Shown: positions 1-64,000 of the stretch, piece after piece | How the letters are laid out: every line of letters starts with the position of its first letter | Position numbering within the stretch: position 1 is the stretch's first letter | From: Micromonospora nigra | GTDB taxonomy: Bacteria > Actinomycetota > Actinomycetes > Mycobacteriales > Micromonosporaceae | Reading direction: 5' to 3' | DNA length: 64,000 nucleotides | Assembly: GCF_900091585.1 (NCBI RefSeq) | Contig: NZ_FMHT01000003.1 | Location: 6,040,001 to 6,104,000, forward strand | The notes under the pieces: generated by a model | What the model saw: the letters and a program-made list of their open reading frames with translations, nothing else | Database searches by the model: none | What the model was told of the DNA's origin: nothing | Program-made: the position numbers and the translations under genes

Positions 1-763
1 AGGCCAGGTCGAGGACGGCCCCCAGGCCGTTGGGCCGGCCCGCGTCGGCGGCCGGCAGCACCAGCACCGCACAACCGGCCGCGACGGCACCCGCATCGGC
101 CGGGGTGTCGCCGACCATCAACGCCTCCTCCGGGTCGACGCCGAGCATCCCGCAGGCCCGCCAGAAGATCGCCGGGTCCGGCTTGCAGCGCCCCACCTCG
201 TACGACAGGACGAACGCGTCGACCAGGTCCGCGAGTCCCCACGCCGCGAAGTGCGGCCGGATGTCGAAACCGATGTTGCTGACCACCGCCACCCGTACCC
301 CGGCGTCGCGCAGCGCGGCCAGCGTCGCCGCCGTGTCCGGGTACGGCACCCAGCCCTCGGGAAGCAGCACCCGCTCGTACAGGGCCTCGGCGAACCCGTC
401 GATCCCGGCGTCGACGGTCGCGGCGAGCCCCGTGTACGCGCCCCGGTGGGCGTGCTCGTACAGGTCGCGGTCGGCCCACAGCTCCGCGAGGCGGGGCGGC
501 ACCCGGGCCGGCAGCGGACCGCCGGCCCGACCGGCGGTCACCAACCGGTCGGCCAGGGACGTCGCGCGTATCCGCTCCAGGGGCACCCCGCAGGCCGCCG
601 CAGCCGCCAGCACCCACTCGCGGGGATCCTCGACCTGCGCGAGGGTGCCGTGGAAGTCGAACAGCACCCCCCGCACCGGCCTGCGGGACGGCCCGCGACG
701 GGCGGTGGCGTCGGAGTCGCGCGTGGCGGGGGACGGTTCGGCATGATCCGGCACGTCGTGCAC
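1..763 (-). CDS. HAD-family hydrolase, 3' end beyond window
   Basis: Predicted haloacid dehalogenase-superfamily phosphatase. Reading the minus strand from a GTG at 763 (a second in-frame GTG is at 754) gives an N-terminal motif I, GVLFDFHGTLA, with the nucleophile Asp and the paired Asp replaced by His (DFHGT rather than DxD). Motif II is VAVVSNIGF, a Lys follows in RCKPDP, and motif IV is MVGDTPADAG. This order is typical of the HAD-like phosphatase/phosphoglycolate phosphatase group. The frame is open to base 1, so the C terminus lies outside. Substrate cannot be told. The DFH variation is seen in some actinobacterial HAD proteins and may lower phosphatase activity. The gene is divergent from helY. 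Confidence 0.8.
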   Translation of the reverse strand, partial: MHDVPDHAEPSPATRDSDATARRGPSRRPVRGVLFDFHGTLAQVEDPREWVLAAAAACGVPLERIRATSLADRLVTAGRAGGPLPARVPPRLAELWADRDLYEHAHRGAYTGLAATVDAGIDGFAEALYERVLLPEGWVPYPDTAATLAALRDAGVRVAVVSNIGFDIRPHFAAWGLADLVDAFVLSYEVGRCKPDPAIFWRACGMLGVDPEEALMVGDTPADAGAVAAGCAVLVLPAADAGRPNGLGAVLDLA

Positions 764-840
764 CCTACCGACCCGCTCCGACCGCTCCACCGCACGGCCT
801 TGCCGGGTGCCCGTCGGTGGCACGCACTAATCTTGAAGAC

Positions 841-3627
841 ATGTCGAGCCCCGCCGAGCGGTACGCCGCGGCGCGCCGCCGGGCCGCGCAGGCCTCACAG
901 TTCCCGGCGCTGGACGAGTTCGCCCTCGATCTGGGGTTCGACCTCGACGACTTCCAACGCGAGGCGTGCCAGGCCCTGGAGCGGGGCAGCGGTGTGCTGG
1001 TGTGCGCCCCGACCGGTGCCGGCAAGACCGTGGTCGGTGAGTTCGCCGTGCACCTGGCGCTGCGCGGCACCCCGGCGGCACCCGCGCCCGGCGACGGCGT
1101 GCGGCGCAAGTGCTTCTACACCACGCCGATCAAGGCGTTGTCGAACCAGAAGTACCACGACCTGGTGGAACGCCACGGAGCGGCCCAGGTCGGGCTGCTC
1201 ACCGGCGACAACGCCATCAACGGCGACGCGCCCGTGGTCGTGATGACCACCGAGGTGCTGCGCAACATGCTCTACGCCGGCTCGGCCACCCTCGAGGGCC
1301 TGGCGTACGTGGTGATGGACGAGGTGCACTACCTCGCCGACCGCTTCCGGGGCGGGGTCTGGGAAGAGGTGATCATCCACCTGCCGGCGTCGGTGACCCT
1401 GGTGTCCCTGTCGGCGACGGTGTCCAACGCGGAGGAGTTCGCCGACTGGCTGGTGACCGTGCGCGGCGAGACCGCCGTGGTGGTCAGCGAGCACCGGCCG
1501 GTGCCGCTGTGGCAGCACATGCTGGTCGGCCGGCGGATGTTCGACCTGTTCCACGACGCCGCCGCCGCCCGCAAGCACGACGTGCACCCGGAACTGCTGC
1601 GCTACACCCGCGACACGATGCGCCGGCTGGAACTGGGCGAGGGGCGCAGCGTCGGCCCCGGCGGCGGGCGGCGCGGCCCCCGGTGGCGCGGCCCGATGCG
1701 CCCCGACATCGTCGACCGCCTCGACCGGGAAGGGCTGCTCCCGGCCATCCTGTTCATCTTCAGCCGGGCCGGCTGCGCCGCCGCCGTGCAGCAGTGTCTC
1801 GCCGCCGGGCTGCGGCTGACCTCTCCCGAGGAGCGCGCCGAGATCCGCCGGGTGGTGGAGTCGAGGGTCACCGCTATCCCCGGTGAGGACCTGACGGTGC
1901 TCGGCTACTGGGAGTGGCTCGACGGCCTGGAGCGGGGGCTGGCCGCCCACCACGCGGGCATGCTGCCGGTGTTCAAGGAGGTCGTCGAGGAGCTGTTCGT
2001 GCGTGGCCTGGTCAAGGCCGTCTTCGCCACCGAGACCCTGGCCCTGGGCATCAACATGCCGGCCCGCTGTGTGGTGCTCGAGCGGCTGGTCAAATACAAC
2101 GGCGAGGCGCACGTCGACCTGACCCCGGGTGAGTACACGCAGCTCACCGGCAGGGCCGGTCGGCGCGGCATCGACGTCGAGGGGCACGCCGTGGTGGTGT
2201 GGTCCCCCGAGACCGACCCCCGGCACGTGGCCGGGCTCGCCTCCGCCCGCACCTATCCGCTGCGATCGAGCTTCCGGCCGTCGTACAACATGGCGGTCAA
2301 CCTGGTCGGCACGGTCGGTGCCGAGCCCGCGCGGGCGCTGCTGGAGTCGAGCTTCGCGCAGTTCCAGGCCGACCGGTCGGTGGTCGGCCTGGCCCGCCAG
2401 GTGCAGCGCAACACCGAGACCATCGAGGCGTACGGGGCGGAGGCCGCCTGCCACCACGGCGAATTCGAGGAGTACTTCGCGTTGCGCGTGGCCATCGCCG
2501 ACCGTGAGCGCGCCATCGCCCGCCAGGGGCAGACCCAGCGCAAGGCCGCCGCCGTGGCGTCGCTGGAACGGCTGCGCGTCGGCGACGTGATCCGGGTGCC
2601 GTCGGGGCGCCGGGCCGGGTTGGCCGTGGTGCTGGACCCGGCCACGGGCGGCTTCGGCGAGCCCCGCCCGCTGGTGCTCACCCAGGACCGGTGGGCCGGC
2701 CGGGTCAGCCCGGGGGACTTCACCACTCCGGCCGAGGTGCTCGCCCGCATCCGGGTGCCGAAGCACTTCAACCATCGCAACCCGGGCGCGCGGCGGGACC
2801 TGGCGGCCGAGGTCAGCGGCACCGGGCTGGACCGGCACGGCGGTCGCCGGGGCGGCCGGTCCCGGCAGGCGGTCGGCGAGGACCACCAACTCGGCCAGCT
2901 GCGTGTCGAGCTGCGCAGGCATCCCTGCCACGCCTGCCCGGAACGGGAGGACCACGCCCGCTGGGCGGAGCGGCGTCGGCGGCTGGAGCGCGACACCGAG
3001 GAGCTGCGGCAGCGGGTCGCCGGGCGGACCGGCTCCCTGGCGCGGACGTTCGACCGGATCGTCGCACTGCTCACCGCACGCGGATACCTCACCGCCGGCG
3101 GCGAGGTCACCGACGCGGGCCGCATGCTCGGCCGGATCTGGACCGAGGCCGACCTGCTGGTCGCGGAGTGCCTGCGTCGTGGCGTGTGGGACGGGCTGTC
3201 CCCGGCGGAGCTGGCCGCCGCCGTGTCGGTGGTGGTCTTCGAGGCCCGGCGCGACGTCGACGAGCGGGCCTCCCTGCCGCGTGGCGGGGTGTCCGACGCC
3301 GTCGACGCGACCCTGCAGCTGTGGAGCGAGATCGAGGTCGACGAGGCGGCCCGGGAGCTGACGGTCACCCGGGAACCCGACCTGGGCTTCGCCTGGCCGA
3401 TCTACCGGTGGGCGCGCGGCGAGGCCCTGGCGAAGGTGCTGGCCAGCGGGCACGCCTTCGACGGCGAGATGCCGGCCGGCGACTTCGTCCGGTGGGCGCG
3501 TCAGGTGGTCGACCTGCTCGGCCAGCTCGCCGACTCCGGTGGCGCGTCGGCGGGGGTGCGGGCGACGGCGCGGCAGGCGATCGCGGCGGTCAACCGGGGT
3601 GTGTTGGCCTACCACGCCACCGCCTGA
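841..3627 (+). CDS. helY: HelY-like Ski2-type DEAH-box RNA helicase
   Basis: 928-residue ATP-dependent helicase of the Ski2/Mtr4 superfamily 2 group, close in layout and length to mycobacterial HelY (about 900 aa). Walker A CAPTGAGKT lies at residues 55-63, the Walker B box DEVH near 160, motif III SATVSN near 195, and the C-terminal helicase motif QLTGRAGRRG near 435. A DSHCT-type C-terminal domain follows (CHACPEREDHARW near 700, then VVFEARRD). It probably unwinds structured RNA in the cytoplasm. I chose ATG 841 rather than the in-frame GTG 817 because a -10 hexamer TAATCT at 828-833 lies 7 nt before it, as in leaderless actinobacterial genes. A perfect hairpin terminator follows the stop. 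Confidence 0.93.
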   Translation: MSSPAERYAAARRRAAQASQFPALDEFALDLGFDLDDFQREACQALERGSGVLVCAPTGAGKTVVGEFAVHLALRGTPAAPAPGDGVRRKCFYTTPIKALSNQKYHDLVERHGAAQVGLLTGDNAINGDAPVVVMTTEVLRNMLYAGSATLEGLAYVVMDEVHYLADRFRGGVWEEVIIHLPASVTLVSLSATVSNAEEFADWLVTVRGETAVVVSEHRPVPLWQHMLVGRRMFDLFHDAAAARKHDVHPELLRYTRDTMRRLELGEGRSVGPGGGRRGPRWRGPMRPDIVDRLDREGLLPAILFIFSRAGCAAAVQQCLAAGLRLTSPEERAEIRRVVESRVTAIPGEDLTVLGYWEWLDGLERGLAAHHAGMLPVFKEVVEELFVRGLVKAVFATETLALGINMPARCVVLERLVKYNGEAHVDLTPGEYTQLTGRAGRRGIDVEGHAVVVWSPETDPRHVAGLASARTYPLRSSFRPSYNMAVNLVGTVGAEPARALLESSFAQFQADRSVVGLARQVQRNTETIEAYGAEAACHHGEFEEYFALRVAIADRERAIARQGQTQRKAAAVASLERLRVGDVIRVPSGRRAGLAVVLDPATGGFGEPRPLVLTQDRWAGRVSPGDFTTPAEVLARIRVPKHFNHRNPGARRDLAAEVSGTGLDRHGGRRGGRSRQAVGEDHQLGQLRVELRRHPCHACPEREDHARWAERRRRLERDTEELRQRVAGRTGSLARTFDRIVALLTARGYLTAGGEVTDAGRMLGRIWTEADLLVAECLRRGVWDGLSPAELAAAVSVVVFEARRDVDERASLPRGGVSDAVDATLQLWSEIEVDEAARELTVTREPDLGFAWPIYRWARGEALAKVLASGHAFDGEMPAGDFVRWARQVVDLLGQLADSGGASAGVRATARQAIAAVNRGVLAYHATA

Positions 3628-3680
3628 CCGTCACCCACAGTGACGGTCAGGCGCTGAACCGACGCATCCCACGGTCACGA

Positions 3681-3717
3681 CAACAGCACCCCCCGCAGTG
3701 CCCGGGGGGTGCTGTTG
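3681..3717 (+). terminator. Hairpin terminator after helY
   Basis: Perfect 14-bp stem (3681-3694 with 3704-3717, arm CAACAGCACCCCCC) around a 9-nt loop. There is no strong U tract, as is common in high-GC actinomycetes. It lies 53 bases after the helY stop and before the MHYT gene. Confidence 0.85.
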
Positions 3718-3794
3718 CACCTGCTCAAACGGTCCCCGATCATGTGTGCGGCGCGTCTGCTACGTGCCGGTAACGGATCTGAGGGGAAGCCGCT

Positions 3795-4685
3795 GTGGCG
3801 GAAATCAATCACTTTGAGTACGGGTGGATCACGCCAGCGCTCAGCTATGCGCTGTCGGTGCTGGGCTCGTTCCTCGGCCTGATCTGCGCCACCCGCATCC
3901 GGGCCGCGCAGACGGGCGCGCAGCGGGCGTGGTGGGGCGTCCTGGCCGCCTGGGCCATCGGCGGCACCGCCATCTGGACGATGCACTTCATGGCGATGCT
4001 CGGCTTCGCCGTCGACGGCACCCGCATCCGGTACGACGTGCCGATCACGGCCGCCAGCGCGCTCATCGCCGTGGTGGCCGTCGGCATCGGCCTGGCCATC
4101 GCCGGCACCGGCCGCCCGGCCGCCCCGCGTCTGCTCGTCGGCGGGCTGTTCACCGGGGCCGGGGTGGCGGCGATGCACTACACCGGCATGGCCGCCATGC
4201 GGCTCGACGGCCGGCTGGCCTACGACAGCACCCGCGTCGCGCTGTCCGTCGCGATCGCCGTCGTCGCCGCCACCGCCGCGCTGTGGCTGGCGGTGACCGT
4301 CCGGCGAGGGCTGGCGATCTTCGCCTCCGCCCTGGTGATGGGCGTCGCGGTCAACGGCATGCACTTCACCGGCATGAGCGCCCTGTCGGTGCACCTGCAC
4401 GAGCGGCGGGGTGAGGTCACGGGCGCCGGGGTCAGCACCCTGCTCGTCCCGATCGTGCTGCTCGTCATCTTCGGCGTGGTGGGGCTCGTCTACGCGCTGC
4501 TCGCCGTGCCCACCGACGACGACCGGGCGGGTGCGGCGTACCTGGCGGCCCGGCGTGGTCCGGAGCCGGCGGCGGACGGACCGGCGCTCGTCGCCGCGCC
4601 GGATCCGGTCGGCCTGCGCGCCCGCGCCACGCTCGCTCAGCCCGGCGCCCCCTTCCCGTCCCGTCGGGACCACCCGCCCCGCTGA
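3795..4685 (+). CDS. MHYT-domain integral membrane sensor protein
   Basis: 296-residue multi-pass membrane protein. The MHYT signature appears three times: MHFMAM near residue 57, MHYTGM near 126, and MHFTGM near 191. About seven hydrophobic segments fill residues 10-240. MHYT domains are proposed to bind metal through the Met/His pairs and to sense gas or redox state. Most bacterial versions are fused to GGDEF/EAL or kinase domains; here only a short basic, proline-rich cytoplasmic tail (about residues 245-296) follows, so any output partner must be separate. The start is GTG 3795 with GAGGGGAAG upstream at 3781. It has its own unit behind the helY terminator. Confidence 0.9.
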   Translation: MAEINHFEYGWITPALSYALSVLGSFLGLICATRIRAAQTGAQRAWWGVLAAWAIGGTAIWTMHFMAMLGFAVDGTRIRYDVPITAASALIAVVAVGIGLAIAGTGRPAAPRLLVGGLFTGAGVAAMHYTGMAAMRLDGRLAYDSTRVALSVAIAVVAATAALWLAVTVRRGLAIFASALVMGVAVNGMHFTGMSALSVHLHERRGEVTGAGVSTLLVPIVLLVIFGVVGLVYALLAVPTDDDRAGAAYLAARRGPEPAADGPALVAAPDPVGLRARATLAQPGAPFPSRRDHPPR

Positions 4686-4798
4686 GCGTGCTGCCCTGCC
4701 CAGCCGCGTTGCTTCGCTGAGTCGTGCCGCCCGGCAGCGCCGGGGCCGACCCCCGCGCGGGGCGCGGCCCCGGCCAGCCGGGCTCCCGGCGCGCCGGC

Positions 4799-5716
4799 TC
4801 AGCGGTTGGCGAGGGCGTCGACCAGGCGGCGGGTCGAGCCGGCGAGGTTCCACCGCCCGGCCAGTTCGAGCAGGCGGTCGGGCTCGGCCGGCGCGGCGGG
4901 CAGCTCGGTGACCAGGTCGGGCAGTGGCACGTCGAGGGCGACCCGGACGACCTTCGGGGCCACCGCCAGGTAGTCGCGCGCCGCGGTGAGCTTGGCACGC
5001 AGGCCCGGGGCGAAGCCGGCGGACGGGTCGTCCAGGGCGGCGAGGATGCCGGCGATGTCGCCGTAGCGCTCCACGAGCCGGGCGGCGGTCTTCTCGCCGA
5101 CGCCCGGCACCCCGGGCAGTCCGTCGCTGGGGTCGCCGCGCAGGGCCGCGAAGTCGGCGTAACGGTCGGCGGGCACCCCGTAGCGGGACCGGACGGCCGC
5201 GTCGTCGCAGTCGTCGAGCTTGGCGACTCCCCGCCCCACGTAGAGCAGACGCACCCCCCGCGTGTCGTCGACGAGCTGGAACAGGTCGCGGTCGCCGGAG
5301 ACGACCTCGACGGGGCCGGGCTGGGTGACCGACAGGGTGCCGAGCACGTCGTCGGCCTCGTAGCCGGCCGCGCCGACGACGGTGACGCCCACCGCGGCGA
5401 GGACGTCGAGGATCATCGGCACCTGGGGGCTGAGCGTGTCGGGCACCACCTCGCCGCCCTCCGGGGCCACCCGGTGTGCCTTGTACGACGGCAGCAGGGC
5501 CACCCGCCAGTCGGGTCGCCAGTCGTGGTCCATCGCGCACACCATCCGGCCGGGCCTGCGGGTGCGGATGAGCTGGGCGAGCATGTCGAGGTAGCCGCGC
5601 ACGGCGTTGACGGGCTGACCGTCGTCGGTCTTCGCCGCGGACTCGGGGATGCCGAAGTAGGCCCGGAAGTAGAGGCTGGGCGCGTCGACGAGCATGATCG
5701 GGGTCTGCTGTGCCAC
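4799..5716 (-). CDS. 5'-3' exonuclease (Pol I-type FEN domain)
   Basis: 305-residue stand-alone homologue of the 5' nuclease domain of DNA polymerase I. It starts with a typical PIN/FEN core, LLVD-like MLVDAPSLYFRAYFG, followed by AMDHDWRPDWR, then the acidic cluster GYEADDVLGTL and SGDRDLFQLVD that holds the catalytic metals. The H3TH motif GVPGVGEKTAARLVERYG comes next. Such free-standing proteins act in RNA-primer and flap removal. I prefer GTG 5716 (protein starting near AQQTPIMLVDAP); an ATG 30 bases upstream at 5746 would add ten residues, and neither has a clear Shine-Dalgarno. It is convergent with the MHYT gene and divergent from the VOC gene. Confidence 0.88.
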   Translation of the reverse strand: MAQQTPIMLVDAPSLYFRAYFGIPESAAKTDDGQPVNAVRGYLDMLAQLIRTRRPGRMVCAMDHDWRPDWRVALLPSYKAHRVAPEGGEVVPDTLSPQVPMILDVLAAVGVTVVGAAGYEADDVLGTLSVTQPGPVEVVSGDRDLFQLVDDTRGVRLLYVGRGVAKLDDCDDAAVRSRYGVPADRYADFAALRGDPSDGLPGVPGVGEKTAARLVERYGDIAGILAALDDPSAGFAPGLRAKLTAARDYLAVAPKVVRVALDVPLPDLVTELPAAPAEPDRLLELAGRWNLAGSTRRLVDALANR

Positions 5717-5860
5717 GCCCGACAGCCTGGCACATCCTTCCGACATCGCGGGGACGGCGCGGCGGCGTCAGCGCCCTGGCGCGGTACCCGGACCGGCCGG
5801 GCGTCGGTCGTGGCGGGCGGACGGACACGCGGGCCACGGAACGAGAACAGGAAGGCGGCC

Positions 5861-6238
5861 ATGACCATGTCGACGCGGCTGACACTGACCACGGTCAACC
5901 TCGACACGCCCGATCCGGCGGCGCTGGCCCGCTTCTACGGCCGGCTGCTCGGATGGACTATCGAGGTGGAGGAACCGGACGACGTGATCCTGCGGTCCAC
6001 CGACGGCTCGGTGGGCCTGTCGTTCCAGCGGGAACCCGCGTACGTGCGGCCGACCTGGCCGGCCGAGCCGGGCCGCCAGCAGATGATGGCGCACCTGGAG
6101 ATCGGGGTCGAGGACCTGCCCGCCGCGTTGGAGCATGCGCTGGCCTGCGGCGCGACACTGGCGGCGTACCAGCCGCAGGAGGACGTGCGGGTCTGTCTCG
6201 ATCCGGACGGTCACCCGTTCTGCCTGTGGTTGAGGTGA
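5861..6238 (+). CDS. VOC-superfamily (glyoxalase/bleomycin-resistance-like) protein
   Basis: 125-residue protein with one pair of beta-alpha-beta-beta-beta modules. LTTVNLDTPDPAALARFY opens the first, followed by LLGWTIEVEE; MAHLEIGVEDLPAALEHAL opens the second, followed by the closing DPDGHPFCLWLR, the usual C-terminal metal-site region of glyoxalase-like proteins. The family includes glyoxalases, dioxygenases and antibiotic-binding proteins; nothing here fixes the substrate. Start ATG 5861 has AGGAAGG at 5849-5855. Confidence 0.88.
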   Translation: MTMSTRLTLTTVNLDTPDPAALARFYGRLLGWTIEVEEPDDVILRSTDGSVGLSFQREPAYVRPTWPAEPGRQQMMAHLEIGVEDLPAALEHALACGATLAAYQPQEDVRVCLDPDGHPFCLWLR

Positions 6239-6333
6239 CCGGCCCGGCCGGCCCGGGCCGGCGGACGGCCGGCGCTCCACGTGCGCCGGACCTGACCCCT
6301 TCCCGTGTCCCGAACGAGCGTTAAGCTGAGCGG

Positions 6334-7449
6334 GTGGGAGACGAGGAGTTGTACCCGCCCGCCCGGCTGGCCGCCGCGCAGCGCGCCACCGCCGCCGCCG
6401 GCCTGGACGCGCTGCTGCTCAGCCCCGGCGCCGACCTGCGCTACCTGACCGGCTACGACGCCCATGCCGGGGAGCGGCTGACGCTGCTGGTGCTGCCGGC
6501 GCACGGCGAGCCGACGCTGGTCGTGCCGGCGTTGGAACGCCCCGCCGCGGAGGCGTCCCCCGCCCCGGCCACCGGGGTGCGGATCGTCGACCACGCCGAC
6601 GGCACCGACCCGTACCCCCTGGTGACGGCGGCCCTCGGCGGGCCGGCCGGCGCGGTGGGCCTGGCCGACCGGATGTGGGCCGAGCAGGTCCTCGCGCTGC
6701 GCGCGGCACTGCCCGGCACCTCGCAGCGGCTCGCCTCCGAGGTGGTGCGTGAGCTGCGGATCCGCAAGTCGCCGGCGGAGGTCGCCGCTCTCGCGGAGGC
6801 TGGCGCGGCGATCGACGCCGTGCACGCCCGGATGGGGCGGTGGCTGCGCCCCGGCCGCACGGAGGCCGAGGTGGCCACGGACATCGCGGCGGCCATCCGG
6901 GCCACCGGGCACGTCACCGTCGACTTCGTCATCGTCGCCGCCGGGCCCAACGGCGCGAGCCCGCACCACGGCACCTCCGACCGGCCGATCGGGCCGGGGG
7001 AGCCCGTGGTGGTGGACATCGGCGGCACGATGCCCTCGGGGTACCGCTCCGACTGCACCCGCACCTACGTCGCCGGCGGCCCCGCCCCGGCGGAGTTCGA
7101 CGACCTGTACGCGGTGCTGCACGCCGCGCAGCGCGCCGCCGTCGCGGCGGTCCGCCCCGGGGTGACCGCCGAGGCCGTCGACGCCGCCGCCCGGGACGTC
7201 ATCGCCGCCGCTGGCCACGGTGACGCCTTCCTGCACCGTACGGGCCACGGCATCGGCCTCGACGGCCACGAGGAGCCGTACCTGGTGGCGGGCAACGCCC
7301 GGCCGCTGGAGCCGGGGATGGCGTTCTCCGTCGAACCGGGGATCTACCTGGCGGGCCGGTACGGCGCCCGCATCGAGGACATCGTCGTCTGCACGGCGGA
7401 CGGCGGGCAACGGCTCAACACCACCCCCACGGAGCTCATCGCGCTATGA
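6334..7449 (+). CDS. M24-family aminopeptidase (Xaa-Pro peptidase-like)
   Basis: 371-residue dinuclear-metal peptidase. The N-terminal creatinase-like domain (residues 1-125) includes LLLSPGADLRYLTGY. The C-terminal pita-bread domain carries the five metal ligands in order: Asp in VVVDIGGTM, Asp in RSDCTRTY, His in HRTGHGIGLDGHE, Glu in SVEPGIYL and Glu in ARIEDIVVC. It should cleave an N-terminal residue before proline. Start GTG 6334 follows a -10 TAAGCT (6322-6327) by 6 nt, so the mRNA is probably leaderless. Its stop overlaps the ATG of the acyl-CoA dehydrogenase by four bases, so the two are translationally coupled. Confidence 0.9.
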   Translation: MGDEELYPPARLAAAQRATAAAGLDALLLSPGADLRYLTGYDAHAGERLTLLVLPAHGEPTLVVPALERPAAEASPAPATGVRIVDHADGTDPYPLVTAALGGPAGAVGLADRMWAEQVLALRAALPGTSQRLASEVVRELRIRKSPAEVAALAEAGAAIDAVHARMGRWLRPGRTEAEVATDIAAAIRATGHVTVDFVIVAAGPNGASPHHGTSDRPIGPGEPVVVDIGGTMPSGYRSDCTRTYVAGGPAPAEFDDLYAVLHAAQRAAVAAVRPGVTAEAVDAAARDVIAAAGHGDAFLHRTGHGIGLDGHEEPYLVAGNARPLEPGMAFSVEPGIYLAGRYGARIEDIVVCTADGGQRLNTTPTELIAL

Positions 7450-8588
7450 CTGTCGACCGGATCCTGCCCACCGACGAGGCCCACGACCTGCTGGAGCTGG
7501 CCACCGAACTCGCCGACCGGGAACTCGCCCCGAAGGCCGCCGACTTCGAGGAGCGCGCCGAGTTCCCCCGCGACGTGCTGCGCACCCTGGGCCGGGCGGG
7601 CCTGCTGGGGCTGCCGTACCCCGAGGAGCACGGCGGGGCGAACCAGCCGTACGAGGTGTACCTGCAGGTGCTGGAGATCCTGGCCGGCCGGTGGCTGGCG
7701 GTCGCCGAGGCGGTCAGCGTGCACACGCTGTCCTGCTACCCGGTGGCCCAGTTCGGCACGGACGAGCAGCGCAAGCTGCTGCCGGACATGGTCGGCGGGG
7801 AGTTGCTGGGCGCGTACTGCCTGTCGGAGCCGCAGGGTGGTTCGGACGCCGCCGCCCTGACCACCAGGGCGGTGCGCGACGGCGACGACTACGTGCTCTC
7901 CGGCACGAAGGCGTGGATCACCCACGCCCGGGTGGCGGACTTCTACAACGTCTTCTGCCGTACGGGTGGACCCGGTCCGAAGGGCATCTCCTGCCTGCTG
8001 GCCGACCGGGGCACGCCGGGCATCGCGCCGCAGGCCGCCGAGCGGACGATGGGCCTGCGGTCGTCGCCGGTGGCCCAGGTCGCCTTCGACGACGCCCGGG
8101 TGCCGGCCGACCGGTTGATCGGCGGCGAGGGGATGGGCTTCACCATCGCCATGTCGGCGTTGGACTCCGGTCGGTTGGGCATCGCCGCCTGCGCGGTGGG
8201 CCTGGCCCAGGCGGCGTTGGACTACGCGGTTGGGTACGCCGGGCAGCGCCAGCAGTTCGGTCGGGCGATCATCGACTTCCAGGGGCTCGGTTTCACCCTC
8301 GCCGACCACGCCACACAGATCAGTGCGGCGCGGGCGTTGCTGCTCTCGGCGGCGCGACTGCGCGACGCCGGGCGCCCGTACTCGATCGAGGCGGCGAAGG
8401 CGAAGCTGTTCGCCACCGACGTGGCGATGCGGGTGACCACCGACGCGGTGCAGGTGCTCGGCGGGGCGGGCTACGTGACCGACCATCCGGTGGAGCGCTA
8501 CATGCGCGAGGCGAAGGTGTTGCAGATCGTGGAGGGCACCAACCAGATCCAGCGGTTGGTGATCTCCCGCGGCCTGGCCGGACGGTAG
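7446..8588 (+). CDS. Acyl-CoA dehydrogenase
   Basis: 380-residue flavoprotein of the normal acyl-CoA dehydrogenase length. Helical N domain at residues 10-120. The middle beta domain carries YCLSEPQGGSDAAAL and KAWITHA, the two family signatures that contact FAD and substrate. The C domain carries QFGRAIIDFQ, the FAD-binding QVLGGAGYV, and EGTNQIQR, which supplies the catalytic base Glu. It oxidises an acyl-CoA to the enoyl-CoA, passing electrons to ETF; chain length is not predictable. It overlaps the upstream peptidase by ATGA. Confidence 0.92.
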   Translation: MTVDRILPTDEAHDLLELATELADRELAPKAADFEERAEFPRDVLRTLGRAGLLGLPYPEEHGGANQPYEVYLQVLEILAGRWLAVAEAVSVHTLSCYPVAQFGTDEQRKLLPDMVGGELLGAYCLSEPQGGSDAAALTTRAVRDGDDYVLSGTKAWITHARVADFYNVFCRTGGPGPKGISCLLADRGTPGIAPQAAERTMGLRSSPVAQVAFDDARVPADRLIGGEGMGFTIAMSALDSGRLGIAACAVGLAQAALDYAVGYAGQRQQFGRAIIDFQGLGFTLADHATQISAARALLLSAARLRDAGRPYSIEAAKAKLFATDVAMRVTTDAVQVLGGAGYVTDHPVERYMREAKVLQIVEGTNQIQRLVISRGLAGR

Positions 8589-8691
8589 CGGGCGGGGACG
8601 ACGGTGCGGCGGATGGCTGGGGCGGCCGGTCGGGCCGACGCGGGCGCGAGCGTCGTCGCACCGGGGCGGCTTTCCCGGTAGGTTGCACGCC

Positions 8692-9198
8692 GTGGAGGAG
8701 ATCGACCGCGCCATCGTCGCCGCGCTGACCGCTGACGGCCGGCTGTCGTACACCGACCTGGCGGAGCGGGTGGGCCTGTCGGTGTCCGCCGTGCACCAGC
8801 GGGTGCGGCGGCTGGAGCAGCGCGGGGTCATCAAGGGGTACGCGGCGCGGGTGTCCTTCGAGGCGATGGAGTTGCCCCTGACGGCGTTCGTGGCGATCCG
8901 CCCGTTCGACCCGTCGCAGCCGGACGACGCGCCGGAGCGGCTGGCCCACCTGCCGGAGATCGACTCCTGCTACTCGGTGGCGGGGGAGGACTTCTACCTG
9001 CTGCTGGTGCGGGTGGCGAGCCCGGCCGACCTGGAGCGGGTGCTCCAGGCGATCCGGACGGCGGCGAACGTGACGACCCGGACGACGGTGGTGTTGTCCA
9101 CCGCGTACGAGGGGCGGCCGCCGAAGATCAGTGCCGGGCCGCCGACCCGGGGGCGGGGCCGGGCGGTGGGGGAGGGGACTGGTTCCACCGCAGGATGA
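8692..9198 (+). CDS. Lrp/AsnC-family transcriptional regulator
   Basis: 168-residue feast/famine regulator. An N-terminal winged HTH (residues 3-60; LAERVGLSVSAVHQRVRRLE is the recognition part) is joined to an RAM ligand-binding domain (about 65-145, with the turn CYSVAGEDFYLLLVRV). The family forms octamers and binds amino acids. GTG 8692 is chosen because TAGGTT at 8679-8684 stands 7 nt upstream; a TTG at 8683 lies inside that hexamer. It lies 1.5 kb from the lysine locus, which makes lysine or a catabolite a tempting effector, but this is inference. Its 3' end overlaps the convergent phosphatase gene by about 70 bases. Confidence 0.9.
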   Translation: MEEIDRAIVAALTADGRLSYTDLAERVGLSVSAVHQRVRRLEQRGVIKGYAARVSFEAMELPLTAFVAIRPFDPSQPDDAPERLAHLPEIDSCYSVAGEDFYLLLVRVASPADLERVLQAIRTAANVTTRTTVVLSTAYEGRPPKISAGPPTRGRGRAVGEGTGSTAG

Positions 9199-9739
9199 CC
9201 CGTCGTCCGTGTTCGTGGCCGAGCACGGACAGGGTGGCGGTGTCGAGCCGCAGCAGTCCACCGGCGGACGGGGGCAGGCCGATCCAGCGGGCGCCGAGCA
9301 CCCGCAGGGCGTGGGCGTGGCCGACGAGGGCCACGGTACCGCGGTCGAGCAGCGGGTGCACCCGGGCGAGGACCCGGTCGAGTCGTTCGCCGATCTCGCT
9401 GGGGGATTCCCCGCCGGGGCAGCCGTCGGACCAGATGGTCCAGCCGGGGTGGGCGTCGCGGATGTCGGCGGTGGTGCGGCCCTCGTACTCGCCGTAGTTC
9501 CACTCGGCGAGGTCGGCGTCGGTGTCGGTGACGGGCAGTCCGGCGAGCTGGGCGGTGCGCAGGGCCCGGGTGCGGGGGCTGGTGAGCACGGCGGCGAAGT
9601 GGCGGCCGGCGAGGTGGTCGCCGAGGGCGCGGGCCTGGCGTTCGCCGTCGGGGGTGAGCGCCAGGTCGGTGTACGAGGTGTGCCGGTGGCTGGCGCTCCA
9701 GGTCGTCTCGCCGTGGCGGACCAGCAGGATCTCGCTCAT
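9128..9739 (-). CDS. Histidine phosphatase family protein
   Basis: 203-residue phosphoglycerate-mutase-like phosphatase. The RHG signature LLVRHGETTWS is at residues 6-16 with the phosphorylated His; the second conserved pair appears in TSPRTRALRTA, the acid in EWNYGEYEG, and the late His in VALVGHAHALR. Probably a small cytoplasmic phosphatase of unknown substrate. ATG 9739 has GGGGG just upstream. The tail (PPPPPGPAPGSAARH) runs through the antisense of the Lrp gene. Confidence 0.9.
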   Translation of the reverse strand: MSEILLVRHGETTWSASHRHTSYTDLALTPDGERQARALGDHLAGRHFAAVLTSPRTRALRTAQLAGLPVTDTDADLAEWNYGEYEGRTTADIRDAHPGWTIWSDGCPGGESPSEIGERLDRVLARVHPLLDRGTVALVGHAHALRVLGARWIGLPPSAGGLLRLDTATLSVLGHEHGRRVILRWNQSPPPPPGPAPGSAARH

Positions 9740-9804
9740 GCCCCCAGTCAACCAGGGTGGCGGGGTGGTCGCGCCTGTCCGTCCCGGATCGGTCGGGACT
9801 ACTA

Positions 9805-9818
9805 CCTAGAATCCTAGG
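9805..9818 (+). promoter_or_regulatory. Promoter-region palindrome upstream of csbD-like gene
   Basis: Perfect inverted repeat CCTAG-AATC-CTAGG. It contains a plausible -10 (TAGAAT, 9807-9812), so a bound regulator would block the promoter of the CsbD gene 117 bases downstream. No regulator is assigned. Confidence 0.4.
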
Positions 9819-9934
9819 ACGCCTTACCGGGTGTGACCCCTCCCGCCACCGTTTCGACCGCCGACCCCCGGGAACTCGACAACGACGCGGTGCACCCCGC
9901 CGCGCGAACCGCCAAGCCCAGGCAGGGAGGCGAC

Positions 9935-10129
9935 ATGAGCTTCACCGACAAGGCGAGAAACAAGGTCGAGGAGCTGACCGGCGCGGCCAGGCGGCGCATC
10001 GGCGACATGACCGACAACGAGCGGATGCGATCGCAGGGCAGCACGCAGCAGGGCGAGGCCCGCGCGAAGCAGGTTGGCGAGCACGCGAAGCAGTCCGGCC
10101 GGACGATGAAGGACGCCGCCACGAGGTGA
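9935..10129 (+). CDS. CsbD-family stress protein
   Basis: 64-residue, very hydrophilic protein: MSFTDKARNKVEELTGAA at the start, then repeated short amphipathic stretches rich in Lys, Glu, Gln and Ala. This matches the CsbD family, small general-stress proteins of unknown mechanism that are sigma-factor-B-controlled in Bacillus. ATG 9935 has GGGAGG at 9925-9930; an upstream in-frame ATG at 9833 would add 34 unlike residues and is rejected. A strong bidirectional hairpin separates it from convergent kamA. Confidence 0.88.
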   Translation: MSFTDKARNKVEELTGAARRRIGDMTDNERMRSQGSTQQGEARAKQVGEHAKQSGRTMKDAATR

Positions 10130-10143
10130 CGGCGGTGATCAGG

Positions 10144-10178
10144 TTCGCCCCCGGGTCCGGTGCGGACGCGGGGGCGAA
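10144..10178. terminator. Bidirectional terminator between csbD-like gene and kamA
   Basis: A 10-bp stem TTCGCCCCCG/CGGGGGCGAA (10144-10153 with 10169-10178) continues, after a small bulge, into an inner 5-bp stem GTCCG/CGGAC. It lies between two convergent stop codons, so it can serve both. Confidence 0.8.
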
Positions 10179-10195
10179 CGGTGCCCGGGGGAGGG

Positions 10196-11608
10196 TCAGT
10201 CGTCGTGGTGGGTCTGCCACCATCGCCGGCCGGCCTCGGGCAGGGTGTCGATCGGGTCGTAGTAGGCGTACCGCTTGTTCAGGGCCTCCAGGTCGGCGGA
10301 CTCGATGGAGGTGCGGTAGTTCTTCGTCCAGTACGAGATGCCGCGCTCGCGGTCGTACTCGGTGAGCATGTGCACCCAGCGCTTGCCGACGAAGGGCACG
10401 TCGCAGACGATCCGGGGGGTGGCGTAGCCGGGCAGGTAGCCCATGATGTCGTGCTGGAGCTGCTGGGCGTGCCAGACGGGGACCCGCCAGTGTTCGGCGT
10501 TGGGGATCATGTCGCACATGTAGAAGTAGTACGGCAGGATGCCCGCCTCGCCCTGTAGGGCGAAGCACAGGTCGAGCAGGTCGGGAGTGGTGTCGTTGAC
10601 GCCACGCATCAGTACGCCCTGGTTGCGGACGTCGCGGACGCCGACGTCCAGGGCGGTCTGGGTGGCCCTGGCGACCAGCGGGGTCAGCGACTGGGCGTGG
10701 TTGACGTGGGTGTGGATGGCCAGGTTGACACCACGTCGGGCGGCGGTGCGGGCGACCCGCTCCAGGCCCTCGACGACGTCGGGCTGGAGCCAGTGCTGGG
10801 GCAGGCCCATGAGGGCCTTGGTGGCGAGTCGGATGTCGCGGACGGTCTCGATGTCGAGCAGCCGCATGAGGTAGGACTCGAGGTTGCGCCAGGGCACGTT
10901 GGCGACGTCTCCGCCGGACACGACGACGTCGCGGACGCCGGGGTGGGCCCTGAGGTAGGTGATGTGGGCGTCGTACCGGTCGACGGGCTTGAGGGTGAGC
11001 TTCAGCTTGTCGACGGCGGGGGTGGAGTTGCCGACCAGGTCCATGCGGGTGCAGTGGCCGCAGTACTGCGGGCAGGTCGACAGCAGCTCGGCGAGGACCT
11101 TGGTGGGGTAGCGGTGGGTGAGGCCCTCGGCGACCCACATGTCGTGTTCGTGGAGGGAGTCTCGGCTGGCGTACGGGTGTGACGGCCAGTCGGTTCGGCG
11201 GTCGGAGGCGACGGGGATCATGTAGCGCCGGACGGGGTCGGCGAGGAACGCCTCGGTGGTCATCGGGGCGAACGGGACCATCGTGTTGAGCATCTGTGGT
11301 GGCACCAGCATGGACATGGTGGCCAGGGCCGTCTGGTCGGCGTCGAGGTCGGCGTAGAAGGTCTCGTCGACCAGGTCGCCGAGGACGGTGCGCAGCTGCT
11401 TGAGGTTCTTGACGCAGTTGACGCGTTGCCACTGTGCGCTCTCCCACTGGTCGCGGGTGACGTGGCGCCAGCCGGGGAAGCGCGTCCAGTCGGGTTCGAC
11501 GAGGGGGGCGCGGCGGTACTCGTACGGCTGGCCGGCGGCGGGTGGTGTGGCGGCGGGGGCCGGTTGGGGCGCGGGGATGGTCTCCACCGGCGGTCGGGTC
11601 TGGGTCAC
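10196..11608 (-). CDS. kamA: KamA-like lysine 2,3-aminomutase (radical SAM)
   Basis: 470-residue radical-SAM, PLP-dependent aminomutase predicted to turn L-lysine into L-beta-lysine. The [4Fe-4S] ligands are C179, C183 and C186 in CPQYCGHC. The TIM-barrel part includes RNQGVLMRGVND. In the C-terminal part the usual PGGGGK loop holding the PLP lysine is replaced by VPFVGKRWV, so this is a divergent branch and a related amino-acid substrate is possible. The N terminus has about 25 Pro/Ala-rich residues. Start GTG 11608 has GGAGGGG upstream. It is divergent from kdd and shares a 143-bp control region with the lysine 5,6-aminomutase operon, the next step of lysine fermentation. Confidence 0.85.
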   Translation of the reverse strand: MTQTRPPVETIPAPQPAPAATPPAAGQPYEYRRAPLVEPDWTRFPGWRHVTRDQWESAQWQRVNCVKNLKQLRTVLGDLVDETFYADLDADQTALATMSMLVPPQMLNTMVPFAPMTTEAFLADPVRRYMIPVASDRRTDWPSHPYASRDSLHEHDMWVAEGLTHRYPTKVLAELLSTCPQYCGHCTRMDLVGNSTPAVDKLKLTLKPVDRYDAHITYLRAHPGVRDVVVSGGDVANVPWRNLESYLMRLLDIETVRDIRLATKALMGLPQHWLQPDVVEGLERVARTAARRGVNLAIHTHVNHAQSLTPLVARATQTALDVGVRDVRNQGVLMRGVNDTTPDLLDLCFALQGEAGILPYYFYMCDMIPNAEHWRVPVWHAQQLQHDIMGYLPGYATPRIVCDVPFVGKRWVHMLTEYDRERGISYWTKNYRTSIESADLEALNKRYAYYDPIDTLPEAGRRWWQTHHDD

Positions 11609-11751
11609 GGCCCCTCCTCTGGTGCGGTGCGGATGATCAGCGGCCCCGAAGGCTACTGGAAAATATCCGGTGAAGAAATTAGTCTGCCGTAAGTTTTCCC
11701 GCTAGGCGAGTCCTGGGCGGGTCTTCGGGTGGTACGGCAGGGGAGGTTGGC
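11609..11751. promoter_or_regulatory. Shared divergent control region kamA / kdd operon
   Basis: 143-bp gap between two divergent starts, with an AT-rich core around 11655-11700 that stands out from the surrounding GC. Arms TGCCGTA (about 11685) and TACGGCA (about 11731) form a perfect but widely spaced inverted repeat. The kdd ribosome site AGGGGAGG lies at its right end. No -35/-10 pair is certain. Confidence 0.5.
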
Positions 11752-12813
11752 GTGACGTCACCGGTGGGGCTGCATCGTGTCGTGGAACCGGTGGGGGTGC
11801 TGCCGCAGGCCGCCTGGCGGCTCGACGCCGGGGCGGAGATCGCGCCGAACGAGGTGCGGATTCGGGTGGAGCGGCTGAACCTGGACGCGGCGAGCTTCCG
11901 GCAGCTGTGGGAGAAGCACGGCGGGGACGGTGACGCGGTCCGTGCGGAGGTGCTGGAGATCATCTCCACGCGGGGGAAGATGCAGAATCCGGTCACCGGC
12001 TCGGGCGGGATGCTGATCGGCACCGTGGAGGAGGCCGGTCGCCGCTCGCCGCTGGGGCTGAAGGTGGGTGAGCGGGTGGCGACGCTGGTGTCGTTGACGT
12101 TGACGCCGCTGGTGGTGACCGACGGGTTGGCCCGGTGGGACGGGCGCGGCGAGCAGGTGCCGTGCGACGGGTGGGCGATCCTGTTCGCTCGTTCGATCGC
12201 GGCGGTGTTACCGGCCGACGAGGATCCGCAGCTGTCCCTGGCGGTGCTGGACGTGTGTGGGGCGCCGGCGTTGACGGCCCGGGTGGTGGCGCGGGTGGTG
12301 GCTGAGCGGGCGGGTGTGGGTGATGTCCGGCCGGTGACGGTGGCGGTGATCGGGGGGGCGGGCAAGAGCGGGTCGTTGTCGTTGGCCGCGGCGCGGCGGG
12401 CGGGTGCGGGCCGTACGGTCGGGGTGGTTCCGGTGGCGGCGGAGCGGGACGCGTTGGTGGCGGCGGGGCTGGCCGATGTGGTGGCGCTGGCCGACGCGCG
12501 GGATCCGGTGGGGTTGTCGACGGCGGTGACGTCGGCGTTGGGCGTGCCGGCGGACGTGACGGTGGTGTGCGTGGACGTGCCGGGGTGTGAGCACGGGGCG
12601 GTGCTGGCGACCGCGGACGGCGGCACGGTGGTGTTCTTCTCGATGGCGACGAGTTTCGCGGCGGCGGCGTTGGGCGCGGAGGGTCTGGCTGCGGACGTGA
12701 CGATGCTGGTCGGCAACGGGTACGTGCCGGGGCACGCGGAGTTGGCGTTGGGGTTGTTGCGGTCGGAGCCGGGGGTGCGGGAACTCTTCGGGGCCAGGTT
12801 GGCGGCAGACTGA
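11752..12813 (+). CDS. kdd: L-erythro-3,5-diaminohexanoate dehydrogenase
   Basis: 353-residue NAD(P)-dependent dehydrogenase, the length of clostridial and fusobacterial Kdd. It oxidises and deaminates 3,5-diaminohexanoate to 3-keto-5-aminohexanoate. It opens HRVVEPVGVLPQAAWRLD, carries NEVRIRVERLNLDAASFRQ in the N part and a Rossmann nucleotide site VAVIGGAGKSGSLSLAAAR near residue 200. Assignment rests on these features plus the adjoining lysine 5,6-aminomutase and ammonia-lyase genes. Start GTG 11752 with AGGGGAGG upstream; the next gene begins four bases after the stop. Confidence 0.87.
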   Translation: MTSPVGLHRVVEPVGVLPQAAWRLDAGAEIAPNEVRIRVERLNLDAASFRQLWEKHGGDGDAVRAEVLEIISTRGKMQNPVTGSGGMLIGTVEEAGRRSPLGLKVGERVATLVSLTLTPLVVTDGLARWDGRGEQVPCDGWAILFARSIAAVLPADEDPQLSLAVLDVCGAPALTARVVARVVAERAGVGDVRPVTVAVIGGAGKSGSLSLAAARRAGAGRTVGVVPVAAERDALVAAGLADVVALADARDPVGLSTAVTSALGVPADVTVVCVDVPGCEHGAVLATADGGTVVFFSMATSFAAAALGAEGLAADVTMLVGNGYVPGHAELALGLLRSEPGVRELFGARLAAD

Positions 12814-12817
12814 GGCC

Positions 12818-14383
12818 ATGACGAACCCCTCGATTCTGTACCGCGGTGGCGTGCTGCACTGTCCGGCCGATCCACGTGCGACGGCGTTGCTGGTGTCCGA
12901 CGGCCGGATCGCCTGGTTGGGTGCGGCCGGTGACGCGCCGCGCGCGGATGTGGTGGTGGAGCTGGACGGGGCGTTGGTGACGCCGGCGTTCGTGGACGCG
13001 CATGTGCACGCCACCGACACGGGGCTGGTGTTGTCGGGTCTGGATCTGTCGTCGGTGCGGTCGGCGGGTGGGTTGCTGGACGCGGTGGCGGTGTTCGCGG
13101 CGGGTCTGCCGGGTGACGCGGTGGTGCTGGGGCACGGGTGGGACGACTCGACGTGGTCGGTGCCACGGTTGCCGGACGCGGCGGAGTTGGGGCGGGCGGC
13201 GGGTGGTCGGCGGGTGTATCTGTCGCAGGCGTCGATGCATTCGGCGTTGGTGTCGCAGGCGTTGTTGGCGGCGTGTCCGGAGGCGGCGGGGGTGCCCGGT
13301 TACGACGGGTCGGGCTGGTTGCGGCGGGACGCGCACCATGTGGTGCGGGCGGTGGCGCGGGGGTCGGTGACGCGGGCGCAGCGGGTGGCGGCGCAGCGGT
13401 TGGCGCTGGAGCATGCGGCGTCGTTGGGGGTGGCGGCGGTGCACGAGTGTGGTGGGCCGGAGATCTCTGACGAGGACGACTTCACGGGCCTGTTGGCGTT
13501 GTCGGGTGCGGGGGTGCCCGAGGTGTACGGGTTCTGGGGTGAGTTGTCGGGGGCGGCGCGGGCGCGGGAGTTGGGTGCGGTGGGTGCGGGGGGTGACCTG
13601 TTCGCGGATGGTGCGTTGGGGTCGCGGACGGCGCACGTTTCGCGGCCGTACCTCGACGGTGACGGGTGCGGGCACGGGTACGTGTCGGCGGAGCAGGTGC
13701 GCGATCACCTGGTGGACTGTGCGGCGCACGGTATGCAGGGCGGTTTCCACGCGATCGGTGATGCGGCGATCTCCACGGTGCTGGACGGGTTCGCGGCGGC
13801 GGCGGCGGAGCTGGGTACGGACCGGGTGCGGGCGGCCCGGCACCGGGTGGAGCATGCGGAGATCATGAGTAAGCGGTTGATCGCGGGGTTTGTGGAGTTC
13901 GGTGTGGTGGCGTCGATGCAGCCGGCGTTCGACCGGTTGTGGGGTGGTGCGGGCCGGATGTACGAGGCGCGGTTGGGGTTGGAGCGGTCGTTGGCGTCGA
14001 ATCCGTGGGGGTCGATGCATTCGGTGGGGGTGGCGTTGGCTTTCGGGTCGGATTCGCCGGTGACGCCGGTGGATCCGTGGGGGTCGGTGCGGGCGGCGGT
14101 GGCGCATCACAGTCCGGCGCAGCGGATGAGTGTGCGGGCGGCGTTCGCGGCGCACACCCGGGGTGGGTGGCGGGCGGTGCGGCGGGACGACGAGGGTGTG
14201 CTCGCGCTGGGGGCGCCGGCGACGTTTGCGGTGTGGGAGACCCCGGCGGGGGTGCAGGGGGGTCTGCCGGTGTTGCAGGCGGCGGATCCGGAGGTGCGGG
14301 GTGCGGACGATCCGACGCCGTTGCCGGTGTGTCGGCGCACGGTGTTGCGCGGTGAGGTCATCTATGGGGAAGGCGTTTCGTGA
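12818..14383 (+). CDS. Amidohydrolase family 3 protein inside the lysine operon
   Basis: 521-residue metal-dependent hydrolase of the YtcJ-like amidohydrolase-3 group. The N-terminal beta-sandwich (VSDGRIAWLG) leads to the metal site TPAFVDAHVHATDTG near residue 60; GGFHAIGDAAI supplies the barrel His near 310, RVEHAEIM follows, and GSDSPVTPVDPW carries the late Asp. It is packed between kdd and kamD (4-base gap, then 4-base overlap), exactly where lysine-fermentation clusters usually carry kce (3-keto-5-aminohexanoate cleavage enzyme, a DUF849 protein). It is not homologous to Kce as far as can be read. It may hydrolyse an amide form of a pathway intermediate; this is speculation. Confidence 0.85.
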   Translation: MTNPSILYRGGVLHCPADPRATALLVSDGRIAWLGAAGDAPRADVVVELDGALVTPAFVDAHVHATDTGLVLSGLDLSSVRSAGGLLDAVAVFAAGLPGDAVVLGHGWDDSTWSVPRLPDAAELGRAAGGRRVYLSQASMHSALVSQALLAACPEAAGVPGYDGSGWLRRDAHHVVRAVARGSVTRAQRVAAQRLALEHAASLGVAAVHECGGPEISDEDDFTGLLALSGAGVPEVYGFWGELSGAARARELGAVGAGGDLFADGALGSRTAHVSRPYLDGDGCGHGYVSAEQVRDHLVDCAAHGMQGGFHAIGDAAISTVLDGFAAAAAELGTDRVRAARHRVEHAEIMSKRLIAGFVEFGVVASMQPAFDRLWGGAGRMYEARLGLERSLASNPWGSMHSVGVALAFGSDSPVTPVDPWGSVRAAVAHHSPAQRMSVRAAFAAHTRGGWRAVRRDDEGVLALGAPATFAVWETPAGVQGGLPVLQAADPEVRGADDPTPLPVCRRTVLRGEVIYGEGVS

Positions 14384-15939
14384 CGGGCAAGCTTGACCTG
14401 GATCCGGTGCTGGTGGCGCGGGCGCGGGAGTTGGCGCGGCGGGCGGGGCGGCCGGTGGTGGAGTTGGCGCGCAGCCACACGACGGTGTCGGTGGAGCGGG
14501 CGGTGTTGCGGTTGGCGGGGGTGGTGGGCGCCGACCCGGATGGGATTCCGTGGGTGAACCGTCTGGTGGAGGCGGTGGTCGCGGATGTGGGCCTGGGGCA
14601 CGGGGTGGCGGTGCCGGTGTTCGACGCGCTGGTGCGGGAGGGCGTGTCCGATGTGACGGTGCTGGCGCAGAAGGCGGCGGCGGGGTCGGTGCGGTTCGAG
14701 GTGCCGGTGGGGAAGGCGGCGACGGTGGCCCGGCGGGCGGCGCGGCGGGCGGTCGCGGCGGGGGTGCGGTCGGTGGATCGGCGGCGGGTCGAGCGGGAGC
14801 GTCTGGTACGGCGGTACGGGGATCCGGCGCGGCGGCCGTGGATCTATCTGATCGTGGCGACGGGGGACATCTACGAGGACATTCCGCAGGCGCAGGCGGC
14901 GGCGCGGGCGGGGGCGGACGTGATCGCGGTGATCCGGTCGACGGGGCAGTCGTTGCTGGACTATGTGCCGGAGGGGGCGACGCGGGAGGGTTTCGCGGGG
15001 ACGTACGCGACGCAGGAGAACTTCCGGCTGATGCGGGCGGCGTTGGATGAGTCGTCGCGGGAGTTGGGTCGGTATGTGCGGTTGACGAACTACGCCTCGG
15101 GTCTGTGCATGCCGGAGATGGCGACTCTGGCCGGTCTGGAGCGTCTGGACATGATGCTCAACGATTCGATGTACGGGATTCTGTTCCGTGACATCAATCC
15201 GGTTCGTACGTTCGTGGACCAGCGTTTTTCGCGGCAGGTGCACGCCCGCGCGGGGATCATCATCAACACCGGTGAGGACAATTACCTGACCACGGCGGAT
15301 GCGGTGGACGAGGCGCACACGGTGACGGTGTCGCAGTTACTCAACGAGTATTTCGCGCACGAGGCGGGGTTGGCGGACTGGCAGTTGGGGTTGGGGCACG
15401 CGTTCGAGATCAACCCGGATGTGCCGGAGTCGTTGCGGTTGGAGTTGGCGCATGCGTTGTTGGCGCGGGAGTTGTTTCCGGACGCGCCGTTGAAGTGGAT
15501 GCCGCCGACGAAGCACATGACGGGGGACGTGTTCCGGGGGAATCTGCTGGACGGGTTCTTCAACCTGGTGGGTGCGCTGACGGGTCAGGGGATCCTGTTG
15601 GTGGGGATGATGACGGAGGCGGTGGTGACGCCGTGGTTGTCGGATCGGGACATCGCGTTGCAGAACGTCCGTTACGTGCTCGGTGCGGCTGGTGGGCTGG
15701 GTGAGGACTTCGTGCCGGCGCCGGGCGGCTTCATCCAGCAGCGGGCCAACCGGGTGCTCGGTGAGGCGGTGGATCTGTTGGAGCGGATCGGGGAGCAGTC
15801 GTTGTTGACGGCGATTGCCGAGGGCACGTTCGGGATCATGAAGCGGCCGGCGGACCGGGGTAAGGGCCTTGACGGGGTGGCGGCGCACGAGGCCGACTAC
15901 TACAACCCGGCCACGGAGATCCTGGAGCGGGCGTCGTGA
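14380..15939 (+). CDS. kamD: Lysine 5,6-aminomutase alpha subunit
   Basis: 519-residue large subunit of the adenosylcobalamin- and PLP-dependent lysine 5,6-aminomutase (clostridial KamD is about 515 aa). It migrates the terminal amino group of L-beta-lysine to give 3,5-diaminohexanoate. Recognisable stretches are IYLIVATGDIYEDIPQAQAA, VIRSTGQSLLDYVPEG, ATQENFRLMRAALDE, MLNDSMYGILFRDIN and PTKHMTGDVFRGN. It overlaps the genes on each side by four bases, so it is co-translated with kamE, its partner subunit. Confidence 0.95.
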   Translation: MTGKLDLDPVLVARARELARRAGRPVVELARSHTTVSVERAVLRLAGVVGADPDGIPWVNRLVEAVVADVGLGHGVAVPVFDALVREGVSDVTVLAQKAAAGSVRFEVPVGKAATVARRAARRAVAAGVRSVDRRRVERERLVRRYGDPARRPWIYLIVATGDIYEDIPQAQAAARAGADVIAVIRSTGQSLLDYVPEGATREGFAGTYATQENFRLMRAALDESSRELGRYVRLTNYASGLCMPEMATLAGLERLDMMLNDSMYGILFRDINPVRTFVDQRFSRQVHARAGIIINTGEDNYLTTADAVDEAHTVTVSQLLNEYFAHEAGLADWQLGLGHAFEINPDVPESLRLELAHALLARELFPDAPLKWMPPTKHMTGDVFRGNLLDGFFNLVGALTGQGILLVGMMTEAVVTPWLSDRDIALQNVRYVLGAAGGLGEDFVPAPGGFIQQRANRVLGEAVDLLERIGEQSLLTAIAEGTFGIMKRPADRGKGLDGVAAHEADYYNPATEILERAS

Positions 15940-16688
15940 GTGGCGGGACGATCGTGCGGCCGTACGGGGACACCACGGGTGACGGCATGGTGCAGGTGTC
16001 GTTCACGTTGCCGGTGCCGCATGACAGGCGGGCCGAGGGGGCGGCGGTGCAGTTGGCGAACCGGATGGGTGTCGATCCGGCGATGCTGGTGCACGCCAAG
16101 CCGATCGGGGACGGGTTCACGTTCTTCGTGGTGTACGGGCGGGTGAACCACCTGGTGGATCTGGGTGCGGTGCAGGTGGTGGAGCGTGACTTCCCGTTGT
16201 TGGGGGCGAAGGAGGTCAACGCGGTGGTGAAGCAGCGGTTGCGTCGGAAGCTGTCGGTGGTGGGGGCGTGTATCGGCACGGACGCGCACACGGTGGGCAT
16301 CGACGCGATCCTGAACGTCAAGGGTGTGGCGGGGGAGAAGGGCCTGGAGTACTACCGGGAGTTGAAGGTCACCAATCTGGGTGCGCAGGTCAGTGTGCCG
16401 GAGTTGGTGGAGGCGGCCCGGGTGGAGCGGGCCGACGCGGTGCTGGTGTCGCAGGTGGTGACGCAGCGCGACGCGCACCTGCACAACACGCGGGAGATGT
16501 CGGCGGCGTTCCGGGAGGCGATGCCGGCGGGGAAGCGGCCGTTGCTGATCGTCGGTGGGCCGCGGTTCGACGAGTCGATGGCTGACGAGTTGGGGGTGGA
16601 CCGGATCTTCGGGCGGGGCACCACTCCGGGTGTGGTGGCCAGTTACCTGGTGCACGCGTTGATCACGAGTAAGAGGGCGAAGGTATGA
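15936..16688 (+). CDS. kamE: Lysine 5,6-aminomutase beta (B12-binding) subunit
   Basis: 250-residue small subunit. The base-off/His-on cobalamin motif is D116-A-H118-T-V-G121, followed by the B12-binding Rossmann fold ending LLIVGGPRFD and FGRGTTPG. The lysine that anchors PLP in this family should lie in the adjacent NVKGVAGEKGLEYY stretch (residues 127-140). The N-terminal PYGDTTGDGMVQVSF is also typical. It overlaps kamD and kal by four bases each. Confidence 0.95.
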   Translation: MSGGTIVRPYGDTTGDGMVQVSFTLPVPHDRRAEGAAVQLANRMGVDPAMLVHAKPIGDGFTFFVVYGRVNHLVDLGAVQVVERDFPLLGAKEVNAVVKQRLRRKLSVVGACIGTDAHTVGIDAILNVKGVAGEKGLEYYRELKVTNLGAQVSVPELVEAARVERADAVLVSQVVTQRDAHLHNTREMSAAFREAMPAGKRPLLIVGGPRFDESMADELGVDRIFGRGTTPGVVASYLVHALITSKRAKV

Positions 16689-17077
16689 GTGACGCACGGC
16701 TGGGGTTGACGGTGGTGCACCGGCGGTACGTGCCGTATGCGCATGCCCATTACGCGGGGAACCTGGTCGACGGGGCGTACGTGTTGGGGTTGTTCGGGGA
16801 TGTGGCCACGGAGGTGTGTATCCGCACCGACGGTGACGAGGGGTTGTTCGCGTCGTACGCGGACGTGCAGTTCCGGGCGCCGGTGCGGGCGGGTGACGTG
16901 GTGGAGGTGGTCGCCACCGTCTCGCGGGTCGGTGCCCGTAGTCGTGGCATCGACTTCGAGGCGCGGGTGGTGTGCCGGGGTCGTCCGGATCGGGGGGAGT
17001 CGGCGGCGGAGGTGCTGGTCGAGCCGGTGGTGGCGGTGACGGCCAGGGGCACGGTGGTCGTGCCGTCGGCGGTGTGA
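16685..17077 (+). CDS. kal: 3-aminobutyryl-CoA ammonia-lyase
   Basis: 130-residue hotdog-fold protein. It should deaminate L-3-aminobutyryl-CoA to crotonyl-CoA, the last dedicated step of lysine fermentation. Residues 15-60 (VPYAHAHYAGNLVDGAYV, then LFGDVATEVCIRTDGDEG) match the family, and DVQFRAPVRAGDVVEV is the central hotdog helix and strand. The substrate of this enzyme is normally made by Kce, which is absent here; either Kce is encoded elsewhere or the route is altered. Confidence 0.9.
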   Translation: MSDARLGLTVVHRRYVPYAHAHYAGNLVDGAYVLGLFGDVATEVCIRTDGDEGLFASYADVQFRAPVRAGDVVEVVATVSRVGARSRGIDFEARVVCRGRPDRGESAAEVLVEPVVAVTARGTVVVPSAV

Positions 17078-17090
17078 GGGTCGCGGCGGC

Positions 17091-18425
17091 GTGAGGGTCG
17101 CGGTCTGCGCGGACGTGGGGTCCACGTACACGAAGGTGGCGGTGGTGGATCTCGACGGTGGTGGGCTGGTGTCGGTGGGGTCGGCGCCGACGACGGTCGG
17201 CACGGACGTGCTGCACGGTCTCGACGCCGCGGTGGGCGCGGCGACGGCGGGGCTTCGGGTGCGGGGTGCGCCGTGGTGGGTGTGTTCGTCGGCCGGTGGT
17301 GGTCTGCGGTTGGCGGTGGTGGGTTACGAGCCGTTGGTGACGGCGCAGGCGGGTCGGCGGGTGGGTCTGTCGGCGGGGGCGCACGTGGTGCACGTGGCCG
17401 CGGGGCGGTTGGGTCGGGCCGGGGTGGCGGCGTTGCGGGCGGCGCGTCCGGATGTCGTGCTGCTGGTCGGTGGCACCGATGGTGGGGACGCCGACACGTT
17501 GGCCCACAACGCGACCCGGTTGGCGCGGGCCCGGTGGCGGGTGCCGACGGTGCTGGCGGGCAACGTGGCGGTGCGGGACGAGTTGGGGGCGTTGCTGGCG
17601 GGGGCGGGGGTGCCGGTGACGGTGGCCGACAACGTGCTGCCCCGCATCGGGGTGCTCGCGCCGGCGTCGGCGCGGGCGGCGATCCGGGAGGTGTTCCTGC
17701 GGCATGTGATCGGTGGGAAGCGGTTGTCGCGGGGTTCGCGGTTCGCGCGGTTGGTGCGGGCGGCGACGCCGGATGCGGTGCTGACGGGGGTGGAGGTGCT
17801 GGCCGACGCGGTCGGTGGGGACCTGGCGGTGGTGGACGTGGGTGGGGCGACCACGGACGTGTATTCGGTGCTCACGCCGGACGAGCGGGCTGTGGGGCCG
17901 GGTCGGGAGGTCGCCGGGGCGTTGTGGCGGGCCCGCACGGTGGAGGGGGACCTGGGGGTGCGGTGGAGCGCGCCGGGGGTGGTGCGGGCGGCGGTGCAGG
18001 AGCGGTTGGTGTCGTCGTCGGAGGCCGACGGGTTGGGTGTGGCGGCGGCGGCGCGGGCCGCTGATGCGGGGTGGGTGCCGGTGGACGCGGCGGGTCGGGC
18101 GGTGGACGTCCGGATCGCGCAACTGGCGGCGACGGTGGCGTTGCGGCGGCACGCGCGGGGCGCGGCGACGGGGGAGCGGGCGGGGCGGGACCTGCGGGAT
18201 GTGCGGTTGCTGGTGGGTTCCGGTGGGGTGTTGCGGTACGCCGGCCAGGGCGACGCGGTGGGGGTGCTGGGTGCGGTGCTGGCCGACCATGCGGGTGGGT
18301 GGCCGTTGCCTCGGGCGGCGCGTCCGGTGGTGGACGGGGAGTACGTTCTCGCGGCGGCGGGCCTGTTGGCCGGTGAGGAGCCGGCGGCGGCGCGGGCGTT
18401 GCTGGTGGGTCACCTCGCGAGGTGA
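17091..18425 (+). CDS. MutL/GlmL-like ASKHA ATPase, probable aminomutase reactivase
   Basis: 444-residue member of the MutL/GlmL family (not the mismatch-repair MutL). It has an actin/Hsp70-type ATPase fold: phosphate-1 motif CADVGSTYTKVAVVD at residues 6-20, a second such site LAVVDVGGATTDVYSV near 245, and the adenosine motif LLVGSGGVLRYA near 380. Relatives sit next to B12-dependent mutases, and in fusobacterial lysine clusters similar proteins are thought to reactivate lysine 5,6-aminomutase by ejecting damaged cobalamin. Its place at the end of this operon suggests that role here. GTG 17091 is the likely start, 13 bases after kal. Confidence 0.78.
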   Translation: MRVAVCADVGSTYTKVAVVDLDGGGLVSVGSAPTTVGTDVLHGLDAAVGAATAGLRVRGAPWWVCSSAGGGLRLAVVGYEPLVTAQAGRRVGLSAGAHVVHVAAGRLGRAGVAALRAARPDVVLLVGGTDGGDADTLAHNATRLARARWRVPTVLAGNVAVRDELGALLAGAGVPVTVADNVLPRIGVLAPASARAAIREVFLRHVIGGKRLSRGSRFARLVRAATPDAVLTGVEVLADAVGGDLAVVDVGGATTDVYSVLTPDERAVGPGREVAGALWRARTVEGDLGVRWSAPGVVRAAVQERLVSSSEADGLGVAAAARAADAGWVPVDAAGRAVDVRIAQLAATVALRRHARGAATGERAGRDLRDVRLLVGSGGVLRYAGQGDAVGVLGAVLADHAGGWPLPRAARPVVDGEYVLAAAGLLAGEEPAAARALLVGHLAR

Positions 18426-18487
18426 CGGTGGCGCGGGTAGGTCGTGGCGACACGCCGGTGAGTTCGGGGCGACTCGGCGGGGGCGGG

Positions 18488-18518
18488 TTGACAAGTGCGG
18501 GGGTGCGGCACGTACCGT
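18488..18518 (+). promoter_or_regulatory. Sigma-70-like promoter in the gene-free stretch
   Basis: TTGACA (18488-18493) and TACCGT (18513-18518) are separated by 19 bases. The -35 is a perfect consensus match, rare in this GC-rich sequence. Expected start of transcription is near 18525, with no obvious gene until the terminator at 18788. Confidence 0.5.
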
Positions 18519-18524
18519 CTTTGA

Positions 18525-18817
18525 GTCCTACTACGGGAAGCGGCTGTTGTTCGCTTCGTCCCTTCGTCCGCTGGCCGAGCGACATGATGCACCGCGTCGC
18601 GGCGGCCAGGTCCAGCGGGCGGGGGTCGGCGGGGCGGCGCGAACCGGCCGCGGTTACCGGTGTACGGGCAGGGTGAGGTGCACGGCCAGTAGACAACGGC
18701 CAGGCGGGGGCAGCCAGTCCGCGTCGGGTCGGTCCGAAGGTCGGCGTGCCGCATCCTCGCCCCACCGGCCGGGAAGGGCCTGGGAGCATCGGGGCGCGGC
18801 TCACGCCGCGCCCCGAT
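18525..18817 (+). ncRNA. Candidate structured non-coding RNA between kam operon and lnt
   Basis: About 290 bases lie between a consensus-like promoter and a perfect intrinsic terminator, with no convincing reading frame. Foldable parts include GAAGCG/CGCTTC (18537-18542 with 18552-18557), a long imperfect stem from CCGCTGG (18568-18574) to CCAGCGG (18612-18618) enclosing GCGAC/GTCGC, and ACCGG/CCGGT near 18643-18660. I could not match it to RNase P RNA, tmRNA, SRP RNA, or the SAM, SAH, cobalamin or c-di-AMP riboswitches. The rest of the 486-base gap (18426-18487 and 18818-18911) shows nothing further except the lnt -10 box. Confidence 0.35.
18788..18817 (+). terminator. Perfect intrinsic terminator before lnt
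   Basis: 13-bp perfect stem ATCGGGGCGCGGC / GCCGCGCCCCGAT with a TCAC loop, then TTCGTGT. It ends the upstream transcript well before the lnt start at 18912. Confidence 0.85.
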
Positions 18818-18911
18818 TTCGTGTCTACCGTCACTCTGGTTGTGGGTTGTGCCCCGCGGGTTCGGTCCCTCTGGGCGGGTGCGGCGGCGGTGGCCGGGTA
18901 GCCTTCGGCCC

Positions 18912-20534
18912 GTGATCCTGCCCGACCCGTCTGTGAGCACCCTCGACCGTGCCGAGCCGGCCCGGTCCGCCGGCGCCGCGCCCCGACTGTTGCCGCTGCC
19001 GGTGGCCGTGCTGATGGCGGTGGCCGCGGGGCTGGCGTTGCTGGTCGCGTTCCCCCCGTACGGGTGGTGGCCGCTGGCGCCGGTGGGGGTGGCGTTGCTG
19101 GCGGTGGCGACGCACCGGCGGCGGCTGCGCGCCGGGGCGGGGTTGGGGTTCCTGACGGGGGTGGCGCTGTTCGCGCCGCTGTTGTCGTGGACGAACCTGC
19201 ACACCGGGTACCTGCCGTGGGTGCTGCTGTCGTTGTCGCAGGCCGGTTATCTGGCGCTGCTGGGTGCGGCGGCGGCGTGGGTGTCGCCGTTGGCCGACCG
19301 GTGGCGGCTGGGCTGGCCGGTGCTGACGGGGCTGCTGTGGGTGGGGCAGGAGGCGCTGCGGGACCGGACGCCGTTCGGTGGGTTCCCGTGGGGGCGGTTG
19401 GCGTTCAGCCAGGACGACTCTCCGCTGCTGCGGGTGGCTGCGCTCGGTGGGGCGCCGCTGGTCACGTTCGCGGTGGCGCTGGCGGGTGGGTTGCTGGCCG
19501 CCGCGGTGTGGCGGGTGCCGGGTGCCCGGCGGGCGCCGCGGGCGGGGGTGGTTGCGGTGGCCGGGTTCGTGGCGGCGGTGGGGCTGCTGGTCGCGGTCAC
19601 GCTGGTGGTGCCGGTGGGTGCCGCGGGGGCCGGCCGGTCGGTCACGGTGGCGATCGTGCAGGGCAACGTGCCGCGGTTGGGGTTGGACTTCAACGCCCAG
19701 CGGCAGGCGGTGCTCAACAATCACGTGCAGGCCACTGTCGATCTGGCGGGGGAGGTGGCGGCCGGTGTGCGGCCCCGTCCCGATCTGGTGGTGTGGCCGG
19801 AGAATTCCAGCGACATCGACCCGTTGCGCACCCCGGCGGCCGGGCAGCGGATCTCGGCGGCGGCCGACGCGGTCGGCGCGCCGATCCTCGTCGGCGCGGT
19901 GTTGACCGGCCCGGGGCGGGGTCAGGTGCGTAATGCGGGGTTGCTGTGGCGGCCGGGTAGCGGCCCCGACCTGGAGCAGCTGTACGTGAAGCGGCATCCG
20001 GTGCCGTTCGCCGAGTACGTGCCGATGCGTGGGGTCGCCCGGATGATCAGCAAGGAGGTCGACCGGGTGCGGTCGGACTTCGTCGCCGGCACCGAGCCGG
20101 GGGTGCTGCGCGCCGGGCCGGTGGTGCTCGGCGACGTGATCTGTTTCGAGGTCGCCTACGACGGGGTGGTTCGGGACACCGTCACCGGCGGGGCGCAGTT
20201 GCTGGTGGTGCAGACCAACAACGCGACCTTCAACGTGGCGGAGGCCCGTCAGCAGTTGGCGATGGTGCGGTTGCGGGCGGTGGAGCACGGCCGGCCGGCG
20301 TTGATGGCCTCGACGGTCGGGGTGTCCGGGTTCGTCTCCCCGGACGGGCGGGTAAGCGACGCCACGGGGTTCAACACCGACGCGGTGGTGGTGCGGCAGG
20401 TGCGCCTCGCCGACGGGCGGACCGTGGCCACCCGGGTCGGGTGGTGGCCGGAGGTGCTGCTGGCCGGGTTGTGTGTGGCGGCTCTGGTGGGCGCGGGTGT
20501 GGTGCGTCGGCGGCGGGTGGGGACTCTCGGGTAG
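18912..20534 (+). CDS. lnt: Apolipoprotein N-acyltransferase
   Basis: 540-residue integral membrane enzyme that N-acylates lipoproteins. The N-terminal half has about six to eight membrane spans (residues 15-235); the C-terminal nitrilase domain carries the catalytic triad: Glu in VVWPENSSDID, Lys in YVKRHPVPFAEY, and Cys in GDVICFEVAYD. A final span closes the protein. GTG 18912 lies 7 nt after a -10 TAGCCT (18899-18904), so I start there rather than at 18840. It is followed by ppm1; in mycobacteria the two functions are a fused Lnt-Ppm1 protein, in others adjacent genes as here. Confidence 0.93.
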   Translation: MILPDPSVSTLDRAEPARSAGAAPRLLPLPVAVLMAVAAGLALLVAFPPYGWWPLAPVGVALLAVATHRRRLRAGAGLGFLTGVALFAPLLSWTNLHTGYLPWVLLSLSQAGYLALLGAAAAWVSPLADRWRLGWPVLTGLLWVGQEALRDRTPFGGFPWGRLAFSQDDSPLLRVAALGGAPLVTFAVALAGGLLAAAVWRVPGARRAPRAGVVAVAGFVAAVGLLVAVTLVVPVGAAGAGRSVTVAIVQGNVPRLGLDFNAQRQAVLNNHVQATVDLAGEVAAGVRPRPDLVVWPENSSDIDPLRTPAAGQRISAAADAVGAPILVGAVLTGPGRGQVRNAGLLWRPGSGPDLEQLYVKRHPVPFAEYVPMRGVARMISKEVDRVRSDFVAGTEPGVLRAGPVVLGDVICFEVAYDGVVRDTVTGGAQLLVVQTNNATFNVAEARQQLAMVRLRAVEHGRPALMASTVGVSGFVSPDGRVSDATGFNTDAVVVRQVRLADGRTVATRVGWWPEVLLAGLCVAALVGAGVVRRRRVGTLG

Positions 20535-20560
20535 GGCGCGGTAACCGGTGGAGGGGAGCA

Positions 20561-21373
20561 GTGGTGGGCGAGGCGACGGACACCCGCACACGCACGACCG
20601 GCCATCCGGGGGTGGGGCGGGTGCTGGTGGTGATTCCGACCTACAACGAGGCCGACAACGTCAGCACGATCGTCGGGCGGGTGCGGCGGGCCGCTCCCGG
20701 GGTGGAGATCCTCGTCGCCGACGACAACAGTCCCGACGGCACCGGGGTGGTCGCCGACGCCCTGGCCCGCGCCGACGGGCAGGTGCACGTGCTGCATCGG
20801 GAGGGCAAGCAGGGCCTCGGTGCGGCGTACCTGGCGGGTTTCGCGTGGGCCGCCGAGCGTGGCTACGACGCGGTGGTGGAGATGGACGCTGACGGTTCCC
20901 ACGCGCCGGAGGACCTGCCGAGGTTGTTGGACGCGGCTCGGGACGCGGATGTGGTGATCGGGTCGCGGTGGACGCGTGGGGCGCGGGTGGTGAACTGGCC
21001 GTTGCGGCGGTTGCTGCTGTCGCGGTGCGGGAACCTGTACGCGCGGTTGGCGTTGGGGATGCCGGTGTCGGACGCCACGGGCGGTTACCGGGTGTACCGG
21101 TTGAGTGCGTTGGCGGAGATCGATCTGGGGTCGGTGTGTTCGCAGGGGTACTCGTTCCAGGTGGAGCTGTCCCGGTTGGCGCACCGGGCGGGGGTGCGGA
21201 TCGTGGAGGTGCCGATCACGTTCGCGGAGCGGGAACGCGGTGACAGCAAGATGAGTCCGCTGATCGTGGTGGAGGCGTTGTGGCGGATCACCGGGTGGGC
21301 GGTGCAGGACCGGCGGGTGGCGGTGCGGCGCAGCCTGCACGGCACCCCCGACGGTCAGGTGCGCTGGCCGTGA
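20561..21373 (+). CDS. ppm1: Polyprenol monophosphomannose synthase
   Basis: 270-residue GT2 glycosyltransferase that transfers mannose from GDP-mannose to polyprenyl phosphate, the donor for lipoglycan and protein mannosylation outside the membrane. The protein shows VLVVIPTYNEADNVST, VADDNSPDGTG (metal and nucleotide binding), VVEMDADGSHAPEDL with the DXD-type acidic site, and TGGYRVYR. GTG codons at 20561 and 20564 are both possible after GGAGGGG at 20550. No membrane domain is fused, so it may act with the neighbouring Lnt membrane protein. Confidence 0.93.
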   Translation: MVGEATDTRTRTTGHPGVGRVLVVIPTYNEADNVSTIVGRVRRAAPGVEILVADDNSPDGTGVVADALARADGQVHVLHREGKQGLGAAYLAGFAWAAERGYDAVVEMDADGSHAPEDLPRLLDAARDADVVIGSRWTRGARVVNWPLRRLLLSRCGNLYARLALGMPVSDATGGYRVYRLSALAEIDLGSVCSQGYSFQVELSRLAHRAGVRIVEVPITFAERERGDSKMSPLIVVEALWRITGWAVQDRRVAVRRSLHGTPDGQVRWP

Positions 21374-21448
21374 GACGGGTCGTGTCATGCTGGACGGGCG
21401 GGTCCGTCTCCGTCGGGGTGACGGGGGCCGTCGACCGGATGGGGTGAG

Positions 21449-21985
21449 ATGCGCCGAGGACTGAGGTTCGTGCCGCTGGCCCTGCTGCTGGCCGTGGTGC
21501 TGGAGCTGGCGGTGTTCGTGCTCGTGGGCCGGGGGATCGGCTACGGCGCGGCGGTGCTGCTGGTGTTCGTGGCGTCGCTGTCGGGGTTGGTGCTGCTGCG
21601 TCGGGAGGGCATGCGGGCGTGGCGGGGTTTCCGGGACGCGGCGCAGTCGGGGCAGCCGCCGGGGCGGCAGGTCACCGACGGTCTGGTGGGGCTGTTGGGG
21701 GCGTTGCTGCTGGCGACGCCGGGTCTGGTCAGCGGTCTGGTGGGGGTGCTGCTGCTGGTGCCGCCGGTGCGGGGGCTGGCCCGGGGTGGGGTGCAGCGGG
21801 CCGCGGAGCGCCGGGTGTCGTCGATGGTGGCCGGTGACCTGTTCGGTCCGCGTCGGGTGCGGGTGCACCGCGGTGCCCCGCAGGCCGCCGCGTCTGCCCC
21901 GCCTGCGCAGCCACAGCAGGAGCCGGTGGTGGTCGACGAGGGTCGGGCCATCGAGGGTGAGATCGTGGAGCCGCGGCAGGGCTGA
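21449..21985 (+). CDS. fxsA: FxsA family membrane protein
   Basis: 178-residue membrane protein. Hydrophobic segments at residues 7-27, 32-50 and about 80-108 surround the conserved cytoplasmic stretch REGMRAWRGFRDAAQSG and the GLLGALLLATPGLVSG motif typical of FxsA (named for suppressing F-plasmid exclusion of phage T7). The tail is basic, then acidic. Physiological role unknown. ATG 21449 has GGGGTGAG before it. Confidence 0.9.
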   Translation: MRRGLRFVPLALLLAVVLELAVFVLVGRGIGYGAAVLLVFVASLSGLVLLRREGMRAWRGFRDAAQSGQPPGRQVTDGLVGLLGALLLATPGLVSGLVGVLLLVPPVRGLARGGVQRAAERRVSSMVAGDLFGPRRVRVHRGAPQAAASAPPAQPQQEPVVVDEGRAIEGEIVEPRQG

Positions 21986-22000
21986 GCCCGCCGGTGGCGG

Positions 22001-22648
22001 TCAGGTGGGGTGGCGTGCCGTCCAGTGGTGTTCCTGGGCGAGGCGGCGCAGTGCCCCTGACGCGCGTTCCATGAGGATGGTGCCGAGGACGACCCGTTCG
22101 ACGATCTCGTCGCGGGGCAGTTTGTCGTCGATGGCGGCGACTTCGGTGGCGGCGATGGTGTCGACCGCGTCGGCGTAGGGGTTCAGCAGCGCGGTGACGG
22201 AGTCGTCGTTGTCGACGGGCGGTGCGCCGGAGGCCCGTAGGCCGGCCAGGGCGGTCAGGACGGCGGCGAGTTCGTCCCGGGCCGGTGCATCGTTGCGGAC
22301 CTGCCAGCCCCGCTGGTCGAGGAAGGCGTCGACGGCGCTGATCGCGCGGGTGCCGGCGGTGGTGTGGGCGCCGGTCTCGGCGAGGGCGTGGTGGGCGATG
22401 CCGAGGACCTCGTGCAGGGGTACGTCCTCGTCGTCGATGGCGTTGCACACCCGGCGGCTGGCGTCGACGCTGAGCCGGCCCGTTTCGATCAGCGCGCGGA
22501 CCAGTCGCAACCGGCGGACGTGGGTGACGTCGTAGCGGGCCTGGTTGGCGGCGGTCGGGGTGCCTTTGGGCAGCAGCCCGACACGCAGATACCACTTGAC
22601 GGTCGCGGTGGGCACGTCGGTGGCGCGGCTCAGTTCGGACAGGCGCAT
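22001..22648 (-). CDS. MerR-family transcriptional regulator
   Basis: 215-residue regulator. The N-terminal MerR winged HTH is clear: MRLSELSRATDVPTATVKWY, YLRVGLLPKG, then RYDVTHVRRLRLVRAL. The C-terminal part (80-215) is all-helical without cysteine ligands, so it does not look like a metal sensor. The -10 TAGGCT lies 6 nt before the ATG, a leaderless arrangement. It diverges from the NAD(P)-binding gene across 49 bases that contain a perfect inverted repeat. Confidence 0.88.
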   Translation of the reverse strand: MRLSELSRATDVPTATVKWYLRVGLLPKGTPTAANQARYDVTHVRRLRLVRALIETGRLSVDASRRVCNAIDDEDVPLHEVLGIAHHALAETGAHTTAGTRAISAVDAFLDQRGWQVRNDAPARDELAAVLTALAGLRASGAPPVDNDDSVTALLNPYADAVDTIAATEVAAIDDKLPRDEIVERVVLGTILMERASGALRRLAQEHHWTARHPT

Positions 22649-22675
22649 GGGGAGAGCCTACTCGACACAGAGAGC

Positions 22676-22692
22676 GGAGAGCAGTACTCTCC
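22676..22692. promoter_or_regulatory. Operator palindrome between MerR gene and NAD(P)-binding gene
   Basis: GGAGAG-CAGTA-CTCTCC, a perfect 6-bp inverted repeat. It overlaps the -10 of the rightward gene (TACTCT, 22685-22690), so binding there should repress or remodel that promoter. Most likely target of the adjacent MerR protein (inference). Confidence 0.6.
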
Positions 22693-22697
22693 ATTCC

Positions 22698-23324
22698 ATG
22701 GTGAGAATACTCCTGGTGGGGGCGACCGGCGGGACCGGTCAGGCGGTGCGGGTCATGGCCGGCCCTGCTGGCCATGACGTGGTTGCCCTGGTCCGCGACC
22801 CGGCGGTGACCCGGCTGCCCGACGCCACGGTGGTCAACGGCGACGCTCGCGACGTCGCCGCCGTCAGCACCGCCCTGGCCGGCGTCGACGCGGTCGTCAG
22901 CTGCCTGGGGGTGCGGATCGGCCAGGAACCCGGCACCGTGCGTTCGGAGGGCACCGCCGCCCTGGTGGCCGCGATGCGGGCCGCCGGGGTGCGGCGACTG
23001 GTCTGCGTGTCCACCGTCGGGGTGGGCGACAGCGTCGCCGCGCAGAGCCGGCCCGCCCGGCTGCTGTGGCCCCGGCTGGTCGGGCGGGACCGGCTAGCCG
23101 AGGCCGAGCGGGCCGAGGCGGCGGTGCGCGGCAGCGACCTGGAGTGGACCCTCGTGCGCCCGACGCGCCTGGTCGACGGCCCCGACAGCCGGGTCGCCAC
23201 GGGTGTCGACGTGGCGACCGGGCTGCGGTCGCAGGTGTCGCGTACGGCCCTGGCCCGCACCCTGCTCGACATGGTCGGCACCGGTGCGCACCTGCACCGG
23301 TGCGTCACCGTCACCGGGGCCTGA
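22698..23324 (+). CDS. NAD(P)H-binding atypical SDR protein
   Basis: 208-residue Rossmann-fold protein of the NmrA/SDR-a5 type. GATGGTGQAV at residues 8-17 is the dinucleotide-binding loop; VNGDARDVAAV, VVSCLGVRIG, VCVSTVGVG and LEWTLVRPTRL follow the family order. The usual YxxxK pair is not seen, so it may be a redox sensor or reductase. ATG 22698 follows the -10 TACTCT by 7 nt (leaderless). Likely controlled by the divergent MerR protein. Confidence 0.85.
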   Translation: MVRILLVGATGGTGQAVRVMAGPAGHDVVALVRDPAVTRLPDATVVNGDARDVAAVSTALAGVDAVVSCLGVRIGQEPGTVRSEGTAALVAAMRAAGVRRLVCVSTVGVGDSVAAQSRPARLLWPRLVGRDRLAEAERAEAAVRGSDLEWTLVRPTRLVDGPDSRVATGVDVATGLRSQVSRTALARTLLDMVGTGAHLHRCVTVTGA

Positions 23325-23341
23325 CGGTCGAACACGACGAG

Positions 23342-23367
23342 AGCCCCCGGGCGGTCACCCGGGGTCT
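23342..23367. terminator. Hairpin between convergent SDR and rbpA genes
   Basis: CCCCGGG / CCCGGGG stem with a 6-nt loop (core 23345-23364), lying between two convergent stops; it can serve both genes. Confidence 0.7.
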
Positions 23368-23381
23368 AGTCGCACGGACGG

Positions 23382-23723
23382 TCAGGCCCGGCCGCGCCGG
23401 GTGCGGACCTCCTGGAGCCGCTCGGCGAGGATGTCCTCCAGCTCGGCGATCGAACGCCGTTCCAGCAGCATGTCCCAGTGGGTGCGCGGCGGCTTGGCCT
23501 TCTTCTGCTCCGGTTCGCTGCCGTCGACCAGCCGGGCGACGCTGCCGTCGAACTTGCACTCCCAGGTCGTGGGGACCTCGGCGTCGACGGCGAACGGGAC
23601 CTCGAACTGGTGGCCCTTGGCGCACAGGTACTCGCGGGTCTGACGCGGCGCGAGCTCCGTGTTGCGGTCGGATTCGTAGCTGACCGCGCCCAGTCGGCTA
23701 CCGCGCAGCATGCGCTCGCCCAT
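23382..23723 (-). CDS. rbpA: RNA polymerase-binding protein RbpA
   Basis: 113-residue actinobacterial transcription factor that binds RNA polymerase and the principal sigma factor and stabilises the open complex. It shows the N-terminal MGERMLRGSRLGAVSYESD, the core domain YLCAKGHQFEVPF with one Cys plus WECKFDG, and the C-terminal sigma-interaction domain TPWDMLLERRS-like (HWDMLLERRSIAELE). ATG 23723 has GAGGGG. The promoter matches SigR, as reported for rbpA in Streptomyces, tying it to oxidative or disulfide stress. Confidence 0.95.
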   Translation of the reverse strand: MGERMLRGSRLGAVSYESDRNTELAPRQTREYLCAKGHQFEVPFAVDAEVPTTWECKFDGSVARLVDGSEPEQKKAKPPRTHWDMLLERRSIAELEDILAERLQEVRTRRGRA

Positions 23724-23764
23724 GATCGAATTCCCCTCGTTCGTGGTGCTGGTCTTCTCGGTGT

Positions 23765-23792
23765 AACGGTCCGTTTCCACCGGGCCATTCCC
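23765..23792 (-). promoter_or_regulatory. SigR-type promoter of rbpA
   Basis: On the minus strand GGGAAT (23792-23787), 18 bases, then CGTT (23768-23765). This equals the SigR consensus GGGAAT-N18-CGTT of thiol-stress promoters. It lies about 40 bases before the rbpA ATG, at a sensible promoter distance. Confidence 0.8.
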
Positions 23793-23865
23793 GACCGCGC
23801 GCGTCGCCGCGCCCACGGTGGGCCCTGACAAGGGTAACCGGCCACGGCAGCGGCCCGGCGGACCG

Positions 23866-24456
23866 TCACGACACCGGGGTCGGCGGCAACGGCAGCGGCA
23901 GCCCCGGCAGGCCGTCGATGCTCGTGGCCACATGCTCCTTGCCGGCGAAGTAGGCGCCGAGGGAGGCGTCGTCCTCCCGCGCGAACCGCCTGCCGTGCAG
24001 GTCACGGTCACCGTCGTAGATCATCGTCGGCACCGCGTAGCCGCAGGTGTCGCGGACCAGGTCGGCGGTCACCACCACGACCGCGCGCAGCCCGTGCAGG
24101 CCCGCGTCGATGTCGGGGAACCGGGCCAGCAGGCCGGGGAAGCGGGGATCGTCACGGAACACCGGCTCGCCGCGCCCGTGCACCCGCACGATGTTCGGCG
24201 GGCCGGTGAACGCGCACCACATCAGGGTGATGCGGCCGTTCTCCCGCAGGTGGGCGATGGTCTCGGCGTTGCTGCCGGCGAAGTCGAGGTAGGCCACCGT
24301 CCGGTCGTCGAGGACCGCCCACGAGCCCCGCAGGCCCTTCGGGGACAGATTGATGGTGCCGTCGCCGGCCAGCGGCGCCGTGGCGGTGAAGAACATCGGC
24401 TGCTCCTCGATGAAGGTGCGCAGCCGTCCGTCGATACGCTCGTACGTCTTACCCAT
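23866..24456 (-). CDS. Pyridoxamine 5'-phosphate oxidase-family protein
   Basis: 196-residue split-barrel flavin-type protein. MFFTATAPLAGDGTINLSPK is the usual FMN-contact strand pair, followed by VAYLDFAGSNAETI and ITLMWCAFTGPPNIVRVHG. These are typical of the PPOX-class proteins without PNPOx activity. ATG 24456 is chosen because homology begins at MGKTYERID; the frame runs further upstream without support. It is divergent from the LysR-type gene, which may control it. Confidence 0.87.
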   Translation of the reverse strand: MGKTYERIDGRLRTFIEEQPMFFTATAPLAGDGTINLSPKGLRGSWAVLDDRTVAYLDFAGSNAETIAHLRENGRITLMWCAFTGPPNIVRVHGRGEPVFRDDPRFPGLLARFPDIDAGLHGLRAVVVVTADLVRDTCGYAVPTMIYDGDRDLHGRRFAREDDASLGAYFAGKEHVATSIDGLPGLPLPLPPTPVS

Positions 24457-24674
24457 CCCCCCATCATCGTCGTCCCGCCACCCCGACCGCTGCTCCGTCC
24501 CATCAGACGTCGAGGACCCGGCCGGTGGGGAGGAACCCGGCGGTCCCGGCCGGGCCCCTCCCCACCAGCCGCCGGCTGGTCGACCTGGGCGAACTGCCGG
24601 CTCCACGAATTCCACCAGAAACGGATCGTCGGGCGGCACTACCAGCTGGTGCGCCCACCCATACGATTCGGTGC

Positions 24675-25880
24675 GTGGACACAGTAGATCTACGGCTCGT
24701 GCTCGGCGTCGCCGACGGCGCCGAACTCCCGGCCCTCGCCCAGCGGCTCGGGCTCGGTGAGACGGCCGTGCGTAAGCGGCTGCGCCGGCTCTGCGGTTCC
24801 GGTGCGAACCCGTGGCTGCGCCGCACCGGCACCGACTACCACCTCACCGACCGGGGCCGGGACGCGCTCGGTGCCGTCGGTGAGGCGGCCGCCGCGGGCG
24901 CAGCGGTCTGCGACCTCGTCGGTGTCGACGTGCTGCCGATGCGGCACGTCCGGGTGGTGACCGCGGTCCTCGGGAGCGGATCGATCAGCGGCGCGGCCCG
25001 ACAACTGGGGTTACCACAACCGTCGCTCAGCGCCCAGGTGACCCGGATCGAACGACGTTTCGGTACCGAGCTGTTCCAGCGGACCCCCGGCGGGGTGTCC
25101 GCCGCACCGGCGCTCGTCGAACTGCTGCCCCACCTGCGGCTGCTGGAGAAGGCGCTGTCCCGGCTGTCGGCGACGGGGATGCCCGACGACGATCCGACAC
25201 TGCCCTGCGACCTGGAGGTGGTCTGCGAGTTCGGGTTCGCCGGGCTGCTCGACGCGCTCCGCGAGGAGGCCATGGTCGACGTGCAGCAGCACATCGTCAG
25301 CATCCCCGGCCCGGACTGGGCGCCGCAGATGCTCAGCGCCGACATCTGCGTCTACGCCGACCTGCCCCTGGCCAGCCTCGCCGTGCCGGCGGGATGGGAC
25401 ACCGCTGTCGCGTTCGAGGAACCGGCGTACGTGCTGCTGCCCCCCGGGGTCGGAGTCGACGGGGAGACCGTCGCGCTTCGGGAGTTGGCCGGACACGACT
25501 GGCTGACCGGGCCGGCGGGTAGCCGCAACCACCGGTCGGTCCTGGCCGTCTGCCGGGCTGCGGGATTCGCACCCCGGGTCCGGTTCACCGCGCTCAACGG
25601 CCCCAGCGGGCGGCACATCCTGCAGGAGGGGGCAGCGGTGGCCCTCACCGGCGCGACGCTGATCCCCGCCGGGGCGCCGCGCACCGTGCGGCTCGCCGAG
25701 GACGTCCGGGTCAAGGTGGTGGTCGGCTGGCGGCCCGGTGGCCCCGCCACCACGACCGCCGGATGGTTGGTGCGGTGGCTGCGCGGGCAGCACCTGCGGC
25801 GACTGGCCGAACGCCGCCCCGAGCTCCTCGCCGAGCTGCGGGCCGATCCTGCCGGCTGGCCCGGGTACGCCCAGGATTGA
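24675..25880 (+). CDS. LysR-type regulator with an extra N-terminal HTH
   Basis: 401-residue protein, about 100 longer than a normal LysR regulator. Residues 1-65 form an additional winged HTH (LPALAQRLGLGETAVRKRLR, then YHLTDRGRDAL). Residues 95-150 are a typical LysR HTH (VLGSGSISGAARQLGLPQ, then RIERRFGTELFQRTPGG). Residues 175-370 are the periplasmic-binding-like ligand domain. GTG 24675 follows the -10 TACGAT (24662-24667) by 7 nt. Two DNA-binding units in one chain could read a composite operator or bridge sites. The probable partner is the divergent PPOX gene. Confidence 0.85.
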   Translation: MDTVDLRLVLGVADGAELPALAQRLGLGETAVRKRLRRLCGSGANPWLRRTGTDYHLTDRGRDALGAVGEAAAAGAAVCDLVGVDVLPMRHVRVVTAVLGSGSISGAARQLGLPQPSLSAQVTRIERRFGTELFQRTPGGVSAAPALVELLPHLRLLEKALSRLSATGMPDDDPTLPCDLEVVCEFGFAGLLDALREEAMVDVQQHIVSIPGPDWAPQMLSADICVYADLPLASLAVPAGWDTAVAFEEPAYVLLPPGVGVDGETVALRELAGHDWLTGPAGSRNHRSVLAVCRAAGFAPRVRFTALNGPSGRHILQEGAAVALTGATLIPAGAPRTVRLAEDVRVKVVVGWRPGGPATTTAGWLVRWLRGQHLRRLAERRPELLAELRADPAGWPGYAQD

Positions 25881-25892
25881 GACCCGGGTGGG

Positions 25893-27017
25893 TCAGGGTG
25901 TCGGGCGGGCCGGGGTGAGGCGAGCCAGCGCGGCGGCGAGGTCGCTGACCTGGTCGGCGAGCTGCGCGACCCGCTGCCGGGCCTCGTCCCGGTCGGACTC
26001 GGCGGCGCGCAGCCGCCCGGTGAGGTCCGCCAGGCCTGCCTGCGCGGCGGTCGCGGCGGCCCGCGCGGCGGCCAGTTCCCCCTGCAGCGTCTCGTGCCGG
26101 CCGGCGAGGGCGGCAAGCTCCTCGCGGGCCCGGTCCGCCTGCGCCACCGCCTGTTCGCGGGCCGCGTCGGCCTGCCGACGGTCCTGCTGGGCGGCGGCGG
26201 TCTGGGCGCGCGCCCGCTCCGCCGACGCGTGGGCCTGCGCGGCCTCCGCGCGCAGGCGGTCGGCCTCCGCACGGGACTGTTCGGCCTCCGTCCGTGCCCG
26301 GTCGGCGCGCTGCACCGCCTCCGCGGCGGCGCGGGCGGCGTGTTCGGCCTCGGCGCGGGCGGCGTCGCGTTCGCCGGTCAGGTCGGTGGCGCGGCGACGT
26401 TCGGCGTCCAGTTCCGTGCGCACGGTGCGTAGCTCGTGACGGGCCGAGTCACGGTCCCGTTCGGCCTGCACCCGTAGCGCCTGCGCGGCGCTGGCCTCCC
26501 GGCGGGCGGTGTCCTGGGCCTTCTCCGCCTGCTCGGTGCGGGCGTCGGCCGTCGCGGCCCGCTCCACCGCGCGCTGCGCCGCGTCCCGGGCGGCGTCGCG
26601 GTCGGCGATCGCCGCCTGCGTCTGCTGGCGGGCGCGGGCCGAGACGGCGGTGGCGTCCTCCGCGGCCCGCAGCGCCTCGTCGCGTTCGGCCTGCGCCGCG
26701 GCGACCTGCGCCGCGGCCTCGGCCCGCGCCTGGGCGAGCTGGCGTTCCACCCCGGCCGGGGACAGCTCGGCGTGCAGCGCCTCGGTGAGGGTCTGCACGA
26801 CCTGGTCGAGCCGGTCCACCGCCTCCCAGGTGCGGGCCACCTGACCGGGCAGGCCGGGGGCGCTGCGGTGCCGCATCCGGGTGTTGCGGGAAGCCCGCTG
26901 GCAGGCGCCGTCGTTGTCCCGGCAGTAGCGGAACGGGCGGCCCGCACCGGCGCGCTGCGGCACCTCACGGCCACAGTGGGCGCAGGGACGGGTGTCGGTG
27001 GCGGGCTCGGCGTCCAT
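25893..27017 (-). CDS. Zinc-ribbon plus long coiled-coil protein, function unknown
   Basis: 374-residue protein. Residues 10-45 hold a Cys cluster (CAHCGREVP then YCRDNDGACQ), probably a zinc site. Residues 85-365 are an almost unbroken alanine-, glutamate-, arginine-rich coiled coil with heptads such as ERDEALRAAEDATA and DRARTEAEQSRAEADRLR. There is no ATPase head, so it is not an SMC protein although it resembles the SMC arm. A cytoplasmic scaffold or DNA-associated role is possible. It lies 12 bases upstream of the MFS gene stop on the same strand, so it is downstream of the MFS gene. Confidence 0.75.
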   Translation of the reverse strand: MDAEPATDTRPCAHCGREVPQRAGAGRPFRYCRDNDGACQRASRNTRMRHRSAPGLPGQVARTWEAVDRLDQVVQTLTEALHAELSPAGVERQLAQARAEAAAQVAAAQAERDEALRAAEDATAVSARARQQTQAAIADRDAARDAAQRAVERAATADARTEQAEKAQDTARREASAAQALRVQAERDRDSARHELRTVRTELDAERRRATDLTGERDAARAEAEHAARAAAEAVQRADRARTEAEQSRAEADRLRAEAAQAHASAERARAQTAAAQQDRRQADAAREQAVAQADRAREELAALAGRHETLQGELAAARAAATAAQAGLADLTGRLRAAESDRDEARQRVAQLADQVSDLAAALARLTPARPTP

Positions 27018-27029
27018 CGGGGTGCGAGT

Positions 27030-28382
27030 CTAGTGCCGTACCGTCGCGGCGGTGCGCGCCGTCTCGTCCAGGGTGTAGCGGCGTTGCCGCAGCACGGCCA
27101 CGACCATCAACGCCGCCGGCAGCAGCCCGAAGCCCCACCGGATCGCGTCGAGCGCGGCGGCCGGCTGGACGACGGTCTGCGTCGCCGTGGAGGCCACGAA
27201 CCCCCCGGCTGCCAGACACAGGGCGTACGCCCAGGGGCCCAGGGCCGCGCCGGTGGCCTCGGTGGCCGTCCACACCCCGGTGTAGGTGCCCGCCCCCGCC
27301 GCGCCGCTGGCCCGGATGACGTCCGGCACCATGGAGAACGGCAGCAGCTGCATGCCGGCGAACGCCACCCCGAGCACCGCCACGGCCGCCACCAGCACCG
27401 GCAGCCCGGCCGGGGCGCCGACCGCCAGCACCAGGGAACCGGCGACGAACGCGCCCTGGGCGCTCAGCAGCGCCCGCTGCTTGCCGAACCGGCGGGCCAC
27501 CGCCAGCCAGACGGGGGTGACCAGCAGCGCCGGCGCGACGAACGCCGCCACCAGCACCGTGGTCAGGCCGGGGCGGCCCAGCTCGTACTCGGCGTAGTAG
27601 GGCACCCCGGCGAGCACGAGGTGGGTGGTGGTGGACATGGCCAGGTAGGCGGTCACCAGCGCCCGGAACTGGCGGTCCCGCAGACTGGTGGTCAGGGCCC
27701 GCCACCCGCCGGAGTGCCGCGGTGCGGTGGCGGCGGCGAGCTGACGCAACCGGGCGATCCCGACGACCCCGACCAGCATGCTGAGCAGCATCCCCACGGC
27801 CAGCAGGACGGCCATCCGCCGGTAGCCCTCGCGGCTGGCGTCGTCGCCGCCGGCCAGCAGCGGCGCCAGCAGGCCGGACACCAGGATGCCCAGGGTCAGC
27901 ACCACCATCCGGAAGGCCATCAGCCGGGTCCGCTCGTGGTAGCCGATCCGCAGGTCGGCGGGGGTGGCCAGGTAGGGCACCTGGTAGGCGGCGAACAGCA
28001 GGTTGCCGGCGACGAACGCCACCGCCACCCACGCGGCGGCCGACGCGCCGGTCAGTCCGCCCGGCACCGCGAACAGGCCGGCGAAGGCCACCGGCAGGAC
28101 ACAGCCGACGAGCAGAAGTCGCCGCCGGTGGCCCCGGCGGGCCTGCTCGACGTCGCAGCGGTGCCCGATCCACGGGTGCAGCAGCACGTCGGCGACCTTG
28201 GGCAGCAGCAGCGTCAGCCCGGCCAGCCAGGGCGCGACGGCCAGCACGTCGGTGAGGAAGTACAGCAACAGCAGGCCCGGCACGGTCACCCACACACCCA
28301 TGCCGACCGATCCGGTGGCGAAGCCGACCAGCGGCCCGCGGGGCAGGTCGACGTCGGTGCGGCCCTGATCGAGACCCGTCAT
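27030..28382 (-). CDS. MFS transporter, sugar/cation symporter (GPH) type
   Basis: 450-residue permease with twelve predicted spans. The N-terminal GFATGSVGMGVWVTVPG and the cytoplasmic loop HPWIGHRCDVEQARRGHRRR (conserved D and R) match the MelB/GPH branch of the major facilitator family. Substrate unknown. ATG 28382 has GGGAGGG upstream. Its promoter region carries a 22-bp palindrome also found before the FMO operon, so the divergent TetR protein probably represses it. Confidence 0.85.
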   Translation of the reverse strand: MTGLDQGRTDVDLPRGPLVGFATGSVGMGVWVTVPGLLLLYFLTDVLAVAPWLAGLTLLLPKVADVLLHPWIGHRCDVEQARRGHRRRLLLVGCVLPVAFAGLFAVPGGLTGASAAAWVAVAFVAGNLLFAAYQVPYLATPADLRIGYHERTRLMAFRMVVLTLGILVSGLLAPLLAGGDDASREGYRRMAVLLAVGMLLSMLVGVVGIARLRQLAAATAPRHSGGWRALTTSLRDRQFRALVTAYLAMSTTTHLVLAGVPYYAEYELGRPGLTTVLVAAFVAPALLVTPVWLAVARRFGKQRALLSAQGAFVAGSLVLAVGAPAGLPVLVAAVAVLGVAFAGMQLLPFSMVPDVIRASGAAGAGTYTGVWTATEATGAALGPWAYALCLAAGGFVASTATQTVVQPAAALDAIRWGFGLLPAALMVVAVLRQRRYTLDETARTAATVRH

Positions 28383-28415
28383 CGCGGCCCTCCCGTCCGG
28401 GCGTGCCGCCCGCCT

Positions 28416-28437
28416 CAATCCAACAGTCGTCGGATTG
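28416..28437. promoter_or_regulatory. TetR operator O1
   Basis: CAATCCAAC-AGTC-GTCGGATTG, a 22-bp palindrome with one mismatched pair. It lies between the MFS and TetR starts. It shares the ATCCAAC-N4-GTYGGAT core with the site at 29127, so both are read by the same repressor. Confidence 0.8.
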
Positions 28438-28455
28438 TAGGGGCAGAATGGCGAC

Positions 28456-29148
28456 ATGACCACGCCCCGCCGCCGACCCGGTCGGCCCCGCCGCGACGAC
28501 GCGCCCCCCACCCGCGAGCGGGTGATCGCCGCCGCCACCGCGCTGTTCGCCCGGCGCGGCTTCGACGCCGTCGGGCTGCGGGAGGTCGCCGCCGCGGCCG
28601 GGGTCGACGTCGCCACGGTCTCCCACCACACCGGCACCAAGGCGCAGCTCTACGACGCCTGCTTCGCGCGGGTGTTCGCCGCCGAACGCGACGTGCTCCG
28701 GGCCGCCGCCGGCCGGGCCCACGCGGCCCTGGCGGCCGGACCGGCGGCGGCCCGGCAGGCGCTGCACGACCTGGTCGACGTGTTCGTCGACTTCCTGGAA
28801 GACCACCCCGAGACCACGGCGCTGTGGCTGCGCCGGTGGCTGGAGCCACAGCGGCACACCGAGCTCGACGCCCGGTACGCGGCACCGCTGTACGACCTGG
28901 TCACGCAGTTGTTGACCGCCGCCGCCGAGGCGGGCGCGCTGGCCGAACCCACTCCGCACGTCACGGTGCGCAGCCTGGTGTGGGCGGTGCACGGGCACGT
29001 GGTGGCCCTGGCCGCCGGGGTCGGCTCCGCCGCGCGGGAGCGGCGGGAGTTCCGGGCCTTCGTGCACCGCTTCCTCGACGCCCTCTACGGGCCGCGGGCT
29101 CTTGACGGGCGGGCCCACGCCGACCATTATCCAACGACTGTTGGATAA
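28456..29148 (+). CDS. TetR-family repressor
   Basis: 230-residue regulator. TetR HTH at residues 18-65: ERVIAAATALFARRGFDAVG, REVAAAAGVDVATVSHHTG, TKAQLYDACF. The helical C domain (70-215) should bind the inducer; no residue fixes which. Start ATG 28456. Its last codons and stop (29146-29148) fall inside the second operator, so gene end and operator are fused. The two operators flank the gene, predicting control of the MFS gene, of itself, and of the FMO-SDR operon. Confidence 0.9.
   Translation: MTTPRRRPGRPRRDDAPPTRERVIAAATALFARRGFDAVGLREVAAAAGVDVATVSHHTGTKAQLYDACFARVFAAERDVLRAAAGRAHAALAAGPAAARQALHDLVDVFVDFLEDHPETTALWLRRWLEPQRHTELDARYAAPLYDLVTQLLTAAAEAGALAEPTPHVTVRSLVWAVHGHVVALAAGVGSAARERREFRAFVHRFLDALYGPRALDGRAHADHYPTTVG
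29127..29148. promoter_or_regulatory. TetR operator O2
   Basis: TTATCCAAC-GACT-GTTGGATAA, a perfect 9-bp-arm palindrome. It lies 17 bases before the FMO start and overlaps the tetR stop codon. The central GACT is the reverse complement of the AGTC in O1. Confidence 0.85.
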
Positions 29149-29165
29149 GTAGGGAGGGGCGGACG

Positions 29166-30506
29166 ATGCAACCCACCGTGGCGGTCGTCGGTGCGGGCGC
29201 GGCCGGCCTGGCCACCCTCAAGGCGCTCGCCGACGCCGGGGTGCCCGCCGTGGCCTTCGAGTCCGGCGACCGGGTCGGCGGCCTGTGGGTGTACGGGGCG
29301 CCCGGCTCACCGGCGTACCGCACCCTGCACCTGAACACCAGCAGGTCACGTACCCAGTTCGCCGACCACCCGATGCCGGCGCACTGGCCCGACTACCCCG
29401 ACCACACCCGCGTCGCCGGTTGGCTCACCGACTACGCCGACCGGTTCGGCCTGCACCAGGCGGTGCGGCTGCGACACACCGTCGACCGGGTGGTCGGCGA
29501 ACCCGGGGGCCGGTGGACGGTGCACGCCGACGGGCCCGACGGCCCGGTCCAGGTCACCGTCGACGCGGTCGTCGTCGCCAACGGCCACAACCGGGTGCCC
29601 AAACCCACCCCGACGTACCCGGGCACCTGCACCGCCCGCCAGCTGCACAGCCACGCCTACCGCGGCCCGGAGCAGCTCGCCGGCCGCCGGGTCCTCGTGG
29701 TCGGCGGCGGCAACTCGGCCATGGACATCGCCGTGGACGCCTCCCACACCGCCGAGCGGACCCTGTTGTCGCTGCGCCGGGGCGTCTGGGTGGTGCCGAA
29801 GTACCTGCTCGGCCGGCCCTCGGACACCCTCAACGGGGCGCTGGCCCGGCGACTGCCGTGGCGGGTACGGCAGCGGATCAGCCAGGCCATGCTCGCCGCC
29901 ACCGTCGGCCCACCCGGCCGCTACGGCCTGCCCGCCCCGGCCCACGGCTTCCTGCAGGACCACCCCACCCTTTCCGACGGGCTGCTGTCCCGCCTCACCC
30001 ACGGCGAGGTCGAGGCCCGCCCCGGCATCGCCCGCTTCGACGGCGACCGGGTCACCTTCACCGACGGCCGCACCGACGAGGTCGACCTGGTGGTGTGGTG
30101 CACCGGCTACCAGGTCGACATCCCCTTCCTCGACCCGGCGCTGCTCGGCGACGGCGCGGACACCCTGCCGCTGTACCGGCACGTGTTCCACCCCGACGCC
30201 CCCGGGCTGGCCTTCGTCGGCCTGATGCAGTCGACCGGCGCGGCGTTCCCGCTGGTCGAGGCGCAGGCCAAGCTCGTCGCCGCGCAACTCGCCGGCACGT
30301 ACGCGCTGCCGCCGCGGCCCGCGCGGGAGTCCGCCGTGGCCGCCGAACTGCGCGCCGCCACCACCCGGTGGGGCGCACGCCGACCCGCCATGCGGGTCGA
30401 CTTCGACGCGTACCTGACGCAGCTGCGCCGGGAACTGGCCGTCGGCACCCGACGCGCGACGCGCGACCGGGCTGCCGCCGGACGGTCCCCGCAGGTGTCC
30501 CGGTGA
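29166..30506 (+). CDS. Flavin-containing monooxygenase
   Basis: 446-residue FAD/NADPH enzyme. VAVVGAGAAGLATLKAL (residues 4-20) is the FAD Rossmann motif, FESGDRVGGLW follows, and VLVVGGGNSAMDIAVDA (near 180) is the NADPH motif. DLVVWCTGYQVDIPF matches the late ATG-type motif. Such enzymes hydroxylate N or S atoms or do Baeyer-Villiger oxidations; substrate unknown. GTGA overlap couples it to the SDR gene. The upstream TetR operator suggests induction by a small molecule that may also be exported or imported by the MFS protein. Confidence 0.92.
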   Translation: MQPTVAVVGAGAAGLATLKALADAGVPAVAFESGDRVGGLWVYGAPGSPAYRTLHLNTSRSRTQFADHPMPAHWPDYPDHTRVAGWLTDYADRFGLHQAVRLRHTVDRVVGEPGGRWTVHADGPDGPVQVTVDAVVVANGHNRVPKPTPTYPGTCTARQLHSHAYRGPEQLAGRRVLVVGGGNSAMDIAVDASHTAERTLLSLRRGVWVVPKYLLGRPSDTLNGALARRLPWRVRQRISQAMLAATVGPPGRYGLPAPAHGFLQDHPTLSDGLLSRLTHGEVEARPGIARFDGDRVTFTDGRTDEVDLVVWCTGYQVDIPFLDPALLGDGADTLPLYRHVFHPDAPGLAFVGLMQSTGAAFPLVEAQAKLVAAQLAGTYALPPRPARESAVAAELRAATTRWGARRPAMRVDFDAYLTQLRRELAVGTRRATRDRAAAGRSPQVSR

Positions 30507-31327
30507 CCGCCCTCGACGGCCGGCGGGTGATCGTCACCGGCGCCCGCGGCACCATCGGCGGACACCTGTGCGCCGCCCTGACCGGGGCCGGCGCCCGGGT
30601 CGTCGGCTTGGACCTGCGCCCCGTCGACGGGGTGGAGGTGCCGGTGCTCGGCTGCGACCTGACCGACCCCGACGCGGTGCCCGCCGCCGTCGCCGCGGCC
30701 ACCACGCGGCTCGGCGGACTCGACCTGCTGGTCAACAACGCCGGGATCGGTGGGCCCGCCCCGGCCGAACTGCCCCCCGACGAGGTGGTGCGCCGGCAAC
30801 TGGAGGTCAACCTGCTGGCCGCCTGGCGGACCACGGCCGCCGCGCTGCCCGCGCTGGAGGCCGCCCGGGGACGGGTGGTGTTCGTGGCCAGCCGGATGGC
30901 GGTGCTGCCGCTGCCCCTGGCCGCCGCCTACGGGGTCAGTAAACGGGCCCTCGTCGCGTACGCCGACGCGCTGCGCCACGAGGTCGGCACCCATGTCGGG
31001 GTGAGCGTCGTCTACCCCAGCATGGTGGCCTCACCGATCCACGACAGCACCGCCGAGGCGGGGCTGTCCCTGCGCGGGGTGTCCCGACCGGAACCGGTGC
31101 ACGGGGTGGTCGCGGCGATCCTGCGGGCGGCCACGGCCCGGCGGGCGCCCCGCGACGTCGCCACCACCGTCCGGGGCCGGGTCGAGCTGGCCCTGGCCCG
31201 GCACGCCCCCGCCCTGGCCGACCGGCTCGTGCGGCGTACGCTCACCGGCCGGATCGCCGCCGGTGACCTCGACGGCGCACCGCTGGCCGCCGGCATGCTC
31301 CGCCGCCACCGCGACCTCACCCGCTGA
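30503..31327 (+). CDS. Short-chain dehydrogenase/reductase
   Basis: 274-residue classical SDR. VTGARGTIGGHLCAAL (TGxxxGxG) at residues 11-26, LVNNAGIGG (NNAG), the catalytic Ser region VFVASRMAVLP, and YGVSKRALVAY (YxxxK). The C-terminal 50 residues are basic and helical. Starts with GTG overlapping the FMO stop. It likely reduces or oxidises the FMO product. Its stop lies only 4 bases from the convergent GH95 stop, with no terminator between. Confidence 0.9.
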   Translation: MTALDGRRVIVTGARGTIGGHLCAALTGAGARVVGLDLRPVDGVEVPVLGCDLTDPDAVPAAVAAATTRLGGLDLLVNNAGIGGPAPAELPPDEVVRRQLEVNLLAAWRTTAAALPALEAARGRVVFVASRMAVLPLPLAAAYGVSKRALVAYADALRHEVGTHVGVSVVYPSMVASPIHDSTAEAGLSLRGVSRPEPVHGVVAAILRAATARRAPRDVATTVRGRVELALARHAPALADRLVRRTLTGRIAAGDLDGAPLAAGMLRRHRDLTR

Positions 31328-31331
31328 CCCG

Positions 31332-33560
31332 TCAGGCGCCCCCCGGTAGCCGGGCGGGGAAAGTCAGGTCGACCGGAACCCCGGCGGGCAGGTCGACGTC
31401 GACCCCACCGTGCGGGCCGGTCACGTGGACCCGCTGCCCGACGGCCGAGGTCAGGCGCACCGTCACCCGCGTCGCGGTCCAGGCCAGTTCCTCGACGGTC
31501 AGCCGCCCCGGCAGGGTCACCCCACGCAGCACCCCGGCGTCCAGGCCCGGCAGGCGGGCCGGCAGCAGCCGCAGCAGCCCCGGCCGGGCCTGCACCAGCG
31601 ACTCGACCAGCACGGCGGGCAGCGTGTGCGCGGCGTCGGCGTTGTAGGTCACCCGGCCGGGATTGTGGGCGCTCATCAGGGACCGGAAGAACATGTCCGC
31701 CCCGACGATCTTGCGCAGGTTCGCGGCCACCAGGTCACCGTCGCGCAGTCGGGCCGCCGCCAACGCCCGGTGCAGGCTGCCGTGCGCCGACAGGTTCTCG
31801 TCGCCGCGGACCGTCAACGCGCGGTGCGCCGCCGCCGCCAGCTCCGGCGTGTCGTCCGGGTTGATCTCGTCCAGCGGCCACACCGGGTAGAGGTGGCTGA
31901 CATGCCGGTGGTCGTCGTCGGCGCGGTAACCGGGCCACGCCCACTCGGCCAGCGCGCCGCGCCCGTCCACCACGTAGTCGGGCAGCCGCGCCGCCAGCGC
32001 CGACCAGCGGTCCTCGCCGGTCAGCGCGGCGGCCAGCGTCAGGGCGTGCCGGGCGGCGGCGACGTCCATCGTGGCGTTGACCGCCGCCGGCACCGGCCGG
32101 TCGTCCGGGCCCAGCGGTCCGGTCTCCGCCGAGTACGACGGCACGATCACCAGCCGTCCGTCGTCGCCGGTGACGGTGAGGAACCCGGCGAAGAACTCCG
32201 CCACCTCCACCAGCCAGCCGGCCACCTCACCGAGGGGCTCCCCGGTGACCAGATGGTGCTCGTAGAGGGGCAGCAGCAGCCAGTGCGCGCCGGGCAGCCA
32301 CGCCGCGAACGGCCACTCGGGATGCAGGTGGAACAGGTGCCCGTGTTCGCCGTCGGTGCGGCTGGGGGCCAGCAGCCCGGCCACGCCGTGGACGGCGCGG
32401 GCGTTGCGCCGCCAGTCGTCGACCTGGTCGCGGACCAGCCGGGCGTGTGCGGCGGTGACCTCCGGCAACGCCCCCAGGTTCGCTGCGGCCAGTTGCAGGT
32501 TCAGGTTCGCGTCGGTGGTGAAGTCACCCGCCCAGGCCGCGTCCCACGAGGCCAGCCACAGCCCGGTCAACCGCGGCGGCAACACCCCGGAGGCGCTGAA
32601 CAGCAGGTACCGGCCGGCGTGGAACAGCCGTTCCAGCAGCGCCGGATCGAGCCGGTCCGGGTCGGCGGCCTGCCTGGCCAGCAGCTCACCGACGGGCAGC
32701 CGCCGGTCCTCCTGTGACACCCCCAGGTCGAGGCTGACCCGCCGGTACGGTTCCGCGTGCGCGGGCAGGTGCCGGGCCAGCAGAGCGGCGTAGTCGGCGT
32801 CGGCGTCGGCGAGCCGCCGCTCCCACCGCCCGGTGCGCCACCGCAGGTCGTCGACCCGGTCCAGGACGGTGGTCAGCAGCGCCGGCCCGGCGACCAGCAC
32901 CCGGTCGCCGGCCGGTTCGGCGTCGCCGCGCACCAGGGTCAGGCCCTCGAAGCCGTACGCGCCGTCCGCGTCGGGGTAGCGGCCCCGCACCCGCAGGAAC
33001 ACCAGGCCGTCGCGGCGGTACGCCGTCACGTCGTAGTCCACGCTCGCCGGGCGGCCCGGCAGGTCACCGGTCGCCCCGACCGTGCACGGCCCCATGTCGA
33101 GTTCGGTGACGGCGAGCCGGTCGGCGCGGGAGACGAACGACCGTCGCCGCCCGCCGGACCACTCGGTGCGCACCTCACCGGTGTCGAAGTCCGTGCTGCG
33201 CCGGTAGTCACGCACCGGCGGGCCGTCGCCGTCGACGGTCAGCGCGAACCCCGGATGGTACGACTGGGTCCAGCGCAGCGGCCCGTCACCGGCGAGCAGC
33301 CGGCCCGCCTCGGCCCGCCGGCCGGTCAGGATCAGCTCCCGGATCCGGGGCAGCAGGGCGGCCAGTTCGGGCGGGCGGGCGTGCCGGGTGCCGTTGGGCA
33401 GCACGTACCGGTGGTGGTTGCAGACGATCCGTTCCGCGTACGGCACGCCGTACACCATGATCCCGTACTCGCCGTTGCCGGACAGGAACGCGTCCTCCCA
33501 GCTCTCGGCGGGAGCGGTGTCGACGATGCGGTGGGCGGACGCGGGCGGCCCGGACCTCAC
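31332..33560 (-). CDS. GH95-family alpha-L-fucosidase (or alpha-L-galactosidase)
   Basis: 742-residue inverting glycosidase, close to the usual GH95 length of about 780. The N-terminal domain opens APAESWEDAFLSGNGEYGIMVYG; the (alpha/alpha)6 barrel contains DANLNLQLAAANLGALPE, the HRHVSHLYPVWPLDEI segment, and YNADAAHTLPAVLVESLVQ near the C terminus. It removes alpha-1,2-linked fucose or L-galactose. No signal peptide, so it works on imported oligosaccharide. The start overlaps the LacI stop by four bases (last gene of the GH3-LacI-GH95 operon). Confidence 0.9.
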   Translation of the reverse strand: MRSGPPASAHRIVDTAPAESWEDAFLSGNGEYGIMVYGVPYAERIVCNHHRYVLPNGTRHARPPELAALLPRIRELILTGRRAEAGRLLAGDGPLRWTQSYHPGFALTVDGDGPPVRDYRRSTDFDTGEVRTEWSGGRRRSFVSRADRLAVTELDMGPCTVGATGDLPGRPASVDYDVTAYRRDGLVFLRVRGRYPDADGAYGFEGLTLVRGDAEPAGDRVLVAGPALLTTVLDRVDDLRWRTGRWERRLADADADYAALLARHLPAHAEPYRRVSLDLGVSQEDRRLPVGELLARQAADPDRLDPALLERLFHAGRYLLFSASGVLPPRLTGLWLASWDAAWAGDFTTDANLNLQLAAANLGALPEVTAAHARLVRDQVDDWRRNARAVHGVAGLLAPSRTDGEHGHLFHLHPEWPFAAWLPGAHWLLLPLYEHHLVTGEPLGEVAGWLVEVAEFFAGFLTVTGDDGRLVIVPSYSAETGPLGPDDRPVPAAVNATMDVAAARHALTLAAALTGEDRWSALAARLPDYVVDGRGALAEWAWPGYRADDDHRHVSHLYPVWPLDEINPDDTPELAAAAHRALTVRGDENLSAHGSLHRALAAARLRDGDLVAANLRKIVGADMFFRSLMSAHNPGRVTYNADAAHTLPAVLVESLVQARPGLLRLLPARLPGLDAGVLRGVTLPGRLTVEELAWTATRVTVRLTSAVGQRVHVTGPHGGVDVDLPAGVPVDLTFPARLPGGA

Positions 33561-34606
33561 GGGTGGGCCCCGACCGGCGCGGCGGTGCTGTCCCGCACGG
33601 TCAGCCGGGGTGGCAGCAGGGTGGTCCGCGGGACCGGCTCGTCGGCGAGCTTACGCATCAGCAGCGACACCGACTGCTGGCCGATCTCCTCGGCGGGCAC
33701 CGGCACCGAGGTCAGCATCGGGCTGGTCTGGGCGGCGAACAGGTCGGGGCAGATCGCGACGACGGACACGTCGTGCGGCACCCGCCGGCCGAGACCGGCC
33801 AGGGCGGCCAGCACCGGAGCGACAGCCGCCTCGTTCTGCACCATCAGGCCCGTCGTGTCGGGGTGACGTTCCAGCAGGTCCGCCACGGTGCGGTGGATGT
33901 CGGCGGCGCCCTCCTCGCAGGGCAGCACCACCGCGTCGACACCGTGGCGGGCGGCGGCAGCCGTCACGCCGGCGACGGTGCGGTGGGCGAAGCCGGTGCC
34001 ACGCTCGTAGACGGCGGCCGGTGCGCCGAGCAGGGCGATCCGCCGGTGCCCCAACCCGGCCAGGTGGTCGACGCACACCTGACCGGCCCGTTCGAAGTCC
34101 AGGTCGACGCAGGTCAGGCCGGTGGTGTCGGCGGGCAGGCCGATCAGCACGCTGGGTCGCCCCAGCTCGGCTAGCAGCGGCACCCGCGGATCGTCGAGTT
34201 CCACGTCCATCAGCACGATGCCGTCGACGAGGGCACCGGCGGCGATGCGGCGCAGCCCCGCCGGCCCCTCGTCGGAGGTGAGCAGCAGCACGTCGTGGTC
34301 GTGTCGACGGGCGGCGGTGACCACAGCGGTGGCGAACTGCATCACCACGGGCACCTGGATGCCGGAGCGCAGCGGCAGGACCAGGGCGATCACGTTGGAC
34401 CGGCGGCTGGCCAGGGCCCGCGCGCCGGCGTGCGGGTGGTAGCCGAGCAGCCGGATGCTCGCCAGCACCCGGTTGCGGGTCACCTCGGAGATGGCCCGTT
34501 TGCCGCTGAGCACGTACGACACGGTGCTCACGGCGACCCCGGCGTGCCGGGCGACGTCGGTGATGGTGGGCTGGTCGGGCGTGCGTCGCCCGCGGCCGGC
34601 CGTCAC
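33557..34606 (-). CDS. LacI-family repressor of the glycosidase operon
   Basis: 349-residue regulator. LacI HTH TITDVARHAGVAVSTVSYVL at residues 13-32 and the hinge RALASRRSNVIALVLP, then a periplasmic-binding-protein-like effector domain. It starts with GTG overlapping the GH3 stop and its stop overlaps the GH95 start, so it is made together with the enzymes it should control. Two CGAAGC-type palindromes with the central CG dinucleotide of LacI operators lie upstream of the GH3 start. Effector probably a sugar released by the enzymes. Confidence 0.92.
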   Translation of the reverse strand: MTAGRGRRTPDQPTITDVARHAGVAVSTVSYVLSGKRAISEVTRNRVLASIRLLGYHPHAGARALASRRSNVIALVLPLRSGIQVPVVMQFATAVVTAARRHDHDVLLLTSDEGPAGLRRIAAGALVDGIVLMDVELDDPRVPLLAELGRPSVLIGLPADTTGLTCVDLDFERAGQVCVDHLAGLGHRRIALLGAPAAVYERGTGFAHRTVAGVTAAAARHGVDAVVLPCEEGAADIHRTVADLLERHPDTTGLMVQNEAAVAPVLAALAGLGRRVPHDVSVVAICPDLFAAQTSPMLTSVPVPAEEIGQQSVSLLMRKLADEPVPRTTLLPPRLTVRDSTAAPVGAHP

Positions 34607-37062
34607 CGCCGCCCGCCCGCCGCCGGGCGGTCCGCGACCGGGTCGCCCTGCCGCCGGTCCGCGACCGGCCCGCCGTGCACCCGCAGGGCACCGAGCAGGC
34701 GCACGTCGCGGGCGGAGCGGCCCACCATGAGGGTGTGCGTGGCGTCCTCGACGACGAGGCCGTCCCGCTCGGCGTCCCACCAGGACAACTCGTCGGTACG
34801 CAGGCGCAGCGTCACCGTGCGTCGCTGGCCCGGGTCGAGGGTGATCCTGGCGAAGTCCCGCAGCTGGCGCAGCGGCTGCTTGGCGCGGGAGCGTCGTTGC
34901 CGGGTGTAGAGCTGCACCACCTCCACGCCCGGGCGGGCACCGGTGTTGGTGACCTCGACACTCACCTCGACCTCCTCGCCGACCGACGCCGTCCCCGCGC
35001 TCACCCGCAGGTCAGCGTAGTCGAACCGGGTGTAGCTGAGACCGTGGCCGAACGGGTACAGCGGGTCACCCCGGTGGTACAGGTAGGTGGCGTCGACGTC
35101 GACGATGTCGTAGTCGAGCAGGTCCGGCAGGTCGGCCGCGTCGGCGTACCAGGTCTGGGTGAGCCGGCCGGCGGGGTCGGCGTCGCCCAGCAGCACGTCG
35201 GCCAGCGCCGCGCCGTGTTCCTGGCCGCCGTGCGCCGACCACAGCACCGCCGGCACGTGCGCGTCGGCCCATCCGAGCGCGTACGGGTAGCTGCTGGTCA
35301 CCACGAGGGCGGTGCGCGGGTTCGCGGCCCGGACCGCCCGCAGCAGTTCCTCCTGCCCGCGTGGCAGGGCCAGGTCGAGGCGGTCCTCGGTCTCCCGGCC
35401 GTTGACCATCGGGTGGTTGCCCAGCGCCACCACGGCCACGTCCGCGTCGGCGGCCAGCGCGGCGGCCTCGGCCGCACCGTCGACCACCAGGTCGACCGTG
35501 AACACGGTCGCGGTGTCCGCGGTGGCGGCGCAGGCGCGCAACCGGCCGCCGTCGTCCACGGTGACGTACCGGTCGGTGGCGAGGTGGTGCAGCAACAGGG
35601 TGCCGTCTGGGCGGTGGTGGAAGCGGAACGTCTCCCGCACCACCCAGCCGCCCGGTCCGGGACGGTCGTTGACGAGCGCCCCGTCGTCGTCGGCGCCGAC
35701 GTGCCGTCCGTTGCCGACGGCCCGCAGCGCCACCGTGTCGCGACCCCAGTCGTACACGTCGAACCAGGCGGCGTCGTCGTCGAGGGTCAGTGGGCCGCCG
35801 TCGGCGGTGGCGGGGCAGCCCACGGCGCGTCCGTCGACACGCAGGGCGATCCGGTCGACTCCCGGGTGGGTGGTGACGACGGGCAGCCGCCCGGCGAGGG
35901 CTTCGCCCAGGGTCGTCGCGTACGGCAGGGTGCCGCTGTACCAGTCGGTGTGGACCAGGTCGGCGAGGGGACCGAGCACGGCCACCCGCGTCTGCGGGGC
36001 GAGGGGCAGCAGCGCCTCGTTGCGCAGCAGCACCACCGACTGCCGGGCGGCCTCACGGGCCAGTTCCCGGTGGGCGGGAGCGTTCACCACCTCGGGCGTC
36101 ACCCCGGCGAACGGGTCGTCGCCGGGCGGGTCCAGGTCGCCGAGGCGTTCCCGGACGGTGAGGATCCGCCGTACCGCGGCGTCGACGTCGGAGATGTCGA
36201 GCAGGCCACGGTCGAGGGCCTCGGTGAGCCGGGTGACGGTGGGTGCGCTGTCGGCGTCGTCCTCGGTGAAGCTGTCGATGCCGGCGCGCAGGGCGGCGGC
36301 GAAACCGGTGACGTGGTCGGGCAGGTGGGCCTGCACTCCGGCGATGTTGGTGACGGCCCCGGCGTCGCCGACGACGAGCACGTCGGGCGCGAAGCGGCGC
36401 AGTTCGTCGGCGATCAGCGGGCTCAGGTGCGCCGGCACCCCGTTGACCAGGTTGTATGAGGCCATCACGGCCACGGCGGCACCGGCGGCGAGCGGGGCGC
36501 GGAAGGCGGGCAGTTCGTATTCGTGCAACACCCGCGGGGGCAGGTCGCTGGAGGTGGTGGCCCGGTCGGTCTCGTTGTTGTAGCCGAGGAAGTGCTTGAG
36601 CGTCGGGGCGGTCCGCAGCCGCCGCGGGTGGTCGCCGCGCAGCCCCTGGGCGTACGCGGTGGCGAGTCGCCCGGTCAGCCACGGGTCCTCGGACCAGCCT
36701 TCCTCGTTGCGGCCCCAGCGCGGGTCGCGCAGCGGGTTGACCACCGGCGCCCACACGTTCAGGCCGACCTGCTCGGGGTCGGCGTGGTGCTTGGCGCGCA
36801 CCTCCTTGCCGGCGGCGTCGCCCACGGCCCGCACCAGGTCGGCGTTCCAGCTTGCGGCGAGGCCGACGACCTGGGGGAACACGGTGGCCGGTCCGAGCCA
36901 GGCGACGCCGTGCAGGGCTTCGGTGCCGGTGCGGAACGGGCGCAGGCCGAGCCGGGGGACGGGGGCCTGCCACTGGTGCAGCAGGCCGATCTTCTCGGCG
37001 GTGGTGAGCCGGCGCAGCAGGTCGTCGACGCGGGCCCGGGACGGGGTGGTGCTGTCGGTCAT
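34603..37062 (-). CDS. GH3 beta-glycosidase with inserted fascin-like domain
   Basis: 819-residue glycosidase, probable beta-glucosidase or beta-xylosidase. N-terminal TIM-barrel domain (1-310) with nucleophile Asp233 in LVVGDAGAV, where most relatives read SDW. The second domain begins near 335 (REAARQSVVLLRNEALLPL) and is interrupted by residues about 403-526, which look like a fascin-like beta-trefoil (ALRAVGNGRHVGADDDG, ETFRFHHRPDGTLLLHH); PA14 is the more usual insert here. The acid/base region GNHPMVNGRETED follows. A C-terminal fibronectin-III-like domain (EVEVSVEVTNTGARPG) ends it. ATG 37062 is the start. First gene of the operon. Confidence 0.9.
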   Translation of the reverse strand: MTDSTTPSRARVDDLLRRLTTAEKIGLLHQWQAPVPRLGLRPFRTGTEALHGVAWLGPATVFPQVVGLAASWNADLVRAVGDAAGKEVRAKHHADPEQVGLNVWAPVVNPLRDPRWGRNEEGWSEDPWLTGRLATAYAQGLRGDHPRRLRTAPTLKHFLGYNNETDRATTSSDLPPRVLHEYELPAFRAPLAAGAAVAVMASYNLVNGVPAHLSPLIADELRRFAPDVLVVGDAGAVTNIAGVQAHLPDHVTGFAAALRAGIDSFTEDDADSAPTVTRLTEALDRGLLDISDVDAAVRRILTVRERLGDLDPPGDDPFAGVTPEVVNAPAHRELAREAARQSVVLLRNEALLPLAPQTRVAVLGPLADLVHTDWYSGTLPYATTLGEALAGRLPVVTTHPGVDRIALRVDGRAVGCPATADGGPLTLDDDAAWFDVYDWGRDTVALRAVGNGRHVGADDDGALVNDRPGPGGWVVRETFRFHHRPDGTLLLHHLATDRYVTVDDGGRLRACAATADTATVFTVDLVVDGAAEAAALAADADVAVVALGNHPMVNGRETEDRLDLALPRGQEELLRAVRAANPRTALVVTSSYPYALGWADAHVPAVLWSAHGGQEHGAALADVLLGDADPAGRLTQTWYADAADLPDLLDYDIVDVDATYLYHRGDPLYPFGHGLSYTRFDYADLRVSAGTASVGEEVEVSVEVTNTGARPGVEVVQLYTRQRRSRAKQPLRQLRDFARITLDPGQRRTVTLRLRTDELSWWDAERDGLVVEDATHTLMVGRSARDVRLLGALRVHGGPVADRRQGDPVADRPAAGGRR

Positions 37063-37101
37063 GGTGGGGTCGCCTTCCGTGTACTCTCCGACCGCCCGGT
37101 A

Positions 37102-37115
37102 TCGAAGCGTTTCGA
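37102..37115. promoter_or_regulatory. LacI-type operator, proximal
   Basis: TCGAAGCGTTTCGA, a near-perfect palindrome around a central CG, 40 bases before the GH3 ATG. Fits the LacI operator pattern and pairs with the site at 37182. Confidence 0.7.
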
Positions 37116-37181
37116 CTCGGCGGCGGGGCGAGCGGTGTCGCGTGGTGGGGGTGTCGGCACGACGGTCGGCCCGGACGCAGG

Positions 37182-37193
37182 CGAAGCGCTTCG
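37182..37193. promoter_or_regulatory. LacI-type operator, distal
   Basis: CGAAGCGCTTCG, a perfect 12-bp palindrome with central CG. About 79 bases centre-to-centre from the proximal site, allowing looping. The rest of 37063-37297 holds the operon promoter but no certain -35/-10. Confidence 0.75.
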
Positions 37194-37297
37194 ACAACCG
37201 TGCGAGAACAAGCCGCCCCGATTGCCCGGACGGGACGGCTCGTCTGAGGTTGGCACTGCCGGCCGGTCCGGTCAAGGCTTGCGGCGGCCCGCGTCGG

Positions 37298-38578
37298 TCA
37301 GTGGGCCGGCAGCCGACCGGACTCGATGCCGGCGAGCGCGGCGGTGGCCCCGCCGAGCGCCGCCGCGGTGGGCCCGAGAGTGGACGCGTCGAGCCGACAG
37401 CCCCCCGCGCCGGGGGCGTGGGTCCGCGCGGCCAGCTCCGACCTCGCCGCCGGCAGCAGCCAGGGGGACAGCACGGCGAGGTGACCGCCCACCACGACCG
37501 CCTCGGGGTTGAGCAGGTTCGCCAGCACCGCCACCGCGTGGCCGAGGTCGCGGCCGATCTCCGTCAGCGCGGCGTGGACGGCGGGGTCGCCCTGCCGGGC
37601 CAGCGCCTGGATGCGGTCCAGCTCGGGCAGGTAGTCGGTGACCGGCCCGTCGGCGTCGGCGTCGGGCAGCAGCCGCCCGACCACGGCGGGCAGGCCGGCC
37701 AGCGCCGTCAGGCAGCCGCGTCGGCCGCAGCCGCAGGCGGGCCCGGACTCGACGAGACCGACGTGGCCGATCCCGCCGGCGAAACCACGACTGCCGCGCA
37801 GGAGCCGACCACCGGCCACCACACCCGCGCCGACGGACGCCCCGCCGGTCAGGTGCACCAGGTCGGTCGTGCCGGCGTACCCGCCGTGGCGGTGTTCGGC
37901 CAGCACGGCGAGGTTGGCGTCCGTGTCGACGGCCACGGCGAGGTCGGGTTCGCGCAGCGCCGCACGCAGGTCGGCGGCGAGCGTGACGTCGCGCCAGCCC
38001 AGTTCCGTGGCCACCGGCACACTCCCGGTGGCGTCGACCAGGCCGGGCACCGCGACGGTCAGGCCGAGCACGGCCCGCCCCTGTGCGGTCAGTCGCGCGG
38101 TGGCCCGCCGGGTCAGGGCGGCCAGGGCCGCCACGGTGTCGGCGGGGGAACAGGCCGGGGTGGCGAAGGCCCGCCGCCAGGTGAGCAGCCGGTTGCCGCC
38201 CAGGTCGACCGCGGCGAGGACCAGCTCGTCGGCGGCGATCTGGGCACCGAGCGCGGCGTACGGTTCGCCGTCGAGCACCAGCATGGTGGCGGGTCGGCCG
38301 ACGCGGTTCTCGGTGAGCCCGGTCTCGCGCAGCAGCCGCCGGTCGATCAGCTCGGTCACCAGGCTGGACACGGTGGCCTTGTTCAGGCCGGTCCGCGCGG
38401 CGATGTCGGCGCGGGAGCAGGGGGCGTGCAGCCGGACGTGGCGCAGCACCACGGCCCGGTTGGTGACCCGCACGTCGCCGAGGTCGGTCGGCTGGGGTTC
38501 GGTGTGGATGCTGATCACGATCTGTCCGTTTCCTGCGCCGACGGTGCGCGGTCCCGAGGAGGGGTGCGCCACCATCAT
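37298..38578 (-). CDS. ROK-family transcriptional regulator
   Basis: 426-residue XylR/NagC-like repressor. HTH at about residues 45-90 (APCSRADIAARTGLNKATVS), then the sugar-kinase-like ROK fold with VDLGG, LTGGASVGAGVVAGG, GIGHVGLVESG and the zinc motif CGCGRRGCLTA. ATG 38578 is given; GTG 38518 with AGGAAAC upstream is an alternative that drops 20 poorly conserved residues. Sugar ligand unknown; xylose would fit the neighbouring alpha-xylosidase. A candidate operator lies in the GH31/GH42 promoter region. Confidence 0.9.
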   Translation of the reverse strand: MMVAHPSSGPRTVGAGNGQIVISIHTEPQPTDLGDVRVTNRAVVLRHVRLHAPCSRADIAARTGLNKATVSSLVTELIDRRLLRETGLTENRVGRPATMLVLDGEPYAALGAQIAADELVLAAVDLGGNRLLTWRRAFATPACSPADTVAALAALTRRATARLTAQGRAVLGLTVAVPGLVDATGSVPVATELGWRDVTLAADLRAALREPDLAVAVDTDANLAVLAEHRHGGYAGTTDLVHLTGGASVGAGVVAGGRLLRGSRGFAGGIGHVGLVESGPACGCGRRGCLTALAGLPAVVGRLLPDADADGPVTDYLPELDRIQALARQGDPAVHAALTEIGRDLGHAVAVLANLLNPEAVVVGGHLAVLSPWLLPAARSELAARTHAPGAGGCRLDASTLGPTAAALGGATAALAGIESGRLPAH

Positions 38579-38694
38579 CGCCTACCGGAGCGGACCGGCC
38601 CCTCGGCCGGTCCACCCTGTCCTGTGCGACGGATGACCGTCTCCTGAATGTTCGGTGGGATCCCCAACTAACTCTAGCGGGGGTCCGGCCCCAT

Positions 38695-38734
38695 CCGGGC
38701 GGCACCCGTCCCGTCCAGTGCGGGTGCCGCCCGG
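38695..38734 (-). terminator. Terminator after GH31 gene
   Basis: 14-bp perfect stem CCGGGCGGCACCCG / CGGGTGCCGCCCGG with a 12-nt loop, five bases past the GH31 stop (minus strand). Confidence 0.85.
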
Positions 38735-38738
38735 GTGG

Positions 38739-41087
38739 TCAGCCCGCCTCGGAGAACAGACCCTCGACGGACCGAACGGTCACCGCCCCACCATTGAGCA
38801 GCAACCGGGCCGGGAGATCGGCGTCGCCGACCCCGGCGAGCACCAGCTGCCCCACCTGCAGCGGCCCTCGCGTCCACACCCGCAACTCGTCGCCGTCGCG
38901 GACCGCCTCGATCTCGGTGTCACCGTCGACGTCGTGCACCACCGTCCGGCCGTCGACCGCCCCCCAGCAGACCAGGGTGACGTCGCGGAACGGGCCCTCG
39001 GCGACGGTGTCGGCGGTCTCCACCAGCGGCAGCAGCGTGCCGTGGCGCACGTACAGCGGCATCCGCTCCAGCGGAACCCGGACGCGCAGGTGCTGCCCGC
39101 CGCGGTGTCGGTGCCCGGTGGCGGCGTCGACCCAGTCGTCGCCGACGGGCAGATACACGTCGCGTTCCCCGGACGGGTCGACGACGGGGGCGACCAGCAG
39201 GTCCTCCCCGAGGCGGTACTGCAGGTCGGTGGTCCAGGCGGTCGGATCCTGGGGAGTGTCGACCAGCAGGGCACGCATCACCGGGGTGCCGGTGCGGGCG
39301 GCCCGCACCGCCGCCGACCACAGGTACGGCATCAGCCGGTAGCGCAGCCGCAGCGCGGCCACGGCGTGCCGCTCGGCCTCGGCGGGAAACTCCCACGGCA
39401 GGCGACTGGTGGTGCCGTGCAGCCGGACCAGCGGAGACAGCGCGCCGAACTGGGTCCAGCGCACGTACAGGTCCGGTTCCGGGGTGCCGTGGAAGCCGCC
39501 GGTGTCGTGGCTCCAGAACGGCACTCCGGACAGCCCGTGCGACAGGCCGCCGCGCAGGGTGGAGGCCAGGCCCGGCCAGGTGGCGTTGACGTCGCCGCTC
39601 CACTGGACGCTGTGCCGTTGCCCGCCCAGATAGGAGGATCGGGCCCACACCGTACGGTGCCCGGCCACCTCCTCGGTCACGGCGGCGACCACGTCGTTGA
39701 ACAGCAGCGCGTACACGTTGTGCAGTTCGACGCCGGTCATCCCGTTGTGGGCGACCGCGTCGGCGGGCACACCTTCGGCGAAGTCGGTCTTGAACACCGC
39801 GACGCCCTGCTCCAGCAGGGGCCGCAGCAGGCCGGTGAACCACTCGACGGCGGCGGGGTTGGTGAAGTCGACGATGGCGCAGGGCGGGTAGCTGCCGTGC
39901 CACACGTCCGCCACGTACGGGGAGCCGTCGGGTCGGCGCAGGAAGTATCCGGCCTCGGCGGCCTCGGCGTAGCGGGGGCTGTCGGTCATCAGGTACGGAT
40001 TCATCCACAGGCACACCCGGAACCCCTGCTCGCGCAGGGCGGCCAGCATGCCGTCGGGGTCGGGGAACGCCTCGGCGTCCCAGCGCATGTCCGACCAGCG
40101 GCCGTCGACCTGCCAGTAGCAGTCCAGGTGCAGCACGTCGCAGGGGATGCCGCGTTCGCGGACGAGGCGGGCCCGCTCCAGCACCCGCTGCTGGCTGTCG
40201 GGGAAGAAGCCGGAGGAGATCCAGGCCCCGAACGCCCAGCGCGGCGGCAGGTACGGCCGGCCGGTGAGCGTGTCGAAGCGGTCCAGGATCTCGGCGGGGG
40301 TGGGGCCGGCGAGCACGTAGTAGTCGAGCAGGTCGTCGGGGACGAGGATCTGCACGCTGCTGTGGGTGGACTGGCAGACGTCGAACTGCACCGGCAGGCC
40401 GCTGTCGACCAGCACCCCGTAGCCGCGGTTGGACAGGTAGAACGGAACGTTCTTGTGGGACCGGTCCGACTCCCCGCCGAAGGCGTCGAAGTTCCACATC
40501 AGGGCCCGCTGGCCGCGCTTGTCCAGCGGGGTGAACTTCTCGCCGAAGCCGACGAACCGCTCGTCGCCGGGGGCCACGAAGCTCTCGTGCCAGGCGACGG
40601 TCGTCCCGTCGACGGTGGAGCGGCCGAACGGCAGGGTGCGGCGCCGGCCGCTGATGTCGCGGGTGCCCGGGTCCTGGCGCAGCAGCTCCCGGCCGTCGGG
40701 ACGCAGGAACCGCAGGTGCCACGGGTCGAGCCGGATCTCGGCGACCAGCGAGCCGGCGTCGACGCGCACCGTCGCGTCGTCCACGGTGACCGTGGCGGGG
40801 TGGTCACCCGGCCGGACCAGCGGCAGCACGCGGGCCGAGCGGCTGCGGGCCTGCGGGTCCTCGGCGAGACGTACCCGGATCACGCCGTCGCCGGCGGAGT
40901 CGACCCGCACCACGGTGCTCGCCCCGTCGGAGAGGGTGGCCTTGACGGTGACCCCGTGCGGGTCGGTGCCGACGATCTCGGCCCGGCCGACGAGCGCGGA
41001 GCCGTCCTCACCGGGGCCCCGCACCGGCAGGTCGGGCGGATCGGCCACGAAGGTCTCGTACGGCACCAGCGGCGGGCGGTAGGGCAT
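38739..41087 (-). CDS. GH31 alpha-xylosidase/alpha-glucosidase (YicI-like)
   Basis: 782-residue retaining glycosidase. N-terminal beta-sandwich to about 230 (FVGFGEKFTPLDKRG), then the TIM barrel: PPRWAFGAWISSGFF, VLHLDCYWQ, nucleophile Asp near 434 in FKTDFAEGVP and acid/base Asp near 497 in QWSGDVNATW. The KTDF-x-E form is typical of the YicI alpha-xylosidase group, so removal of xylose from xyloglucan fragments is favoured over glucose. No signal peptide. ATG 41087 has GAGGAG upstream. Divergent from GH42. Confidence 0.9.
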   Translation of the reverse strand: MPYRPPLVPYETFVADPPDLPVRGPGEDGSALVGRAEIVGTDPHGVTVKATLSDGASTVVRVDSAGDGVIRVRLAEDPQARSRSARVLPLVRPGDHPATVTVDDATVRVDAGSLVAEIRLDPWHLRFLRPDGRELLRQDPGTRDISGRRRTLPFGRSTVDGTTVAWHESFVAPGDERFVGFGEKFTPLDKRGQRALMWNFDAFGGESDRSHKNVPFYLSNRGYGVLVDSGLPVQFDVCQSTHSSVQILVPDDLLDYYVLAGPTPAEILDRFDTLTGRPYLPPRWAFGAWISSGFFPDSQQRVLERARLVRERGIPCDVLHLDCYWQVDGRWSDMRWDAEAFPDPDGMLAALREQGFRVCLWMNPYLMTDSPRYAEAAEAGYFLRRPDGSPYVADVWHGSYPPCAIVDFTNPAAVEWFTGLLRPLLEQGVAVFKTDFAEGVPADAVAHNGMTGVELHNVYALLFNDVVAAVTEEVAGHRTVWARSSYLGGQRHSVQWSGDVNATWPGLASTLRGGLSHGLSGVPFWSHDTGGFHGTPEPDLYVRWTQFGALSPLVRLHGTTSRLPWEFPAEAERHAVAALRLRYRLMPYLWSAAVRAARTGTPVMRALLVDTPQDPTAWTTDLQYRLGEDLLVAPVVDPSGERDVYLPVGDDWVDAATGHRHRGGQHLRVRVPLERMPLYVRHGTLLPLVETADTVAEGPFRDVTLVCWGAVDGRTVVHDVDGDTEIEAVRDGDELRVWTRGPLQVGQLVLAGVGDADLPARLLLNGGAVTVRSVEGLFSEAG

Positions 41088-41124
41088 CGGCGTCTCCTCG
41101 AACAGCGGTTCCGGCGGCACCGAT

Positions 41125-41137
41125 AGTTTCTTTAACT
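41125..41137 (-). promoter_or_regulatory. Inverted repeat upstream of GH31 gene
   Basis: AGTT-TCTTT-AACT, an AT-rich inverted repeat 38 bases before the GH31 ATG. On the minus strand a TTGACA lies a short distance upstream. It may be a half of a divergent ROK-controlled region with the site at 41214. Confidence 0.45.
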
Positions 41138-41188
41138 TCCCAACGAACTGTCAACGACTCTTACCGTCGCGCTCGCGAACCACCAGCG

Positions 41189-41217
41189 TTGACATGCCCC
41201 GACCGGCTTCCTAGTTT
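41189..41217 (+). promoter_or_regulatory. Promoter of GH42 gene
   Basis: TTGACA (41189-41194), a 17-base spacer, then TAGTTT (41212-41217): a good sigma-70-type promoter, start near 41224, 27 bases before the ATG. Confidence 0.75.
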
Positions 41218-41232
41218 GATCACCTATCAAAC
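41214..41232. promoter_or_regulatory. Operator over the GH42 promoter
   Basis: GTTTGAT-CACCT-ATCAAAC, a perfect 7-bp inverted repeat covering the -10 and start site. The GTTTG...CAAAC form recalls XylR/ROK operators, so the neighbouring ROK protein is the first candidate; the LacI sites at 37.1 kb have a different sequence. Confidence 0.75.
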
Positions 41233-41250
41233 AAACCTGGATGGTGGATC

Positions 41251-43233
41251 ATGATTGGTGACGGTCGGCTCTGCTATGGCGGCGACTGGAACCCCGAACA
41301 GTGGCCCGCCGAGGTGTGGGCCGAGGACATCGACCTGATGCGGCGGGCCCAGGTGAACCTGGTCACCGTCGGCGTGTTCGCCTGGTCCCGACTGGAACCC
41401 ACCCCCGGCCGGTACACCTTCGACTGGCTCGACCGGGTCCTCGACCTGTCGCACGACGGGGGGATCCGGGTCGCCCTGGCCACCCCCACCGCGTCCCCGC
41501 CACCCTGGTTCTCCCTGGCCCACCCGGACGCGCTGCCCGTCACCGCCGACGGCGTGCGCCTGCACCACGGCAGCCGCGACACCTACTGCGCCGCCGCGCC
41601 CGCCTACCGCGAGGCCGCGCGGCGCATCGCCGGCGCCCTCGCCGACCGGTACGCCCACCACCCGGCCCTGGCCCTGTGGCACGTGCACAACGAGTACGGC
41701 ACCAGCTGCCACTGCGAACACACCGCCAGGGCGTTCCGCCGCTGGCTGGCCCACCGTCACGGCACCCTCGACGCCCTCAACGACGCCTGGACCACCAGCT
41801 TCTGGAGCCAGCACTACACCGACTGGGCGCAGATCACCACGCCCCGCGCCACCCAGTACCTGGCCAACCCCGGTCAACTGCTCGACTTCCGCCGGTTCTG
41901 GTCGGACACCCTGCTCGCCGCGTACACCGAGCAACGCGACCTGCTGCGCGCCGCCAACCCGGCCGTGCCCGTCACCACCAACCACGTCCTCGGCGACTGG
42001 GTGCCCGTCGACCACGCCCGCTGGGCCGCCGAGGTGGACCTGGTGGCGATCGACCACTACCCCGACGCGGTCGACGGCGGCGCCGAGGAACAGACGGCCC
42101 TCGCCGCCGACCTCGCCCGCGGCTGGGCCCGGCACGGCGGTACACCGGGCTGGCTGCTCATGGAGAGCGCCCCCAACCAGATCCACACCGCCGGCCGGAT
42201 GCACACCAAGGAACCCGGGCGGATGCTGCGGCACAGCCTCGCGCACGTCGCCCGGGGATCCCGGGGTGCCATGTTCTTCCAGTGGCGGGCCCCCGTCGGC
42301 GGCGCGGAACGCTTCCACTCCGCCCTCGTCCCGCACGCCGGCCCGGACAGCCGGGTCTTCCGCGAGGCCGTGGAACTGGGCGGGCTGCTGGCCGACCTCG
42401 CCGAGGTCGACGGCCCCGTCGAGACGTCGATCGCGTTGGCCCGCGACGCCGGCAGCGACTGGGCGCTGCGCCACCCCGGCATGCCGTCGCCCCGACTCGA
42501 CCACGACACCGAGGTCGCCGCCGCGCACCGGGCGCTGTGGCGGGCCGGGTACGCCTGCGACGTCGTCGTCCCCGGCGACCGGCTCGACGGGCACCGGCTG
42601 CTCGTGCTCCCCGCCCTCTACCTGGTCCGCGACGCCACCGCCGGCTGGGTTCGCGACCACGTGGCAGCGGGCGGGCACCTGCTGGTGACGTACCTCAGCG
42701 GGGTGGCCGACGAGCACGCCCGGGTCCGTCTCGGCGGCTACCCCGGTGCCTTGCGAGACCTGCTGGGCGTCCGGGTGGAGGAGTTCCACCCGCTCGCCGC
42801 CGACGACCGGTTGCCGCTGACCGGCGGCGGGACGGCGCGGCTGTGGTCCGAGACGGTTCGGCTGGCCGGCGCGCGGGCGGTGTCGACGTACGTCGGCGGG
42901 GTGCTCGACGGACTGCCGGCCGTCACCCGGCACGACCGGGGTGCTTCGACCATCTGGTACGTCTCGACCCGTCCCGACGACGACACCCACGGCCGGCTGC
43001 TGACCCAGGCGGCCCGGGTGGCCGGGGTCACACCCACCTGTCCCGGCGCGCCGCCGGGGGTGGAGGCGGTCCGCCGCCGCAGGGACAGAGCGAGCTGGTT
43101 GTTCCTGCTCAACCACACCGACCGACCGCAGCAGGTACCCGCCGCCGGGGTGGACCTGCGCACCGGCGCACCCGTCGAACGGGTCCGGCTCGACCCGGGT
43201 GGTGTCGCCGTGCTCCGCGAGACGGCCGGCTGA
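41251..43233 (+). CDS. GH42 beta-galactosidase
   Basis: 660-residue cytoplasmic beta-galactosidase. The N-terminal barrel begins LCYGGDWNPEQWP; the acid/base is E148 in LWHVHNEYG and the nucleophile is the Glu of WLLMESAPNQ near residue 306. Cys113, Cys153 and Cys155 match positions of the GH42 structural zinc site. A glutamine-amidotransferase-like trimerisation domain (about 395-600) and a short C-terminal beta domain follow. It would remove beta-galactose that caps xylose in xyloglucan, or galactan side chains. Confidence 0.93.
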   Translation: MIGDGRLCYGGDWNPEQWPAEVWAEDIDLMRRAQVNLVTVGVFAWSRLEPTPGRYTFDWLDRVLDLSHDGGIRVALATPTASPPPWFSLAHPDALPVTADGVRLHHGSRDTYCAAAPAYREAARRIAGALADRYAHHPALALWHVHNEYGTSCHCEHTARAFRRWLAHRHGTLDALNDAWTTSFWSQHYTDWAQITTPRATQYLANPGQLLDFRRFWSDTLLAAYTEQRDLLRAANPAVPVTTNHVLGDWVPVDHARWAAEVDLVAIDHYPDAVDGGAEEQTALAADLARGWARHGGTPGWLLMESAPNQIHTAGRMHTKEPGRMLRHSLAHVARGSRGAMFFQWRAPVGGAERFHSALVPHAGPDSRVFREAVELGGLLADLAEVDGPVETSIALARDAGSDWALRHPGMPSPRLDHDTEVAAAHRALWRAGYACDVVVPGDRLDGHRLLVLPALYLVRDATAGWVRDHVAAGGHLLVTYLSGVADEHARVRLGGYPGALRDLLGVRVEEFHPLAADDRLPLTGGGTARLWSETVRLAGARAVSTYVGGVLDGLPAVTRHDRGASTIWYVSTRPDDDTHGRLLTQAARVAGVTPTCPGAPPGVEAVRRRRDRASWLFLLNHTDRPQQVPAAGVDLRTGAPVERVRLDPGGVAVLRETAG

Positions 43234-43289
43234 ACCGGGCCGCCGCCGCCTCCCGGCGCGCGCTACGGTGGATCGGGAGGTGACTGCGG

Positions 43290-43754
43290 GTGTACGCGTG
43301 GGAGGCGGCGGTCGAGGCGCAGATCCGCGCCGCCCAGGAACGCGGCGACTTCGACGGCCTGCCCGGGGCGGGTAAACCCATCCCGGGTCGCGACCTGCCC
43401 TACGACGAGTCGTGGTGGATCAAGAGCCTGATCGAACGGGAGAAGCTGCCCGGTGATCTGCTGCTGCCCACCCCGTTGCAGCTTCGCCGCCGCATCGAGC
43501 GGCTGCCCGACGAGGTGCGCGACCTGCCCACCGAGCAGTCCGTGCGGGCGGTCGTCGCCGACCTGAACACGCAGATCATGGCCTGGCTGCGTACGCCCAC
43601 CGGCCCCCGGGTGGTGGTCCGGCCCGTCAACGTCGACGCCGTCGTCGACCAGTGGCGGGAGCAGCGTCGCGGGTCACCGACCGCCTCCGGGGGCCCGCCC
43701 GCCGCGCCGCCACGGCGGCCCTGGCGTCCGTTCCGCCGCCGCCCGTCGGCCTGA
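43290..43754 (+). CDS. DUF1992 (DnaJ-homologue subfamily C member 28-like) protein
   Basis: 154-residue protein. YAWEAAVEAQIRAAQERGDF and GLPGAGKPIPGRDLPYD at the N terminus are the DUF1992 signature; the rest is helical and ends in a Pro/Arg tail. Function unknown. GTG 43290 has GGGAGG at 43275-43280. Confidence 0.88.
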   Translation: MYAWEAAVEAQIRAAQERGDFDGLPGAGKPIPGRDLPYDESWWIKSLIEREKLPGDLLLPTPLQLRRRIERLPDEVRDLPTEQSVRAVVADLNTQIMAWLRTPTGPRVVVRPVNVDAVVDQWREQRRGSPTASGGPPAAPPRRPWRPFRRRPSA

Positions 43755-43792
43755 CCAGCAGGCGCCGGGGTCCTCGACGAGGTAGCGGCGCC

Positions 43793-44362
43793 TCAGCCCC
43801 GCGCCGCCCGCCACGTCCAGGACGTACGCCGAGGTCGGCCGGGCATCGTCCCCCGCCCGGTGAGCCATCGCAGCACCTCCGGCGCGGGACCGGCCGGCGC
43901 GTCCGGGAACAGCCGCGCCACCACCACGGCGGCCAACTGCGGCGGAATCCGCCACGGCACCCCCAGGCCCCGGACGATGTCGTCGGTGTGCAGCAACGTC
44001 TCGGCCACCCCCATCGCCGCGAAGCCCGCCGCGTCGCAGGGGCCGAAGTGCCAGGCCCGTACCTGTGGCCCGGCGGTGTCGACGGCGGCCCGCAGCAGCC
44101 CCGCGCCCGCCCGCACCACCTCCAGCACCTCGGCCGGCGTCGCCGTGGGGGAGACCACCAGATCGAACGGCAGGTACCCGTCGGTGGGAGCGCCGGCCAC
44201 CTGCCCGGCGTAGGCCAGCAGGTCGTGGGCGACGTGGGCGGCGGTGGTCCAGCAGCTCCACTTCAGGCCGCCGGCCGCGACGGTCCAGTCCCGCCCGACC
44301 TGCGGGCCCAGCACGGCGAGCATCTCGGACGCCGCCTGCGTCACGTCGTTCCCGGTCGCCAC
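43793..44362 (-). CDS. Maleylpyruvate isomerase N-terminal (DinB-like) domain protein
   Basis: 189-residue member of the mycothiol-dependent MDMPI/DinB-like four-helix family. WSCWTTAAHVAHDLLAYAG includes the metal-binding His region, and HFGPCDAAGFAAMGVAETLLH has the second His group. The C terminus TGRGTMPGRPRRTSWTW is the usual tail of this family, confirming the frame. GTG 44362 is the proposed start; the open frame upstream runs across the SAH riboswitch and is not coding. Thiol-transfer role is possible. Confidence 0.8.
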   Translation of the reverse strand: MATGNDVTQAASEMLAVLGPQVGRDWTVAAGGLKWSCWTTAAHVAHDLLAYAGQVAGAPTDGYLPFDLVVSPTATPAEVLEVVRAGAGLLRAAVDTAGPQVRAWHFGPCDAAGFAAMGVAETLLHTDDIVRGLGVPWRIPPQLAAVVVARLFPDAPAGPAPEVLRWLTGRGTMPGRPRRTSWTWRAARG

Positions 44363-44607
44363 CCACCGACCGTGGCAGCCGCTCGGGTCCGGCGCAACCC
44401 CCGCCCCGCCGACCGGCACGCCGATCGCCCCCACGAGACCCCCCGAGCGGTAGGTCGTGGCTCCGCCTCTCGACGTGCCGCATGTCGCGGTGTCCCGACA
44501 TCGGAAGGCCCCAGGTGCCGCACCTCGCGATAACCCGGCGGCGCGGGCGGTGCCCTGGGCCGTGGCGTGCGGCAGCCGCCGGGACCCCGCGCACCGGGCC
44601 GGTCCGG

Positions 44608-44613
44608 TATCGT
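44608..44613 (+). promoter_or_regulatory. -10 element of metH transcript
   Basis: TATCGT, placing the transcription start near 44620, exactly at the first paired base of the riboswitch. Confidence 0.6.
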
Positions 44614-44620
44614 CGGCTCG

Positions 44621-44693
44621 GGGTCGAGAGGCGCTGCGACGGGCGACGCCCGCCACGCTCGACCCGCGAACACCACGACCCAAGGGCGCCTCC
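44621..44693 (+). ncRNA. SAH (S-adenosylhomocysteine) riboswitch controlling metH
   Basis: Outer stem GGGTCGAG (44621-44628) with CTCGACCC (44658-44665); conserved core GGCGCTGCGAC (44630-44640); inner hairpin GGGC/GCCC (44641-44651); pseudoknot GAGGCGC (44628-44634) with GCGCCTC (44686-44692). This reproduces the SAH riboswitch core GAGGNGCGCTGC with its 3' GCGCYC pairing strand. The pseudoknot ends 22 bases before the metH ATG and close to its GGAGG site, suggesting that SAH frees the ribosome site and turns the gene on. The remaining bases 44363-44607 show no gene. Confidence 0.85.
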
Positions 44694-44714
44694 GATGATC
44701 TCGGAGGCGACGGC

Positions 44715-48317
<3,603 letters not shown>

Positions 48318-48448
48318 CGGGCCGGTCCGCTGACCCGGAGGTGACGGTGGACGACGACGTACGGGCCTGCTTGCGGCAGCGTGGCGCCGGGCAGATCCCC
48401 ATCCGGGTGGCACGCTGAACGCCCACCTGTGCCGGTTCTGGATCTCGT

Positions 48449-48474
48449 CGGGCAGGACCCGCGGGTCCTGCCCG
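48449..48474 (+). terminator. Terminator after metH
   Basis: CGGGCAGGACC / GGTCCTGCCCG with a CGCG loop, 11-bp perfect stem, within the 313-base gap between metH and the convergent radical SAM gene. The rest of that gap shows no gene. Confidence 0.8.
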
Positions 48475-48630
48475 CCTGATGGCAACCGCCCTGGCGCGTG
48501 ACGCTGGGCCGTGAAGACGTTCGAGGCGGCCCAGCAGCCCCACGTCGACATCCTCCCGCGTGCCGGGCACACGACCGGCACGCACCAGGCCGGGGCCTGC
48601 CCCGAAGGTGAAGGTCAGGAGGAACGACGG

Positions 48631-49821
48631 TCAGGTCCAGTAGAGGACGCGGCACGGCGGCACCCGGGCGGCCAGCTCGCGCTCGAACCAGGTCCGCAAC
48701 TCGGTCATCACCTCGCGCGGGTACACGTACTTCACCGCGCCGAACTTGCCGTACTTGCGGCTGCGTGACGCCTCGTCCATCTCCACCCGGGTACGCGGAT
48801 ACCAGCCGAGCAGCACCTCCCTGCTGCCGGGCGTGAACCGGTGGGTGATCAGCTCGGCGGTGAGGTCGAGCCCGGGCACCCCGGCCACGGCCGCCGCGAC
48901 CTGGTCGAGGAGCAGACCGTAGTGCTCCCGCCAGTCGGGCAGCGGCATGATCGGGGCGATCGTCAGGCCGACCGGATAGCCGTCGAGGGCCAGCCGGCGC
49001 AGTGCCGCGAGCCGGGCCGCGACGGTGGCGGTGCCGCCCTCCATCCGGGTGCTGACCGGCGCGCAGTTGACGCTGAACCGCACCCGCGTACGACCGGCGT
49101 GCGGCAGGCCCACGAACGTGTCGACGTCGGCGTACTTGGTGGTCCAGCGCAGCTGCACCGGGGCCTCCCAGGCGGCGAAGTGTTCCACCGCCCGCCGCCA
49201 GCTCCCGGTCAGGTGCTCCAGGGCGAGGGGGTCGGTGTAGCAGGACGCCTCGAACGTGGTGCCCTCGTCGGCCCGCTCGGCGCTGCGGCTGGTCACCGTG
49301 CCCCGTCCGGTGTAGTCGGCCAGCCCGGCGAGGATGTCGTCGACGTCCGCGTACACCCGGGTGACCGGTGGACCGGACAGCGAGCCGGCGAGGTAGCAGT
49401 ACTGGCAGTGCGCCGGGCATCCCTCGGCCAGGTCGAACCGCCAGTCCGCGCTCGGGGCGATCGGTTGCAGTTTGCGCCGTGCGGGCGGGCTCACCACGAT
49501 CGCCATGGTCGACTTCGCCCGCGCGTAGGTCTCCCGCTCGGTCTGTCCGCGTACCCCGGTCAGCCGGTTGGCGCGCAGCCGCTCGACCTCGATGCCGAGG
49601 GCCTCGACCCGGGCGGCGATCCGTCGGCCGTGCGGATGGTCCAGGGCGGCCGGGGTGGCGACGACCCGCCGTGGGGTCCAACGGCGTGCCGGGTGGGCGG
49701 GTGGTGCCAGCCCGGCCAGGTCGCGGGTCGGTACGCGTTCACCGCTGGCGTCGTGCGGTGCCGGGGGTACGTCCACGGCGAGCGGCTCGTCGACGTCCAC
49801 GGTCTCGGTGTCCGGCCTCAT
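48631..49821 (-). CDS. Spore-photolyase-like (SPL family) radical SAM protein
   Basis: 396-residue radical SAM enzyme. The cluster motif CPAHCQYC is in DLAEGCPAHCQYCYLAGS near residue 134. Downstream SVNCAPVSTRMEGGT and ELITHRFTPGSREVLLGWYP are typical of the SPL-like/Rv2578c group. In spore formers the family repairs UV photoproducts; its use in other actinobacteria is uncertain. The first 60 residues are Pro/Asp-rich and unconserved. Start ATG 49821. Confidence 0.85.
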   Translation of the reverse strand: MRPDTETVDVDEPLAVDVPPAPHDASGERVPTRDLAGLAPPAHPARRWTPRRVVATPAALDHPHGRRIAARVEALGIEVERLRANRLTGVRGQTERETYARAKSTMAIVVSPPARRKLQPIAPSADWRFDLAEGCPAHCQYCYLAGSLSGPPVTRVYADVDDILAGLADYTGRGTVTSRSAERADEGTTFEASCYTDPLALEHLTGSWRRAVEHFAAWEAPVQLRWTTKYADVDTFVGLPHAGRTRVRFSVNCAPVSTRMEGGTATVAARLAALRRLALDGYPVGLTIAPIMPLPDWREHYGLLLDQVAAAVAGVPGLDLTAELITHRFTPGSREVLLGWYPRTRVEMDEASRSRKYGKFGAVKYVYPREVMTELRTWFERELAARVPPCRVLYWT

Positions 49822-49877
49822 CCGGCGCGGGTACCCGGTGCGGCGGTGATCCCACCTGCCGCGCCAGGGCGTCGGTT

Positions 49878-49898
49878 GGTAGTACCGGCGGTGCTACC
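49878..49898. promoter_or_regulatory. Operator of the toxin-antitoxin-like pair
   Basis: GGTAGTACCG-G-CGGTGCTACC, a 21-bp palindrome with one mismatched pair, just before the -10 TAGGCT (49906-49911). Position fits autorepression. Confidence 0.7.
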
Positions 49899-49918
49899 GG
49901 CGAGGTAGGCTCGGCCCC

Positions 49919-50170
49919 ATGACCGCGAAGCGCTCCATCAGCGTCCCCGACGACGTCGCCCGGTGGCTCGACGGTCAGCCCAACGTCAGCGCCGCGATCA
50001 CGGCGGCCGTCCGCGCGCAGATGGCCGGCACCCAGCTCGACGAGGTGCTGCGCCGCGCCGGCATGGAGGTCACCGACGCCGGCAAGGCCCGCTGGCGGGA
50101 CCGCCTGGCCACCCCGATCCCCGACGAGGCCCTAACCGAAGGGCGGCGCCTGCTCGACGAGGCCGCGTGA
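49919..50170 (+). CDS. Antitoxin-like small protein
   Basis: 83-residue protein starting KRSISVPDDVARWLDGQPNV, a ribbon-helix-helix-like beginning (a beta strand then a helix), with a helical C terminus IPDEALTEGRRLLDEAA of the kind that wraps a toxin. Transcript probably leaderless (TAGGCT 7 nt before ATG). GTGA overlap with the next gene. The pairing and the operator suggest a type II antitoxin; exact family not fixed. Confidence 0.72.
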   Translation: MTAKRSISVPDDVARWLDGQPNVSAAITAAVRAQMAGTQLDEVLRRAGMEVTDAGKARWRDRLATPIPDEALTEGRRLLDEAA

Positions 50171-50586
50171 GCGGCGACCAGGTCGCCGTGGTCCTGGACG
50201 CCACCACGCTCGCCGCGTACGTCGACGGGCAGGTCGCCGTCGGCGAACTGATCGCCGAGGTGGCCGACGAGGGCCGCCTCGTCGGTGTGCCGGCCGCCTG
50301 CCTCGCTGCCGCCTACGCCGCCACGAGCAGCGAGGTCGGCGCCGCCCTGCTCACTCTCCTGACCGCCACCCCGACCGTCACCGTGCTGCCTCTCGGTGCC
50401 GATCCCGGCATCGACGACGCCCGCCAGGCCGGCGTTCTCGCCCGCGCCGCAGGTGGCGACATCGCCATCGGCCATGCTGCCCGGGCCGCTCTCGCCCACC
50501 AGGCGCACCTGGCCACCACCGCCCCCGGGCCGGCCGCCGCCGTGCTGCCCGCCGGCTGGAGCATCCTCGACCTCAGCCAGGCGTGA
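50167..50586 (+). CDS. PIN-like protein, candidate toxin
   Basis: 139-residue protein. VVLDATTLAAYVDGQ matches the first strand and acidic residue of a PIN domain, and DDARQAGVLARAAGGDIAIGHA the later part, but the second acidic group of VapC nucleases is hard to place, so it may be weakened or noncatalytic. GTG start overlaps the antitoxin stop. Called as VapC-like from context and fold hints. Confidence 0.65.
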   Translation: MSGDQVAVVLDATTLAAYVDGQVAVGELIAEVADEGRLVGVPAACLAAAYAATSSEVGAALLTLLTATPTVTVLPLGADPGIDDARQAGVLARAAGGDIAIGHAARAALAHQAHLATTAPGPAAAVLPAGWSILDLSQA

Positions 50587-50675
50587 CCGCCGGCCGCCGC
50601 GCAGACGCTGCTCGTCGGCGCGTGGCGAACAGGTGTTGCCGTGACGGGCCGTTCGTGGTGGACGGGACCCGGCCG

Positions 50676-51359
50676 TCAGGGTTCGCGGGCGCGGAGGTAG
50701 GCGTCCAGGTCAGCGGCACCCTTGAGCATGGCGCGGCCCCGGGCGGACAGGCGGGCCTGCCAGTCGCGCAGGGTCGACTCCAGCGGGGCGACGCCTCCAG
50801 CGGAGCGGACCTGCGTGATCAGCGGGGCGATCTGCTCCACCAGGTGGCCGCCACGCCTGAGCTGGTGGACCAGCTGGGCGTCACGTACGTCAGCCGCGCC
50901 GTATATCCGATATCCGGTCAGCGGATCGCGGCGCGGCCGGACCAGCCCGGCGTTCTCCCATTTGCGCAGGGTGGCCGGGCGGAGGCCGAGCCGTCTGGCC
51001 AGGGGACCGATGAAGGTGTCGCCGCGTTCCTGCGGCACGGGCGCAAGATCGCGGAGCGCGGCTTCGACGGTCTGGAGGGTTCGACGGTCGTCGAGGAGTT
51101 GGCCGTGGCTCTCGTCGATGAGCCGCAACGCGTCTTCGGTCGCGTCCCGGTTGACCGCCTGCATGATCAGAGTGGCCGTCTGGTGACCATGCCCGGACGC
51201 GAGGGAGAGGAACGCGCGTAGGGCGCACGCGTGCAGCGGGGTGTAGGTGCGGTAGCCGTGCACGGTGCGTTCGGCGGCGGGCAGGATGCCGACGCCCTCG
51301 TAGTTCCTGATCGCCTGGGTTGACAGGCCGTGCTCGCGCGCCAGGTCAACGGGCCTCAT
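50676..51359 (-). CDS. MerR-type regulator with two HTH domains (TioE-like)
   Basis: 227-residue regulator with two MerR-type HTH modules. First: MRPVDLAREHGLSTQAIRNY, EGVGILPAAERT, YRTYTPLHA. Second, near residues 115-155: IGPLARRLGLRPATLRKWEN, LVRPRRDPLTGYRIY. This tandem layout matches the TioE-type regulators linked to thiocoraline-type resistance. Diverges from the erythromycin-esterase-family gene, whose promoter carries a long palindrome. Confidence 0.85.
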   Translation of the reverse strand: MRPVDLAREHGLSTQAIRNYEGVGILPAAERTVHGYRTYTPLHACALRAFLSLASGHGHQTATLIMQAVNRDATEDALRLIDESHGQLLDDRRTLQTVEAALRDLAPVPQERGDTFIGPLARRLGLRPATLRKWENAGLVRPRRDPLTGYRIYGAADVRDAQLVHQLRRGGHLVEQIAPLITQVRSAGGVAPLESTLRDWQARLSARGRAMLKGAADLDAYLRAREP

Positions 51360-51365
51360 GGTTGC

Positions 51366-51380
51366 TTCACCAGTTGAAGG
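51366..51380. promoter_or_regulatory. Inverted repeat before the double-MerR gene
   Basis: CTTCACCAGTTGAAG, an approximate palindrome (CTTCA-N5-TGAAG) six bases before the regulator ATG; possible autoregulatory site. Confidence 0.4.
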
Positions 51381-51415
51381 TCTATCGCCCCAGGAGCGGG
51401 ATTTCGCTGAAAAGT

Positions 51416-51445
51416 TTACACCGTGGGTTCAACGATACGGTTTAA
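51416..51445. promoter_or_regulatory. Operator of the esterase gene
   Basis: TTACACCGT-N12-ACGGTTTAA, arms matching at 8 of 9 positions. The right arm contains the -10 TACGGT (51436-51441), 7 nt before the esterase ATG. Long spacing suits a regulator with two HTH units per chain. Confidence 0.7.
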
Positions 51446-51448
51446 GGC

Positions 51449-52615
51449 ATGGGTATCAACGACGCGGCCCGGCCGCTCGACGGTGCGGTCGTCTCGGGGT
51501 TTCTCCGGTCGCTTCCCGCCAAGCCACTGCTGCTCGGTCTGGGCGAGGCCAGGCACTTCGTGGAGGAGTTGGGGGAGCAGCGCAACGAGATCTTCCGGCA
51601 TCTGGTCGAGCATGAGGGCTACCGGTCGTTCGCCATCGAGAGCGACTGCCTCAGGGGACTCGTGGTCGACGACTACGTCACGACAGGCATTGGCGATCTC
51701 GACGACGTCATGGATCGTGGCTTCAGCCACGGCTTCGGCGCGTCACCGGCCAACCGGGAGCTGGTGCGCTGGATGCGCGCGTACAACGAGGGGCACGACG
51801 AGAAGCTCCGGTTCCACGGCTTCGACGGGCCGTTGGAGTACTGGGCCGCGAGCCCCCGCCAAGCGCTCACCGGCCTCCACGGCCTCCTCGACGGCCCGCT
51901 CCCGTGCGCGATGGAAACCCTGGACACGCTGCTCGGCCCCGACGACCGGTGGACGAACGAAGCCACCGTCATGGACCCGTCGCAATCGGTCGGCCGGTCC
52001 GCCGACGCCCAGCGGTTGCGGCTGCTCGCCGACGATCTGGTGGCGCTGCTCGACACGCAGGCGCCGCGGCTGAGCGCGGAGGCCAGAGAGAGGGCGGCGC
52101 TGTACGGGCGTACCGCCGTCGGCCTGCTCCGTTACCACCACTGGATGGCCGACACGTCGCCGACCCGGATAGCCAGACTGTCGGGCCTGCGGGACGCCAT
52201 GATGGCCGCCAACCTGCGCGCCGTCGCCGAGAACGGCCCGGCCCTGGTCTTCGGCCACAACCTCCATCTGCAACGGAGCAAGAGCTTCATGCCGCTCGGC
52301 GACCAGCAGTTGGAGTGGTGGAGCGCGGCGGCCATCGCCGAAACGCACCTGGGCGACCGGTACGCCTTCCTGGCCTCAGCCCTCGGCACGGTGGGCGACG
52401 ACGCCCCGCCCTCGGACACCGTCGAGGGCCTGCTGTCCACGCTTCCGTGGGACCGTTCCCTCATCGACGCCCGCCGTCTGGCCGCGACCATCACGAAGCC
52501 CGCCCCGCGCATCTCCCACGATGTCGCCTACTTCCCGTTGGACCCGGCTCACCTCGACATGATCGACGGCGTCGTCTTCCTCAAGGAGGCTGTCAGGCTG
52601 GGTCGATTCGGGTGA
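51449..52615 (+). CDS. Erythromycin-esterase-family protein
   Basis: 388-residue member of the EreA/EreB-like family. LLLGLGEARHFVEELGEQRN carries the GEA-x-H motif with the proposed catalytic His and Glu; FAIESDCLRGLVVDDYV, VRWMRAYNEG and VFGHNLHLQRS follow the order of the family. Ere enzymes open macrolide lactone rings, but many relatives act on other substrates. Tandem regulator plus operator suggest drug-induced expression. A Tn3-family element is inserted 38 bases past its stop. Confidence 0.85.
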   Translation: MGINDAARPLDGAVVSGFLRSLPAKPLLLGLGEARHFVEELGEQRNEIFRHLVEHEGYRSFAIESDCLRGLVVDDYVTTGIGDLDDVMDRGFSHGFGASPANRELVRWMRAYNEGHDEKLRFHGFDGPLEYWAASPRQALTGLHGLLDGPLPCAMETLDTLLGPDDRWTNEATVMDPSQSVGRSADAQRLRLLADDLVALLDTQAPRLSAEARERAALYGRTAVGLLRYHHWMADTSPTRIARLSGLRDAMMAANLRAVAENGPALVFGHNLHLQRSKSFMPLGDQQLEWWSAAAIAETHLGDRYAFLASALGTVGDDAPPSDTVEGLLSTLPWDRSLIDARRLAATITKPAPRISHDVAYFPLDPAHLDMIDGVVFLKEAVRLGRFG

Positions 52616-52653
52616 CCGGCCACGGGGTCGAGGAAGAGCGGTACGGCGGTTAC

Positions 52654-52699
52654 GGCTCTTGAGGACCAACGCTCGGAGAAGTCCCGTTAGGCAGGATCA
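52654..52699 (+). repeat. Left terminal inverted repeat
   Basis: 46 bases beginning GGCTCTTGAGGACC; matches the right end at 43 of 46 positions (differences at 4, 12 and 41). Preceded by GTTAC. Confidence 0.93.
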
Positions 52700-52743
52700 A
52701 CTTCTCTGGTGGTCTGGAGTGGTGCCGCGTACGGTGATCGCTC

Positions 52744-53133
52744 ATGTCATCGACGGTGAGCTTCTTGTCGCAGGCGGAGATGGATGGGTTCGGCCGGTAT
52801 GCCGAGACGCCGCCGAACCGCGAAGCGCTGGAGCGGGTCTTCTTCCTCGATGACGCGGATCGTGAGCTGGTCGCGGAGTATCTTGGGGCGCACTCGCGAC
52901 TGGGTTTCGCCCTGCAGTTGGTGACGGTTCGGCAGGTGGGCCGGTTTCTGCCGGATCCGTTGGATGTGCCGTCGGCGGTGGTGGACTACGTGGCGGTCCA
53001 GCTGCAGATCGAAGATCCGTCGTGTGTGAAGCGATACCTGGAGCGGCGTAACACCCGGTATGAGCATCAAGCGGCGCGTCCGGTGGTGTGGTGGTCGTGG
53101 CCGCGATCTCCTCTGTCGTGGGCCTTCGGGTGA
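52744..53133 (+). pseudogene. tnpA: Truncated Tn3-family transposase (DUF4158 N-terminus)
   Basis: Residues 1-108 follow the DUF4158 head of Tn3-type transposases: FGRYAETPPNREALERVFFL, DDADRELVAEYLGAHSRLG, FALQLVTVRQVGRFLPDPLD, and RRNTRYEHQ. A normal TnpA is about 1000 residues; homology stops at about 53,067 and the last 20 residues are antisense of the neighbouring hydrolase. No DDE catalytic part remains in the window. Confidence 0.9.
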
Positions 53134-53733
53134 ACACGCCGCCGCCGTCGCTGAGAAAGCTTCGTGCACCGACCGCGCGTACGAGCTCGGGATCAGCGCC
53201 GGCGTTGAGCCAGTCGGTGGGTGCGTCGGCCGCCTGTTTCTCGATCCAGGCGTCACGTTGTGCGGCATCGAAACGGCGTCCGTACCCGAACGTACGCCGC
53301 AGTTCCTCGGCGGCCTGCGGGGTGCGGAATTGCCCGAAAGTACGGGAGACGGTCTGCCGGTCATCAAGGACCAGCCCGTCGACGATGCAGATCCCGCTGG
53401 GCTCGACGAGGCCTGCGGCAGTTACCGCGGTGACGGCGTAGCCGCCGGTGGAGTGGCCGACCAACAGCGGGCTTTCCCAACCCGAGGGGTAACGACAACG
53501 GCCAGATCGCGCCAGTACTGTTCGGCGGTTCTCGACTCGGCGGTGCTGTGGCCGTGGCCGCGCAGGTCGACGGCGATCACCCGATGTCGCGGCAGAAGGC
53601 CCGCCACTACCGCTTCCCACGCGGCGGCGTTGTGCCCGCTGCCGTGCACGAGAAGCACGGGATACCCGGTGCCGCCGTGATCCAGGGCGGTCACCGTGCC
53701 GCCGTCGACCTCGAAAAAGATCTCTTTACTCAC
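53066..53733 (-). pseudogene. Alpha/beta hydrolase, frameshifted and 3'-truncated
   Basis: GTG 53733 overlaps the vgb stop. The N part reads EVDGGTVTALDHGGTGYPVL and LLVHGSGHNAAAW, the C part GWESPLLVGHSTGGYAVTAV with the nucleophile elbow GHSTGG. These lie in different frames: continuity needs one extra base near 53,490 (in a CCCC run). The 3' end is lost at the junction with the transposase stub (about 53,067). Without the frameshift it would be co-expressed with vgb. A sequencing error in the C run could mimic the first lesion but not the truncation. Confidence 0.82.
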
Positions 53734-54650
53734 GTATTCCAGCCTTTCTTGACCGCATTCAGGGAACCGGTCTCCATCACCACCCACACCAGGCCGTCCT
53801 CGATCCATAACCCGTGCGGCTCTCGCCCAGGCAATTGGTGAAGGGTCACGTCGCCGTCGGCGGCGATCTGGGCCAGCTGGGCAGAGCCCCACAGCGTGAC
53901 CCAGCATCCGCCATCGGTGTCGGCCGCTACGGCGTGTGGCCGGCATGCGGCGTCGGTGAAGCTGATCTTCTCTACCGAGCCGGACGGATCGACACGACCA
54001 ACGCAGCCGCCGGCGATGTCCGCGTACCAGATCCCCGCTGGGGAGGCGGCGATGCCGACCGGCGCGGCAGGCGCCCTGCCAGCGGGTAGTTCGACAATCC
54101 GTACCGCACCGTCGTTCACGTAAGCGAGGGCACTGGCGGCGTTGAGCGCAACCCACGGTCGGCCTGCACCATCGACGGTGAGCATCGCCGCCCGAGCCTC
54201 GGGAACCGGCAGGTCGAGCATGGTCAAGTCCCCCGATGCGGTAACTATCCTGCCAATCTGGTTGAGGCCCGGTGCGGTAAACCAAACTCCACCGTCAGGC
54301 GCAGCGGCGATGCCGTAAGGCGCTGATCCGGGTGCCAGGTCGATCACCGTGTGGTCGCCGGAGGCGTCTCGTCGGCTCAGCCGATCGTCGGTACGGGTGC
54401 ACCAGAGCGCGCCGTCAGAGGCGACGGCCAGCAGCATCGGATGACCGTCACTGCGAGGAAGGCACTCGTGCCGGAACGAGGAACCTGCCTCACCGCCGAC
54501 CGGAGTTTCGGCAGGCGTGAACCGTGCGAGTCCCGGCGGAGTCAGAACCGTCATCCACAAAGTCCCGGCGGTGTCCCCGGTCACGGCGTACGGTGTCCAA
54601 CCCGACGGCAGGACTACCTCACGACACAGTGTTGTCTCAAGTGGTGGCAT
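53730..54650 (-). CDS. vgb: Virginiamycin B lyase (Vgb)-like protein
   Basis: 306-residue seven-bladed propeller. Repeated blade motifs are PYAVTGDTAGTLWMT, PYGIAAAPDGGVWFT, PVGIAASPAGIWYA, PHAVAADTDGGCWVT and PHGLWIEDGLVWVV. The residues known to be catalytic in staphylococcal Vgb fall at H239 (CRPHA), E277 and H279 (REPHG), with similar spacing. Such enzymes linearise streptogramin B antibiotics. ATG 54650 has GGAGGG before it. No signal peptide. Appears intact. Operator-controlled by the divergent TetR protein. Confidence 0.87.
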   Translation of the reverse strand: MPPLETTLCREVVLPSGWTPYAVTGDTAGTLWMTVLTPPGLARFTPAETPVGGEAGSSFRHECLPRSDGHPMLLAVASDGALWCTRTDDRLSRRDASGDHTVIDLAPGSAPYGIAAAPDGGVWFTAPGLNQIGRIVTASGDLTMLDLPVPEARAAMLTVDGAGRPWVALNAASALAYVNDGAVRIVELPAGRAPAAPVGIAASPAGIWYADIAGGCVGRVDPSGSVEKISFTDAACRPHAVAADTDGGCWVTLWGSAQLAQIAADGDVTLHQLPGREPHGLWIEDGLVWVVMETGSLNAVKKGWNT

Positions 54651-54659
54651 CAGCCCTCC

Positions 54660-54678
54660 ATCCGTAAACGCTACGGAT
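54660..54678. promoter_or_regulatory. TetR operator in the transposon
   Basis: ATCCGTA-AACGC-TACGGAT, a perfect 7-bp inverted repeat between vgb and tetR, directly before the tetR -10 (TAGCAT, 54680-54685). Confidence 0.8.
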
Positions 54679-54692
54679 GTAGCATTAGGCAC

Positions 54693-55301
54693 ATGACGTC
54701 AGATGCGCAAGTCCCTTCCGTCTTCTCCGGGAAATCCCGGCCCGGCGGCCGAACCGCCCGCACCCGCGAACGCGTACTCGACGCCGTCGCGTCACTACTC
54801 CTGGAAGGCGGCTACGACGCCGTGACCATGGACGCCGTCGCAGCACGCTCGGGAGTCCATCGCACCACCGTCTACCGCCGCTGGCGCGACACCGGCGGCC
54901 TGCTCGCCGACTCCCTCGACGCCGCCCGCGAACACCCATGGGAACCGCCGGACACCGGCTCACTACTGGACGACCTGCTCGCCATCAACCGCCAGATCGT
55001 CGCCGCCCTGACGCAAGAACCATCAATCACCCGGGCACTCGTCGCCGCGTCGTTCCGCTCCCCGGCCGCCGCCCACGCGCTCCGCTCATTCTGGGAGAAC
55101 CGCTACGCCCACGCTGCCGTCGCCGTCCAACGAGCAGTCCGCCGAGGCGAGGCCATGAAAGACATCGACGCACGAACCGTACTGATCGCTTCCAGCGCAC
55201 CGATCTTCTACGAACTGGTGCTCATGCGATCCCCGATGCCAGAAGACATCGCCGAACGCTATGCCCGAGCAGGCGCCGCAGTCGCGGCCGGCCGGCCCTG
55301 A
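54693..55301 (+). CDS. TetR-family regulator of the transposon cargo
   Basis: 202-residue regulator. HTH: RTRERVLDAVASLLLEGGYD, then MDAVAARSGVHRTTVYRRW. C domain with a TetR_C-like helical bundle. ATG 54693 lies 7 nt after TAGCAT, so probably leaderless. It faces vgb across a perfect operator, so it likely represses vgb and itself until a streptogramin-like inducer binds. Confidence 0.9.
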   Translation: MTSDAQVPSVFSGKSRPGGRTARTRERVLDAVASLLLEGGYDAVTMDAVAARSGVHRTTVYRRWRDTGGLLADSLDAAREHPWEPPDTGSLLDDLLAINRQIVAALTQEPSITRALVAASFRSPAAAHALRSFWENRYAHAAVAVQRAVRRGEAMKDIDARTVLIASSAPIFYELVLMRSPMPEDIAERYARAGAAVAAGRP

Positions 55302-55411
55302 CCCCATCACCAAACCGGGCTGCGCCGGCAAGACACCTCTACACACTCCGGTCGGCGATGTCGCGTACTTCCCCCGCTGAAGCTACCCTCCGCCGCCGGA
55401 GGCACCCGGAT

Positions 55412-56023
55412 TCATGGGGACGCAGCATCGAGGGCGCGGCTGAGCGTCCAACGGGAGACCCGTAGTTTTGCGGCGACGGCGGTCCGAGTTTGCCCGGCAC
55501 CAAGCAAGATCCGGGCATCGGCGATCTGCTCGGGTGTCAGCGCGCGCGGACGGCCGCCAACCCGGCCTCGGGCGCGGGCGGCGTCGAGGCCTTCGCGGGT
55601 GCCCTTGACGATCTGCTGACGCTGAAACTTCGCGATGGCAGCGAACACGGTGAAGATCAGCTCGCCGCACATGTCGTCGCTGGTGTCGAGCACGATGCCG
55701 TCGAGCGTGCGGAAGTGGCGGCCGTCAGCGTGCAGGTCGTCTTCGACGATGGCGAGCAGTTCACGGGTGTCGCGGCCGAGCCGGGTCAGGTCGAGAACGA
55801 CAAGGGGGTCACCGCGGCGCACGTGGTCAAGGGCTGCGGCCGGGCCGGGTCGGCTGGTGCCCTTCTTGCCTGAAGCCTTATCGAGATAGACCCGGGCGCA
55901 ACCGACGGCTTTGAGGGCGTCGATCTGGCGAGCCAATTCCTGGGCGTCGGTGGACACCCGGGCCAGCCCGACTAGATCCTCACGGGAGCTCGGGTCATCG
56001 TTGAGGATCACAAGATCCTTCAC
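55412..56023 (-). CDS. tnpR: Serine resolvase of the Tn3-family element
   Basis: 203-residue site-specific recombinase. The catalytic domain has LVGLARVSTDAQELARQIDAL (nucleophile Ser), VYLDKASGKKG, VVLDLTRLGRDTRELL and FQRQQIVKGTREGLDAARARG; the C-terminal HTH is PEQIADARILLGAGQTRTAV then LRVSRWTLSRAL. GTG 56023 with GGAGGG just upstream is preferred over a start ten codons earlier. It resolves cointegrates at the adjacent res site. Intact. Confidence 0.92.
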   Translation of the reverse strand: MKDLVILNDDPSSREDLVGLARVSTDAQELARQIDALKAVGCARVYLDKASGKKGTSRPGPAAALDHVRRGDPLVVLDLTRLGRDTRELLAIVEDDLHADGRHFRTLDGIVLDTSDDMCGELIFTVFAAIAKFQRQQIVKGTREGLDAARARGRVGGRPRALTPEQIADARILLGAGQTRTAVAAKLRVSRWTLSRALDAASP

Positions 56024-56053
56024 AGCGCCCTCCAGTGAATGAGATTCCCCCAC

Positions 56054-56150
56054 CGTAGCGAGAACGGCAGTTTCGAGTCTTCTGCTACACGCCGGTTTTG
56101 CTACATAGTTTCGCTACCGGTTTCGAGGGCAGATTGCCGCCGGCGAAGAC
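56054..56150. other. Candidate res recombination site
   Basis: A stretch directly upstream of the resolvase with recurring short motifs: GTAGCGAGAACGG, GTTTCGAG (about 56070 and again near 56119), and GCTAC three times (about 56083-56116) in alternating surroundings. This density and place fit a three-subsite res region; exact subsites not defined. Confidence 0.55.
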
Positions 56151-56219
56151 GTTGGCGGGCGTGGAGCAGAAACGATCGTTATTGCCCCACGTCGCACCGC
56201 GACGCCCGCCCACCAAAGA

Positions 56220-56265
56220 TGATCTTGCCTAACGGGACTTCTCCGAGCGTTGGCCCTCAAGGGCC
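56220..56265 (-). repeat. Right terminal inverted repeat
   Basis: Reverse complement starts GGCCCTTGAGGGCC; pairs with the left end at 43 of 46 positions. Followed by GTTAC. Confidence 0.93.
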
Positions 56266-56274
56266 GTTACGTAG

Positions 56275-57084
56275 CTAGGAGATCGCCCGATACTGGAAGC
56301 CATGGAGCGTTGCCGTGGCGCGCTCGGCTGGCTTGTCGTCCGGCGAAGAGACGAGGATTGCGAGCACGTCCCCTGAGCCGTAGTCATCGTCCACCGTGAG
56401 CGTGATCACCTGATTACTGTCGAAGGTGAATACGGTCACTGTGAGCTTTTGTTCCTCCACGCGGACGGTGATCTGCGCCCGCGTGAACGTGCGGGTGGGT
56501 TTGCCAGCTGTCACGGTCGCTCGGGGTTCGAGCCGAAGGATTTGGACACCACCCGAGGCGCACGCCGACACGCCGTACTTGTCGCGCATCAGAATGCCGA
56601 TACATGACGTGGGACCTAGAGCGTCGGCGTGGAGGGTGATCTCGTACGCGGGCGGAAAGGCCCGACCGGGCCAGTCGAACGAGACGCTGGCGTCCTGGTA
56701 GAGCGCCCGCTGACCGGTACAGGTGACCTTGCCCTCCAGGAGGGTCCAGCGTGCCCCACCCTTGTCGCATTCCGCACCAGGCGCATCGGCCTGGTAGAGC
56801 TCCGGCAAGGTGGGCCTGGTTGCCAAGTGTGTTGACAGGCGGCCAACGAGCCCCTGTGACACCTCGAATGTGCGCCAGAGCAGTCCTCCGCACAGGCCCA
56901 GCACGATCAGAAGAAGAAGTGTCAGCACGGCACCCCGCACCGGTGGATGATGATGCGTCTCGATGCTGACGATGCCGCTGATGGCAATGCCGTCGTGATC
57001 GGCGGTCGCGTTGCCAGAGTCAGTCACGGTGTTCTGGGCCCGTCCGGCACCGGCGTGCGGAACGGAGGTCTCGCCGGGCGTCAC
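56275..57084 (-). CDS. Single-span membrane protein with SGNATA-type motif
   Basis: 269-residue protein of unknown family. The cytoplasmic N terminus holds the motif DSGNATADHDGIAISG (residues 22-37), a membrane span at 51-70 (AVLTLLLLIVLGLCGG), and a predicted extracytoplasmic beta-rich domain to 269 with SCIGILMRDKYGVSACASGG. The start GTG overlaps the stop of the next gene upstream. The Tn3 target duplication ends four bases past its stop, so the coding sequence is intact. Confidence 0.7.
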   Translation of the reverse strand: MTPGETSVPHAGAGRAQNTVTDSGNATADHDGIAISGIVSIETHHHPPVRGAVLTLLLLIVLGLCGGLLWRTFEVSQGLVGRLSTHLATRPTLPELYQADAPGAECDKGGARWTLLEGKVTCTGQRALYQDASVSFDWPGRAFPPAYEITLHADALGPTSCIGILMRDKYGVSACASGGVQILRLEPRATVTAGKPTRTFTRAQITVRVEEQKLTVTVFTFDSNQVITLTVDDDYGSGDVLAILVSSPDDKPAERATATLHGFQYRAIS

Positions 57085-57476
57085 GCACGTCGCCGGAGCT
57101 GGACACCGGTGTTCGCCACCGAGCCCGGCCCGTCGGCGGTCGCATCACCCGAACGTGCGATCTGTGCCGGCCGTTCGACACCGGCCGCCTGCAGTCCGGT
57201 GTTGGCCTGCCCGCCGCCCGTGGCGTGGGCCGCGCCGGTGTCTTCACTTCGGTCCGGCTCAGGCGTCGGCACACCTCCCGGCGACGGCGGGGGCAGGAGG
57301 TACGGCGTGCCCACGGCGACCAACGCCACCACCGCACTGATACCGCTAGCCACCTTGTCGGCCTCGTCTAAGCCCACCACAACCAGGTGAACCGCCAATG
57401 CGACGACGATCACGCCGAACAGCACGCGTCCAGCCCACACCCAGGGCCGGGTCCGACGAGGCACAGCAACCTCCAC
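57081..57476 (-). CDS. Small two-span membrane protein with ATA/NTG repeats
   Basis: 131-residue protein. Spans at about 14-35 and 43-62; then a Pro-rich linker and two copies of a motif: TGAAHATGGGQANTGLQ (80-96) and SGDATADGPGSVANTGVQ (109-126). The partner gene carries a third copy on its N-terminal side. Function unknown. The two genes overlap by four bases, so they are translated together and probably act together at the membrane. Confidence 0.72.
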   Translation of the reverse strand: MEVAVPRRTRPWVWAGRVLFGVIVVALAVHLVVVGLDEADKVASGISAVVALVAVGTPYLLPPPSPGGVPTPEPDRSEDTGAAHATGGGQANTGLQAAGVERPAQIARSGDATADGPGSVANTGVQLRRRA

Positions 57477-57507
57477 ATCGCCGCGATCAGTTCACTGGCT
57501 ACGAGCT

Positions 57508-57811
57508 TCAGTCTTTGGATACGCACCACTCATGGTGGTGGCGCAGTAACCCGACCTCGGTGGCGGCGTCGGCGACGGGCGGAAGGGCCTCGTAGCCGCG
57601 CACGAGCCGCCGGTGCTGCATCAGCCAGCCGAAGGTTGGTTCCACGACCCACCGGCGGGGGCTGAACCTGGAGGCTCCTCCCGGCGAGCAGGTGCCGGCT
57701 GTCGACGGAGTCCTGCACCGACGCAACCCCCACCCGCGCCGCTCGCCACGCGGTCAGCACCGGCTCGATCAACGTCCACCGCTCATCCGCCGGATCCGAC
57801 CGATACCACGC
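57508..57811 (-). pseudogene. IS5-type transposase remnant
   Basis: The N-terminal piece WYRSDPADERWTLIEPVL (from about 57,811) and the C-terminal piece PRRWVVEPTFGWLMQHRRLV are IS5-family transposase sequences in different frames with the middle missing. Clearly inactive. No terminal repeats could be defined. The flanking gap 57,812-58,074 holds an inverted repeat but no gene. Confidence 0.85.
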
Positions 57812-57978
57812 CGCTTCACACCCATGCGTGCTCAACGAACCGGAGCGGGGGGCGTCACGGCTGGCGCAGCCACCCAAGCGCGAAGCGTCGACTTCACCGC
57901 CGCGTCAGCGGGCAATTATCGAATTACGTTGACCGGCAATCCGAAAATCAGGCGGGAGGAATCGGGCATAACGTCTGC

Positions 57979-58002
57979 GCACCATAATGACTGTTATTGT
58001 GC
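57979..58002. promoter_or_regulatory. Isolated palindrome in AT-rich gap
   Basis: GCACCATAA-TGACTG-TTATTGTGC, 24 bp with one mismatched pair, in a distinctly AT-rich stretch (57,910-58,005) upstream of the DUF2087 gene. Probably an operator; the regulator is unknown. Confidence 0.5.
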
Positions 58003-58074
58003 GTGCTGCCTCCGTGGTCGGATCGGCCGGTAATGGCGTGGCGGGGGGCGTATGCCGGTGGCAGGGTGTGCGGG

Positions 58075-58608
58075 GTGACGGCACAGCAGGTGGCGGGGGC
58101 TCTCGCCGATGACGGGCGGCGGCGGGTGTTCGCCGCGATCGTGCTGGGCGACCCGGACGTCGCGGCGGTGGCCGCGCGCACGGGCCTGGCCGCGCGGGAG
58201 GTGGCGACAGCGGTGCGCCGACTGGGCGACGCGGGGTTGGTGGTCGCCGGCGGAGGTGACCTGAGGGTCGACGCGGACGGGCTGCGGGACCTGGCGCGTA
58301 CGCCGGGCACCCCGGCGGGGGAGCGCGGTGCCGAGCCGGGCGACCGGGTGCTGCGCACGTTCGTGGGCGACGGGGTGCTGCGTGGACTGCCGGCGCAGCG
58401 GGGTCGGCGGCGGGTGGTGCTGACGCACGTGGCCGCCGAGTCGTTCGAGCCGGGGGTGCGCTATCCGGAGCGGGCCGTGGACGAACGGCTGCGCGCCTGG
58501 TGCGCGGGGGGCGGATCGGATCACGTGACGCTGCGCCGTCACCTGGTCGACGAGGGTCTGTTGGCCCGGGAGCGGGGTGTGTACTGGCGGACCGGGCCGC
58601 CGAGTTGA
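58075..58608 (+). CDS. DUF2087 protein with winged HTH
   Basis: 177-residue protein. An N-terminal ArsR/MarR-like HTH (VAAVAARTGLAAREVATAVR, then LGDAGLVVAGGGDLR) is followed by a C-terminal DUF2087 domain (RYPERAVDERLRAW, DHVTLRRHLVDEGLLARE, GVYWRTG). Likely a transcriptional regulator of unknown ligand. GTG 58075 is chosen because homology starts TAQQVAGALADDG. Confidence 0.82.
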   Translation: MTAQQVAGALADDGRRRVFAAIVLGDPDVAAVAARTGLAAREVATAVRRLGDAGLVVAGGGDLRVDADGLRDLARTPGTPAGERGAEPGDRVLRTFVGDGVLRGLPAQRGRRRVVLTHVAAESFEPGVRYPERAVDERLRAWCAGGGSDHVTLRRHLVDEGLLARERGVYWRTGPPS

Positions 58609-58643
58609 CGCCCGGTGAGTCGCGCGCTATATAGGAGGAGGAA

Positions 58644-58664
58644 GTTGAGTCGCCTGGACTCAAC
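58644..58664. promoter_or_regulatory. HAIR element (HspR operator) before hsp20
   Basis: TTGAGT-CGCCTGG-ACTCAA: the HspR-associated inverted repeat, whose consensus is CTTGAGT-N7-ACTCAAG. A TATATA-like -10 (58,627-58,633) stands just upstream, so HspR binding would block transcription start. Confidence 0.88.
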
Positions 58665-58703
58665 CCCAGACACCTTCGGCCAGAGGAACCGAGGAGGCCC
58701 GCC

Positions 58704-59129
58704 ATGTTGATGCGCACCGACCCCTTCCGCGAGATCGACCGGATCGCCGAGCAGTTCTTCGGCACCACCAGCCGGCCCGCGATCATGCACCTGGACGCCT
58801 ACCGCGACGGCGACCACTTCTACGCCGCGTTCGACCTGCCCGGCGTCGACCCCGACAGCATCGACTGCACCGTGCAGCGCAACGTGCTGACCGTCCGCGC
58901 CGAGCGCCGTCGCCCCACCGGCGACGGGGTCGAACTCGTCGCCGCCGAGCGCCCCATGGGCACCTTCAGCCGGCAGGTGTTCCTCAGCGACACCCTCGAC
59001 ACCGACAAGCTGGAGGCCGGCTACGACAACGGGGTGCTCACCCTGCGCATCCCGGTCGCCGAGCGCGCCAAGCCGCGCCGGGTCGCCGTCACCACCAGCG
59101 GCGACGGCCGCAGGCAGATCGACGCCTGA
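58704..59129 (+). CDS. Hsp20/alpha-crystallin small heat-shock protein
   Basis: 141-residue chaperone. N-terminal DPFREIDRIAEQFFG, then the alpha-crystallin domain with HFYAAFDLPGVDPDSIDCTV, RNVLTVRAERR, the GTFSRQVFL strand and AGYDNGVLTLRIPVAE (the GVLTL family hallmark). It holds unfolded proteins during stress. ATG 58704 has GAGGAGG. HspR control through the HAIR element. Confidence 0.94.
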   Translation: MLMRTDPFREIDRIAEQFFGTTSRPAIMHLDAYRDGDHFYAAFDLPGVDPDSIDCTVQRNVLTVRAERRRPTGDGVELVAAERPMGTFSRQVFLSDTLDTDKLEAGYDNGVLTLRIPVAERAKPRRVAVTTSGDGRRQIDA

Positions 59130-59176
59130 ACCGATGCGGCCTGCGGACTCGCTTGGGCCGCAGGCTGCTCACCTGA

Positions 59177-59218
59177 CCGGCAGGGCGCGGGACGGACACC
59201 GGTCCCGCGCCCTGCCGG
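59177..59218 (+). terminator. Terminator after hsp20
   Basis: 17-bp perfect stem CCGGCAGGGCGCGGGAC / GTCCCGCGCCCTGCCGG with an 8-nt loop; a second hairpin GCCTGCGG / CCGCAGGC precedes it at about 59,141-59,168. Confidence 0.9.
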
Positions 59219-59407
59219 ATAATCGGTGGCGCGACCGCCGCCGCCGCCGACAGACTTCACCACGTCCCCGCAGCCGGGCCCCGAGGAGCCGACCGACACA
59301 TGTGAGATCCCGCCGGACGCGGCCGGGCCGACGCCCCGCCGCCACGCGCACCGACCGCCCGCGACCCCGCGGGCTGGTCCCGCCCGTCGTCCCGCGGAGG
59401 TCCACCC

Positions 59408-61090
59408 GTGCTGAAAGCCACATCCGTCTGCAAGCAGTACGACGGCGAGCCCCTGTTCAGCGGCCTCGACATCGTCTGCAACCCCGGCGACCGGGTCGGG
59501 CTCGTCGGCCCCAACGGCGTCGGCAAGTCCACGCTGCTGCGGGTGCTCAGCGGTCAGGAGGCCCCGACCCGCGGCCACGTGGCGCTCGCCCCGGGCACCC
59601 GGGTCGGCCACGTCACCCAGCAGGTTCCCGACCCCACCGCCACCGTCGGTGACCTCCTCGCCGACGCCCTCGGCGAACTGCACGACCTCGAACAGCTCCT
59701 GCGTCGGCTCGAACGGCAGATGTCCGCAGGCGACACCGCCGCCGTCGCGGCGTACGGGCAGGCCCAGGACAGGTGGACGACGCTGGACGGCTGGCGGGCC
59801 CGCGCCCGACTCGACGACGTCCGGCAGCGTCTCGGCGTCGACCACCTCGACGACGACACCCCGCTGGCGCAGGTCAGCGGCGGCGAACAGGCCCGCCTCA
59901 CCCTCGCCCGCGCACTGCTCGACAACCCGGACCTGCTGGTCCTCGACGAGCCGACCAACCACCTCGACGCCGACGGCATCGACTGGTTGGGCCGCTGGCT
60001 CGCCGGGTTCCCCGGCGCGGTGCTGGCCGTCAGCCACGACCGGGCGTTCCTCGACCGGGTGGCGACCCGGATCGTCGAACTCGACGGCATCCACGACGAG
60101 CCGCAGACCTACCCCGGTGGCTGGAGCGCCTACCGGGCGGAGAAGGCCCGCCGGTGGGAGCGCCTGCTGCTCGACTACGAGGCCCAGCAGAAGGACCACC
60201 AGCGGTGGCTGGCCGACATCGCCCGCACCAAGGAACAGGCGCGCGGGGTGGAGGAGAGCGTCCGTACCGGCCTCGGCGCCGACCAGACCCGCCGCTACGC
60301 CAAGAAGGTGGCCCGCAAGGCCAAGGCCCGCGAACGGCGGCTGCGTCGGCAGATGGAGTCGGTGCGCTGGATCGCCCGGCCGCAGACCCGCCCGCCGCTG
60401 AGCCTGGCCTTCCCGCAGCACACCACCACCGCCGACGAGGTGCTCCACCTGCGCGGCGTGGGCGTGGACGCCGGTGGACGTACCCTGCTCGACGGGCTTG
60501 ACCTCACCATCGGCGGCGGCGAGCGGATCCTGCTGGCCGGGCCCAACGGCTGCGGCAAGACCACCCTGCTGCGGGTGCTGGCCGGCGAACGGCCCCCCGA
60601 CCGGGGTGCGGTCACCGCCGGCGGGCCGGTGGCGCTGCTGCCGCAGACCCACGACACGCTGCGCACCGACGTCACGGTCCGCGACTTCTTCCGCTCCCGG
60701 GTGCCGGTGTACGCCGACGACGCCGAGGCGCTGCTGGCGGCACACCTGTTCGGGCCCCGGCAGTGGGACGCCCGGCTGCGCACCCTGTCGGCCGGGCAGT
60801 TGCGCCGGCTGCTGCTCGCGGTGCTGGTGAACAGCCCCGCGCAGGTGCTGCTGCTCGACGAGCCGACCAACTACCTCGACGTCGACGCGCTGGAGGTCGT
60901 GGAGGAGGCACTACGACAGTTCCGCGGCACGCTGGTGCTGGTCAGCCACGACACCTGGTTCGCCTCGGCGGTCGGCGTGACCCGCCGGTGGCGGGTCGTC
61001 GACGGCGGTGTCCTGGACGAGCCCGTCGCGGTCCCCGGCGGTGGGGTGGCCGACGGCGGGGTCGCGGGCGGCGCCGCCGACGTTGGATGA
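59408..61090 (+). CDS. ABC-F family ATPase (ribosome-associated)
   Basis: 560-residue twin ATPase without membrane spans. Domain 1 Walker [10 protein letters not shown] (near 35), signature VSGGEQARL, Walker [13 protein letters not shown]; domain 2 Walker [10 protein letters not shown], signature [20 protein letters not shown]. The linker between is rich in Lys/Arg ([17 protein letters not shown]). ABC-F proteins act on the ribosome, and some give macrolide, lincosamide or streptogramin resistance. GTG 59408 has GGAGG. The 280-base leader holds CCGCGG repeats that could hide the ribosome site (CCCGCGG around 59,390); antibiotic-dependent attenuation is possible but unproved. Confidence 0.92.
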
Positions 61091-61150
61091 TCGGAATCCT
61101 GCCGGCGCGCCTGTTCGCCAACCCCTCCGGCCGTTGAGAACCTCTTTCAC

Positions 61151-62149
61151 ATGCGTTTCTCCGACGTGCCGGTGCTGGCCCGCCCGACCGCCCGGCCCGA
61201 CCTACCCGGCACGCCGGCCGACTTCACCGACGCCTGGCTGCGCAACCGCCGGCTCAGCGACCACACCCGCGACGCGTACCGGCGTGACGTCGCCGGCTGG
61301 CTGGCCTGGTGCGCCGCGCGGGAACTCGACCCGCTGCGCGCGAACTTCCTGCACGTCAACGCCTACGGCCGGGACCTGGAAGCCACCGTCGCGGTGCGCA
61401 GCGGTCGACCGCTGACCCCCGCCACCGTGGCCCGCAAGCTGTCCGCCCTGTCCAGCTGGTACGACTTCCTGGTCAAGCTGCGCGTCATCGACGCCAACCC
61501 CGTCGCCGGCGCCGACCGTCCCCGCGTCGACCGGGACCACTCCGCCACCATCGGACTCAACCCCGAAGAGGTCGACGCGCTGCTCGCCGCCGCCGACGCC
61601 GACACCGGCCCGACCGCCGCCCGCAACCGCGCCGCGATCGCCCTGCTGGCCGACCTCGGCCTGCGGGTGGGGGAGCTGGTGTCGCTGAACCTGACCGACC
61701 TCGGCGCGGAACGGGGACACCGCAGCGTCCGGTTCGTCGGGAAGGGCGGCAAGGCCCGCCGCCGCGCGCTCACCCCCGGCACCGCGTACGCCCTCGACGC
61801 CTACCTGGCGCAGCGCGCCGCCGCCCGAGGCGTCACCGTCGACCAGCTCACCGGCCCGCTGCTGGTCACCGCCAGCGGCGCCCGCCTCGACCGGCACTCC
61901 GTGTTCCGGATGGTCCGCCGCCTCGCCCACACCGCCGGCATCCCCGCCTGGGCGCAACTGTCGCCGCACTCGCTGCGCCACGCGTTCGCCACCACCGCCC
62001 GCGCCGAGGGCGTGCCCCTGGAGGACGTGCAGGACGCGATGGGCCACGCCGACCCCCGCACCACCCGCCGCTACGACCGCGACCGGCACAACCTCGACCG
62101 CGACCCGGCGTACGTCATCTGGGCCGCCCGCGCCCGCCGCCGCACCTGA
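61151..62149 (+). CDS. Tyrosine recombinase/integrase
   Basis: 332-residue recombinase. N-terminal SAM-like core-binding domain (22-115). All catalytic residues are present: R172 in GLRVGEL, Lys in GKGGKAR (about 198-201), H273 and R276 in HSLRHAF, H299 in MGHAD, and Tyr308 in RRYDRD. No phage genes or att sites are near, so it may be an integrase-like chromosomal recombinase or a remnant of an element. Looks intact. Confidence 0.9.
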   Translation: MRFSDVPVLARPTARPDLPGTPADFTDAWLRNRRLSDHTRDAYRRDVAGWLAWCAARELDPLRANFLHVNAYGRDLEATVAVRSGRPLTPATVARKLSALSSWYDFLVKLRVIDANPVAGADRPRVDRDHSATIGLNPEEVDALLAAADADTGPTAARNRAAIALLADLGLRVGELVSLNLTDLGAERGHRSVRFVGKGGKARRRALTPGTAYALDAYLAQRAAARGVTVDQLTGPLLVTASGARLDRHSVFRMVRRLAHTAGIPAWAQLSPHSLRHAFATTARAEGVPLEDVQDAMGHADPRTTRRYDRDRHNLDRDPAYVIWAARARRRT

Positions 62150-62203
62150 ACCCCCGGCCCGCTTTCCGGCCCGCCGACCCGGCCGATTCTCTACGGTCGA
62201 GGA

Positions 62204-62662
62204 GTGGGCGATGGGCAGCCGTGGAGCCGGCCCGCCCGGCCACGCCGACCGGTGCGCACCGGCCTGGTGTTCGCCGGCGCGGGCGTCGCCCTGTGCTGCG
62301 TCGGGGTGGCCGGGCTGGGCGCCTGGAACGTGCAGGTCGTCACCGGCGCCTCCGGACCGGTCCGGGAGACCGCCGACGAGTTCCTGCGCCAGGTCGGCTC
62401 CGGCGACACCGACGGCGCCTACGACCGGTTGTGTTCCGACACCCGCACCCGGTGGAGCGAAGTCGGCTTCACCAGCTGGGTCCGCACCCCACCGGTCGTG
62501 CGCGACCACGAAATCGTCGACGTGTCGGTGACCACCCGCGGCGGCCGCCCCCACGGCACCGTCACCGTCACCCTCACCCGCGAGGGAGGCACCACCGAGC
62601 AGCGGGAACTGACCGTGGTCAAGGAGGACGGGTCGTGGCGGGTTTGCGGCGACCCGTACTGA
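62204..62662 (+). CDS. Single-span DUF4878-like membrane protein
   Basis: 152-residue protein. A membrane span at about 20-42 (VFAGAGVALCCVGVAGLG) is followed by an extracytoplasmic SnoaL/DUF4878-like domain: ADEFLRQVGSGDTDGAYDRL, VTVTLTREGG and KEDGSWRVCGDPY at the end. GTG 62204 follows TACGGT (62192-62197) by 6 nt (leaderless). Role unknown. Convergent with the ABC genes. Confidence 0.82.
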   Translation: MGDGQPWSRPARPRRPVRTGLVFAGAGVALCCVGVAGLGAWNVQVVTGASGPVRETADEFLRQVGSGDTDGAYDRLCSDTRTRWSEVGFTSWVRTPPVVRDHEIVDVSVTTRGGRPHGTVTVTLTREGGTTEQRELTVVKEDGSWRVCGDPY

Positions 62663-63361
62663 TCAGGCCGCCGCCGGCTCCCGCTCGGGCACCAGCCGCC
62701 CGTCCCGCAGCACCAGCACCCGGTCGGCCAGCTCCACCAGCGTCGGGTCGTGGGTGGCCACCAACGCCGTCATTCCCCGCGCCCGCACCAGCGCCCGCAG
62801 CAGGTCCATCACCGAACGGCCCGTCTCCGAATCCAGCTGACCCGTCGGCTCGTCGGCCACCAGCAGCGGCGGATCGTTGGCCAGGGCCCGCGCGATCGCC
62901 ACCCGCTGCTGCTGCCCGCCCGACATCTCGTACGGCCGCTGCGCCGCCTGCCCGCCCAGGCCCACCAGTTCCAGCAGCACCGCCACCCGCTGCTCCCGCT
63001 CGGCGGCCGGCACCTTCGCCAACCGCATCGGCACGCCCACGTTCTCCGCCGCCGACAGGATCGGGATCAACCCGAACGACTGGAACACGAAACCGATGGT
63101 GTCGCGGCGCAACGCCAGCAGGTCCCGCTCCCCGGCGCCGGTCACCTCCCGCCCGGCCACCCACACCCGACCCGACGTGGGCCGGTCCAGCCCGCCCACC
63201 AGGTTCAGCAGCGTCGTCTTCCCGGCCCCCGAACGGCCCCGCACCGCGACCAGCTCACCCCGCCCGGCGCGGAACGACACGTCCCGCACCGCGTGCACGA
63301 CCTGCCCCGCGCCGCGGTACTCGCGGTGCAACCCCTCGACCCGCACCAGCTCGTCGCTCAC
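62663..63361 (-). CDS. ABC transporter ATP-binding protein (MacB/LolD-like)
   Basis: 232-residue ATPase. Walker A GRSGAGKTT near 43, Q-loop VFQSFGLIP, signature MSGGQQQRVAIARAL, Walker B LLVADEPTGQLD, His switch VATHDP. This MacB/LolD form powers lipoprotein or peptide extraction through FtsX-like permeases. The GTG start overlaps the stop of the second ATPase by four bases. Permease partners would be beyond the window. Confidence 0.93.
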   Translation of the reverse strand: MSDELVRVEGLHREYRGAGQVVHAVRDVSFRAGRGELVAVRGRSGAGKTTLLNLVGGLDRPTSGRVWVAGREVTGAGERDLLALRRDTIGFVFQSFGLIPILSAAENVGVPMRLAKVPAAEREQRVAVLLELVGLGGQAAQRPYEMSGGQQQRVAIARALANDPPLLVADEPTGQLDSETGRSVMDLLRALVRARGMTALVATHDPTLVELADRVLVLRDGRLVPEREPAAA

Positions 63362-64000
63362 CGTGCCACCTCCTCGTCGCCGGAGCGGACCTGCACGTGG
63401 TCCGGCTCCAAGGTCAGCCTGACCCGGTCCCGCAGCGCCAACGCGTCGACGAACCCGGCCGGCAACTGCATCCGCCCGGCCCGGTCCAGCACCGCGTACT
63501 CCTCGGTGACCAGTTCCTCCACACCGTCGGCACCGACCCGCGCCGAGCGGCGTACCTCGGAGGCGGTCCGGCCGTCGCGGATCGCGACGGTCCGGCGGAC
63601 CTGCGCGGCGACCTGCTGGTCGTGGGTGACCACGACGACCGTCACGCCCAGCTCCGCGTTGATGGTGCGCAGCGCCGCGAACACCTCCGCCGCGGTGGCC
63701 TCGTCCAGCTCACCGGTCGGTTCGTCGGCGAACAGCACCTCCGGGTCGTTGGCCACCGCCACGGCCACCGCGCAGCGCTGCTGCTCGCCGCCGCTCATCT
63801 GCCCCGGCCGGCGCTGCGCGCAGTGACCGACACCCACCATCTCCAGCAGCTGCGCCGCGCGGGACCGCGCCGCCCGACCCCGGCGACCGGCCAGCCGCAT
63901 CGGCAGCTCCACGTTCTCCCGCGCAGTCAGGTACGGCAGCAGGTTGCGCGATGTCTGCTGCCACACGAACCCCACCGTGTGTCGGCGGTACGCCAGCCGC
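63358..64000 (-). CDS. ABC ATPase with C-terminal AbrB-like domain, 5' end beyond window
   Basis: Partial ATPase, upstream end outside. Visible: Q-loop VGFVWQQTSRNLLPYL, signature MSGGEQQRCAVAVAVA, Walker B VLFADEPTGELD, His switch VVTHDQ. After the ATPase the chain goes on about 55 residues with TEEYAVLDRAGRMQLPAGFVDAL, then RDRVRLTLEPDHVQVR: a swapped-hairpin AbrB/SpoVT-like pattern, unusual at the end of an ABC ATPase. Couples to the next ATPase by GTGA overlap. Confidence 0.88.
   Translation of the reverse strand, partial: RLAYRRHTVGFVWQQTSRNLLPYLTARENVELPMRLAGRRGRAARSRAAQLLEMVGVGHCAQRRPGQMSGGEQQRCAVAVAVANDPEVLFADEPTGELDEATAAEVFAALRTINAELGVTVVVVTHDQQVAAQVRRTVAIRDGRTASEVRRSARVGADGVEELVTEEYAVLDRAGRMQLPAGFVDALALRDRVRLTLEPDHVQVRSGDEEVAR

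Follow-up and report, generated by a model that had tools for sequence, protein, structure and literature searches.

A non-autonomous Tn3-family transposon remnant with a predicted streptogramin B lyase module in Micromonospora nigra

The genome of Micromonospora nigra contains a 3612 bp transposon remnant (about 3.6 kb) at positions 52654-56265 of the window, the window being the whole stretch of 64,000 nucleotides that was analysed. The remnant is most likely a stranded, non-autonomous Tn3-family transposon of the Micromonosporaceae that carries an inducible streptogramin B lyase module, and it has three open genes, vgb, tetR and tnpR (Table 1). A plausible scenario is that replicative Tn3 transposition brought the element here, that the resolvase then separated the cointegrate at res, and that the working cargo is a two-gene vgb/TetR module beside a dead downstream hydrolase. 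We infer Vgb activity, vgb induction and mobility of the element in trans.

Table 1. Features of the M. nigra element and its target duplication (positions in the window).
Feature	Position	Strand	Basis
Left target-duplication copy	52649..52653		GTTAC, 5 bp, sequence
IRL, 46 bp	52654..52699	+	43/46 identical to IRR
tnpA stub, first ~110 codons of Tn3-family transposase	52744..53071	+	DUF4158, 100.8 bits
alpha/beta-hydrolase pseudogene	53090..53733	-	Pfam in two pieces, two frames; 3' end cut by tnpA stub
vgb-like gene, streptogramin B lyase family, 306 aa	53730..54650	-	PF24684 (Vgb_lyase), 205.8 bits
Candidate TetR operator CTAC-N4-GTAG	54671..54682		Between divergent starts; sole occurrence in window
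TetR-family regulator, divergent from vgb	54693..55301	+	TetR_N 40.5 bits, TetR_C_11 88.2 bits, above cut-off
tnpR serine resolvase, open, 213 aa	55412..56053	-	Resolvase 119.7 bits, HTH_7 31.6 bits
res region (sub-site assignment putative)	56055..56191		Dyads and GTAGC-type repeats
IRR, 46 bp	56220..56265	-	43/46 identical to IRL
Right target-duplication copy	56266..56270		GTTAC, sequence

Ends, transposase stub and resolvase

Tn3-family elements have terminal inverted repeats of about 38-48 bp, make 5-bp target duplications, and when complete encode a TnpA of about 1000 aa with a DDE domain. The M. nigra element has long terminal inverted repeats and GTTAC on both sides, as a sequence-only reading had proposed and as the exact coordinates confirm. 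The runner-up to IRL elsewhere in the window matches at just 26/46 positions, and the host genome contains one copy of the element and one pair of ends only. Paired copies of the repeat are found elsewhere, in genome G295 and in M. gifhornensis. The G295 relative has its own 5-bp duplication, GGTTC on both sides, and its right end matches IRL at 44/46 positions; no matching 5-bp duplication was found at the ends of the M. gifhornensis element.

The tnpA fragment is recognised by its DUF4158 match, which bears out its earlier description as a transposase stub, and full tnpA is absent, only the N-terminal codons being present. It is 87% identical in DNA sequence to M. gifhornensis tnpA over 330 bases, with homology ending at nucleotide 331 of the latter. 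The M. gifhornensis element is a 5.8-kb relative with the same ends and an open Tn3 tnpA of 1017 codons, whose product scores 750.9 bits against NCBIfam transpos_Tn3 (cut-off 500) and 376 bits against PF01526. The host itself contains the stub and no full-length relative of the element's transposase at 1e-10. Because the full tnpA is missing and a same-ended relative encodes 1017 aa, we class the element as a non-autonomous derivative, and the earlier assignment to that class gains from the paired ends elsewhere, the G295 duplication, the M. gifhornensis tnpA and the presence of the stub only in the host. With tnpA broken, the element would depend for any further movement on a related enzyme, of the type found in M. 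gifhornensis, acting on its ends in trans. The breakpoints in three copies of tnpA differ, lying after codon ~110, at ~201 and before ~885.

The claim of an intact resolvase with res-like sequence also stands. The tnpR frame is open, and its product shares 82-87% identity with the resolvases that adjoin copies of these ends in genome G185 and in a Pseudonocardiales metagenome-assembled genome (MAG). The adjoining dyad-rich region contains a 32-bp dyad (56160-56191), GTAGC-type repeats (~56092-56121) and a GTAGC...GCTAC dyad (~56055-56088), which are candidates for res sites I, II and III, respectively; the region with its 32-bp dyad is conserved in two related elements. Judged by sequence, the resolvase thus appears to lie beside its cognate res, as in other Tn3 elements.

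The regulated cargo and its predicted function

The vgb product scores far above the 50-bit gathering score of the Vgb_lyase family, and its AlphaFold model (pLDDT 89.5) aligns by Foldseek with the streptogramin B lyase structures 2qc5, 2z2n, 2z2o and 2z2p at TM 0.86-0.89, versus 0.63 or less for other propellers among the 50 matches listed. Identity to VgbA and VgbB is 24-26% in structural alignments, and the NCBIfam exception models for these two enzymes give 107.1 and 102.6 bits against a cut-off of 600, so the protein is not one of them. Residues Y21, H239, E277, H279 and E293 are invariant in 17 aligned sequences, and the catalytic motif EPHG...E is kept. VgbA residue numbers other than H270 were fitted to the alignment, and the residue that we take to be D53 is not kept in all relatives. 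H279 aligns with VgbA H270, and the title of 2z2p calls the H270A mutant inactive. Among nine annotated plasmid contexts of vgb that were examined, a Vat-like or ABC-F gene adjoins it in five and no such partner is present in three.

The TetR-family protein has both a helix-turn-helix and a C-terminal ligand domain, and shares 58.8% and 57.5% identity with the TetR proteins encoded beside ABC-F/vgb in two Streptomyces plasmids. The candidate operator occurs at the same place, and once only, in both L033 and L034, and is absent from both Streptomyces TetR loci that were scanned (L058 and L059). TetR would probably act at this motif between the divergent starts to shut off vgb, a drug-like ligand would release it, and the lyase would then linearise cyclic depsipeptides of the streptogramin B type. 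The Vgb-like protein probably destroys streptogramin antibiotics, and inducible resistance is suggested by its family, modelled fold and catalytic residues, by the divergent TetR and by the Streptomyces plasmid neighbourhoods.

It is possible, albeit the less probable course, that within the same Tn3-family remnant the Vgb-like protein acts on some other cyclic peptide, a lactone or a signal under TetR control. The missed VgbA and VgbB cut-offs are consistent with this, as are the relatives at 37-47% identity, which are widespread in the genus (107/160 genomes match at 1e-20, own included, only three of them close) and would allow the family an ordinary role as well; likewise CylK, as described in PMC8916777, is Vgb-like in structure and catalyses a different reaction. 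The gap between streptogramin lyases and other propellers in the Foldseek comparison, the invariant residues with H279 in the place of VgbA H270, and the Vat-like or ABC-F plasmid partners all argue instead for a streptogramin lyase.

A cargo of vgb, hydrolase and TetR genes had been proposed, and all of the pieces are present by Pfam, but the hydrolase is not open, being both frame-broken and truncated. Its two minus-strand frames (53482-53733 and 53090-53479) match successive stretches of a single 302-aa Streptomyces clavifer protein at 53% identity each; relative to that protein, more than 80 C-terminal residues are missing at the junction with the tnpA stub. We considered the hydrolase as a shared passenger of the genus and rejected this, as its C-terminal piece is found in 0/159 other genus genomes at 1e-15. 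It has matches of 53-54% in two plasmid-collection records, in one of which the match adjoins vgb.

Relatives, flanks and alternative origins

Of 160 genomes of the genus, the host's among them, 11 have family ends, which are paired in three and single in eight, and in the data searched here the 46-bp end sequence is found only in Micromonosporaceae and the one Pseudonocardiales MAG. Phages and viral contigs gave no match. No such element is described among the literature matches listed; virginiamycin B lyase with Micromonospora gave no literature match, and with Tn3 it gave Stenotrophomonas only.

The proposal that the element spread the vgb-TetR unit is upheld in part. In G378 the pair recurs (87%) adjoining a decayed family end, which scores 34/46 versus a best of 27 in 40 Markov resamples, but one end only is found there, the best other match in 575000-612000 of its contig being 26/46, and the vgb of G399 has no family end within 14 kb.

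Relatives with other cargo have a similar organization. A block of 4.4 kb in G185 has a counterpart of 3.6 kb in M. qiuiae (G446), the main piece being 96.5% identical over 3446 bases. The similarity reaches exactly to the outermost base of the repeat, and the flanks differ; in both genomes, a TetR/EmrB-type MFS efflux cargo lies beside the same resolvase end. No second end was found within 27 kb in G185, nor any tnpA match at 1e-10 genome-wide. We rejected the idea that the TetR/MFS genes of G185 are ordinary resident neighbours, as the block ends at the repeat in the comparison with G446, and in G181 the similarity (81%) is confined to the TetR/MFS block, the compared stretches being unlike beyond it. 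The MAG carries a MerR/erythromycin-esterase-like (Ere-like) cargo between tnpR and the C-terminus of tnpA, and in G438 the gene that comes after tnpR is of the pyridoxamine-oxidase type rather than a resistance gene. An end in G461 was not counted as a lineage member, its outer side abutting a resolvase only 50% identical. The element and these relatives probably form a small lineage in which the tnpA-tnpR slot holds different regulator/resistance-type pairs by species. Tentatively, such a Micromonosporaceae Tn3 lineage could shuttle complete, self-regulated resistance modules (TetR/vgb, TetR/EmrB-MFS, MerR/Ere-like) among antibiotic-producing actinomycetes, repeated cargo uptake having cost it tnpA, with the carriers living off same-ended autonomous relatives that have a tyrosine recombinase.

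The left flank of the M. nigra element is an erythromycin-esterase-like gene with matches in 46/160 genus genomes (own included), and the longest of these matches ends at window position 52628; the right flank, from 56275, matches 2/160, the host and G403. No other genome among the 160 matched both flanks and no empty site was found. The cargo is foreign to its locus in composition, with a GC content of 66.4% in the element versus about 72% in the flanks, and a GC3 of 0.73-0.77 in vgb, tetR and tnpR versus 0.86 and 0.91 in two left-flank genes.

The missing empty site and the prevalence of single ends in the genus would fit a resident vgb-TetR pair that was not transposed and happens to lie between two single ends or inside a nested remnant, but this is very improbable given the GTTAC match at the exact expected bases, the inverted orientation of the only pair of ends in the genome, the deviant GC3, and the occurrence of vgb-TetR (G378) or vgb (G399) in other surroundings. 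Least probable of all is that the remnant still moves in this host as a miniature-type element (TIME), mobilised in trans: both ends are present, tnpR is open and TIME composites with resistance genes are described in PMC13367494, but there is one copy in the genome, the host is without a full-length transposase relative at 1e-10, and 3612 bp with three open genes lies far outside the 50-500 bp given there for TIMEs and MITEs.

Significance and comparison with known systems

In a stranded Tn3 derivative of this kind, a streptogramin-type drug-inactivation module would be flanked by genuine transposon ends, and this in a soil genus that is well known for its antibiotic producers. Such an intermediate between the resistomes of producers and mobile resistance is usually lacking. 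The element is rare and Tn3-borne resistance is an old theme; its lineage offers a natural comparison, in that one type of end is combined with two modes of resolution and with regulated cargo of three kinds.

The element resembles Tn3/Tn21-type (TnpR/res) transposons in its terminal repeats, 5-bp duplication, serine resolvase, dyad-rich res and Tn3-type tnpA sequence, but its tnpA is broken, and tnpR lies at the end opposite tnpA and is transcribed inward with the cargo between. Its same-ended relatives in M. gifhornensis and G295 are like Tn4430/Tn5401 in carrying a tyrosine recombinase and repeated palindromes, whereas the M. nigra element has a serine resolvase instead. It shares with TIMEs, whose composites may carry resistance genes, a non-autonomous state in which tnpA would act in trans, but it is far longer, keeps tnpR and is not built as a composite from two miniature elements. 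Its Vgb has the fold and catalytic motif of staphylococcal VgbA and VgbB, but its identity to them is low, and it represents an actinobacterial branch beside TetR. The TetR/ABC-F/vgb and LysR/Vat-like/vgb groups of Streptomyces linear plasmids are similar in having a divergent regulator (in four) and a TetR that is 57-59% identical, whereas the M. nigra module is a transposon unit without an ABC-F or Vat-like gene, and its Vgb is only 34-39% identical to theirs.

Ends of the element and its relatives

The Tn3-family element is bounded by 46-bp inverted repeats, and GTTAC brackets the pair as a 5-bp duplication. Elsewhere in the 64-kb window the best match to the left repeat is 26/46, and in the whole genome (6.36 Mb) the 28-base core of the end, with as many as 3 mismatches allowed, occurs at just two sites, the element's own pair. 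GC content is 66.4% in the element versus about 72% in the 5-kb flanks; GC3 is 0.73-0.77 for vgb, tetR and tnpR, 0.79 for the tnpA stub, compared with 0.905 and 0.863 in the two genes on the left side.

Coordinates of features (in the window unless a locus is named)
Feature	Position	Remark
Left inverted repeat	52654-52699	43/46 identical to right
Right inverted repeat	56220-56265	
Candidate res site I	56160-56191	32-bp dyad
Homology to G378	53743-55304	limited to vgb and tetR
Divergent double-HTH MerR-like regulator and erythromycin-esterase-family gene	50676-52615	directly left of element
Overlapping frames like insertion-sequence transposase pieces	57508-57877, minus strand	about 1.2 kb right of element; by eye only
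MerR-like homologue (82%), G185	L009 6759-7493	about 1 kb beyond right repeat of TetR/MFS element
Two small ORFs of the tyrosine-recombinase relatives	L008 5803-7011; L016/L012 joined 6891-8099	between tnpA and recombinase gene
Full-length Tn3 transposase, M. qiuiae	L087 (G446 C62:17924-20956)	

From left to right the element holds a tnpA stub, then an alpha/beta hydrolase split between two frames, then vgb with tetR divergent from it and, at the right end and reading inward, an open tnpR. The stub is 87% identical in DNA to M. gifhornensis tnpA and ends at nt 331 of the latter; a tnpA search of the window genome at 1e-10 returned this stub only. Each of the two hydrolase pieces shares 53% identity with its own part of a single 302-aa S. 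clavifer protein, the two parts being consecutive; relative to that protein more than 80 C-terminal residues are gone. A sequencing error may be the source of the frame break; the truncation stands either way.

Counting the window's own genome throughout, and with up to 3 mismatches in each search, 5 of 397 genomes in the order have the 28-base core and 11 of 160 in the genus have the outermost 37 bases of the end, which is paired in three (the window's, G295 and M. gifhornensis, NZ_BOPA01000047.1) and single in eight. Across the 84,980 genomes of the genome_contigs collection, which may omit records close to the window's own, six stretches exactly match a 22-base pattern in which two positions are degenerate: two in M. 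gifhornensis and one each in Micromonospora sp. KC606, M. qiuiae, Actinoplanes xinjiangensis and a Pseudonocardiales MAG. The ends in G295 lie 5.8 kb apart with GGTTC at both sides, and its tnpA has a single internal TAG; those of M. gifhornensis span 5779 bp with differing 5-bp flanks (GCAGC versus CTGGT). The sequence-only reading had proposed a search for full-length relatives with complete tnpA, and M. gifhornensis provides one, an open transposase of 1017 aa (DDE_Tnp_Tn3, 376 bits; transpos_Tn3, 751 bits, cut-off 500), together with small ORFs and a tyrosine recombinase. The tyrosine-recombinase relatives have two small ORFs in common (193 and 156 aa, 92-94% identical) between tnpA and the recombinase gene; a further copy of the 156-aa ORF (91%) is found in G408 (locus L082). 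The full-length transposase of M. qiuiae, 73% identical to that of M. gifhornensis, is on the contig of its TetR/MFS element, and the ends there are more diverged (30-31/46).

Resolution systems and cargo beside tnpR

PMC7157771 and PMC13367494, our yardstick here, describe three Tn3 resolvase types (TnpR, TnpI and TnpS+T) and a three-site res layout. In G295 and M. gifhornensis the right end has repeated palindromes next to a tyrosine recombinase gene; in their place the window, G185 and the MAG have res and tnpR. The dyad of candidate site I scores 11.2, equalled but never beaten by 100 mononucleotide shuffles (mean 3.9), so that taken alone it is good but not overwhelming evidence for res; its conservation in the G185 and MAG loci (L009 and L011) is the stronger argument. 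TnpR is matched at 1e-75 in three of 354 genomes family-wide (the window's, G185 and G438); the MAG protein is 87% identical to the window's, and M. qiuiae retains a 43-residue C-terminal remnant. The element would have undergone replicative transposition in the past, with resolution by its resolvase, and might be mobilised in trans.

Five copies were found with tnpR or its remnant, and a regulator/resistance-type pair, of three kinds, adjoins it in four. The window has TetR/vgb. G185 and M. qiuiae (NZ_BOPC01000062.1) carry a TetR (TetR_N, 48.9 bits) and a DHA2 EmrB-type exporter (TIGR00711, 300.5 bits, cut-off 230.2), a two-gene stretch that is 97% identical within a longer common block, which reaches exactly to the repeat's outermost base; beyond this the DNA differs. 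A few bases from the left edge of this block, M. qiuiae has a 61-bp tnpA piece (85% to nt 542-602 of G295 tnpA). The MAG carries a MerR and an erythromycin-esterase/DUF6194 protein, followed by the final ~131 residues of tnpA, oriented back and 92% identical to M. gifhornensis. In the fifth copy, that of G438, tnpR is broken and the next gene is of pyridoxamine-oxidase type (PNPOx_N, 38.6 bits). The copies thus have one arrangement in common, running from tnpA through the cargo, an inward tnpR and res to the right end. Among the copies with regulator/resistance-type cargo, tnpA is broken in the window, M. qiuiae and the MAG, and a genome search of G185 found none. A 'cargo slot' would be a pattern still to test, as four copies are few and two have the identical kind of cargo.

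The esterase-family gene beside the window element ends 38 bp short of the left repeat, and the MAG cargo is a distant counterpart (50% and 38%) of this flanking pair. No esterase gene was detected in the G185 locus, which has the MerR-like homologue.

The vgb-tetR unit and the role of Vgb

At 1e-20, Vgb has matches in 107 of the 160 genus genomes, its own included; besides the window's own, only G378 (85%) and G399 (81%) are close, and the remainder are at 37-47%. Each close-vgb genome has one Vgb-family match at 1e-20 (small numbers), and therefore these three seem to lack the 37-47% relative common in the genus. The G378 homology ends about 27 bp from a decayed, outward-oriented end of the element family (34/46, against a maximum of 27 in 40 Markov-1 resamples of the locus), for which no partner was found. 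In G399 the resemblance to the window runs from vgb through the intergenic DNA into the start of tetR, with no element end in the 14 kb scanned. In the 64-kb window the palindrome CTAC-N4-GTAG is found a single time, between the divergent start codons of vgb and tetR, and each of the two 14-kb relatives also has it once at the same position, even without tetR. TetR would repress, with the drug inducing release, and Vgb would act as a lyase.

The element's Vgb misses the NCBIfam cut-offs of VgbA and VgbB, and its name is therefore limited to Vgb family. With a query TM of 0.86-0.89, its AlphaFold model (pLDDT 89.5, 11 rows) fits 2qc5 and 2z2n/o/p, and other propellers reach at most 0.63 among the 50 matches listed. 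An alignment of 17 sequences shows no variation at Y21, H239, E277, H279 and E293, of which E277/H279/E293 align with E268/H270/E284 of VgbA; the VgbA numbering of E268 and E284 agrees with the printed alignment positions. By its title, 2z2p is the inactive H270A mutant. The counterpart of VgbA D53 is missing from some of the aligned rows. Relatives at 34-39% were examined in ten plasmid contexts, nine of them annotated: an ABC-F gene adjoins vgb in three (ribo_prot_ABC_F, 406, 377.5 and 381.5 bits, cut-off 380), two of which have the same type of TetR upstream and divergent. In two more the neighbour is a Vat-like acetyltransferase, for which Vat_ABCDEFH is the best NCBIfam family (221 and 227 of 300 bits), in one it is the hydrolase, and in three it is none of these. 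PMC7157823 places a vgb gene of S. coelicolor in the WblC antibiotic-response regulon. Against a streptogramin role, CylK is structurally like Vgb but catalyses other chemistry, although it has hydrophobic residues where the Vgb active site stands (PMC8916777). On balance, this evidence favours a streptogramin role.

Comparison with described Tn3 elements

Among the matches listed from open-access papers, we found no account of this Tn3 lineage and none of an actinobacterial Tn3 element that carries a Vgb-family gene. Resistance cargo on Tn3 elements is of a long-known kind, and the cargo pattern of the tnpR copies would allow a more novel reading.
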